Assembly (NCBI RefSeq): GCF_000003815.2
Contig: NC_049997.1
Span: 14,548,666 to 14,612,665, forward strand
DNA length: 64,000 nt
Source: Branchiostoma floridae
Taxonomy: Eukaryota > Chordata > Leptocardii > Amphioxiformes > Branchiostomatidae
Direction of reading: 5' to 3'
Below, in pieces: positions 1-64,000 of the stretch (the stretch's first letter is position 1; the number at the start of each line of letters is the position of its first letter). A model generated the notes under the pieces. It ran no database searches, had not been told where the DNA came from, and was given only the letters and a program-made list of their open reading frames with translations. A program made the translations under genes and the position numbers.

Positions 1-378
1 AGTTGATCATTTAACGTTTTTTCCTTAATCACGTAGCATCATTTACAATCAACAGATTGTGGCATTGTGCTTGCTTTCCACCCGTTTTTTTTCTACCAAG
101 AGCATACTCTTATCATAGATGGGGAGACAATAGTCGTTATCAAGTCATTAACAGTTCGCTAATGAAAAACAGTAGGCGCTGCCTGAAACTCCTAACTCTG
201 TCAAAGAAAAAATCCAGTTTGCTTATGCATTGTATTGAGTAACTGGATGTCATCAACATACATCACTATTGGTTTAGAAGTACGTAAGCCTGGTATTGTC
301 GTTCTGCCATTATACAAGATGATATAACCTATGCTATGATTCTTATACATGATGATGAAGCCTTGTCTATCGTTACAG

Positions 379-1961
379 CATTTCCCCAGCCGAAATGGAG
401 CTCAACATAACGGAACTCTTCCCGATAACGAAGTACATCATCCGGATTGAAGCCGTCAGCATGTACGGACGTAGTGCTGAAGTTATGTGCTTTGGTACCA
501 CCGGTATGTTAACAACCCATTTTATACATTTTATGTATTGCGTTCCTTATAGAATTGTTAATATTAAACGGGGGGATCTGATGATTTTTTTCACGGCAAT
601 ATGTATATCAATTATCATCTCAATGGATACTCTGTTACCAGGTGTATGTACCTATATAATTCATGAAACTCTATGATAGGCTTCGTTTGATGATTTCATT
701 TTGTTTTCAGCTGACTACATTGACGCGGTAAAAGACACAGCGACGTCTTTCCCTGCCTCAACAAAGTTGCTGAGAACAACGGAGACCGTGCTGACAACGA
801 CAGCCAGTCCGGAATTAAAGATAAATACCAACACTTTTTGGCTTGAAGACTTCACCACTCCGCCTAAAAGAAAAGGTGACAGCAACCTGAATTGACATTT
901 TTTTAAATATGTTTTCCTTGATTCATTAGGCAATTTCACAAGGGAATTAAAGTTATATATAATGTTTCATTGTGACAGGTCGTTTTAACGGTTATGATTT
1001 AGCCACTCCCCAAATCGAATATTGAGTGTTTGGCCGAATGACGCATATTGCAGCTGGCGTCAGGTTCATACCAGTATATTGGCCACTGTCGAACATTCAT
1101 TTTCAGATTGATATCCTTAATTACATTTAAGTGTATGCAGAGTACTCAGTGTATCTTCTCTCCACGAAGATATACTCTTCCTCGATCTCCTCGTTGGACC
1201 AACTATTCTTTCCTCTTCAAACAGTCTTTCCTCCACCGGTGTAGTACTTTGAACATTAGTTTGCCCAGACATTTTGTCGCAATTTTAGCTGATGATGCCA
1301 AATGCCAAGACATTTCCAGCTAAATGGTCTGCCACTTCATTGTAAAATATGCAAACACATTCAAGGATATAGATAATGTTACTAGTAGTAAATTTTGCAT
1401 TACGCTGAAGGCGAAGATACTATGGAGTTTTCACTAAGCTGTGTGAGTCTCTTAGAATGGTAGCAAAGTCACCCTCGTCTTATTATTACTTTCCAGTGAG
1501 TCAGACTAAGGCGTTAGGAGTAGCTCGATCATCCATTTCTGCCAGAAGACCATACTCATGCTCCCGTTATAGTAGCTTGTTGACAACGTCTAGTTTTCTC
1601 AGAGAATCCAATGTAATCATAGTTGTCTTGAAAAAAACACAATAATAATTACGTTTTTGTTACAGATACCACAGCGAAACCAAGAACATTTGTGATGGAC
1701 CAGTTTGAGATAACTTCGACGGCTGCAACGACAGGTCAGGCTAATAAACACACTTTTACCGCATATATTTCTCTCAATTATTTGTATTTATGTGTCAATG
1801 TATGACAAATTTCCCGTGTTTGTTTCAGGTGAACCTACAACAATTTGCTCATTTCGAAACACACGTTTGAATCAAATGCTTCTGTGACGCTAATACTGTG
1901 ACTTGTTTTGCAGATCCTCAGCTGACAACTGACGTACCAAAGGCACCGACAACACCAAGTG
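379..1961 (+). CDS. Polycystin gene: FN3-like end and Ser/Thr-rich linker exons
   Basis: Exon 379-503 reads ISPAEMELNITELFPITKY and on through ...IIRIEAVSMYG, the alternating hydrophobic pattern of the second half of a fibronectin type III fold (tYxhxhxAxxxxG). Exons 711-875, 1666-1734 and 1914-1961 are short and rich in Thr, Ser and Pro, so they look like an O-glycosylated extracellular linker. These small linker exons are the least certain part of the model: there are extra AG and GT choices, and a possible additional exon near 1829 was not accepted. The upstream half of the FN3 unit is expected in 1-378 but no convincing acceptor/donor pair was found there. Confidence 0.6.
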
Positions 1962-4900
1962 GTATGTATAAAGTAAACAAAAAAGCACCATCAAACCGGT
2001 ATCGCAATACTGTGAGATTTAGGAGAAATATTGATATCAAGTTTATCTGACTTTTTAAAAAGCTTTTTGCGTTATTAAAAAGGCGGTATTGATTTGCTAC
2101 ATTTTGAGTGTGCTGCACATTGATAGGTTAATAATGCTACACGTTATATGTTTTTATCCTTTTCCTACAAGGTAATGGCGAAGTGGACTTGTCCACACCT
2201 TACGGGACGCTTAGTCCTCTCCAAGCGGTAATAAGCTGATATTTTTGTCATTGTCTGTGGTTTTGTCATTTTACAAGTTTTACAATACGAAAAATAGATA
2301 ACAATAACTTTATTGCCAAACAATTGCTGATCATCAAATGCATGGTAAGTCCAGTTGCTTAACACGTATATGATGGAATATGATGACACATATAATTTCT
2401 GTACAGCCTTTGTTGGATATCTCAGTTTCTTCCTTCAGAGTTCTTTCAAGAGTCGAACTGATCCAGAAAGAAAATTCAAACTTCGATATGAAAATATTTC
2501 TATTTTTACTTGGTTTGTCTAGCTACAGCGTCTTCAGAATCAAATGGACCAATCCAACGGCGAAGCAGCTTCCCTGGAAAACGTGATTGGAATTGTTACA
2601 AGGATTAACAACTTACTCCGGGTCAACACGTCACAGTCATCCTTGGCCGGATTCACTCCGGAACTGGTACGATAATGTTACGAAAAATTTCAACACGCTC
2701 GCCATAAATGTTATTGTTTCTAGTTTGCATGTTTCGGGTATGAGTAGCATAACCACTAAAAGGGTAGAAATGGATTTTGATGACATTTCGTATGCGATTG
2801 AGTCACCAACGCAAAAAAAACTACTACTGTCAATGAAATTCATCACCATTACCCTAAACTCATTGTCATTGGTATCGCAGCGGAACTTTCGTTTTATTTT
2901 ATGTTCATACAGGTAGGCACTCGAACAACGCTATGTTATACGTAATATAGACACGTATTCACGTGAACCATATTGGACTAAAGTGAATACCTTTTTCCCT
3001 ACATTTTTAACAGGAGGCAGGTATAGATCTGCTGCGGAAGTCTTCAGAACTCATCAGAGCCACTGAAGGTTCCACTATACCAATGATGGAGACGCTGCTT
3101 AACGGTATGCACGACATATCATACATAGAAGATATACGACTTTGATATGCTTGATTTCAGTTACGGCGGCCATTTTGGATTTTCCGGGTCATCCGGGGTC
3201 ATTGCACCACAACGAGGCTAGCCTGACACCATTAAATTATATTATAGTATAGATAGGCCACCTTCAGTGGTAGTTTTGCCCCTCTAACTTGAAATTCTTG
3301 TGAGCTTCCTGTGATATAAATCCCAATATACATAAAACATAACATTTGTGAACTATTATCATATAGACAAGTGACGTCAAGCAATCAGAATATCCCATTG
3401 TATATTGGATATGACGCCGTAAAACATAAAAATTAATCAAACACCGGTGTTTAATTAATTTATATGTGTCTAATAGGAATGGTAAAAATAGTAACCATAA
3501 TCCTTAAATGTTTCAGTCACGGTACAGGCCGTGCCCAATCTCGTTCAAATGCTGCCTGCAGAAAAGTCGATCATACTTAATACCACAACGCCTCTATTAA
3601 GAATGGATGTCATAGATGTCAACTCAGTCAATATATCTCCTAAACAACAGCTGAAGAACATAAAACACCAGCAGTGGAAATACGATCAACAGGTATTCGA
3701 TTCTAGTAGGCTAAAAATATTGCATGATTAAGAGACACGTAGTCATTTAGTATTGGCATGAGAGATTATCACAGAAGGGGTTCCTGTACTTGTCTGGGAA
3801 CAGTGCATGAAACTCTTGCATAATTTCCACTGTTTTATCTTAGAATTCTTTAATCTAAGACAATATAGGTTGTGTTTCGTTGGAATTTGAATAAACTGAG
3901 TTTGTATCCCTCAATATGGCCAAAATGTGTAAATAGGAGCATGCGTCCACTCAGACATTTCAATTTTGTAGACAATGGATAAACGCAATTAATTCCAGCA
4001 CTGGAAGTTTAGTTATATTTGTCTTATCATTTACTAGATTTAGTCGTAATACTGTGAACTATTTCATACAGCTTCGTAACGCTGGACTGTCTTTGGGACA
4101 AACTATGGAACGAACAGCCAATAGTCTTCTAGACATCTTGCCAGACACCAAAGACTACATGAAGGCATTTGAAAAAGATGACGTCACTGTTGCGGTTGCA
4201 AGGTCCACTAGGAAAGATATAATACTTCAGAGTCGTCAAGTTAACGTGTCAGCATTTCCCACACACTGTAATATAGAAGGGGGTACAGATGCCAAGGTTA
4301 GTGGTCATGCTATTCTCTTCGTTTGCATTCCATGCAACTATGTTTCATTCAATTCCAATATATTGATAATTCTACAAATAAGAACAATGGTTAATGGTAC
4401 CGGTAAAATAACGATAAAATATGTAGGCAAACGATAAAAATATAACATTGTCTATTATCGTGAGTACTTGAAATACCAATTAAATATCAGCTTAGGTACT
4501 ATCTTAAGATAACGCCATTCATCATTTAGTGAATGGAAAAATTAGGACTTTCATATTGACCATACAGTTGGTAATGTAATGTGTTTAAGAAATATTTTTG
4601 GTCATTTTACCGCAAGACTGTTAAAATAATCATGCCGTTGTCTGTTATAGATGATTGTGATGAAGAAAAACTTGTTTTCGTGGAATGCCTCTACGTTTGG
4701 GGAAAACGTCACCACGCCCGTGACTATGTTTTCGTGGGGATCCCAGCGCTTTGACCACAACTGCTCTGTGCAGCTGAACCTCTCCCATCCTATAGCAATC
4801 GAAAATATAGAAGACCCAAGACGTCAAAAACGTGACCTTCAAGAGCGTGGTCTTGTTGGGGCACAGTTTGCTCTGGGCGGCATTGTCGTTGGACAAAACA

Positions 4901-7900
4901 GCAACGAGACGATGGTTTTATATGCATTTGATGTACCAGCCGTTACTGCTGTTGTTGTGATGCAGTTATCGTGGTGGGATCACGCCGCTGCCTTCCGCGT
5001 CTTCTTCCGTTACGACACGCCACCAACAGAGCAGCTTTATGACGACAAGATGGTAGTTGAGGAGGAAGATGCTGTTCTGGCTTGGCGTCGAGGCACAAAC
5101 AGCGTGCGAAAATTTGTCCCAAATATCACGAAACGACGGGGGAGACTTTATGTTGGGGTACAAAAAGCAGGTAACTTATCAAACATTTCGATGTAATTTT
5201 TATTTTTAATGTCGAAGCAAGAATGTATACAACTTTTACAAGGCAAATCCAACACTTCACTGTAATGATAAAAATTGACCATTGTGACAAAAAACTATAC
5301 AGTTTTATCATTTTACCCTTTTCTGAGTTGACTGTCAATTTGCTTTTAAAAATTTCGTATGTGGAAGATTAAATGCGATTATGAAAAATGTCAACGTCTC
5401 TCATTAGAATCTGACAGCCTTTTGCAAACGGCACTTTCGCCCAAAGACTTCGTACTTCAGGCATCAGCAGTGAGCTGTCTTAACTGGGATCATACATTCG
5501 AGAAGTGGCAAGACGTAGGCTGTGGGGTAAGGTTCAAGGATTTGATCCTGACCCATGTGTGAAAAATATGTGTACTGTTGTCTTGCACACTGACAGAAAT
5601 TGCAGTTGTCTTGGTTATATCTTCTTTATTTATATATTTTTATTTGTATCTTCTTATTTATTATCTACTTAAAGGTGGTCCAACGTAGAGAAGTAAGCAC
5701 TTGCGGTTCTTAGTCTGTAGTATGTTTTCTGTTCAAAATTATAACGTCCGTCTACAGCTATCACTTCATCCTTTTTATTTAAACTTTAAGATATGCTTTT
5801 ATCTATATCAGGTTGGCGTGGATCCATTTGATAGTACCTTCAGATGTAACTGCGACGTTCCCAAGCCGAAGGCTGTCATTGGCGGCTCCTTGCACGCCCT
5901 TCCAAATACTATCGAATTGGAGGACATCTTCAAAGATCCCAGCATCCTTAATGACAACAACCTCGTTTACTACACGGTTATTTGCGAGTGGGCTCTCTAC
6001 TTGGTGTTAATGATTATACTCAACGTCGACTTTCAGCGCTTTCGAGTAAGTACATCTTCTTCGTACTATGCCCCTTCATCGTCACATTATCATTTCTGCA
6101 GCTGAATAGAGTTCGTGTAACTAGTGGGTGTATATAGGTCTACATTCTCATTATTCCTCTCTTTTGTACCAGGAAAAGACGACTGACAAATCATCAACTA
6201 CCGGAAGTAAGAAGCAGTTACCACAGCTGTCCGTCCTTCCCACGGACAGGATGCCAGCCCCACATCTCTACCAGATCACCGTCACCACCGGATCCATGCT
6301 TGGTGCCGGTACCTCGGCACGAATCGGGTTACAGGTATTCGGATCAAAGAGTAAAACCGCAATCAAGATGATCAACCCGGACGGAGAAGTAAGTCTGAAC
6401 CGTAACTCTGCATTTGTTTGGCACCTACCTTTTTTACTTTTGTGTGTGTCTGTCCCAAATTCCACTAAAAGTCCTCTTCTTATTTTGTTAAAAGCACAGT
6501 AATCAAAAATTAGTTATTCCTAGAATAAACGCACTGAAAACGTTACAAACACCGCTTCCATGTGTTATGCAGTCTTTGCCTCGAGGTGGTACTCATGACG
6601 TCATCATGCCCCTGAAGACGTCACTAGGACATCTGGAACTGCTGCATATCTGGCACGACAACACAGGTGTTGATGAAACTTCGTGGTTTCTGAGGGATAT
6701 CATTATCAAGGACCTACAGACGAAGGAAGTGTAAGATTCAAACAATGACCACCTTATTTTCGTGATGTATTAATTTAAACCTATGTCTACAGAATACATG
6801 GATTTTTATGTTTTCATTCAAATGGCTGAAATCAGACAAATCGTGGTTGTACAGACTAGTCAATTGTTTTGGTCCAAACTGTCTTATAATTTAAGCTAAA
6901 AGTCATTCCCAAACCACACAGTGTATAGAGGTATATAATTCATATAGTGTGGTTTATAGAAGGATGTCACTGTATATCACATCAATAAATTTCACTTTTA
7001 AATTCATCAACGTTTGACTATACCAATCGTTCTTGTAGACCAATGATGTGATAATCAAATGATGAAAGACTTCACATCTGATTGATTGATTTATCTTACA
7101 CAGTTATCAGTTTATTTGCTACGACTGGTTGTCTGAAGACCGAGGCGACTTCCCAGGTTCAGAAAGTTCTGCATGTGGCGACCCGGGAACAATTGGGATG
7201 CTTTAGTAGCCAGTTCCGAGAGAACACGGACGCAATGTTCTACGATCAGCACTTGTGGACATCTCCTTTCGTGTCACCTGAAGGTATTTTTTACGTCGTT
7301 AAGTATGTTTTACTTTGTCTTTCTTCATCTGATATACTGCAACATTTTCAGAACAATCGCTTCAAACCGTAATGTAGGTCAAGCTGTTGAAATTGGCCAT
7401 ACCTGGCAGTAAACTATTTGCACTAAAGGCAATGGAATATTTACTAAAAGGTATATGTTGCATTAAACTCGTTTCAAATCAATTTTAGGATCCAGCTTCA
7501 CCAAGTCAGAACGTCTATCTTGCTGCTGTGCTGTTTTCAACAGCATCATGCTGTCCAACGCCATGTGGTACAAGAGTGACGAGGGCTTTGTGACCAAGAA
7601 CACCGTTTTTGACCTTGGATTTGTACAGATCACCCTACAAGTAAGGGAACCGTCTAGTTCTAAACCTCCTACCTCAATCCCGACAACATATGCTGACGCA
7701 AATAAACATTCCATTATGAATTCACACTTTTGCTTTATGTATTTTTGTAACCAAGGAGCTGTACGTGAGTCTCATGACAGTTGTCATGGTGCTACCTGTT
7801 GTCCTGGTACCGGCTAGACTGTTCCGGGTGGAGGTACCAACTTCAATAACAGCTCCGGGAATACGTCGTACTTCCAAATATGGTATACATGTATATAGTT

Positions 7901-10900
7901 CTTCAACGTATTGTCTAAGTTTTGATATTCCTTTACAATATCCAATGTATGGAAGGTGTCTCATCCAGCAAATAATCTTACCGTTTTCAAATAATTGTTT
8001 CTCTCTTTTAAGAACGATAAGTATTTTTATTTATCCCCTTAGGGTTATTAAAAGGTGTACTGTCCCGATGGTCGAAGTATGTGGCGTGGTTTCTCGTGGT
8101 GATGGTTTCCATCCTCTCGTCCTTCTTTGTGATCCTGTACAGTCTAGACTGGGGTAGAGAGAAGAGTGAGGCTTGGCTAAAGGCCTTCTTCTTTTCTTTC
8201 GGTTTGTCAAGCATCATCGCCGAAACTGCCGAGGTAAATTGTTTGTTTCTGTTTCCTTCTGTTAACGAATTTCTGTCGCTCCGCTGCATCCTAGTATCTT
8301 AAATTCTTGCTTCGAACAGCTAATGACTAATTTATTGACGATACGTGTATACCAACAGATATTGTTCCTGGCGACTCTTTTTGCATTGATTTGTAACCAG
8401 AGGTCTTCCAACAAGCAGAAGACATACAATATCAAGGAAAAAGATCTCCATCTTCACCTTTATGATCACAAAGGTAAACCACGACACTTTCACAGCACAT
8501 TGACGATTCTTTGTTTCAAAAAACAACAACGGTTAATCAGTAAGAATCTTTTTGCCTGGAAATGTTAAAGAAGTACAGTAGGTTGTGTTCTAATTAAAGT
8601 CCTATTTACGACGTTGACCCTTTCAGCTCCCGCGAAGGTGTATCCACCTGGTGCTGTATCGGCAGAGAAGATGAAAGTCAAAAATGAACAACGACGGAAG
8701 TTTTTCTTCGTCATGAAGGAGTACGTTCTCCTGTTCTTGTTTGTTGTGGTCCTGTTCTTCATCAGCCATCACGACAAAGACCCGTTTGCTTTCAACGCAT
8801 CGCAGACGTTGCACGACACTGTTCTAGAAGATCACGATTCGGTAGGTCATTTTCAATTCACCATGTTCAATCAAGAGCATTGCTAGATCTAAGGACAAAT
8901 GTCACTGATCTTCATAATGGAACAATGATTTATGAATGAATGATTTCTTGGCATCTTTTGAGAACGTGTTCTTATTCGTAGTCAGTCACCTTCTCCCCAA
9001 AGCTTCTGTGAACCCATTGGAGTCATGATGCATGATGAACTTTGAAAGGAAAGTGTTATCTGTTAACATCTTTAAACATGCTTCATTGAATGTATTTACT
9101 CTGCGTCTTGCAACTTTACAGATCACCACTGCTGACGAGCTCTGGGCATGGACTGAGGAGATCCTCCTGCCTGTTTTGTACCCGTCGTTCTGGTACAATG
9201 GGTGGAAGATGAAGTATCTAGACCGACAGTTTCCTCTTTATACTGAAGCATTTAGAATCGGCCCACCGCGACTTACTCAGTTTAGGAAGGCACCAGGTAA
9301 GAATCATGACCTCTTCTCTATTATCGTACATAATTACTTTCATTTCGATGAACTCCTTTCTTTTTACTCTTTCAAGCCCTTTTTTACAAACTGTTTAAAT
9401 GTAATTGACTTAGATATCGTCTCTACTTTTGAATCAAGTGTAACAATGTCACGACTAAACCGACCAACCAAACCTTTGTTGTCACAGTAGAAAATACACA
9501 AGCTTTTAAGCAGTAGGATAATTTTTTGCAGGTTCATTTCAGTTCTATAAATTGCATAAGCTTCCTATAGATGCATTTGTCTTTTAAGAAAGAATTTCTT
9601 GTTGCATGATTGAAATTTTTGGTACTCCATACAGATGACATGGCAATAGACCTCCTTGAAAATGGATGGATGGTTGCAACTGGAGACGGTAAATCCACAT
9701 GTTGGAAGTTCAATGTCACCGGTGTGATGTCACACAACCCAGGCTGTTCCGCAGAACACTCCATGGAACTACCAACTCTCCTGGGTTTGGCGACAGCAAT
9801 ATTCTCCGACCTTCGGGATAACAAGTGGATCGACAAATACACAGACTACCTGGTTCTGGATCTGTCGCTATACTACCCAGCACAAAAACTGTTCAGTAGT
9901 CTAAGACTGACCGTAAAGCAGGAAGATGTGGGACATCTTTCAACATCAGCATCTTTTGCAACACACAGGCTTTTCCAGTACGAAAATGACTCTGACATGG
10001 TTACTTTGTTTTCCTATATCCTCTTTATGTTGTTATTCTTGGTTAATATCATCAAAGAAGCGACCACAATGAAGAAGGAGGGAAGGAAGTTCTTCAGGTC
10101 TATGTGGAACATCTTTGCTTTTGCGAGCATAATTGGATCTGCAGCTGTCATCGGTATCTTCGGAATAAGGTACCACTCTGCATCTGCAGCACTGGCAAAG
10201 TTGGTCGAGGCAACAGGTACATTGTTGCAGATTGTCACATTATACATATTCAGAGGATTGTAGCATATGAATATGAATTCTTTCTTGATTACAATGAAAC
10301 ATGCCATATTTGGGGAAAATGCTAATCTCTAAGCAGATCCTACAATGGCAAAAAATAGTACCAAACTGGCCAAAGAGTGTAGTCAGCAAAGAGGTGTCCA
10401 TTTGCCCGGTAGCCAAACACACTCCTAGGCCGGCTTCACCCCTCTGCCAGCTTTTGATACTATCTTATGCTACCGTAGGATCTGCTTGGAGATTAGGAAA
10501 ATGCTTCTTGAACTGCTTTCTATCGTAATCTGGGCGTTAGAGGAATTACCTCCGGTTAATCGTATACGCTTCACCTATGAATTTGAACATAAACAAATGA
10601 GCAAAGAAACAAACCAATTGCCATCTCTCATATTTGCATCTCTTCTTTTGTAGGCGAACTTGGAATAGATCGTTTTGTCGACTTGAGCTCAACCTTCTGG
10701 TGGGATGAAGTTTTCAAGACCGTGCTGGCCATTGTGCTGTTCATTACTACACTGTCGTTACTGCGAGTTTTCCGCTTCAGCAAGACCATCGCCAGTTTCA
10801 TCGCCCTGCCAGGCGCCATGAAGAATGACTTGGTCGGCTTCTCGATCGTAAGCGCTATAGCCTTCATGGCTTTCAGCTGCTCAGGTAAGAGGTGCTTCCC

Positions 10901-12591
10901 CTCATTTTAATGACTGTGACAGGGTTATAACGTTACTGTATATTCCTTGCCTAAATGGACTGGACCTTCTTGGTCCTTAGAGAAGGTAGACTGACGTAGG
11001 TCAATGGTACTTTTCAACATAGATTAAAACATCGACGTCGTATTTTACTTAGAACTTTGTAATTGATGACGTAAGACATTTCATATATTTATTTCAGGGA
11101 TGCTGGTGTTTGGGACTCATATGAAGGCATACACCAATGTGTTGCACACCAACTTTGCCTTATTTGAGATGTTATTGGGAAGGTATGTATTGTCGTCATT
11201 GCCTCATTTTAACATGTTTTTGTTTTGTTTACATTGCACATAAAGCTATTACGAAGTGAAGATAAATGGCAGGGGAAGGGTACTCCTTAATAAATTTTCC
11301 TATAAGCAACTTTTTAAAAAATCAGCAACATGTTTTATATCACACATAAAGCTATTGTATGTGAAAATAGATTCCGTGGGAGGGGGGGTAGATAAATTTT
11401 CCTAGCTTCTATGAGCAACCTTTTGACTTGAGGGTCATGTTCTACAGGTTCTTTGCCGAGGAAATCTTAGAATCGAACCGATATATCGGCCCTATCTTCT
11501 TCACTTTCTTCATGATACTCATCTTCATACTACTCGTCAACTTCCTGGTGACCATCATCTGTGATGCCATTGCTACCGGTGTCTACGTTGCGGATGAACA
11601 TGACCAAGAACTGGCTGACTACATCTGGAGAAGTTTCCAGGGAGTCTTTGGGATTCATGTCCCTCCACCGAAGGATGTAATATCAGGTAACTAATCTCTA
11701 CAGGACAGTTTATCTGTGTTGGTAGAAGTGAATGTGAAGCACATTCGAAATCTTGACTCTAAATACGACGACAATGGCACATGCTCAAAATTTCAACTGT
11801 GAAACTCTAGTCTTTTACCAAGGAACGAGTGACTCAATTGCGGTCTCTTTTGATGTCGCTTTTGACAGTTAGACACCAAGTAATCAAATATTTAATCGTG
11901 TAAGCCACTGTACAAAGGGAGTACAAGCTTATTTGGAATTTAAAAGAGGATACAAAAAGATTGATTATTGACAGAAAATAGTAACCTTGAGCAAATAACC
12001 TTTTAGTAAAGATTATATTCATTTATTTATTGTAACTTCGACTCGACTTATTGTATTTTCTATTCATCATTTACAGATGAAATGAAAGAAACAGAGCTCA
12101 ATACAACATTCGAAATGATTGCAGAATCCTTGAATGAAACCCTGGATGTTACAAGCAGCCTTTTGGAACACAACAGAATCGACGAGCCTTCTTTGACCAT
12201 ACACGATAATGCTATTGCCCAACGTCAGATCACGAAGCAGTCACACGAAGTAAAATGTGAGTTCGACGCTATGCTGCCGTCAACTTCGTCTGCTATCGGA
12301 CAGCAGGTAGAAAATCTCCTGAAAGCTCATGAAGAAGACACGGCAAGATATGAGGAAGTGCAGAACAAGAGCAGACGACGTGCTGAAGCCATGCTGAAGA
12401 GAAAACTGGCTGAGAAAAGGGAGAAAACACAGACCATGGTACATCACGCGCAAGAGATGATGGCACAACATGCTGCCTACGAGGAACGGCTGAATCAGCA
12501 ACAAAGGATGAACAGACGCCTGTTCCAGAGCAAACTTCGTCAGAAGATGGCACTTCGTGGCTTACAGAAAAGAGATGACCAAAAGCAATAA
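379..12591 (+). CDS. Polycystin-1-family gene (PKD1/PKD1L/PKDREJ-like), 5' incomplete
   Basis: A multi-exon gene that runs in from the left edge. Exons read from splice signals and frame: 379-503, 711-875, 1666-1734, 1914-1961, 2172-2227, 2523-2666, 3014-3104, 3517-3692, 4072-4295, 4651-5170, 5408-5526, 5812-6045, 6173-6388, 6573-6730, 7104-7283, 7489-7640, 7756-7882, 8043-8233, 8359-8473, 8627-8841, 9122-9296, 9635-10216, 10654-10884, 11098-11182, 11448-11686, 12077-12591. Domain order is FN3-like end, Thr-rich linkers, REJ/GAIN-like region, GPS-like motif, TM, PLAT, several TM helices, polycystin extracellular domain, last TM bundle, coiled coil. This order is diagnostic of the polycystin-1 family of 11-TM membrane proteins, which pair with TRPP channels in cilia and sensory cells. 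The specific paralogue is not resolved; PKD1L2-like is my best guess. One apparent frameshift lies at about 7150. Exons in the first 378 bases could not be assigned. Confidence 0.88.
2172..5170 (+). CDS. Polycystin gene: REJ/GAIN-like extracellular exons
   Basis: Exons 2172-2227, 2523-2666, 3014-3104, 3517-3692, 4072-4295 and 4651-5170. The first four encode helical, Asn/Ser-rich sequence (for example LQRLQNQMDQSNGEAAS). The 520-bp exon 4651-5170 encodes beta-rich sequence with N-glycosylation sequons (WNAST, NCSV, NLSH, QNSNET). In polycystin-1 proteins and adhesion GPCRs this position, just before the GPS, holds the GAIN fold. A basic site RRQKR near 4816 could be a furin-type site, but that is inference. 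The last base of exon 4651-5170 joins AA of the next exon to form a Glu codon, so the phase is consistent. Confidence 0.75.
3145..3272 (+). repeat. Interspersed repeat, copy 1 (polycystin intron)
   Basis: About 128 bp beginning ATGCTTGATTTCAGTTACGG and ending near a CTTCAGTGG motif. It recurs at 37289-37414 in a USP47 intron in the same orientation with scattered differences, including the core CAGTTACGGCGGCCAT. No coding potential. Class unknown. Confidence 0.7.
5408..6045 (+). CDS. Polycystin gene: GPS-like motif and first transmembrane segment
   Basis: Two exons, 5408-5526 and 5812-6045. The first carries SCLNWDHTFEKWQDVGCG, matching the conserved C-x2-WD...W...GC start of the GPROTEOLYSIS site motif. 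The second continues with STFRCNCDVPKPKAVIGG. The paired Cys residues are present, but the HL-(S/T) tripeptide at which GPS proteins autocleave, normally directly after C-x-C, is missing and replaced by DVPKP. The exon ends with a hydrophobic stretch (WALYLVLMIILNV) that fits TM1, which in the family lies just after the GPS and before the PLAT domain. Autocleavage is therefore not expected. Confidence 0.8.
6173..7283 (+). CDS. Polycystin gene: PLAT/LH2 domain
   Basis: Exons 6173-6388, 6573-6730 and 7104-7283. The reading frame gives HLYQITVTTGSMLGAGTSAR, then LQVFGSKSKT, LGHLELLHIWHDNTG and SSWFL-like DETSWFLRDIIIKDLQT, then YQFICYDWLSEDRGDF. This is the classic cytosolic PLAT (lipoxygenase homology) beta-sandwich between TM1 and TM2 of polycystin-1 proteins, which binds phospholipids and regulatory partners in characterised members. 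In exon 7104-7283 the frame that gives YQFICYDWLSEDRG is not the frame that gives QVQKVLHVATREQLG. The switch falls at the CCC run near 7153-7155 and is equivalent to one extra base. Confidence 0.85.
7489..8841 (+). CDS. Polycystin gene: TM2-TM6 region
   Basis: Exons 7489-7640, 7756-7882, 8043-8233, 8359-8473 and 8627-8841. Hydrophobic spans are SERLSCCAVFNSIMLSNAMW, LYVSLMTVVMVLPVVLVPAR, YVAWFLVVMVSILSSFFVIL, FFFSFGLSSIIAETAE with ILFLATLFALI, and YVLLFLFVVVLFFI. The linker APAKVYPPGAVSAEKMKVKN is cytosolic and basic. Spacing and sequence match the helices between the PLAT domain and the polycystin domain. All introns are short and phase-consistent. Confidence 0.85.
9122..11686 (+). CDS. Polycystin gene: polycystin (TOP) domain and channel-like C-terminal TM bundle
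   Basis: Exons 9122-9296, 9635-10216, 10654-10884, 11098-11182 and 11448-11686. The first exons encode the extracellular polycystin domain: ITTADELWAWTEEILLPVLY, PRLTQFRKAP, then MELPTLLGLATAIFSDLRDN and a YLVLDLSLYYP beta segment. They are followed by FSYILFMLLFLVNIIKEA (TM), SIIGSAAVIGIFG (TM), VLAIVLFITTLSLLRVFRF (TM), SIVSAIAFMAFSCS (TM), a pore-region-like exon (VLHTNFALFEMLLG) and the last TM (IFFTFFMILIFILLVNFLVT). This reproduces the TRPP-like six-helix block of PKD1 and PKD2 proteins. A 173-bp MITE (10323-10495) sits in the intron between 10216 and 10654. Confidence 0.87.
10323..10495. mobile_element. 173-bp MITE, TARTCTCC family
   Basis: Imperfect terminal inverted repeats starting TAATCTCYAAGCAGATCC at both ends, flanked by the 9-bp direct repeat GGAAAATGC at 10314-10322 and 10496-10504. 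It lies in a polycystin intron. The termini match those of the elements at 41740-42740 and 48043-48203, so this is one mobile family. The 8-9 bp target duplication suggests Mutator-like or hAT-like mobilisation; no transposase is visible. Confidence 0.85.
12077..12591 (+). CDS. Polycystin gene: terminal exon, coiled coil
   Basis: The last coding exon, from the acceptor ending at 12076 to the TAA at 12589-12591. It is almost entirely charged helix: Glu-, Lys- and Arg-rich heptads, with MLKRKLAEKREKTQTMVHHA and QQRMNRRLFQSKLRQKM typical of a long coiled coil. In polycystins a C-terminal cytosolic coiled coil assembles the protein with TRPP partners. No EF-hand is visible. Confidence 0.85.
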
Positions 12592-14549
12592 GCTTTCTTG
12601 TAATTTTTGTTGTATTTCGCCCTCCTCGGCCACATTATACGTGATAAAAATAATGTAAGTTTCTTTCCATGGACATTGCTGTAAACTATTATGTTAATTT
12701 ATTTAACCACCTACCCGTTTACACTGGACCTCTTGGAACAGCGACTGAGGTCGACAGGGCCATATAGTTAAAATAAACATGATGTAAGTATGTATGTATG
12801 TATGACTATAGTAGCACTTAGGCTTAGGTCCTAATCCTAAAAGAGGCCCTGCCGGGTAGTTCACAGGCTGTATTTTTTTGCGTGGGACACTTTGTGGCTT
12901 CCGGGGTATTTTTGGGCCCGGCAGTACCCCGGGTTGATTTTAAGTCGGACTTAGAATTAACCGGGACGCGTTAACAAATAGATACCGTGACCTTCCCGTG
13001 TACGTGATACACCGAGGGGTATCTCCCGGTATCCAGCTGTCTATTGGGGCAAAAATGTGTTTCTTCAGAACCCGGCCGGGGCTGCATCAAGACAGCAGTT
13101 TTACTTCGCCTGCTTTGCAATTTAAAATATGGATACTACTAGAGTTCTTTAAAAACAACATGTAACTCTTTATAAAATCTATCATAGAATATATGTACAG
13201 CAGAACACATGTCTAACAAGTCGTCTCTTTTTTTGCTTGTCCTGTCATAGAATTGAAGTACCAAACAAACGTACTCAATGTTATTTTGCAAAAGCACTGA
13301 GACTTCCACATATTCTTTCATTTGTCTGTTTGTTATGTTTCTCTTTGGACACACTACATTTAGTACTTATCTATGTTCGCATTATGATCTTTATTAGGGT
13401 GAATAATTGTAAATAACCTTTGATAGCAAATGATACGTATTTGCAATGATATATAACTTTATACAACCTATACTAATTTATTGATTGAAAAGGTCATGAT
13501 TTATTGTTATTTGCATGTCGTGGTAGTTTGATCAAACTGTTCCATGTTATACTGTGATTTATTACATAATTATCTATTCTCGATTTGTCTGTCGAAAAAT
13601 TGTAAAACATAGTGAAAATGTGTAAATAGTCTTATGGAACCGTTATCTTTAACTTCTTGATTAGGAAAATAGCGGTAGAATTATCCAGCTAACTTTTTGC
13701 ATTATAGTTATATAATTAATTACGCGAATCACTGTTTAATTCTGTTGCTATTGTTACTTGAAACATATAGAAATAAATCTTTAAGAAAAATGACTAATGG
13801 AACTTTGGAACTTTATTCCTTTGCTTTCAGACAGAATATGTCCATAGCAACGTAACCAACATAAAATATAACGACCACAATGATAAAAGAAACAATATGA
13901 AAACAATAATAAAAGTACTACAATGACAGACGGAAACATTATGAGAAACAATAGTAAAAACAATAAGATACAATGACGACCTACATAAAGTTAAACATTT
14001 ACGGGGCCTTCATCAGTTTCTTTTCTCTCATAACGATTGCTAACTGAAACATACTCCTCACGTCACAAGCTATCTGTCACCAAACAATAAATTCTTTTAA
14101 AAAAAGCTGTGCCTTGCCGCGTATCTTATGTTATTTTGGTAAGTTAGACTAGATTCTACGCTTTAAAAATTCCGAGTTCCACATGTCGCCCCCCTCCCAC
14201 CCAAGTTCCTACATACGGAAAGCTTTGGTGACTTCTCCAGGTGCCAATCCAGTCTCAAATCTTCTTTTCACACAATACAAGCTCTATCAAGGACATTCAT
14301 AGTCACAAATGTCTTTAAAAGGACTAAATGTACTTACCTGGCTAAGAGCGACACCTAGCAACTTCAGTAGGAAATGCAGCGAAAATCACCGAGTGTTTTA
14401 CCTCATTATTATAATTTATGTCAGATGAATTATTGGCACATTAAACAGATTTTGTAAAACATTTTGACCCACAATGAATATGCATTATTTTTTATTACAA
14501 ATTAAGTTCCTTCTGATGCAATTTGTGATATATCTTTCTATAAACATGG
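12592..14549 (+). other. Polycystin 3' UTR and AT-rich intergenic DNA
   Basis: Non-coding. A plausible poly(A) signal AATAAA occurs at 12772-12777, about 180 bases after the stop codon, followed by a short TATG microsatellite near 12786-12803. The rest is AT-rich sequence with no supportable exon. Short open frames here (for example 13139-13354) have no recognisable domain. Confidence 0.5.
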
Positions 14550-16911
14550 TGAGTTAAAGCGTAGATTTATTACGCTGGACCACATACAGTAACATGCGTC
14601 TAGAAGACCTGAAGGTGTTTCAAGAAGCTCTTGATGCTGGAGAACTTTCCTCCAGCCAGAAGTTTGGGGTTTTGACACTGTTGCCAAAGAAGGGAGACGA
14701 ATTGGACCCCAAGAACAGGAGACCAATCTCCCTCCTAAACACCGACTACAAAATTTTGACTAAAGTTCTTAATAACCGCCTTCAGTCTGTAATAGCGTCG
14801 GTGTTGCACCCGGACCAAACCTGTGGTGTACCAGGAAGGTCGATCCAGTGCAACCTCCGACTCACACGAGACATAGTTGTTTACGCAAATAACAATAACA
14901 TCGAATGTGCTATTGTCTCCCTTGATCAAGCAAAAGCCTTTGACCGTGTCAACATCTCCTTTCTACAACAGACTCTCGCACGAATGGGATTTGGACCTTC
15001 CTTTCGGAAGTGGGTTTCAATACTTTACAACGACATCTCCAGTTCCGTTTTGGTGAATGGCTCCCTGTCGTCTCCCTTCGCCCTAACAAGGGGAGTGCGG
15101 CAGGGATGCCCACTTTCGCCACTGTTGTATGCAATCTCTCTTGAGCCGTTTGCGGCGACAGTCCGCAAAGACTCTGAGGTGCATGGAGTAAAACTCCCAG
15201 GCGGCTACGAAGCCAAAATGTCTCTGTATGCAGATGATAACTCTGCCTTCCTGACATCAGACGACTCTATCGTCAGGCTGTTTGACCTTGTCGGGCTGTA
15301 CAACAGAGGCTCAGGCTCAATGTTGAACCTAGACAAGTGTGAGGGGTTATGGCTGGGGAAATGGAGAAATAGACCAGACACCCCTGTACAAATAAAATGG
15401 ACATCTGGGTCCATCCGTCTGCTTGGTGGGGTCTTTGGCAACATTGACATGCCCCTAACCAACTGGAAGGAAGGTAAACGCAAATTTGTTGAAACCTTAC
15501 AAGGATGGGGAGCCAGATCCCTCTCCTTTACAGGCAAAGTGACAGTGGCAAACTCTCTAGCCACCGCCAAACTGTGGTACCTGGCGTCGGTGTTCACCCC
15601 TCCTGATTCGGTCATGAAGGAAATCAATACCGCACTGTTCGCCTTTTTCTGGGACAAAAAGCGTGAGATGATCAGCCGAAATACCATCTACCTTCCTCCT
15701 CAGAAGGGCGGCTGGGGCCTAATCGACATAGCAAAGAAGGCAAAATGTCTGTACAGTCGGCCTTTCTCGGACATCATGTCCCAGGAAGACTTACCTTGGG
15801 TGCAGCTCGCCAGGTACTGGCTCGGTATTTTCATTAGACGTTTCGACCCGTCAACATGGTCCAATAACATGCCCCACTCCCCGAATGCCCCTCCCCACTA
15901 CAAAGCTCTACAGTCCCTGGTATCTGAACTCGTAGAGGCATCCCCCTCTAAAAAGTGGGACCCCGGGTGCACTACGCGGTCTCTATACGACAGCCTTCTA
16001 AAGAAGGATGCTCACATTCCAAGCGTCTGTCTTAACAAGCGTTCTGTTCCCTGGCCATTAACCTTCCAATCTGTTCAACACCCACTCCTGGAGAACAAAC
16101 TGAAGGACACTGCATGGCTGGTTGCACACCATGCCCTCAAAACGAATGCCCTGCTCTGCTCGAACTGGGGTTACATTCGCTCGGGAACTTGTCCAAGGCA
16201 GAATTGTAAAGGCCACGAAACTGTAGAGCACGCCATGTGGTACTGCAGCGAAGTGCTGCTAACATGGACTTGGGTGGAGGGTTTTCTCAGGAGGTGGGTC
16301 ATGTCAGACTTCCGAATAAATAAACAGATGGTTATCTATGGCATCCTGCCACCCTCATGGAAAAAATGCAAGATAGATGCTATCACCTACACCCTGGCCG
16401 TCGCGAGGAAACGCATATGGTCCTCACGTTGTGAAGCACTCTTTGACAAGACCTTTTCGACTCATGTCGAGATGGTCCCATACATCAAGGAGTGCCTCCG
16501 CTCAAGAATAAAGCTTGACTTTGTACGTCTGAACGAAACAACGTTTATGTCTCTGTGGTGCTCAGTGCAGTGGGCGAGGGTCGACGGGGGAAAACTGCGA
16601 CTACGCTTTTAATCCCCTGCTTCCCCCCTGTAGTCGTATCAGTCTGGTATGAACTGTCTGTCTTGTACGTTTCGTATGTCTTTTTTATTTGGATGTGTCA
16701 AGTTGGCAGGAGTGGGTTGGTGGGAGCTCGGCGGACAAGTAACCTGTTGTGGGTAGCTTGACACATCCCTTTTTCTTTCCTTCTTCTCTTGTATGTTCTT
16801 TGAAATGATGTAAAAAAAAAAAATGAAAACAGTGAAAAAACGTCTTGTCTCTCTTGTCTAGTTTTCTTTCTTTTTTGATTTTGTTATACCCCCATTAAAA
16901 ACGGGCCTTTG
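14550..16911 (+). mobile_element. Tx1-like non-LTR retrotransposon, copy 1 (5' truncated)
   Basis: The element contains the 3' part of ORF2 (14594-16612) and a 3' UTR. The UTR has a perfect 12-bp stem, GGATGTGTCAAG at 16691-16702 with CTTGACACATCC at 16757-16768. It ends around GGGCCTTTG (16903-16911) after an ATACCC motif, forming a small CCC/GGG terminal hairpin. The 5' end is abrupt and lacks ORF1 and the endonuclease, typical of 5' truncation during target-primed reverse transcription. It abuts copy 2 directly. Confidence 0.8.
14594..16612 (+). CDS. Tx1-like LINE ORF2 fragment: reverse transcriptase and C-terminal zinc knuckle
   Basis: A 672-residue open frame. Reverse-transcriptase motifs appear in order: RPISLLNTDYKILTKVLNNR, GVPGRSIQCNL, SLDQAKAFDRVN (motif A Asp), GVRQGCPLSPLLYAISLEP (motif B) and LYADDNSAF (YADD active site, about residues 213-216). 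The C-terminal region has a Cys/His knuckle (CPRQNCKGHETVEHAMWYC). The RPISLLNTDYKI...LxxVL signature and the knuckle resemble the Tx1 group of the L1 lineage. The apurinic-like endonuclease expected upstream is absent, so the frame starts within the RT. No internal stops, so the insertion is relatively young or under recent constraint. Confidence 0.88.
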   Translation: MRLEDLKVFQEALDAGELSSSQKFGVLTLLPKKGDELDPKNRRPISLLNTDYKILTKVLNNRLQSVIASVLHPDQTCGVPGRSIQCNLRLTRDIVVYANNNNIECAIVSLDQAKAFDRVNISFLQQTLARMGFGPSFRKWVSILYNDISSSVLVNGSLSSPFALTRGVRQGCPLSPLLYAISLEPFAATVRKDSEVHGVKLPGGYEAKMSLYADDNSAFLTSDDSIVRLFDLVGLYNRGSGSMLNLDKCEGLWLGKWRNRPDTPVQIKWTSGSIRLLGGVFGNIDMPLTNWKEGKRKFVETLQGWGARSLSFTGKVTVANSLATAKLWYLASVFTPPDSVMKEINTALFAFFWDKKREMISRNTIYLPPQKGGWGLIDIAKKAKCLYSRPFSDIMSQEDLPWVQLARYWLGIFIRRFDPSTWSNNMPHSPNAPPHYKALQSLVSELVEASPSKKWDPGCTTRSLYDSLLKKDAHIPSVCLNKRSVPWPLTFQSVQHPLLENKLKDTAWLVAHHALKTNALLCSNWGYIRSGTCPRQNCKGHETVEHAMWYCSEVLLTWTWVEGFLRRWVMSDFRINKQMVIYGILPPSWKKCKIDAITYTLAVARKRIWSSRCEALFDKTFSTHVEMVPYIKECLRSRIKLDFVRLNETTFMSLWCSVQWARVDGGKLRLRF

Positions 16912-18970
16912 TTAATATGAATAACTTTGACTGTGCGATCATTTCTCTGGATCAGGCCAAGGCCTTTGATAGAGTGAATATTGATTTTCTTCACTTGACT
17001 CTTGCGAAGATGGGTTTTGGCCCGGTTTTTCGCAAATGGGTTGCTATATTGTACCACAACATTACCAGTGCTGTTCTCGTCAATGGGTCGCTATCATCTT
17101 CTTTTTCTCTCTCAAGAGGTGTTCGGCAGGGGTGCCCTATGTCACCCCTGCTGTACGCAATTTCTTTGGAGCCATTTGCCGCTACAGTAAGGGCCGACGC
17201 TGCGATTCACGGCCTCAGGTTGCCTGGTGGCCGTGAAGTTAAGATCTCGCAGTATGCGGACGATAACTCGGCTATTGTTACAACCGATGAGTCGATCCGC
17301 CGGCTCTTTGCTGTTATTGACATGTATAACAGAGGTTCCGGGTCTCTTTTAAATCTTGACAAATGTATGGGTCTCTGGCTAGGTAGTTGGAGGAAAAGAC
17401 TCGATTGTCCGAAGAATTTTAAATGGACATCTGTATCCATACGTTTATTGGGAGGTACTTTTGGAAGTGTTAATATGCCTTTAGTCAACTGGAGGGAGAG
17501 GCAAGCTAAGTTTGAAGCGGTTCTGCGAAGGTGGGACAGCTTCTCTTTATCCTTCGCTGGCAAGGTTGTCGTCGTTAATAACCTTGCTTTATCTACTTTG
17601 TGGTATATTGCTCCTGTATTTTCTCCTCCCGAGTCAGTCGTCAAGGACATTACGAGAGCCGTCTTTAAGTTTTTCTGGAGTTCTCGTGCAGAACTGGTCT
17701 CTAGAAAGACAGTTATGCTACCTTTGGACAAAGGTGGATGGGATCTCATTGATTTTGGAGTGAAGGCCAATTGTTTTTATTGTCGGCCGTTTACCAATAT
17801 TCTTGACCGGCCGGATCTTCCATGGGTCCAGTTGGCAAAATATTGGCTGGGTTTTTTTGCCCGTCGTTTTGAACCATCATCGTGGTCTAACAGTTCCCCC
17901 CACTCTCCTGAGGCTCCACCTCACTATTCTTTGATGCGGAAGCTCACCTTGGAATTTGTTAATGCTTCTGCTTCGAAGACTTGGGACAAGATATGCACCG
18001 TGCAGTCTTTGTACAAATCTGCCATTTTAGCTCGTTCTCATACCCCTTCCGCTTGTTTTTTAGAGCGGGGTGTTGATTGGTCACTTGTTTTTTCAACGGT
18101 GCATAACACTCTCCTTGAGAATAACCTAAAGGAGCTTTCCTGGAAGGTCGCACATGGGGCTCTCAAAACCAACTACTTGACTTGTTCGATTTGGCACAGA
18201 ACTCCTTCCCCTCTTTGTCCGAGGAGAAACTGTAGAGATACGGAGACCATTACCCATGCCATCTGGTCTTGTGGCGAGGTGCTCCTGACCTGGACTTGGG
18301 TCGAAGGGTTCATTAGGCGATGGGTGGTCTCTAGTTTTCGTGTTTCTCGCGCGGTCGCTCTCTATGGTGTTATGTCGTCTACCCTGAAGAAGTGTAAGAG
18401 AGATGTCTGCACCTACATTTTGGCCGTCGCTCGGTCTAAGATTTGGTGGTCCAGGTGTCAGGCTCTCTTTGACAATAATTTCGTATCTCACATTGAGCTG
18501 GTGTCTCTAATCAAGGAGGCTCTTAGGTTTAAACTTAAGATGGAGTTTGTTCGACTTGGTTCTGAAAGTTTCTTGGCTGAGTGGTGCCAATCTGTTAGAT
18601 GGGCAAGTGTGCGGACGGGAGTTTTGGTTCTACGTTTTTAGAGTCCTTGTCGTAGTAGTCTTTGTTTGGTGCTACAGTCTGTCTTTGCTATTGGTGGATT
18701 GTCTGTTAGATGTTCAGTGTGTGTGGTCAGTCCTTCACTATGGTGTTCTCCTTCTACTCTCTAGTCCTCTTTATAATTTCCAGTTTGCTTTGATGTGTCG
18801 TTTCTTGGCAGAAGGGTGGGCGGGTGCAAGTCTGCCTCGTGTGGAATGGCACATCCTTTTTCTTTATTTCCATTCATGAGTTGTTTCTTCTTATATTATG
18901 ATGGTTTTCAGTTTGGTCTCTGTCTGTATTACTAAAACTGTTTGTATACCCAAAATAACAAAGGGCCTTT
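16912..18970 (+). mobile_element. Tx1-like non-LTR retrotransposon, copy 2 (5' truncated)
   Basis: It begins immediately after the 3' end of copy 1, at a point homologous to about residue 98 of the copy-1 frame. Its 3' UTR carries the same architecture: stem arms GATGTGTC (18792-18799) and GGCACATC (18848-18855, one G-U pair replacing a Watson-Crick pair), then ATACCC...GGGCCTTTG. Beyond it are degenerate GGGCYTTTGGAA-like tail repeats to about 18990. The two copies differ at many codons and in codon usage (copy 2 is much T-richer), so they are different subfamilies and not a recent tandem duplication. Confidence 0.8.
16917..18641 (+). CDS. Tx1-like LINE ORF2 fragment, divergent second copy
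   Basis: A 574-residue open frame starting just before motif A (SLDQAKAFDRVN). It has motif B (GVRQGCPMSPLLYAISLEP) and the active site QYADDNSAI. The thumb and C-terminal region keep the Cys/His knuckle (CPRRNCRDTETITHAIWSC). The N-terminal fingers of the RT are missing because of truncation, so this protein could not function alone. The frame has no stop before the normal terminus (WAS...LVLRF). Confidence 0.86.
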   Translation: MNNFDCAIISLDQAKAFDRVNIDFLHLTLAKMGFGPVFRKWVAILYHNITSAVLVNGSLSSSFSLSRGVRQGCPMSPLLYAISLEPFAATVRADAAIHGLRLPGGREVKISQYADDNSAIVTTDESIRRLFAVIDMYNRGSGSLLNLDKCMGLWLGSWRKRLDCPKNFKWTSVSIRLLGGTFGSVNMPLVNWRERQAKFEAVLRRWDSFSLSFAGKVVVVNNLALSTLWYIAPVFSPPESVVKDITRAVFKFFWSSRAELVSRKTVMLPLDKGGWDLIDFGVKANCFYCRPFTNILDRPDLPWVQLAKYWLGFFARRFEPSSWSNSSPHSPEAPPHYSLMRKLTLEFVNASASKTWDKICTVQSLYKSAILARSHTPSACFLERGVDWSLVFSTVHNTLLENNLKELSWKVAHGALKTNYLTCSIWHRTPSPLCPRRNCRDTETITHAIWSCGEVLLTWTWVEGFIRRWVVSSFRVSRAVALYGVMSSTLKKCKRDVCTYILAVARSKIWWSRCQALFDNNFVSHIELVSLIKEALRFKLKMEFVRLGSESFLAEWCQSVRWASVRTGVLVLRF

Positions 18971-20550
18971 GGAAGGGGCTTTGGAAGGGCTGGGTTAACA
19001 GGTCCGTCCATCCATGGAAGAAAGCTGGCGGCAAGGCAAAAAATTTAGCAAGTGGGGTTCGAAACTACGATCTACGGAAGATAGGTACCGTGCTATAGAC
19101 CGCTCGGCCACGCTGGCTCGATTACGCAATAGCACGTATAGAAGGGCTATTTGGTTAAAGTGACCGCTACGCACCGGCAAAAATGAAATCTCACGCAACA
19201 AAAAGGACCTCTTACTAAATAAACTACTAAGTCCTCTTTTGAGTGTTTCTGAAATGAACTAACACTCAGGACTGCATGTTTGAGAAAAAGGTTTATTTTC
19301 TGACCAGAGATGTCCAATACTATATCCATCAATTGTAACATCTGGAACATTTTTTCATATTGTTAATAATAATTACATGTATATCTCGATGCAATCTGAC
19401 GCAAAGCTGGAGAAAATAGGTAAATGTGGCACGTGACATACTTCATAAACATTTGAGTACTACTCTCTGGCAGGTGTGAATTTTTTGCTAACTGTACATT
19501 TTATTTATTATTCATGATGTATGTTAGACTGCAATTTGTTCTTAAGTATCATTATACATAAGTAAACTAAAAGGAATCTATTAAAACTTAATATTGATAC
19601 TTTTCTTTCCCAGCAAATTGCTGCTGCATTTACCACTAGAATTGTCCTAATTTGGTTAAGAACAATGTTTTTATTCAAAGAAAGCAGCAGCAAAGATTGC
19701 AACAACAAAATCATGAGGAAAAACTAAATGCTACTCGGGAAGGGATGGCAACTTTCCCTGATTCGTTAGCTCATACGGAAGCATCACTTCAGAATAAGCA
19801 GCGCATTGTGGGTAATATGTCAAAGGTGAATGCCCCTAGACATTAACAAAACATGTCTGGACATAGTATTAACATCCTCTAGACAAGAACTGCTTTACAA
19901 GTCGGGGGCATTCAACTTTGACCTTTCACACATGCATATTTCAATCGGTGAACCAGCCTATATCAAGTTGTGCCTACATAGCAATACAGTGGACCTGTAT
20001 TCGTACATTTTTACTGAAATTACAATAATTCAGATCATAAGATATAGGATAGGGCTTTTCACAATGTGGACAGCTTTAAGCTTAACTCGAGCAAAACCTT
20101 ACTGTAAGGATAGGAATGTACTGTAATTATACTTTTAGCGTAACAACTAGTGAGAAAGTTCTCCAACCCTTGCATAAATGTTACATTGTGATCAAAGTTC
20201 AGGGACTTTAATAACCAAATACAGCTCTCAAATATATGTATTTCAGTCAAAAGTGTACATTTTGTACTACAATATTGTAACTATGTACTTTCCTAATTCA
20301 CCATGCATGCTGCAGAAGTGCAAGGTGGAAGCCTTAGCTGAATTATGACAACAAATGATCTAAGAACTTAGCATACGTTCTTCCCATTAGTTTACAACTT
20401 AAGTATATGTATGTACGTATGTCATAATGTGTTCTGTTACATCTTTTCTTCTTTGGAATATATCGAAAGCATGTGTGCTTCTCTGTACAAATTTTACAAC
20501 ATCATTCTTGACATAGTCCTTTCCATATCTCAGACTTTACGCCGCTGCTA
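18971..20550. other. Intergenic DNA and USP47 3' UTR
   Basis: Contains the tRNA-like sequence at 19047-19118. Going toward lower coordinates it also holds the 3' UTR of the minus-strand USP47 gene. Candidate poly(A) signals on the minus strand are TTTATT (AATAAA in sense) at 19670-19675 and around 19500-19508. Which is used cannot be told from sequence. No other exon is supported. Confidence 0.4.
19047..19118 (-). pseudogene. tRNA-like sequence (degenerate)
   Basis: On the minus strand, a box-A-like GTGGCCGAGCGGTCTA is followed about 40 bases later by a box-B-like GTTTCGAACCCC. The outer ends pair at about five of seven positions. The anticodon and T stems do not fold canonically (a T-T mismatch and an enlarged loop), so this is a tRNA pseudogene or the head of a tRNA-derived SINE of Ser/Leu type. 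It sits about 75 bases past the end of the second Tx1-like copy. Confidence 0.5.
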
Positions 20551-40311
<19,761 letters not shown>

Positions 40312-40492
40312 CTGTAAAAACAGAATTGTAAAGATTGCATTGGTCTGACAGTTCATTCTTGTGACGCTGAAGAAGAGTGATGGATGTCACTCGAAACATC
40401 CGGAAGTAAATCTCTGTTACTCATCCAGTTGATTGAATTGTATTAGAATATTGTTTTACCTGCATGTCTAACCTTCATAGAGCAGGGCTCGA

Positions 40493-40853
40493 AATACTGG
40501 GTGCATGTGCACCCAGGTGCACCCAAAATTGGAACTGTGCACCCAATTTTTTTCAGTGCACAGGGTGCACCCAAATATTTTCTTAGGTTTATGTTTGTAA
40601 AGATATCAAGTATACTAGTATACATCATATTCTTGACATCTAAGTGTTAGAGAGACAATAAAAATGTCTGTCATGTTACTTGTTTAAGAATTTGATAGCT
40701 TGTAACTAAGTTTTGTTATTACTAATATTAGTTGATTGTTTTTTCACATTTTACTTAAATTCAAGTGGTGCACCCCAAAAAATTTTGGTGCACCCAATTT
40801 TTTAAGCTGGGTGCACCCGTGCACCTAATGCCAAAAATGAATTTCGAGCCCTG
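40493..40853. repeat. hAT-like MITE (CAGGGCTC termini), copy 2
   Basis: About 361 bp starting CAGGGCTCGAAATACTGG and ending ATTTCGAGCCCTG, opposite in orientation to the copy at 24774-25084. Flanked by ATAGAG on both sides, a partial target duplication. The interior holds GTGCACCC repeats in both orientations. Confidence 0.75.
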
Positions 40854-41057
40854 ATAGAGATGAACGCATCTGTAAAAACATTCTCAGAGCAATCACAACA
40901 GTGTAGAAATGGCTAAACTCCTGTGGCATCGCCAAAAAAGAAAGACAAGACAAAGGATTACAAACACAGGCATAAACACTTGTTAATCAGTTGAATGAGA
41001 AAAGAAAACAATAGAGTTGACAACAGCATTTATATGCTAATTGGGAAAACAATGGGA

Positions 41058-41365
41058 AGTCCAGTCTTCAACACCCAAACAGAATATCCGGATTGTTGAT
41101 TACATTGTTGAAACACTTTTTTCACATGTTGTAGAGTAACTTGAAACTGCATACAGTATTCTTGCTTTATTTGAGAGAACACAACAATTACATAATAAGT
41201 AATAGATAGATGATGAGCGTGGCTTGATTATGTGAAAGTTGTGTTCTCTCAAATAAAGCAAGAATACTGTATGCAGTTTCAAGTTACTCTACAACATGTG
41301 AAAAAAGTGTTTCAACAGTGTAATCAACAATCCGGATATTCTGTTTGGGTGTTGAAGACTGGACT
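41058..41365. repeat. 128-bp near-perfect inverted repeat ending at an assembly gap
   Basis: Arm 41058-41185 is the reverse complement of 41238-41365 with one mismatch, around a 52-bp spacer. The right arm ends exactly where the N run starts, so the palindrome may be longer, or may be a false join of a sequence with its own reverse strand. Confidence 0.9.
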
Positions 41366-41465
41366 NNNNNNNNNNNNNNNNNNNNNNNNNNNNNNNNNNN
41401 NNNNNNNNNNNNNNNNNNNNNNNNNNNNNNNNNNNNNNNNNNNNNNNNNNNNNNNNNNNNNNNNN
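41366..41465. other. Assembly gap (100 N)
   Basis: Exactly 100 unknown bases, the conventional size for a gap of unknown length. It could hide the 5' end or first exon of USP47. Confidence 1.
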
Positions 41466-41730
41466 AGCCCATCATCTACCTATTTTAGAACATGGCCACT
41501 ACCCCGAAGATATTTTTCAAGATGAATCAATCAGGATATCACATTATATTCAAAGTGTGTTAGAGTTACCTCTCATCAAAGAGGTGGAAAAGGGGACCTC
41601 CTTGCTCTCATGGATAGAGAATTTATTGATCAATGGAATCTGTTCATGGTGTTTTATGGCATGGCGGTGGGTGGCCATCTCCATCTAGTCTGTTCCATGT
41701 GAAACTTCAGTCTACACCCAGCCACAGGCG
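41466..41730. other. Unassigned sequence between gap and TIR element
   Basis: Starts directly after the gap. One frame stays open for about 75 codons (containing EDIFQDESIRISHYIQSVLE) but has no start, clear splice signal or recognisable domain, so it is left unassigned. Confidence 0.3.
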
Positions 41731-41739
41731 GGGAAGGAT

Positions 41740-42740
41740 TAATCTCCAAGCAGATCTTGCTGTGGCAAATGGGAAGGAGTTTAGCCGGCAGAGGAGTTAT
41801 TGGCCACAGCGAAGATCTGCCGCAGAACGGAACCGCTCAAAGGCAGCGGGAGGAGCGATCTTTTCAGAAACGTGTTTCTGCTCCTCCTAGTATCCACTTA
41901 CCTCCAACGTGCAAATTGGCTAAATTTGGCCAGGATTATCGTTTTACAACCCTTCCGAGCCAGTATCTGGGACAAACGCGGCGAGCCGCGCCAGTTCACA
42001 GCGGGGGCTTCCCCCCGAAACCGCTGGAGCAGACTGCATCACAGCGCACCAAGACAACGTATCGACATATGAAATTATCAGTTGTACACAAATAACAAGT
42101 TATTATCTAGTTGTTACTTGTATATATTTTGCAATAAAAGCTGCGTTTTAACTAAACACTTCCTTTATCATTTTTTCATGTCTGCAACTTCAAATCTTTA
42201 CCGATCATATACGCTTGGATTTGACGGACAGACATCGGCGTGTAAAAACGTAGACAGAACTTGAAATTTTGGAAAGGTATCCACATAATCAGCACGTGCA
42301 TTTTCAGCAAAGCCGATTTGAAATTATTTCTAACGGCGTCCGGTGCATTCTCAGACAAACAAACGGGCGCCGTGGCTTCATGAAACGTTGGGGGAAATCG
42401 ACGTCAGCGCCCCCCTCCCCACTGCACTTGCGTCCTGTCGCATCGTGCTGACGCGTTTTGCTGTTGTTTTCCTCCAGTACGTAGTCAGTTATTGACACCA
42501 AAGAAGCAAAGAAATCCCCAGATGTCACAGAAAACACAATGAACTCTTACAGCCGACCCGTGACGGGATCCCTGGCCCCGCACGCCCGGGGCAATTCGCA
42601 CCTTCTTCCTAACGCAGTTTAATTGCCTGATAATATCCTTTGAGCGGTTCCGTTCTGCGGCAGATCTTCGCTGTGGCCAATAACTCCTCTGCCGGCTAAA
42701 CTCCTTCCCATTTGCCACAGCAAGATCTGCTTGGAGATTA
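41740..42740. mobile_element. 1001-bp TIR element, TARTCTCC family (largest copy)
   Basis: Terminal inverted repeats of 104 bp (41740-41843 and 42637-42740), read as identical, start TAATCTCCAAGCAGATC. They are flanked by the 9-bp target duplication GGGAAGGAT at 41731-41739 and 42741-42749. The interior has no convincing transposase frame. Long TIRs with a 9-bp duplication point to a Mutator-like non-autonomous element. Short open frames inside it (for example 41757-42095) are not treated as genes. Confidence 0.9.
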
Positions 42741-42841
42741 GGGAAGGATCTGGTACGGCTAAACTGAATTTTAACCGGCTTTGACTTGAACTTTCAATGA
42801 CTGGACTGACCGACTAGCCTGGGGCTCCACTTTGCAGACCG

Positions 42842-42972
42842 GTATAAGGAACATCTTGACCTTGAGAGTCAAGTGGGTTGTCACAGCTTTCCATCATTCA
42901 GCCAAACGGACTAAAATCTAACGTTACATCATCATGGCAAGCATATTTGAACTGGGATTTCTGATCATGAAC
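42842..42972 (+). promoter_or_regulatory. Possible TATA promoter and first exon (weak)
   Basis: A TATAAGG at about 42842 lies 90 bases before an ATG at 42932 that opens MASIFELGFLIMN and then meets a consensus donor (GTGAGTTA). The short hydrophobic peptide could start a signal sequence. No downstream exon could be linked to it before RPL10A, so this is only a suggestion. Confidence 0.2.
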
Positions 42973-44330
42973 TGTGAGTTACTCTGTTTTGGTTTATTGT
43001 TTCGGTTATTCTTTCCACTGTTTCCAGCACTGAGAACATGAATCAAGCTTGTTTTCCAGGAGAGAGAGTCAAACTGTTTTGTTTAGTTTAACCTCCTTGG
43101 TTTAACGTACCTGGCACCCATGTTATTTTCTGGAGTGGCGACACTGTTTTCAGTAGTTTACAGTTTTAATAATCAAACTGTGTGTAAGTTTGACGGCATG
43201 GTCGAGCCTGTTACTGTCTGTAAAATATTGCACAGATTTTGTTATTTTCTGAAGATCTGGTTGTGTTTTCCAGTGATAAAAATCATTGACTGTTGGGTAC
43301 TGTTTCGGTAGAAAGAATCGAACTGTTTTGTATAGTTTGACGGCAGTAACCTTGTCATTTTCTGAAGACCTGGTTCTTTGTTACAGCTATGGAAAGCATT
43401 AAACTGTTGGTTACTTTTATGACATTGAGTCTTTGTGTCTTAACCCTCTCTAATCCCCTTGGCAATTAGCACAGTGTGTGATCCGACCAGTGGTGCAGAA
43501 AAAGTGTTGGTTTATCCAAAAAGTGTGGTACTATCCAAAAAGTGTGGTATTATCTTATGCAAATTTTACATAATCCCACACTTTTTGGATAGTACAACAC
43601 TTTTTCTGCACTATGTGGATATAATCACAGTAATTGAAGGGCTCCCATTGGCTGAGGGGTAGTGGCCATGTTCTAATTCTAAGAAAAATAATTTTGATGC
43701 AACAATAATACTGCTGATTTGAGAAAAACTAGAGGTGTACCAGTTTGTAATTTTCTACGCTTCATGTTTATAACAGAAATATCCATACCATACAAACACT
43801 TGAAACAAAACTGTATCTAAAACGATTTTTCTCAGAATTTGGCCTTTGCCTTGCGAGTTGACCAGAAGTTTGGTACAAACTGCACAGGAAATAAATAAAA
43901 AAAATTATGCAAAAGAATATGATTTTGTAACGCAAATTATCTTGGTCTCTTTCATGTATAGATCTTCCTCTTAAAGAGCCCACATATATTGACATTTTCA
44001 CGAAATCGATATATTATTGACCGACGAACGTTCGCGTCCTGAAGTGAGAAAAATTTTGTGTTTTGCACTTCGGTCTTGTCTGACGTCAAGTCTAGGTTTT
44101 CAACAGTCACGTGTACTTTTCTCACCTCAGTAGCCACTACTTGCTTTCCCTCAACGGGAAGCATGGTTTCTTCTTCAAGTTCCTGTTACTCCAGTCCAAG
44201 GAAACAGCTCAGGCTTCACCTTAAAAGAGTAAAAACGACAACGCCATACAAAAATGAATCAATCTCCAATATTTCACAAGGTTTCAAGATGGCAGCTTCG
44301 TCTGGCGCATGCGTGGTGATGCAATCTCGC
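42973..44330. other. Intergenic DNA upstream of RPL10A
   Basis: Contains the palindromic element at 43493-43611 and otherwise AT-rich sequence without supportable exons. From about 44200 composition shifts to CG-rich promoter sequence. Confidence 0.4.
43493..43611. repeat. Small palindromic MITE-like element
   Basis: Starts GTGCAGAAAAAGTGTTG and ends CAACACTTTTTCTGCAC, with nested TATCCAAAAAGTGTGG motifs in both orientations. About 119 bp, intergenic. Confidence 0.75.
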
Positions 44331-44413
44331 GGGAAGATCTCGCGAGATTTGGCGTTATTATGACATCTCGCAAATTGATGTCACGCGAGATTTGGCGAGA
44401 TTCTACCTTTCCT
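44325..44413 (+). promoter_or_regulatory. RPL10A promoter: TCTCGCGAGA motif and 5' TOP-like tract
   Basis: The palindrome TCTCGCGAGA is at 44338-44347, with partial variants TCTCGCGGG (about 44325) and TCACGCGAGA (about 44391). A pyrimidine tract CCTTTCCT at 44406-44413 lies about 30 bases before the ATG and fits a 5' terminal oligopyrimidine start, the translational control signal of ribosomal-protein mRNAs. TCTCGCGAGA is a known core-promoter motif of housekeeping genes in animals. The exact start site is inferred. Confidence 0.65.
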
Positions 44414-44439
44414 GACTTGGTCCGCTAACGAGGAGCAAG

Positions 44440-47400
44440 ATGAGGTAAGATCTCTTCAAAATCCGTTTTAATCTGCGTCAATCGTTGCTCGTTTTTAGCG
44501 AAACTGCACAAATGTTGACCATAGAAGAATGTAGATGTGTCACTAGAGTATATTTTGTGGAAATGTTTCGTTAGATCGTCGTAGTTTGGAGTGAAATGAG
44601 ACATGCAGTGACTGAAATAATGTGGAGCACGTCGGCCATGCTTTTTGGATACGTGCACGATCATGATCATCAAACATGTCAGAAATAAAACCTCCCTGTA
44701 GAAATCCAGCTCTAGGTTACAGTGCTGTGCTGTTTGAAACTGCCTCAAGGTCTGACGGTAAAAACTAACAAAAGTTACCTTTTTCTTTTGGCCAGACTTT
44801 AAGAAAAATTAAAAATTCACAAACCCCATGCCTTATGATCTCAAAGCAGATGTTTCGAGTTCAGTAGATGATGCATTTTACCCTAAGCCTTGCAATATCA
44901 GCTTTGAGCTTACAGTTGCTTACACATGAGAAACTCCTGCTATACTTATCTATAGTATTGTGTAGCAGAATATAACATAATTTGCATATATATAGCCAAC
45001 ATGTTGATATTATTTCCCCAAATGATTATTCTCTCCACAGTAAGATCAACAGGGACAACCTGTACGAGTCCGTGGACACGGTGCTCGCGTTCTCCAAGAA
45101 CAAGAAGCGCAAGTTCGTGGAGACGGTGGAACTTCAGATCGCCCTGAAGAACTATGACCCCCAGAAGGACAAGCGTTTCTCTGGCACCGTCAAGTAGGCA
45201 TACTGCTCCAACCTACTAGTTAGGTAGTCGCACCGTTGTGTGTGGCGGACCCCAACCCAGGGTCTTAAACAATCTGGGGAGGCAAGGGTGCCAATGTGAC
45301 CCAAGCCGTTATAGAAGGATTCCCACACTTAGCTGGGAAGGTTGCAAACTGGTACTTCTTCATTAAATAGTAGTTTGGAAGTATAAGATACAACTACATG
45401 TCAGTGCTCTTTTGGAAAATGCTTTTTGTTATCAAAAAGTACATGCACCTAGCTCTTATACTAGTTATAGTGAAACTGTTTTTTTTGGGGGGGGGGAGGA
45501 GGTTGAGAGGCTGCCTTCTGTTAAACTGTTCAAAATTAGCTAAGAAAGTAGTAATTTTGTAGCCTTCCAACATGATCTGTTTGGAGATTAAAACCATAGC
45601 ATATCACCAAACAACTTGATACCAAGGCAGTTCAGTGATGACAATATTCTGCATGTGTGCAGAGCTCGGCTATGAAGAGCAACCAGAAATAGCTCTAGAA
45701 TTACACTGAGAACCACGCCTGGTCAAAAATCTCAACACGCACTCACAGAAGCAAAATAGCGATTTCACAGTTATGTTGTTTGTACGAAGTGTTTTTGTCT
45801 CCATTTTTCAGGCTGAAGCACACGCCGCGTCCCAAGTACCGTGTGTGCGTGCTCGGAGACCAGCAGCATATCGATGAGGCCAAGGCCAATGAAATCCCCT
45901 GCATGGACGTGGAATCCCTGAAGAAGCTCAACAAGAACAAGAAGCTTGTCAAGAAGCTCGGTAGGTATACTGTAAAGTCATTTACTTACGTAAAAAGAAA
46001 AGTTTTTCATGCTGTTTTCCATTTGCGGTTGAAACAATTCCCTAGCACAGTAGTCGTACAACTCAAAAAGTCGATTCGAGTTAATTCGAGTCGGACATGT
46101 CACAGGAAAAATTGAACTGCTGCAAGAGTTATGGTATTTAAAGACTGTCATGCACAACACAAGCCCTTACAGCCAACCACAAATATTTGTAATAGTATAG
46201 TTTAGGCTTGTCTGTGTTTGTGCATGTATGTTTCTGCCGTTCTAATAAACACACTGCAATATTGCCGTAGTACAGTGTTGAAGAACGCAAGAACTTGCAC
46301 AAAAGCCCCTAAGAGGTGAAGTCTGCTATCTCTGACTACCATGTTAGGAAGAGCAAGATAAGAAAGCTGACAAGATTTTTCCTTCCTTTTATCTTCATCT
46401 AGCCAAGAAGTATGATGCATTCCTGGCGTCGGATTCTCTGATCAAGCAGATCCCCCGTATCCTGGGCCCAGGTCTGAGTAAGGCTGGCAAGTTCCCCACC
46501 CTCCTGACTCACAACGAGTCCATGACAGGCAAGGTGGAGGAGGTCAAGTCCACCATCAAGTTCCAGATGAAGAAGGTGAGAGTCAAGTAGACGGGTGTCA
46601 GTGTAGCCTGATTAGATCTCGCTTACAGCAGCCCACCTAACATCTGAGGGGCCAGCACATACAGTCAAACCTGTATTAGGTGCCACCTCTGCAGAGGGGC
46701 CACCTGTCCATAGTGGCCACTTTTTGTCGGTCCCTTGGGTATTTTATCTACAAGTTGCCACCTCTATACAGAGGCCACCTGTCTATAGTGGCCACATCTG
46801 TCCGGTCCCTTGAATGGCCGCTATAGACAGGTTTGATTGTACTAGTGCCAGTGCTTTTGCTTGTTTTAACATAATAATGATATCATTATTTCTAACAGAG
46901 ATCAAATGTGTTCTCAATGTGTTCTCAAGAAGTGTATGTAATATCTAGACTTGAAGTTTATTCTTGTAATTTTGTAGTGGAGCTTTTATTTTGTATTTTT
47001 TGGGGCAGGGTCAAACATTGTATCATCAAGAGTAGAAAGAAAAGTTTGCATGTAATCATAACACCAAGGCAGTTCAATGATGACAATATTCTGCATGTGT
47101 GCAGAGCTCTCGCTATGAAGAGCAACCAGAAATAGCTCTAGAATTACACTGAGAACCATGCCTGGTCAAAAATCTCAACTCACACCATTCCTACAATAAA
47201 ACAAGGCTCCACAGTAGGACAGTATTACTAACAGTTTGATATTGGTGTGCCCTAGGTCAAAGTTGACTTTCCTTATCTTGTTATGTTATTATGAGGACCA
47301 TGCTTTATACCATGTCCGTCATGTTTTGTTTATGTGTCAGGGGTCTTCAACTTTGACATATTACCCACATTGCATTACACTGCACTGCACATGCATGTAG

Positions 47401-47848
47401 TCTAAACTGTAAACTAACTTATTCCAATGTGGTGCAAACCAGTTGCAGAATTCCAATTACAGCCCAACTACTGTAATTCACCTTGTCATCTCGGTACCAA
47501 ATCTTAAACATCAGCAATTTATTTGTTATCGGCAATGATAACTTCACGTTCTACAGTCATCACCGTGAAAACTGAACATAGAAGTACATAGAAAACAATT
47601 AGGAATTACAGTAGCCTTCTCCCAAGTTTGTTTCAAATTGTCACCTTCTAACCATTGTTATTTATTGTGATGTTTAGGTGCTGTGCTTGTCTGTTGCCAT
47701 CGGACACGTCAACATGTCTGCGGAGGACCTGGTCGCCAACGTGGTTCTGGCCGTGAACTTCCTGATCTCCCTGCTGAAGAAGGGCTGGCAGAACGTCAGG
47801 GCACTGTACATCAAGTCCACCATGGGCCCCTCTCAGCGCCTGTACTAA
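44440..47848 (+). CDS. RPL10A: 60S ribosomal protein L10a (uL1)
   Basis: Five exons: 44440-44444 (ATGAG), 45041-45193, 45812-45960, 46403-46575, 47678-47848 (stop TAA 47846-47848). Together they make 651 bases, 216 residues, one short of the human protein as I recall it. The protein is the L1-stalk component of the large ribosomal subunit. Landmarks are [75 protein letters not shown] and [18 protein letters not shown]. The five-base first coding exon right after a TOP-like leader is typical of ribosomal-protein genes. The poly(A) signal AATAAA is at 47864-47869. Introns 2 and 4 each hold a box C/D snoRNA; intron 4 also holds a MITE. Confidence 0.97.
45630..45713 (+). ncRNA. Box C/D snoRNA, U45-like, copy 1 (RPL10A intron 2)
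   Basis: Box C GTGATGA is at 45635-45641 and box D CTGA at 45706-45709. The flanks GTTC (45630-45633) and GAAC (45710-45713) pair as the terminal stem, extended by AGGC/GCCT outside. The guide TAGCTCTAGAATTAC (45690-45704) sits directly before box D and is the exact complement of the universally conserved 18S rRNA segment GTAATTCTAGAGCTA. The fifth base upstream of box D (T45701) pairs with the second A of GTAA, which I count as A159 in human numbering, a known 2'-O-methyl site guided by U45/SNORD45. The snoRNA ends 98 bases before the 3' splice site, a usual distance for intronic box C/D RNAs. Confidence 0.9.
46660..46841. repeat. MITE-like element with TACAGTCAAACCTG termini
   Basis: Begins TACAGTCAAACCTGTATTA and ends TAGACAGGTTTGATTGTA, an imperfect terminal inverted repeat. 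Inside are repeats of GGCCACCTGTC(C/T)ATAGTGGCCAC. Lies in RPL10A intron 4. Related, more decayed sequences occur near 51502-51570 and 52806-52920. Confidence 0.75.
47072..47156 (+). ncRNA. Box C/D snoRNA, U45-like, copy 2 (RPL10A intron 4)
   Basis: Nearly identical to the copy in intron 2. Box C ATGATGA is at 47077-47083, box D CTGA at 47149-47152, with terminal stem GTTC/GAAC and the same guide TAGCTCTAGAATTAC. Differences are few (box C purine, one inserted base before CGCTATGAAG, a T for C after the stem). The guide and box D are fully conserved while the surrounding intron is not, as expected of a functional RNA duplicated within its host gene. Confidence 0.88.
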
Positions 47849-48042
47849 ATCAATTTGGTCATCAATAAATGTGTATGACAATTGTATGTCTGTGTGCTGT
47901 GTTGTCCTGAGTACTAATTCCATTTAGTTATGAAGTTACAGCCTGCATTCAGATAGTCTGCCGATTACAGTTTAGGGTAGAAATATACAGCGACTTAGCA
48001 CATTCCCAGTCTTAATAAATAAGGGTTACAGCCTAGTACGGG

Positions 48043-48203
48043 TAGTCTCCAAGCAGACCCAACAGTGCCTTAGAGATAGTATCAAAGCTGCCAAAGGAGA
48101 TAGCAGGCCAAAGGGAGATAGCCGGCTAAGGGAGTCAAACGGGCACCATACTGGTCAGCTTTGATACTATCTCTAAGGCACCGTTGGGTCTGCTTGGAGA
48201 CTA
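48043..48203. mobile_element. 161-bp MITE, TARTCTCC family
   Basis: Terminal inverted repeats of about 48 bp with one mismatch, starting TAGTCTCCAAGCAGACCC. Flanked by the 8-bp direct repeat AGTACGGG (48035-48042 and 48204-48211). Termini match the elements at 10323-10495 and 41740-42740. Confidence 0.9.
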
Positions 48204-49130
48204 AGTACGGGGTGAATTGTGAAGAAAAGGCTAGGATAGAAAATGAGATATTTGGAAAACTCTCCAAGCAAAGATCAGGAAATGACTTATTTTGAATGTC
48301 TTTTGGCATTTTGTTGGTCTTTCTATTTTGTCTGTCTATTATACTGGAGCCTGATCTCTGCTTTGAAAGTATTTCAAGTCAAGTTATACTTTCAAGGGCT
48401 TAGTTCAGAATGATGACTTCCTATCGTAGGACAGTGTCCATGCTTTAGTAGGACTGATAAAATCAAAGACCCCTTCCAGAAGAAAAGTTGAGCCAAACTC
48501 ACTATTTGGTCAATAGTCATGTTCACCATCATGTAAGGGTTTTACGTTCTTACACATTGACATGGAGGCTTGATGCCTCTTTCTTAATAAAATCTCAATT
48601 AGACCCAAGATACTGTGCAACATCAGTTGTCTAAGCATTTGCACAAATTTTATGAGATTCTTATGAATTTCAAGAGAAGTGCACAAACCCCAGAAACGTA
48701 CTAACTAATGTGATGCGCACAAATCTAATGAGATACACAGGAACCTTAATGCCCGCTGGGAGAAGGCATATTTGTGAGCATTTCCACCCATGATATTTCT
48801 ATTCCAAAGCATTGAATGGACATACACCATCACTAAGACGTATTTGATAGCCTTTGAGCTACTATTTTGCTTCATTTCGGCGAGTCACGTCATATTTTTT
48901 GTCACCGAAGATCCAGGCCCCCATCTTGCCACTCCCACTCCGTCACCTGACCCTGACAGCAGTTGCCCCCTTTGCATAAGACTTAGGCGTTTTCGCAATG
49001 ATTCATACGTCATAAGATTTGTACGTATTCACATAGTGATTTGTGCGTTTCGCATAAAATTGATACGAACTCCATCAAGTTAGTAGGAACTTGATTAGTA
49101 TAAAATCTGGGAAAATACATGGCTAATATA
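48204..49130. other. Intergenic DNA between RPL10A and the makorin gene
   Basis: AT-rich with no supportable exon. The two flanking genes converge here. Confidence 0.5.
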
Positions 49131-49134
49131 AAGG

Positions 49135-49140
49135 TTTATT
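49135..49140 (-). terminator. Makorin poly(A) signal candidate
   Basis: TTTATT on the plus strand reads AATAAA in the sense of the makorin gene, about 890 bases past its stop codon. The UTR between holds no other feature. Confidence 0.4.
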
Positions 49141-50033
49141 AAAAAGACAACATCAATGACCATCAAGCACTTGTAATTGCTCAAATGTTTTTTGTTTATT
49201 TCTATATTGATGAGGTAAAATATCATAATACAAGTTTGGATCAGCAAACAAATGCTAACCAAGGTTACAAGTAGTTTGGTTTATAAAAGAAAGGCTTTGG
49301 TGGTAAATGGTAATACACTCTGGTACCAATCATTTCTCCTTGCTGTCTGATATATAATGTTATACACCATCTATTTAGTCCATACATGTACTACCACTAA
49401 TCTGTTATATTTACTTTGTGAACATTGCAACCATACATATTCTAGTACTATCACAAACATGCAAAGAATTTTTTTTCTTGCATGATGAACAAACACCCAC
49501 ACACATCCTCCTCATTTTCATGCTTCATTTTGGACACAGTATACTACTGGACCAACGCACCATACTTAACATGCACACATATAGAAAGGCATCAGAACAA
49601 ATACATTTTCTACCTTACGTAATATCAGTAATTGTTATATGTAAATGTTGGTGCACCCTTGGTATTGTAAAGTAGAATGTAATGATTGTTCTTCTGAAAG
49701 CAGCATTGGGCAAAAAAATAAACATTTAAAGTTCAAACATGCTCAAGTCAGTCAAAACTTCACTGTCCTCCAAAGAATAACCCTATTAGCATGTGTTCAT
49801 TTGCATGTCCAGCACAAAAAACAACTGTATATAGAATATCAAAAACTAATTGGGTATTCTTCGGAAACAATGTTTTCTAAATCTGACATTGCATCAATAG
49901 GGTTTCTGGCACTTAATAGTAACAGTTCTTGCAACATGTGTCTGTAATATGATGACGGAAAACCAGAATTCAGGAGGAAACGCATGAAATCCACCACCAG
50001 TTTAGTTCTTGACAAATCCAATATCATACTACA

Positions 50034-53000
50034 CTAGTCGTCATCAAAATCGCTAAGCTCCGAATCGTCTCCCCCGCTGTAATAGTAGAAGAGCAATTCA
50101 TCCAGCCAATCGTCGCTGTCGGCCCAACTAATGTCGCTTTCTCCGTCCAGTTCATCATCATCGTTCAGGCGCATGTGGCGGGAACTACGCTGTTCAAAGA
50201 AGTCCCACAAGTTGTAGTTCTGCATAATCTGTATCAATACAAGGTACATTTGTTTGTTACGAAGGGAGGGACTAGCCTAACATAAACATTTACATCAGGA
50301 CTAGGACAATGTGCTTCCTGTTTCCCTACCTACCCTAGAAAAAAACCTGCGGACCCTAGACTTTTTTTCTGGGTGGGCACTGGAGTCACATAGCTTCCAG
50401 TTAGAATTTGTATTCAGCCTGCTTTCTATTGACGTGAGAACACTGCTTGTCCTATCTAATGAAGGATAAATGTATCTATGTAGGCACAAAATGAAAGTTT
50501 GATACCGAAAAACAAGTGTCCTCGTGCATTTCTGTTTACTTTGTTCAACTGCATTGCAATATGTTTAACTTAAGTTTTGGCCAGCCTAAAACAATTATAA
50601 GAAAAAAAGATAATCCCAAGGAAAAAAATATTGTGTTTCCTGTTTCAGTCCTGAAAAAAAGGGTCGGTACAAGTGAAAAGAAAACCAACGCAAAAGCTTC
50701 AAGATTTATGGTAGGTACGGTACCACACAGTGACGTACACTGATTGAAGGGGGGGGGGGGGATAGTGTGGACCATGTGACTGTGACATTGTACATTATTG
50801 TGTAGTGGGTCATAAAAATTACCTTGAATCTGCCATCAGATCCCCCCACCTTCCTCGGTGGTTTGGGCTCTTCCTTCCTGCCGTCAGGGTAAGCGTGGAG
50901 GTAGAAACAGTTGCCACCAAACGGACAGGTCCCCTTGCCTTGGTTGAAATACTTGCATGGCTTCTTACTACATAGAAAAAACATGAGTCACACACCATGA
51001 GGTCATGGAATTGAATCCTGGCATTCCAAGCATAAAGAAAGGCCCTGAAGTTTACATAACTTTCCTCACTTTTATTCCAGGTGTAAAATGGGTACCTGAC
51101 TTTCATTGGATTGGTCAAAGGCAGTGCCCCTATGGCCTCAAAGACCATGGCACCTTAACCTAATGTCCTAAGTAATCACTTGAAATACTTTGTTCATGAA
51201 CATACAGATACATATTACTGTAAATGCAGAAACTTTCGCGGTGGTTTAATGTTCGCGTTTTTTTGCGGTGGTCGCTTCACCGCGAACTTAAAACCACCGA
51301 AAACAATTTTCCATGGCAGTAAGAGACTACAGTACATGGTGCTACCATGAACTTAAAACTGCCGCGAAAAGTCCCTTTTCCCGCTACCGCAAAATTAAAT
51401 CCGAAGCAAACTTAAAAGCATTTACAGTACTCCAAAACAAGCACACTATTGAGATGAAGGTATGATTAGGTGTAGATCATCAGCCATTTACGTACAATAC
51501 AGTGAAACCTGCCCATCCGGGCAACTCTATCCACCTACCAACTCCAGTCAACGGACACTCTGAGACGGTCCCGTCCTATTTTGCATAGTAATGGTCCTCT
51601 TTTAAACAACCAACTGCTTACCCCAACCAGCGGACACTTTGTTCCGGGCCGCACCAGCCATTCACACTCTATTCAACGGCAGCGACAATCAGTCCGGCGG
51701 TCATTTCAAAGAATAGTCTACAATCGTCGGCAAGCTTTCACATTTTATTCTGCCAAACCTTCAAATTTTCTGACAGCACAGGTCTATATCACCAAGGAGC
51801 TTTATCACAAGAAAGTTCAATAGAATGGAATTTAAGGTCGGAAACATGAAAGATCGCACTTTATGTCATCGCATCGTAGAACGTAACGTTAACGTTACAT
51901 AATCTTTACAATTCAACCGGCGTAAAATATATTTAGTAAACGCTATTCACGAAAAAAAACCTCTAGAAATATGACATACTTTAATCAAATCTTGATTCAT
52001 GTGGCAGACATCGCCTGGTGAGCTGTTTTCTTGAATAAATTTGGAATTTCTCGGCGGTTTCGCTCTTCGTCACATTGTGATTGTTTTCGTCACCATTTCT
52101 CCAAAATGGCGGGCAAGCTAGATTGACCCTGGAGGTCACGGAATATTCCATTGATAACAGGGCCGTCGACAACTGTATACATTTATTTTTAAACGCTATG
52201 ATCGGTATACGCTATCGTAGTACGAACGTAAAAGCGCCTTCATGTTTCTTTATTAAAAGCAACATTTGTTTTTTTATTCATTATGTTTCATTTGTGCCAT
52301 GAATAGCGCGCACCGAGCCTTCAGTTTCCCTTCATTCAGAGTGGGTTTGTTGTTGTTTTCCAAGCGACGCCATTTTTTTTTTTTCGGCCCGGAGAAGACA
52401 GACCAAAACGCAAGCGATTTTCTTTGACATAAAGGGCATAATTTTAGGTTAAATGTCCCTTTTATCGCCACCAAAAAACTTTATGATTGTCTGGCTTGCC
52501 GTGGCAGTTGTAACCACGCCGTCCACTGAACATTAATTGTCTGCAAAAATTTCCGACGCGGCGTCAGCGCAGCCCAGCTTTGATCAAGCAATGGCGTTTG
52601 ATCTTTTTTGTTCAGACCACCGGTATTCACATTACTGTATAAGTGTACATTAATGTACATTTTGTGTAAGTTCTTTTCATTATTGAGTTCAATGGTTTTT
52701 ATGTATTTCTTTGCTCAGTTTAATTAAATATGTTCATTGGAAGTCAAAACATGTGTGCTTGTGAGTTCTATCTAAGAAGTAGTTATACATTACATATACA
52801 CAGATGCCTGTCCCCACATTCATACCAACCAACCCAAATTTTATTCAACAACCAACTCCAGTCAACAACCATATTTCGTTGGTCCCTTGAGTGGTTGTTG
52901 AATGCAGGTTTGACTGTATTTGGTTCAAGTGTTTTAGGCCGGATTCACAGCACAAAAGAACCACTCACCTCAGAGCGACCTTGTATGTACCAATCAGCTC

Positions 53001-56000
53001 AGTCTTCTCTGCTGACTCTACCACCCAGTACTGACTGGGGGTCACGAAGTCTGACTTGACACGACATTCAGGGCAGGACCTGGGAGAAACATTCAAGTTC
53101 AATAACATTAGCCTGAAGGTAGAGACAGAAGAATGTGGTAGCCTCTACAACATATACATGTATTTGTAGTCTTTAAAAACTAAGAAAGTGGATACCAACA
53201 TAATACTGTAAACCTAACTAGTTTTGAGTGGATCTGATAATGCAGCTTGGACTGGAAAGGTCTTTGTGGCATTTAAAGTTCACATTCAACATACAATACA
53301 AAAGCACATTTATGGTAAAGAGGATTCCTTAAAAAAAACGAAAATAAAACTGCAAATATTCCAAGATTTACAGTACCATATGATAACGAAGTTGGCAAAG
53401 CATAGAAGGGCATAACAATAAAATCACAGTAATACTGTCATTATCATGTGAATACTGGTATTTGTAGGAAGGTAACAAAAACATATTGGGGACAAGCAAA
53501 ATAACTTTCATTATTTCATCCATCCCTCCCTTCCTCCATCCCTGCCTCCATCCATCCCTCCTTCCCTCTATCCATCTATTCTCTTTGCCCGCCTTCCTGT
53601 CTCACCTTACGATCTTTTTCTCGAACTGCCGTGCACTGCGCCACTTGCGTATACAGCTGAGGCAGAAGGGGTGGTTACAGTTAGACAGGATTCCAAACCG
53701 TCTCTCACTCGGGGGAGTCTTGTCCCAGATAACCTGAAGAAGAAAGAAACATAGCACAACAATATAGCGACGTCTAACATTTGAACAGTAGTGCTCCTCG
53801 AGGCATTTTTAATGTTAGGATTTGGCGATGGTCAGACAGTATTGTTGGCAGCCTAGCCACGGTGCCATCTTTCTTCTACAAGAGCTGTTTTTGATGCAGG
53901 TGATCAAAATAAAACAGGGTGGTGTTCAACAGGATATATCATAAAGAAAGTCAGCATATTATATCACGCTGTGCATATGTAGTTGAAAACAAGAACAATA
54001 CAGGTTTGGCTAAACAGTAACTTAGTACTACTGATTGTTTGTTTGTTTGTTTATTAATTGTGATTCTGCACCAACCTCCATACAGATGCCACACTGGATG
54101 TCCTTGCTCCGAGCCACAGCGAAAGAGTGTTCCATGTCCTTCTCATGGTCCGACACACATTGCTGTTAGTAGAGGAAAGAGGGCTTTGTTACAATCACAC
54201 GAAACAGGTCTCATGATTTCTGCCTAACCAAAACAAAATTTCAGCATCCTCACTCATGGTATCTCACGGAATCATGCTACATTTGGACAGACTTTTCATA
54301 AAATAACAAGAAATTGGATGCACTAGACACCCTTACACTGGGGATCCTCTGATAAGCATGAAATTCTGATTGACCAGGGATGACACTAGGTCATTTGTGG
54401 TCTGACAGTAATTTTGCCCCTCAGGATATCTTAGTTAGAATGCACCATTTTAACTTAAAACTCTGCACCATGAAAGGTGAATGCCCCCGGACCCCGCTAC
54501 AATACTCACTCCCATATTACTTACCGTGACTCGGCAAGACATTAGGACCCCCTATAAATAAAGTATAATAAAACCCTACATAAAAGCCTGCATGAGAATC
54601 ATGCAAAGAAACAAAACTTGTCTCTCCTGACCTCCATGTGTTGCGACTGTTGTGCGGGGTCGTTAGGATGTAGACAGTAGCTCCCACACAGCTCACACAG
54701 CAGCCCGTGTGTGTAAATACATCTGTCGCCATAGCGACACGACCCCATCATGGCGTACGGACACAGCAGCTTCCTGGTCTCCTCCAGGTCCACTTTGGAG
54801 GCCTCCTCATCTTCTGTCCCAACTGTACATCAAAACCATTAAGAATCCGCTCTTGGGGTGTTGCCAAAAATCAATAACCAGTATATGCCAAAATAGTGTC
54901 CAGTTAGTTAAGTAACTGCTTTTTTGGATAACTTATTACCTGGATGTCTAATTCTCATCAACGTAAATAACCAGTATACTTAGTGCTTTTGTGCAAGAGA
55001 AGAATTGACGAAAACGTGGGCCCACTATCAGCTTCCTATGGAACTGAAGTGGCATCTAAGTTGCAGATTTTTTAAAGTAAAGATTTTAAAGATGTCTACC
55101 TTTTCTCTAACGGAAAGCATATTAGTGAAACAAAGAAACTCTAGAAAAAATGTAGAGAAATGTTAAGGCGTTTGCATCTTTCATCTATTGTAAAGAAAGC
55201 AAACCTTGTCAAGCTTTCATCAAGCATCAAAAGTTGGAGCAAACAAGAGCTTAACAGGGCTATGTTCCAGGCTAGCAAAACTAGTAACATCTTACTTTTT
55301 CCTCTGTAGGGCTGGCCGGGGACAAACTCTGCTGCGTCTGTCCACTTGCTCCAGGAAAACTTGGTATCAGACAGGCCAGGGGATGTCTCGTTTCTACCAC
55401 CAGTTTCTTGGCTCTTGAGGTCGGTTAGTTTGACTTTGAGAGAACTTTTCCGTTCTTTCGGTTGGAATGTGGGGCTAGGAGAGCGAGGTTCGTCTGGTGT
55501 GGATGATACATGGGCAAATCTGACAAGAAAAGAGAGGTTTGGTGGGATGTAACTTACCTTACTTGTCAGACTAGCATGTTTAACAACTTTACCATGAAGT
55601 TTGTCGAAGTGTGTGACAGATAGATCGAAACCATAGCCCCACCAAACTCTGTTATAACATTACAATATGATAAAATGTTTGACAAACATGCAGGCATTCT
55701 CTCATTGGTAGAACAGCTAATTGCCATGCAATAATTGGTCCAACTGCTAATTGTGATTGACAGCTAGGATCAGTCTATTCTGATGATGATATTTACAAGT
55801 AATGTTACTTATAGGCAAAGTGACCAAACAAATTCGTGACAGGCATTCCATGTCAAGGGGTCAATGGAAGATCATACTAATTCATGGGGAGGTATTCTGT
55901 GTTTTCCATTGTATATTACCTCTATGCTAGTCAGGTTCACCATGCAGTGACAAGATGCTACTGAAGGACATATCTACTTAACTTGCATATTAAAATCAAT

Positions 56001-56135
56001 GAATTACAAGACAAATGGGAACTCTTGATTCACCTGCACTTGTCTCCAAAAGCACACTGGTTCTTCAGGAAGAAGCGGCACACAGGCGGCGCCTTGTTCG
56101 CCTGGTCGTGAGAGTACCTACAGGTGTCTCCATAT
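50034..56135 (-). CDS. MKRN1: Makorin RING/CCCH-zinc-finger E3 ubiquitin ligase, N-terminus not found
   Basis: Exons in transcription order: 56135-56034, 55519-55296, 54822-54632, 54162-54076, 53733-53606, 53079-52969, 50967-50823, 50228-50034. Domain order is CCCH fingers (YGDTCRYSH, then [16 protein letters not shown]), a linker ending [13 protein letters not shown], a third CCCH ([19 protein letters not shown]), the makorin-specific Cys/His segment ([20 protein letters not shown]), a C3HC4 RING (CGICMEV... [20 protein letters not shown] ...SCPECR), and a final CCCH ([20 protein letters not shown]). This is the makorin architecture of RNA-binding E3 ligases; the MKRN1 symbol is by family, paralogue not resolved. 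An acidic Asp-rich tail ends at the TAG at 50034-50036. Residues before the first CCCH half lie on an exon I could not locate. Confidence 0.92.
51216..51429. repeat. MITE-like element with TACTGTAAATGC termini
   Basis: 214 bp with perfect 12-bp terminal inverted repeats TACTGTAAATGC/GCATTTACAGTA. The interior has TTCGCGGTGG and CACCGCGAA motifs in both orientations, so it can fold back widely. Lies in a makorin intron. Decayed relatives with ACTGTAAAT or ATTTACAGTA ends occur near 53205-53382, 30808-31000, 56181 and 57436. Confidence 0.8.
53515..53581. repeat. (CCAT/CCCT)n microsatellite
   Basis: Imperfect tandem run of CCATCCCT-type units in the makorin intron, ending about 25 bases before the donor of exon 53733-53606. 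Confidence 0.8.
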
Positions 56136-58773
56136 CTGCATACACCACTCACAAAGAACCTGAATTAAAGAGAGATGATACTGTAAATTCATTTATTTTT
56201 GCAGCGGCTTGATTTCAAGGTACCGTAAGAGGGAAAAGGTGGTGCTTTAAGTTCTCTGTTGTAGCACAGTAGCAATACAAAAGACACAGGTACGGTTCCA
56301 AATCAGACCTCCTGTTTCAACCTCCTTGCTTTAAGAGACTCTAGAAGTAAAAGAAATGATCAAAATGAACGGACACAGACTATGAACTACTAGTGTTTTG
56401 TACCATGCATATGTAGTGATATATATGTTGATAGATTTATTATGACTCCATGTAATCTGTATCTCTGTTATCTTTTATCTGGCCCTAACCTCTCTCATGA
56501 CCTCAATGAAAAGTGACCTGCAGGCCGTTTTGAGTTTCTCATGAATAAATAAAGGTTCAAACAAACAAACATATTAGTGGTGTCTTGGTTTTTTCATAAA
56601 ATAAAACTACCACAAAAATGTTTTAAGCACTTAAGGCCTAAATGTTTAATGTGTGATTGGATTCTTGTAACTTGTAAAACAGTCTTCCAAAACAGAAATT
56701 GCCTTATGCAAGGAGGTTAAAAAACACAGGTTTTTTAACCTCCTTGCCTTATGCTATACACGCAATGGTACCAATTTCCCAAATGCACCTTCTGCCAAAT
56801 ACACATTACCAGAATGCATGTATACCCATTACAATGGTTGTAGAAAAGGTGCAAATTGCCCAAACTTGCTGAGGTGTGAAAGTGCATTCGGTGCTTTACG
56901 TCACTGTTTAACAATTGGTACATTGTCCCTGATTCAAGGCATCTATCAACATTTATCCTACAAATGCATACCACATTTGTATAAAGTACTATGTGAATAT
57001 TTGTACTACTGTACTACTATCAACATTACAAGTGTATATGTAGATTATAAGCTTTGAGGCCACATTTGTTTGCATGTTCAAAACAACATACTAGCTAGTA
57101 CTTTTACACTAAATGGGAATGCATGCCATTTTTACGTGGGTTATCGCATACTCAGCTGTTTCAATTCCATGCCACTTGTATTGTAAACAGACTCCTCAAA
57201 TTTAATGTAGGGCATAATTGGTCCACCTAATTTTAGAAAAAGGGAAACTAAAGCGTAGAATTCAACATAGACCCCCATGTATACAACATGAGATATGCAT
57301 GTAGTAACTGGGATACATAGTTTGCATTTGAAAAGTGCATGCAAAAATTTTTTTTTGTAAGCCCATGCTTAAAATGATTCTGAATAGAACAATACTCAAC
57401 CCTACATTGAGTGATGAAGAAAGATACTTTAAAGTACTGTAAATTTGTTTTATTTTTGCATGGATCTAATTTCCTTTCTACAATCCTTTATTACAAAAAA
57501 TAATATAATTTCATGGTATCAAGGAGCTTTAATATACTGGTAGGACCAAGGAGGTTATATTCAGAAGGAGATTGGACACAAGTTGCCTTCATTCAGTGAT
57601 GTTCCCCTCAGGTGAGAAGTAACAACTTCACGTCGAGGTGCTAATTACCCCCCGATCTGCATACGCCGGCAAGCAAGGGTCCTTTGTTTACAGTCTTTTT
57701 CAAGATAACTCGCACTGGAAACAGTGACTTTAAAACGGGTTGAGTGATTTTGAAGAAGTTCTTGAAGAATCGAAGGCACCTGGCTGTCTTGCAGACAACA
57801 CAGAACTAGCGATAGCTATAGCAGTAACATTTTTACTTGTAATACGTGCGGTTGAGCTAAGCTGACCTCACTGTCACAAATTATACATGTATTTAACTGC
57901 CACTGCATTTAAACTAACGTATTGCATCTAGAAGTTCATTTTCTAAACGGTAATATGTATTTTAAGACCATCAAAAATTCTTACCTTCAAGATCGTTCAT
58001 ACTTTTCTGCAACAATTGTCTTGCGTAGCGGAAATAAATAGACTATGGGTAGGGGGAGGGAAATCTTTATTCATCGCTACCGTCAAGTCAGAATACCGAC
58101 TAGAAATTGTATGAACTATTTGATCGGAGGTTCCCAAGAAACACTTATTGTGACGTTATTTAGAAGAAACGTTATATTTAACTATAAACAGAACACGATG
58201 ATTACCACTCTTGGTTTAGATACGTAAATTTTATTCCGAACTACGTGGCCTTTTCGGCAAGGCCGTATCCACTATGGCGTCGATTTAGTGGTCTTCCCTT
58301 CCTCGGTAGTTTTCTGAAAAGCACAAACATGGACTCGATAAGACTGGGAACCTAGTTGTACAACGTTAACGTCACATCAAGGAGGTTATTGGTCACATAA
58401 ACAAGTGGATATGATGTCGCCGCGTGTACCGGGTTGAACTACAAACGATTAGGCGTAATGATCAAAATGTCGACTACAAAATCCCATGTCGCTAGTACAT
58501 ATAACCTCCCACCCTGCCCATGAGTGTGATGGATCCACGGAGTCCGTACTGACACAAAAATAAAGCAAAACTCAAACGCAGAGTCCAGTAAATCTAAACT
58601 GAGTCCAATGACAAACAATATTTCAATGGGTCACCAAAGCATTAAACTATCCAGGAAATTCGTCAGTTTCGGTGGGAAATTTGTTAAATAATTTTTATGG
58701 AGACATTTAATACAGAACATTTTTCATATTTTCGAGCAAAAAAATCCCGTACGCATCCACAAAAATGCTTATA
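56136..58773. other. Upstream region of the makorin gene, no exon confirmed
   Basis: Should contain the first exon(s) and promoter of makorin. A minus-strand ATG at 58000-57998 opens MNDLE and meets a donor (AAG|GTAAGA), but its phase does not fit the acceptor at 56136, so at least one more exon is needed. Also present are an 18-bp perfect hairpin flanked by GCCTTATGC direct repeats (56701-56754) and AT-rich repeats. Confidence 0.35.
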
Positions 58774-59060
58774 AAATGATAGTTATCTACCTACCTGGCT
58801 TAGATAACTACAGTTATCCAAGCAATCGTAGAAACATATGTCCCACCCCTAACTCTTCCCATCCCAGTGTTCGCTGAGGTCTTACCTCTCAAGCGAGCTG
58901 TTAGGAAGAGGAGGATCCGGATGTGACGTGTGGTCACCCGGATGTTTTTCTTTGCTGTAAATAGCTGCCATCTGGGAAGAGTTAGGGGTGGGACATATGT
59001 TTCTACGATTGCTTGGATAACTGTAGTTATCTAAGCCAGGTAGGTAGATAACTATCATTT
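58774..59060. mobile_element. Short palindromic DIRS derivative
   Basis: Perfect 88-bp inverted arms (58774-58861 and 58973-59060) around a 111-bp spacer. About 70 bp of the spacer (58904-58972, containing GATCCGGATGTGACGTGTGG) are identical to the leader of the adjacent DIRS element at 63735-63803. The arms carry TTATCCAAGCAATCGTAGAA, a variant of that element's terminal TTATCCGTCGCAATCTCCGA. It looks like a non-autonomous, internally deleted DIRS element of a sister subfamily. Confidence 0.8.
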
Positions 59061-59326
59061 ATCCGTCGCAATCTCCGAAACATATGGCGATTTTGAAGAA
59101 AGTGAGCTGAGGCTAAAAGAATTAGCAAAGGAAAGAAAGAAGCTCACCATGTGAGGATATGGTCAGGGTAGAGTCCTAGGTTGTGTCTGCTCACACCCAA
59201 GGCATCCCCACTTTGAAGTCTCGAGGAAGATTCTCTCTCATGTGAAGTTGAGATCTGTGGTCGGTCGTTGTACTCCGATGTCTGGAGACGGGGTGTCAGT
59301 TGTTGACACCGTCCCCTGGCCTCCCG

Positions 59327-60320
59327 TTATTGTTGGGAAGTCAGGATGGCTCGTCCTAGATCCGAGTCGGCTTCTGGACGATAATAGAAGGTTTGAAAGG
59401 TCGCAGCTCTAGACCAGTCAGCCAACTTGAGCAGTTCTGGGAGCGATAAGCCTTTCCTGAACGCTGCGGAGGCAGCGGCCCCCCTGTGCGAGTGGGGCTT
59501 GAATATCGAGACATCTATTCCTGCTAGGGACATAATCTCTTTCAGCCACCTCGCAATGGTCGATGAGGTGACTGATTTTTTAGTCCGAAAGGACATGAAG
59601 AGTTTCCTCTCCAGGCGTAAGTCCTTTGTTCTCTGGATATATGCCCGGATATAGGAGACTACAGAGAGGCTTTCTTGACCTCCATAGTGTTGGAGGACTA
59701 TCTCCCTGTAAGGCCGGCCTGGCCTATCTGTTTTTGTCAGATTAGCAGGTACGAACGTTACTTTTGTTGTTGACATGGCCATGAGGTCAAGTGACAGAGA
59801 AGACAGGGTAGCTGACCTGTCTGCTGAAGTTAATGCCATAAGTGTGGCAGTCTTGAGAGTCAACATCTTTAGGGACAGATTGTCAGGGGGATGTAGTGTC
59901 TTCAAATACTGTAAGACTTTGTCTACGTCCCAAGTTACCAGGTATCTTGGGCGGGGAGGTCTCAGGTTAAAGATACCCATCATAAAGCTGGATACCATCC
60001 AGTGTTGTCCAATACGTACGCCCTCGATCGGAAGTCTAGTGGACGAAATGGCCGATCGGTATACATTAAGGGACCTGTATGCCAAGCCTTCTGAGTATAA
60101 GGAATGGAGAAAGTCCACTACTCTAGGGATGGGAGCTGTTGTAGGGTCTAGCAACCTGGCCCTACACCAGGAAGCATAGCGATTCCAGGCGCTCTGATAT
60201 TGCTTGTTTGTTGACTTCCTGGTAGCCGCTGTGAGCACCGAAGTTGCCTCTTTGGAGACCCCAAGAGCGGCTAACGCCTGCCCGATACAGCCCATGCGGT
60301 CAGTTTTAGGGTCTTCCACA
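59327..60320 (-). CDS. DIRS tyrosine recombinase (C-terminal part of a 984-codon frame)
   Basis: The open frame runs 62281-59327, but only the last ~330 residues look like a protein. An N-terminal SAM-like core-binding domain (STNKQYQSAWNRYASWCRAR) is followed by a catalytic domain with the first Arg in SADRSATLSSL, the HxxR box in HSHRGAAASAA (about residues 930-933) and the nucleophile Tyr in TFYYRPE (966 or 967). These are the residues of phage-integrase-type recombinases. The N-terminal two thirds of the frame overlaps RT/RNase H and has low-complexity, shadow-like composition. Overlap of recombinase with RT is usual in DIRS elements. Confidence 0.88.
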
Positions 60321-62193
60321 GCGGGTGTGTTTCTGTCCGACTGCCCGGAAGGCTGAGGGAGTACTTGTCTACCGGCAGAGGAAATGGTTCGTCTGTGGCT
60401 AGCTCTTTGAGAAGCGGGAACCATGGTTGGCTGGGCCAAAATGGTGCGATTACCATCGCCTGAGCCTTGTCTTGCCGCACCTTGGCTAGGCAGCGGGACA
60501 GGAGGCATACTGGGGGAAATATGTACACTTTCATTCCGTTCCATGGCCATGTGAACGCATCTACTTTCCAGGCTAGAGGATCGGGTTTCCAGGAGCAAAA
60601 CTTCGGCAGTTTGGTGTTGAGTCTGGACGCAAATAGGTCCACCTCTGGGTGGAAGTTGAGTTGACGGCTGGCTAGACGGAAGAGGTCGGGATGTAGAGAC
60701 CACTCTGTCGTGTCCTGGAAGACCCTGGAGGCTGTGTCTGCCTCCTCGTTTTGAACTCCTGGAATGTGCTCTGCTGAAATGGTGAGACCCCTTGCTAGGG
60801 ACCATTTCCACAGATTCAGTGCAGTCTTGCACAATGTCAGGGACTTGCATCCTCCCTGATGATTGATATAGGCTACCGCTGAGGTGTTGTCTATCCTCAG
60901 ATGTACATGGCTGTTCTTCCTGGTGGCAGCGAAACACTGGAGAGCGAAGAATGCCGCCTTCAGCTCCAGTTCGTTTATGTGGAGCTTGCTCTCTGACAGG
61001 GACCAGCGGCCCCCTGTTTGATTGTTCTCGCATGTGGCTCCCCACCCTTGGAGGGAGGCGTCCGAGGTAATGGTCAGTATCGGACCTTGAGGGTTCACGA
61101 AGACTTTGCCGTTCCACTGGCTCAGACATTGAGACCAGACAAGAAGCTCTTGCCTGGCCTCCTGTGGAAGGGTTACCTTGTCCTCCCAAGACAGGCCTTG
61201 TGTCCGGGAGTCGTTTAGCAAGGTTTGCAAAGCCCTGTAGTACAGCGGAGCTGGTAAAACCGCTAGTACTGACGCGGTCATCTTGCCTAGTACTCTGGCA
61301 AGTTGTCTTAGGGAGATCTGCTGCGATCCTTGCAAGGAGGAGCAGGTCTGAACCAGATTCATCACTTTCTCCTCTGGAAGGGAGAAGGTAAGGAGCAGGG
61401 AGTCGATCACCATGCCCAGGAAGGTTATCTTCTGGGTGGGTATCAACTGTGATTTCTCCCAATTCAGGAGAAATCCTAGAGAAGTCAGGAGATCGATGAC
61501 AAACTTCAGATTGTCCCTGCATTCTTGGGCTGACGTGCCCAGGATGAGGATGTCGTCCAGGTAAATGATTATGCGAATTCCCTGGGATCTGATCACTGCT
61601 ATGATGGGTTTGGTGATCTTTGTGAAGGCTCTGGGTATGCAATTCAGCCCGAAAGGGCAGACTTGGAACTCCCACAGGCGAGATTGGAATTGAAACCTGA
61701 GGAGTTTGCGAAAGGATGGGTGTATGGGAATGTGGAAGTAAGCATCCTGGATATCCAGGGATGCCATCCAGTCTCCGGGACGTATGAGAGATTTGAGGTC
61801 TTGTAGTCCCTCCATCTTGAAATGTGGGGCCAACACATACTGATTGAGAGGTTTCAGATTTACGACCGGGCGCCAGCCACCCGACTTCTTTGGAACCAGG
61901 AAGAGGCTGGCTACAAACTCTCCCGGTGTAGGCAGAACTTCCGTTATCGCCCCCTTCTGCAGAAGTGACTGAATCTCCTTTGAAATTAAGTCTGTCTCCT
62001 CTGTGGAACGATTCTGTTCTCGTGGTGCTACGCGTTGTATTGGTCGTCCTGTGAGCTGCGGCTTCAGACCCTGGATCGCCTGAAGGACCCAGGCGTCCGA
62101 CGTAATAGCCTGCCACTGTGGCAGGAAGTGTTGTAGCCGGCCAGCTACTTGGGTAAGAGGCTGCAGCGCAGGGGGCGACCGGGGTGATACCAC
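60271..62193 (-). CDS. DIRS reverse transcriptase / RNase H
   Basis: 640 residues. RT motifs are ASLFLVPKKSGGWRPVVNLK, MASLDIQDAYFHIPIHP (catalytic Asp about residue 147), CPFGLNCIPRAF and the active site YLDDILILG at about 211-219. The connected RNase H domain has TITSDASLQGWGATCENN, HINELELKAAFFALQ and RIDNTSAVAYINHQGG with its acidic residues. These are the family signatures of DIRS and related elements. Frame fully open; overlaps the recombinase frame on the same strand for over 1.9 kb. Confidence 0.9.
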   Translation of the reverse strand: MVSPRSPPALQPLTQVAGRLQHFLPQWQAITSDAWVLQAIQGLKPQLTGRPIQRVAPREQNRSTEETDLISKEIQSLLQKGAITEVLPTPGEFVASLFLVPKKSGGWRPVVNLKPLNQYVLAPHFKMEGLQDLKSLIRPGDWMASLDIQDAYFHIPIHPSFRKLLRFQFQSRLWEFQVCPFGLNCIPRAFTKITKPIIAVIRSQGIRIIIYLDDILILGTSAQECRDNLKFVIDLLTSLGFLLNWEKSQLIPTQKITFLGMVIDSLLLTFSLPEEKVMNLVQTCSSLQGSQQISLRQLARVLGKMTASVLAVLPAPLYYRALQTLLNDSRTQGLSWEDKVTLPQEARQELLVWSQCLSQWNGKVFVNPQGPILTITSDASLQGWGATCENNQTGGRWSLSESKLHINELELKAAFFALQCFAATRKNSHVHLRIDNTSAVAYINHQGGCKSLTLCKTALNLWKWSLARGLTISAEHIPGVQNEEADTASRVFQDTTEWSLHPDLFRLASRQLNFHPEVDLFASRLNTKLPKFCSWKPDPLAWKVDAFTWPWNGMKVYIFPPVCLLSRCLAKVRQDKAQAMVIAPFWPSQPWFPLLKELATDEPFPLPVDKYSLSLPGSRTETHPLWKTLKLTAWAVSGRR

Positions 62194-62216
62194 CAGGGAG
62201 GGGTGAGGTGTAACCT

Positions 62217-63563
62217 CTAGTTTTTTGCCTGGCGCTTCCCCTTGTGGAAGTTCTTTGAGCCCTGGGGTTTGTGTGAGTCACGAAAGGAGCGGTTAGATTG
62301 ACCGTGATGACGTCCTCCCCTGGAGCGGTGCCTCCCCCCAGGAAGGTTGGTACCAGAAGACTGTTGAGTCTTCGGTGATGCCGGTTTGTTGTAGAGAAGG
62401 GCCGGCTTGTTGGCAGCGAAACCTGAGCTGTTTAGCCTGGCCACTGTCTTTTCCGTTTTCTCACAGTCCTCAATGTTCTTGATGATATCCTCTCCCAGGA
62501 GCCACTTACATGTGGCATTGGTAAGGCGTCCATCGACATTCTGGGACTTCCCAGGCACCTTTTGCTTGTCGTGGACCAAGCATTTGAACCTTGGGTCCAC
62601 CCACTCGTGGACCAGGCGGCGCCTCACTCCTGTGATTTCATTACAGACACTGCCCAGGAGTTGGCCCGTAACCTTCAGGTTGGTCACAAGTGTGTTAGCT
62701 AGTTCCGATAACTCCTTGTTATCGGACACAGTAAGGGGTACTATCGTGTCAAGAGACACTAGTAAGGGCTGTACTGCGCGCAGTACGTGCTCCTGGATTT
62801 TCTTGATAGAGTCATCGTGTTTGACCGCTTGGACCGAGTGTTTGATCCCCTCCCACTTCTCCCTCAAGAGAGGTTGTAGGTTTGGGGCCGAGACAGCTTC
62901 CAACTGGCTCTGGTCCAGTAAGTAAGGTTTGACGGTGGTGTCAAAAGTCTGCTGAGAAAACAACAGACACCTTTCATTTTTGAACCAGTTGAGTAGCTTG
63001 TCTGAAACAAGTACCCCTGTTTCCTTAGGTTCAATGGAAGTGAGGAGGTCGTAAGGGTCTGGAGGGGGGGACGTGGTCACCTCCTCCTCCTTCTGGTCAG
63101 GGATGAGTTCCTGTTCAACTTCAAGGTTCCGCTCCCGCTCATGAAGCTCTGATTCGGAGGGAGCAAGGACACTAATGTCGTCCCGAACCTGAGATGTCGA
63201 CGGGCTGGTCGGGCGGTGACTCCTAGAACGGGACCGAGAGCGGGACGAGTAGCGACTCACGTCATCCCTTTGGCGGTGCAGGGGGGACCTGGACCGCTCA
63301 TGGCGCCTGTGCCGACGATAGCGAGCATCGTCCTCGTCTTCCGAGCCGCTGCCGCTGGAAAAGCTTGAGAAGCGGCTCCTGGACCGACTGTTGCGGTCCG
63401 TAAAGGCCCGCATCGAACCAGACACTGCCTCAGCCACCATTTGTTGGAGGCCCTGCACAAACGCTGGATCTTGAAAGATCTGCGATCCGACTGACAGAAG
63501 TTCGGTTCCCGCCAAATCGTGGGGGGAGCCGCCGTGTGCATGGTATGTGTGGTCCCCCGGCAC
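62217..63563 (-). CDS. DIRS gag-like protein
   Basis: 448 residues. It has an Arg/Ser-rich region (about residues 58-125, including SRSRSRSRSH), an acidic stretch, a central helical domain, and a basic Gly/His/Lys C-terminus (GRHRSRGGRHHGQSNRSFRD) ending at 62217. This is the usual composition of DIRS first-ORF nucleocapsid-like proteins. An alternative ATG at 63664 in another frame opens into 135 residues, so the true start may be reached by splicing or that frame may be a shadow. Confidence 0.75.
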   Translation of the reverse strand: MPGDHTYHAHGGSPHDLAGTELLSVGSQIFQDPAFVQGLQQMVAEAVSGSMRAFTDRNSRSRSRFSSFSSGSGSEDEDDARYRRHRRHERSRSPLHRQRDDVSRYSSRSRSRSRSHRPTSPSTSQVRDDISVLAPSESELHERERNLEVEQELIPDQKEEEVTTSPPPDPYDLLTSIEPKETGVLVSDKLLNWFKNERCLLFSQQTFDTTVKPYLLDQSQLEAVSAPNLQPLLREKWEGIKHSVQAVKHDDSIKKIQEHVLRAVQPLLVSLDTIVPLTVSDNKELSELANTLVTNLKVTGQLLGSVCNEITGVRRRLVHEWVDPRFKCLVHDKQKVPGKSQNVDGRLTNATCKWLLGEDIIKNIEDCEKTEKTVARLNSSGFAANKPALLYNKPASPKTQQSSGTNLPGGRHRSRGGRHHGQSNRSFRDSHKPQGSKNFHKGKRQAKN

Positions 63564-63851
63564 CTCAGAGGTGGCGGGCGGGCCATGTGCGCTTGGCGCG
63601 ATCGACTGATTTTGACCGTTTCCCGGCGCTGGAGCGGCAGGAAGGGAACTTGATTAGAAGACATATTGAGCTGAAGAACGCGCTGCCGAGTGGGTAATGA
63701 AAAATATCTTACCTCGCTCAGTCGAGCTAAGTTAGAAGAGGAGGATCCGGATGTGACGTGTGGTCACCCGGATGTTTTTCTTTGCTGTAAATAGCTGCCA
63801 TCTAGCGAGCGCGTTAGGAACGCCATATGTTTCGGAGATTGCGACGGATAA

Positions 63852-64000
63852 CTCACCCATGTCGATCGTACAGCGGTGAAACACACATCAAAATGGCCGT
63901 CAGCGTCTTGTCCAAATGATGCCGCCTTTTGCACACGTCACCCGCGCTTCCCAAATAAGGAAATACGCGGAAACTGCCCGCATGCCGATCTCAGCCTCGG
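63852..64000. other. Sequence beyond the DIRS element
   Basis: 149 bases with no recognisable feature after the element's outer end at GGATAA|CTCACCC. Confidence 0.5.

Follow-up and report, generated by a model that had tools for sequence, protein, structure and literature searches.

A probable SNORD45-type box C/D guide RNA, predicted to target 18S A152, in two introns of RPL10A in Branchiostoma floridae

The closest described systems are the vertebrate SNORD45 (U45) RNAs. In human, the sites given for SNORD45B are 18S A159 and U172 and that for SNORD45C is Cm174, and RABGGTB is the host of each (PMC3766210; PMC8393311). Methylation of C174 in human cells was described as variable and as raised on MYC overexpression (PMC8393311). 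Chicken GGgCD5, the counterpart of U45A/C, is found in two copies in introns 1 and 2 of RABGGTB and carries a 17-nt 3' guide to 18S A158 and a 13-nt 5' guide to U171 (PMC2653536). X. laevis was reported without Am159, Um172 and Cm174 (PMC8797249), so not all chordates carry these marks. Duplication of C/D snoRNAs within one host gene has been documented (PMC2653536), as has the movement of snoRNAs between host genes (PMC3511168). A table in the latter paper sets U45a beside Am512 and RF00279 beside U44, in conflict with PMC3766210, PMC8393311 and PMC2653536; contrary to that table, RF00279 is named SNORD45 by Rfam itself.

Analysis of a window of 64,000 nt (the whole stretch of B. floridae DNA under study) points to two copies of such an RNA inside RPL10A, and both very probably encode a SNORD45-type intronic box C/D guide that is predicted, from the genomic letters, to direct 2'-O-methylation of 18S A152 (Table 1). 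As with human SNORD45, this is a C/D guide with at least two members in one host gene (SNORD45B and SNORD45C in human), and as with chicken GGgCD5 the two copies occupy two introns of one gene. The preliminary description of the locus had expected a host unlike that of mammals, and the hosts do differ, RPL10A in amphioxus and RABGGTB in the listed human and chicken cases (PMC3766210; PMC2653536); residence in RABGGTB would not be needed for function. The host protein, assembled from three reading frames of the exons, was identified as ribosomal protein L10a/uL1 by a match across all 214 residues in a comparison with L10a/uL1 chains, and the intron numbers used here presuppose one exon upstream of 45041. 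Intron 4 also contains, near copy 2, a 60-nt direct repeat (46678-46812; two copies, 75 nt apart, 82% identity). Downstream of RPL10A, a long, almost perfect hairpin at 48060-48186 matches the MIR5200 model weakly, with 34.2 bits on one strand and 31.9 bits on the other (cut-off 70), and is more likely an inverted repeat resembling a mobile element than MIR5200. Among the titles and abstract openings of the open-access papers retrieved, none describes the RPL10A-borne amphioxus RNA, which is not thereby claimed to be unpublished. Passages of PMC2246290 and PMC1459141 mention no snoRNA within RPL10A, although this does not establish that there is none. In PMC11649923, on planarians, the two matches to 'Am159' seem to stand for Am1599, and its site list, unaligned to human numbering, is uninformative here.

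In each copy a box C (RUGAUGA) and a box D (CUGA) are joined by a terminal stem, as is expected of a C/D snoRNA, and the near-identical C/D RNAs that had been placed in introns 2 and 4 by the preliminary description are borne out in their boxes, stems and coordinates. RNAs of this class also carry an rRNA antisense element of about 10 nt or more that ends just upstream of D or D', and here it amounts to 15 nt at D and 12 pairs at D'. Outside the short stem, ACC and AGGC pair with GCCTGGT to make an extended outer stem, an element able to compensate for an unfavourable splice-site distance of an intronic snoRNA; the distance between box D and the 3' splice site is 102 nt for copy 1 and 525 nt for copy 2. 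A box-pair scan of the + strand of the window returned four further C/D-like box pairs besides both copies.

Table 1. Positions in the window of the two RNA copies, their predicted parts and the host gene
Feature	Positions	Strand	Remarks
snoRNA core, copy 1	45630..45713	+	short terminal stem GTTC...GAAC, box C to box D
snoRNA core, copy 2	47072..47156	+	short stem GTTC/GAAC, box C to box D
Box C, copy 1	45635..45641	+	GTGATGA
Box C, copy 2	47077..47083	+	ATGATGA
Box D, copy 1	45706..45709	+	CTGA
Box D, copy 2	47149..47152	+	CTGA
D guide, copy 1	45690..45704	+	15 nt
D guide, copy 2	47133..47147	+	
D' guide, copy 1	45647..45658	+	12 pairs
D' guide, copy 2	47089..47100	+	
Putative box D', copy 1	45660..45663	+	CAGA, degenerate; placed by position
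Putative box D', copy 2	47102..47105	+	CAGA, degenerate; placed by position
Possible box C', copy 1	45670..45675	+	CTATGA; putative, weak match
Possible box C', copy 2	47113..47118	+	CTATGA; putative, weak match
Extended terminal stem, copy 1	5' arm 45621..45633, 3' arm 45710-45723	+	two-strand duplex -13.0 kcal/mol
Extended terminal stem, copy 2	5' arm 47063..47075, 3' arm 47153-47166	+	two-strand duplex -14.1 kcal/mol
Entire shared block, copy 1	45621..45742	+	122 nt
Entire shared block, copy 2	47063..47185	+	123 nt
RPL10A intron 2 (houses copy 1)	45194..45811	+	618 nt; GT...AG; boundaries read from sequence
RPL10A intron 4 (houses copy 2)	46576..47677	+	1102 nt; GT...AG; boundaries read from sequence
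RPL10A exons	45041-45193, 45812-45960, 46403-46575, 47678-47848	+	read from sequence

The guide upstream of box D was compared with an 18S sequence of this genome (L024, on contig C1), a stretch of 1815 nt delimited by conserved motifs at its ends. All 15 nucleotides of the guide form Watson-Crick pairs with 18S 149-163 in both copies. The +5 nucleotide, counted upstream from box D, has as its partner A152, in the GTAATTC segment, which we take to be human A159 through the shared segment. The claims of an exact 15-nt match to conserved 18S and of an A159 site thus hold when read against the rRNA of the animal itself. Of the 541 CTGA tetramers on both strands of the window, only the two that belong to the copies are preceded, at a distance of 0-3 nt, by 15 contiguous Watson-Crick pairs with 18S, and the next best after them are two with runs of 10; in five dinucleotide shuffles of the window, none of 2827 CTGA tetramers reached a run of 14 and two reached 13. 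That the match arose by chance, no RNA being produced, is hardly credible, since boxes, stem and a perfect 15-nt guide are all present twice. At least two kinds of 18S copy exist in this genome, since the C183 (L022) and C192 (L023) copies show several differences from the C1 copy (L024) within the first 150 nt; all three nevertheless have the same guide target segment, and the target pattern was found at 13 places in the genome. The 28S rRNA was not found in the genome with ten motifs, and the rRNA pairing results concern 18S.

A second guide, TTCTGCATGTGT, lies upstream of the D guide. It had been overlooked in the preliminary description, which was right about the D guide. The second guide forms 12 contiguous pairs (10 Watson-Crick, 2 G-U) with 18S 164-175, and the D and D' duplexes adjoin on 18S, covering 27 nt together. 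Reading CAGA as box D' places C167 at +5, presumably the counterpart of human C174; as this register is deduced from position and the box is degenerate, the D' guide may direct methylation of C167, a prediction less certain than that for A152. The amphioxus D' register would fit C174, whereas human SNORD45B is listed for U172, and the 5' target of chicken GGgCD5 lies two nucleotides from the predicted amphioxus one. Judged by the listed vertebrate targets, the amphioxus RNA would address the same pair of 18S segments, with its guides in the same order (D' guide 5', D guide 3'): it has a D guide to the counterpart of A159 and a 5' guide on the segment that holds the counterparts of U172 and C174. 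A fortuitous D' pairing, which would leave a single guide for A152, seems unlikely. It would be in keeping with the degenerate D' and C' and with other 18S pairings elsewhere in the RNA, namely an 11-nt pairing (9 Watson-Crick) with 18S 1638 that both copies share and a 10-nt run (9 Watson-Crick) with 18S 1251 that precedes another D'-like tetramer in copy 2. In a test devised after the pairing had been noticed, the interior of copy 1 was shuffled 2000 times; 13 of the shuffles gave a D'-adjacent run of 12 or more anywhere in 18S, which also leaves some room for coincidence, and 7 gave a run of 9 or more that began within 18S 155-175. The observed run, however, falls on the very segment that adjoins the D guide site, and its duplex is stronger with the amphioxus 18S (-16.1 kcal/mol) than with the human stretch (-11.1 kcal/mol), both of which argue for a double guide.

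In the alignment of the blocks shared by the two copies, 117 positions are identical, 5 are mismatched and 1 is a gap. One of these 6 differences lies in box C (at the R position, where either letter fits), 2 lie in the D'-C' loop and 3 lie 3' of the core; both guides are free of differences, and boxes and extended stem are kept in both copies. Likeness between the copies ends sharply at the block edges, the flank scores being within the range of shuffles: 23.0 for the 300-nt upstream flanks (50 single-letter shuffles: mean 18.6, maximum 24.5) and 11.5 for the downstream flanks, 69 nt of copy 1 against 300 nt of copy 2 (shuffles: mean 10.7, maximum 16.0). The core had been called conserved and the surrounding introns not. 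The flanks indeed show no likeness beyond that of shuffles, but the comparison is between two copies and the shared block overruns the core by 9 nt upstream and 29 nt downstream, so the block may mark the extent of a recent duplication and not the action of selection. This overrun on both sides, followed by a sharp stop, would also be seen if one copy worked and the other were a recent duplicate, poorly processed or dead, whose identity reflects its youth, and the 525 nt from copy 2 to its 3' splice site would suit the same reading. We regard it as improbable, given that boxes, both guides and the extended stem are kept in both copies and that none of the 6 differences falls in a guide; it would be compatible with the core claim of a SNORD45-type guide directed at A152.

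Copies beyond RPL10A were sought in the whole genome (513 Mb, 431 contigs). With copy 1 as the query, a DNA search (E up to 10, very common words skipped) found 2 places, both being the RPL10A copies. The pattern of guide plus CTGA, with at most 1 mismatch, occurs at 5 places (2 for the reversed-pattern control), among which the RPL10A copies are the only ones with a box C within 160 nt upstream. The 3 others (two on C8, one on C9) showed by eye no RTGATGA in the 160 nt upstream and gave no Rfam SNORD45 match at E up to 1, and were judged to be chance. Three places with a U172-type guide pattern (control 1) were also rejected, there being no TGATGA within 60 nt upstream in two of them or within 110 nt in the third.

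With respect to family, Rfam at gathering score gave no match in the window. The SNORD45 model (RF00279) matched copy 2 at 22.8 bits (E 0.64), far under its cut-off of 42, and did not match copy 1 at E up to 1; a larger Rfam search at E up to 1 placed SNORD45 at neither copy. Run on the whole genome at E <= 0.001 the model gave no match, with 68 of 93029 candidates scored, and 14 control genomes were likewise without a match, which makes this negative uninformative. As the score is below the cut-off, the RNA is named after SNORD45 for its layout and its targets; the U45/SNORD45 likeness that had been proposed stands in these two respects and falls short in the Rfam comparison. We infer an RNA of SNORD45 type by target and layout, with strict SNORD45 homology left aside. 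The low score, the different host gene and the reported lack of the sites in X. laevis would all fit a functional analogue, that is, an unrelated C/D RNA which gained guides to the same 18S segment independently and does not descend from SNORD45. Such an origin appears doubtful, however, as the two guides fall on both adjoining segments targeted by vertebrate SNORD45, in the chicken order, and an independent gain of both is less likely.

A check of the amphioxus RABGGTB gene for another U45 had been proposed, and none was accepted. The PF00432 profile gave 9 matches on 3 contigs of the genome. The gene on C3 is the best RABGGTB match (eight main segments, 54.8-93.3% identity to the human sequence), and the one exon of it that was compared best matches Rab geranylgeranyltransferase beta chains; the other two PF00432 loci match human RABGGTB weakly. 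Rfam, exact-match and G-U-tolerant scans found no convincing SNORD45-like RNA in the 15 kb around the gene (C3:18207000-18222000). None of the 6 Rfam matches in this region (E up to 3) was a snoRNA, a result limited by the weak detection of the RPL10A copies themselves by Rfam. The exact-match scan yielded a single 9-nt match, CATGTATTA from the U172 segment, at C3:18212727, where a CTGA lies no more than 20 nt away, and two further rows on C2, all of which were rejected. The G-U-tolerant scan looked for duplexes that start at 18S 140-175 and precede a CTGA; its 6 rows, with runs of 9-10, belong to 4 CTGA sites; none of the 6 places A152 or C167 at +5, one (L010 7660) has a C-like box upstream, and they too were rejected. 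A RABGGTB intron also holds a long hairpin (L010 4225-4317) that scores 49.5 bits with the MIR6450 model (cut-off 70).

In the proposed mechanism, each copy would be trimmed out of its RPL10A intron and the trimmed RNA would assemble with the C/D core proteins and fibrillarin. The D guide would then pair with 18S 149-163, leading to methylation of A152 (human A159), and, with less certainty, the D' guide on the adjoining 164-175 would lead to methylation of C167 (human C174); transcription, processing and methylation are in this way predicted for both copies. Less certain as well are the history of the pair, which may have been born by duplication inside the host gene, and that of the RNA, which may descend from the SNORD45 ancestor and reside in RPL10A instead of RABGGTB in the amphioxus lineage. 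Since same-host duplication and host change are both documented for C/D snoRNAs (PMC2653536; PMC3511168), the RPL10A pair would be a further instance of a known pattern.

We give about even weight to the proposal that the A159/C174 double guide predates the vertebrates, changed its host between RPL10A and RABGGTB and disappeared in Xenopus laevis; if it is true, C174 methylation would be an ancestral chordate mark. The locus would offer another example of a guide RNA that resides in different host genes across lineages, by a mechanism that is itself ordinary. The reach of the A159/C174 pair is of some interest given its reported absence from X. laevis, and the lancelet would provide a checkable point of comparison for 18S methylations that vary in human cells or are reportedly absent from that species.
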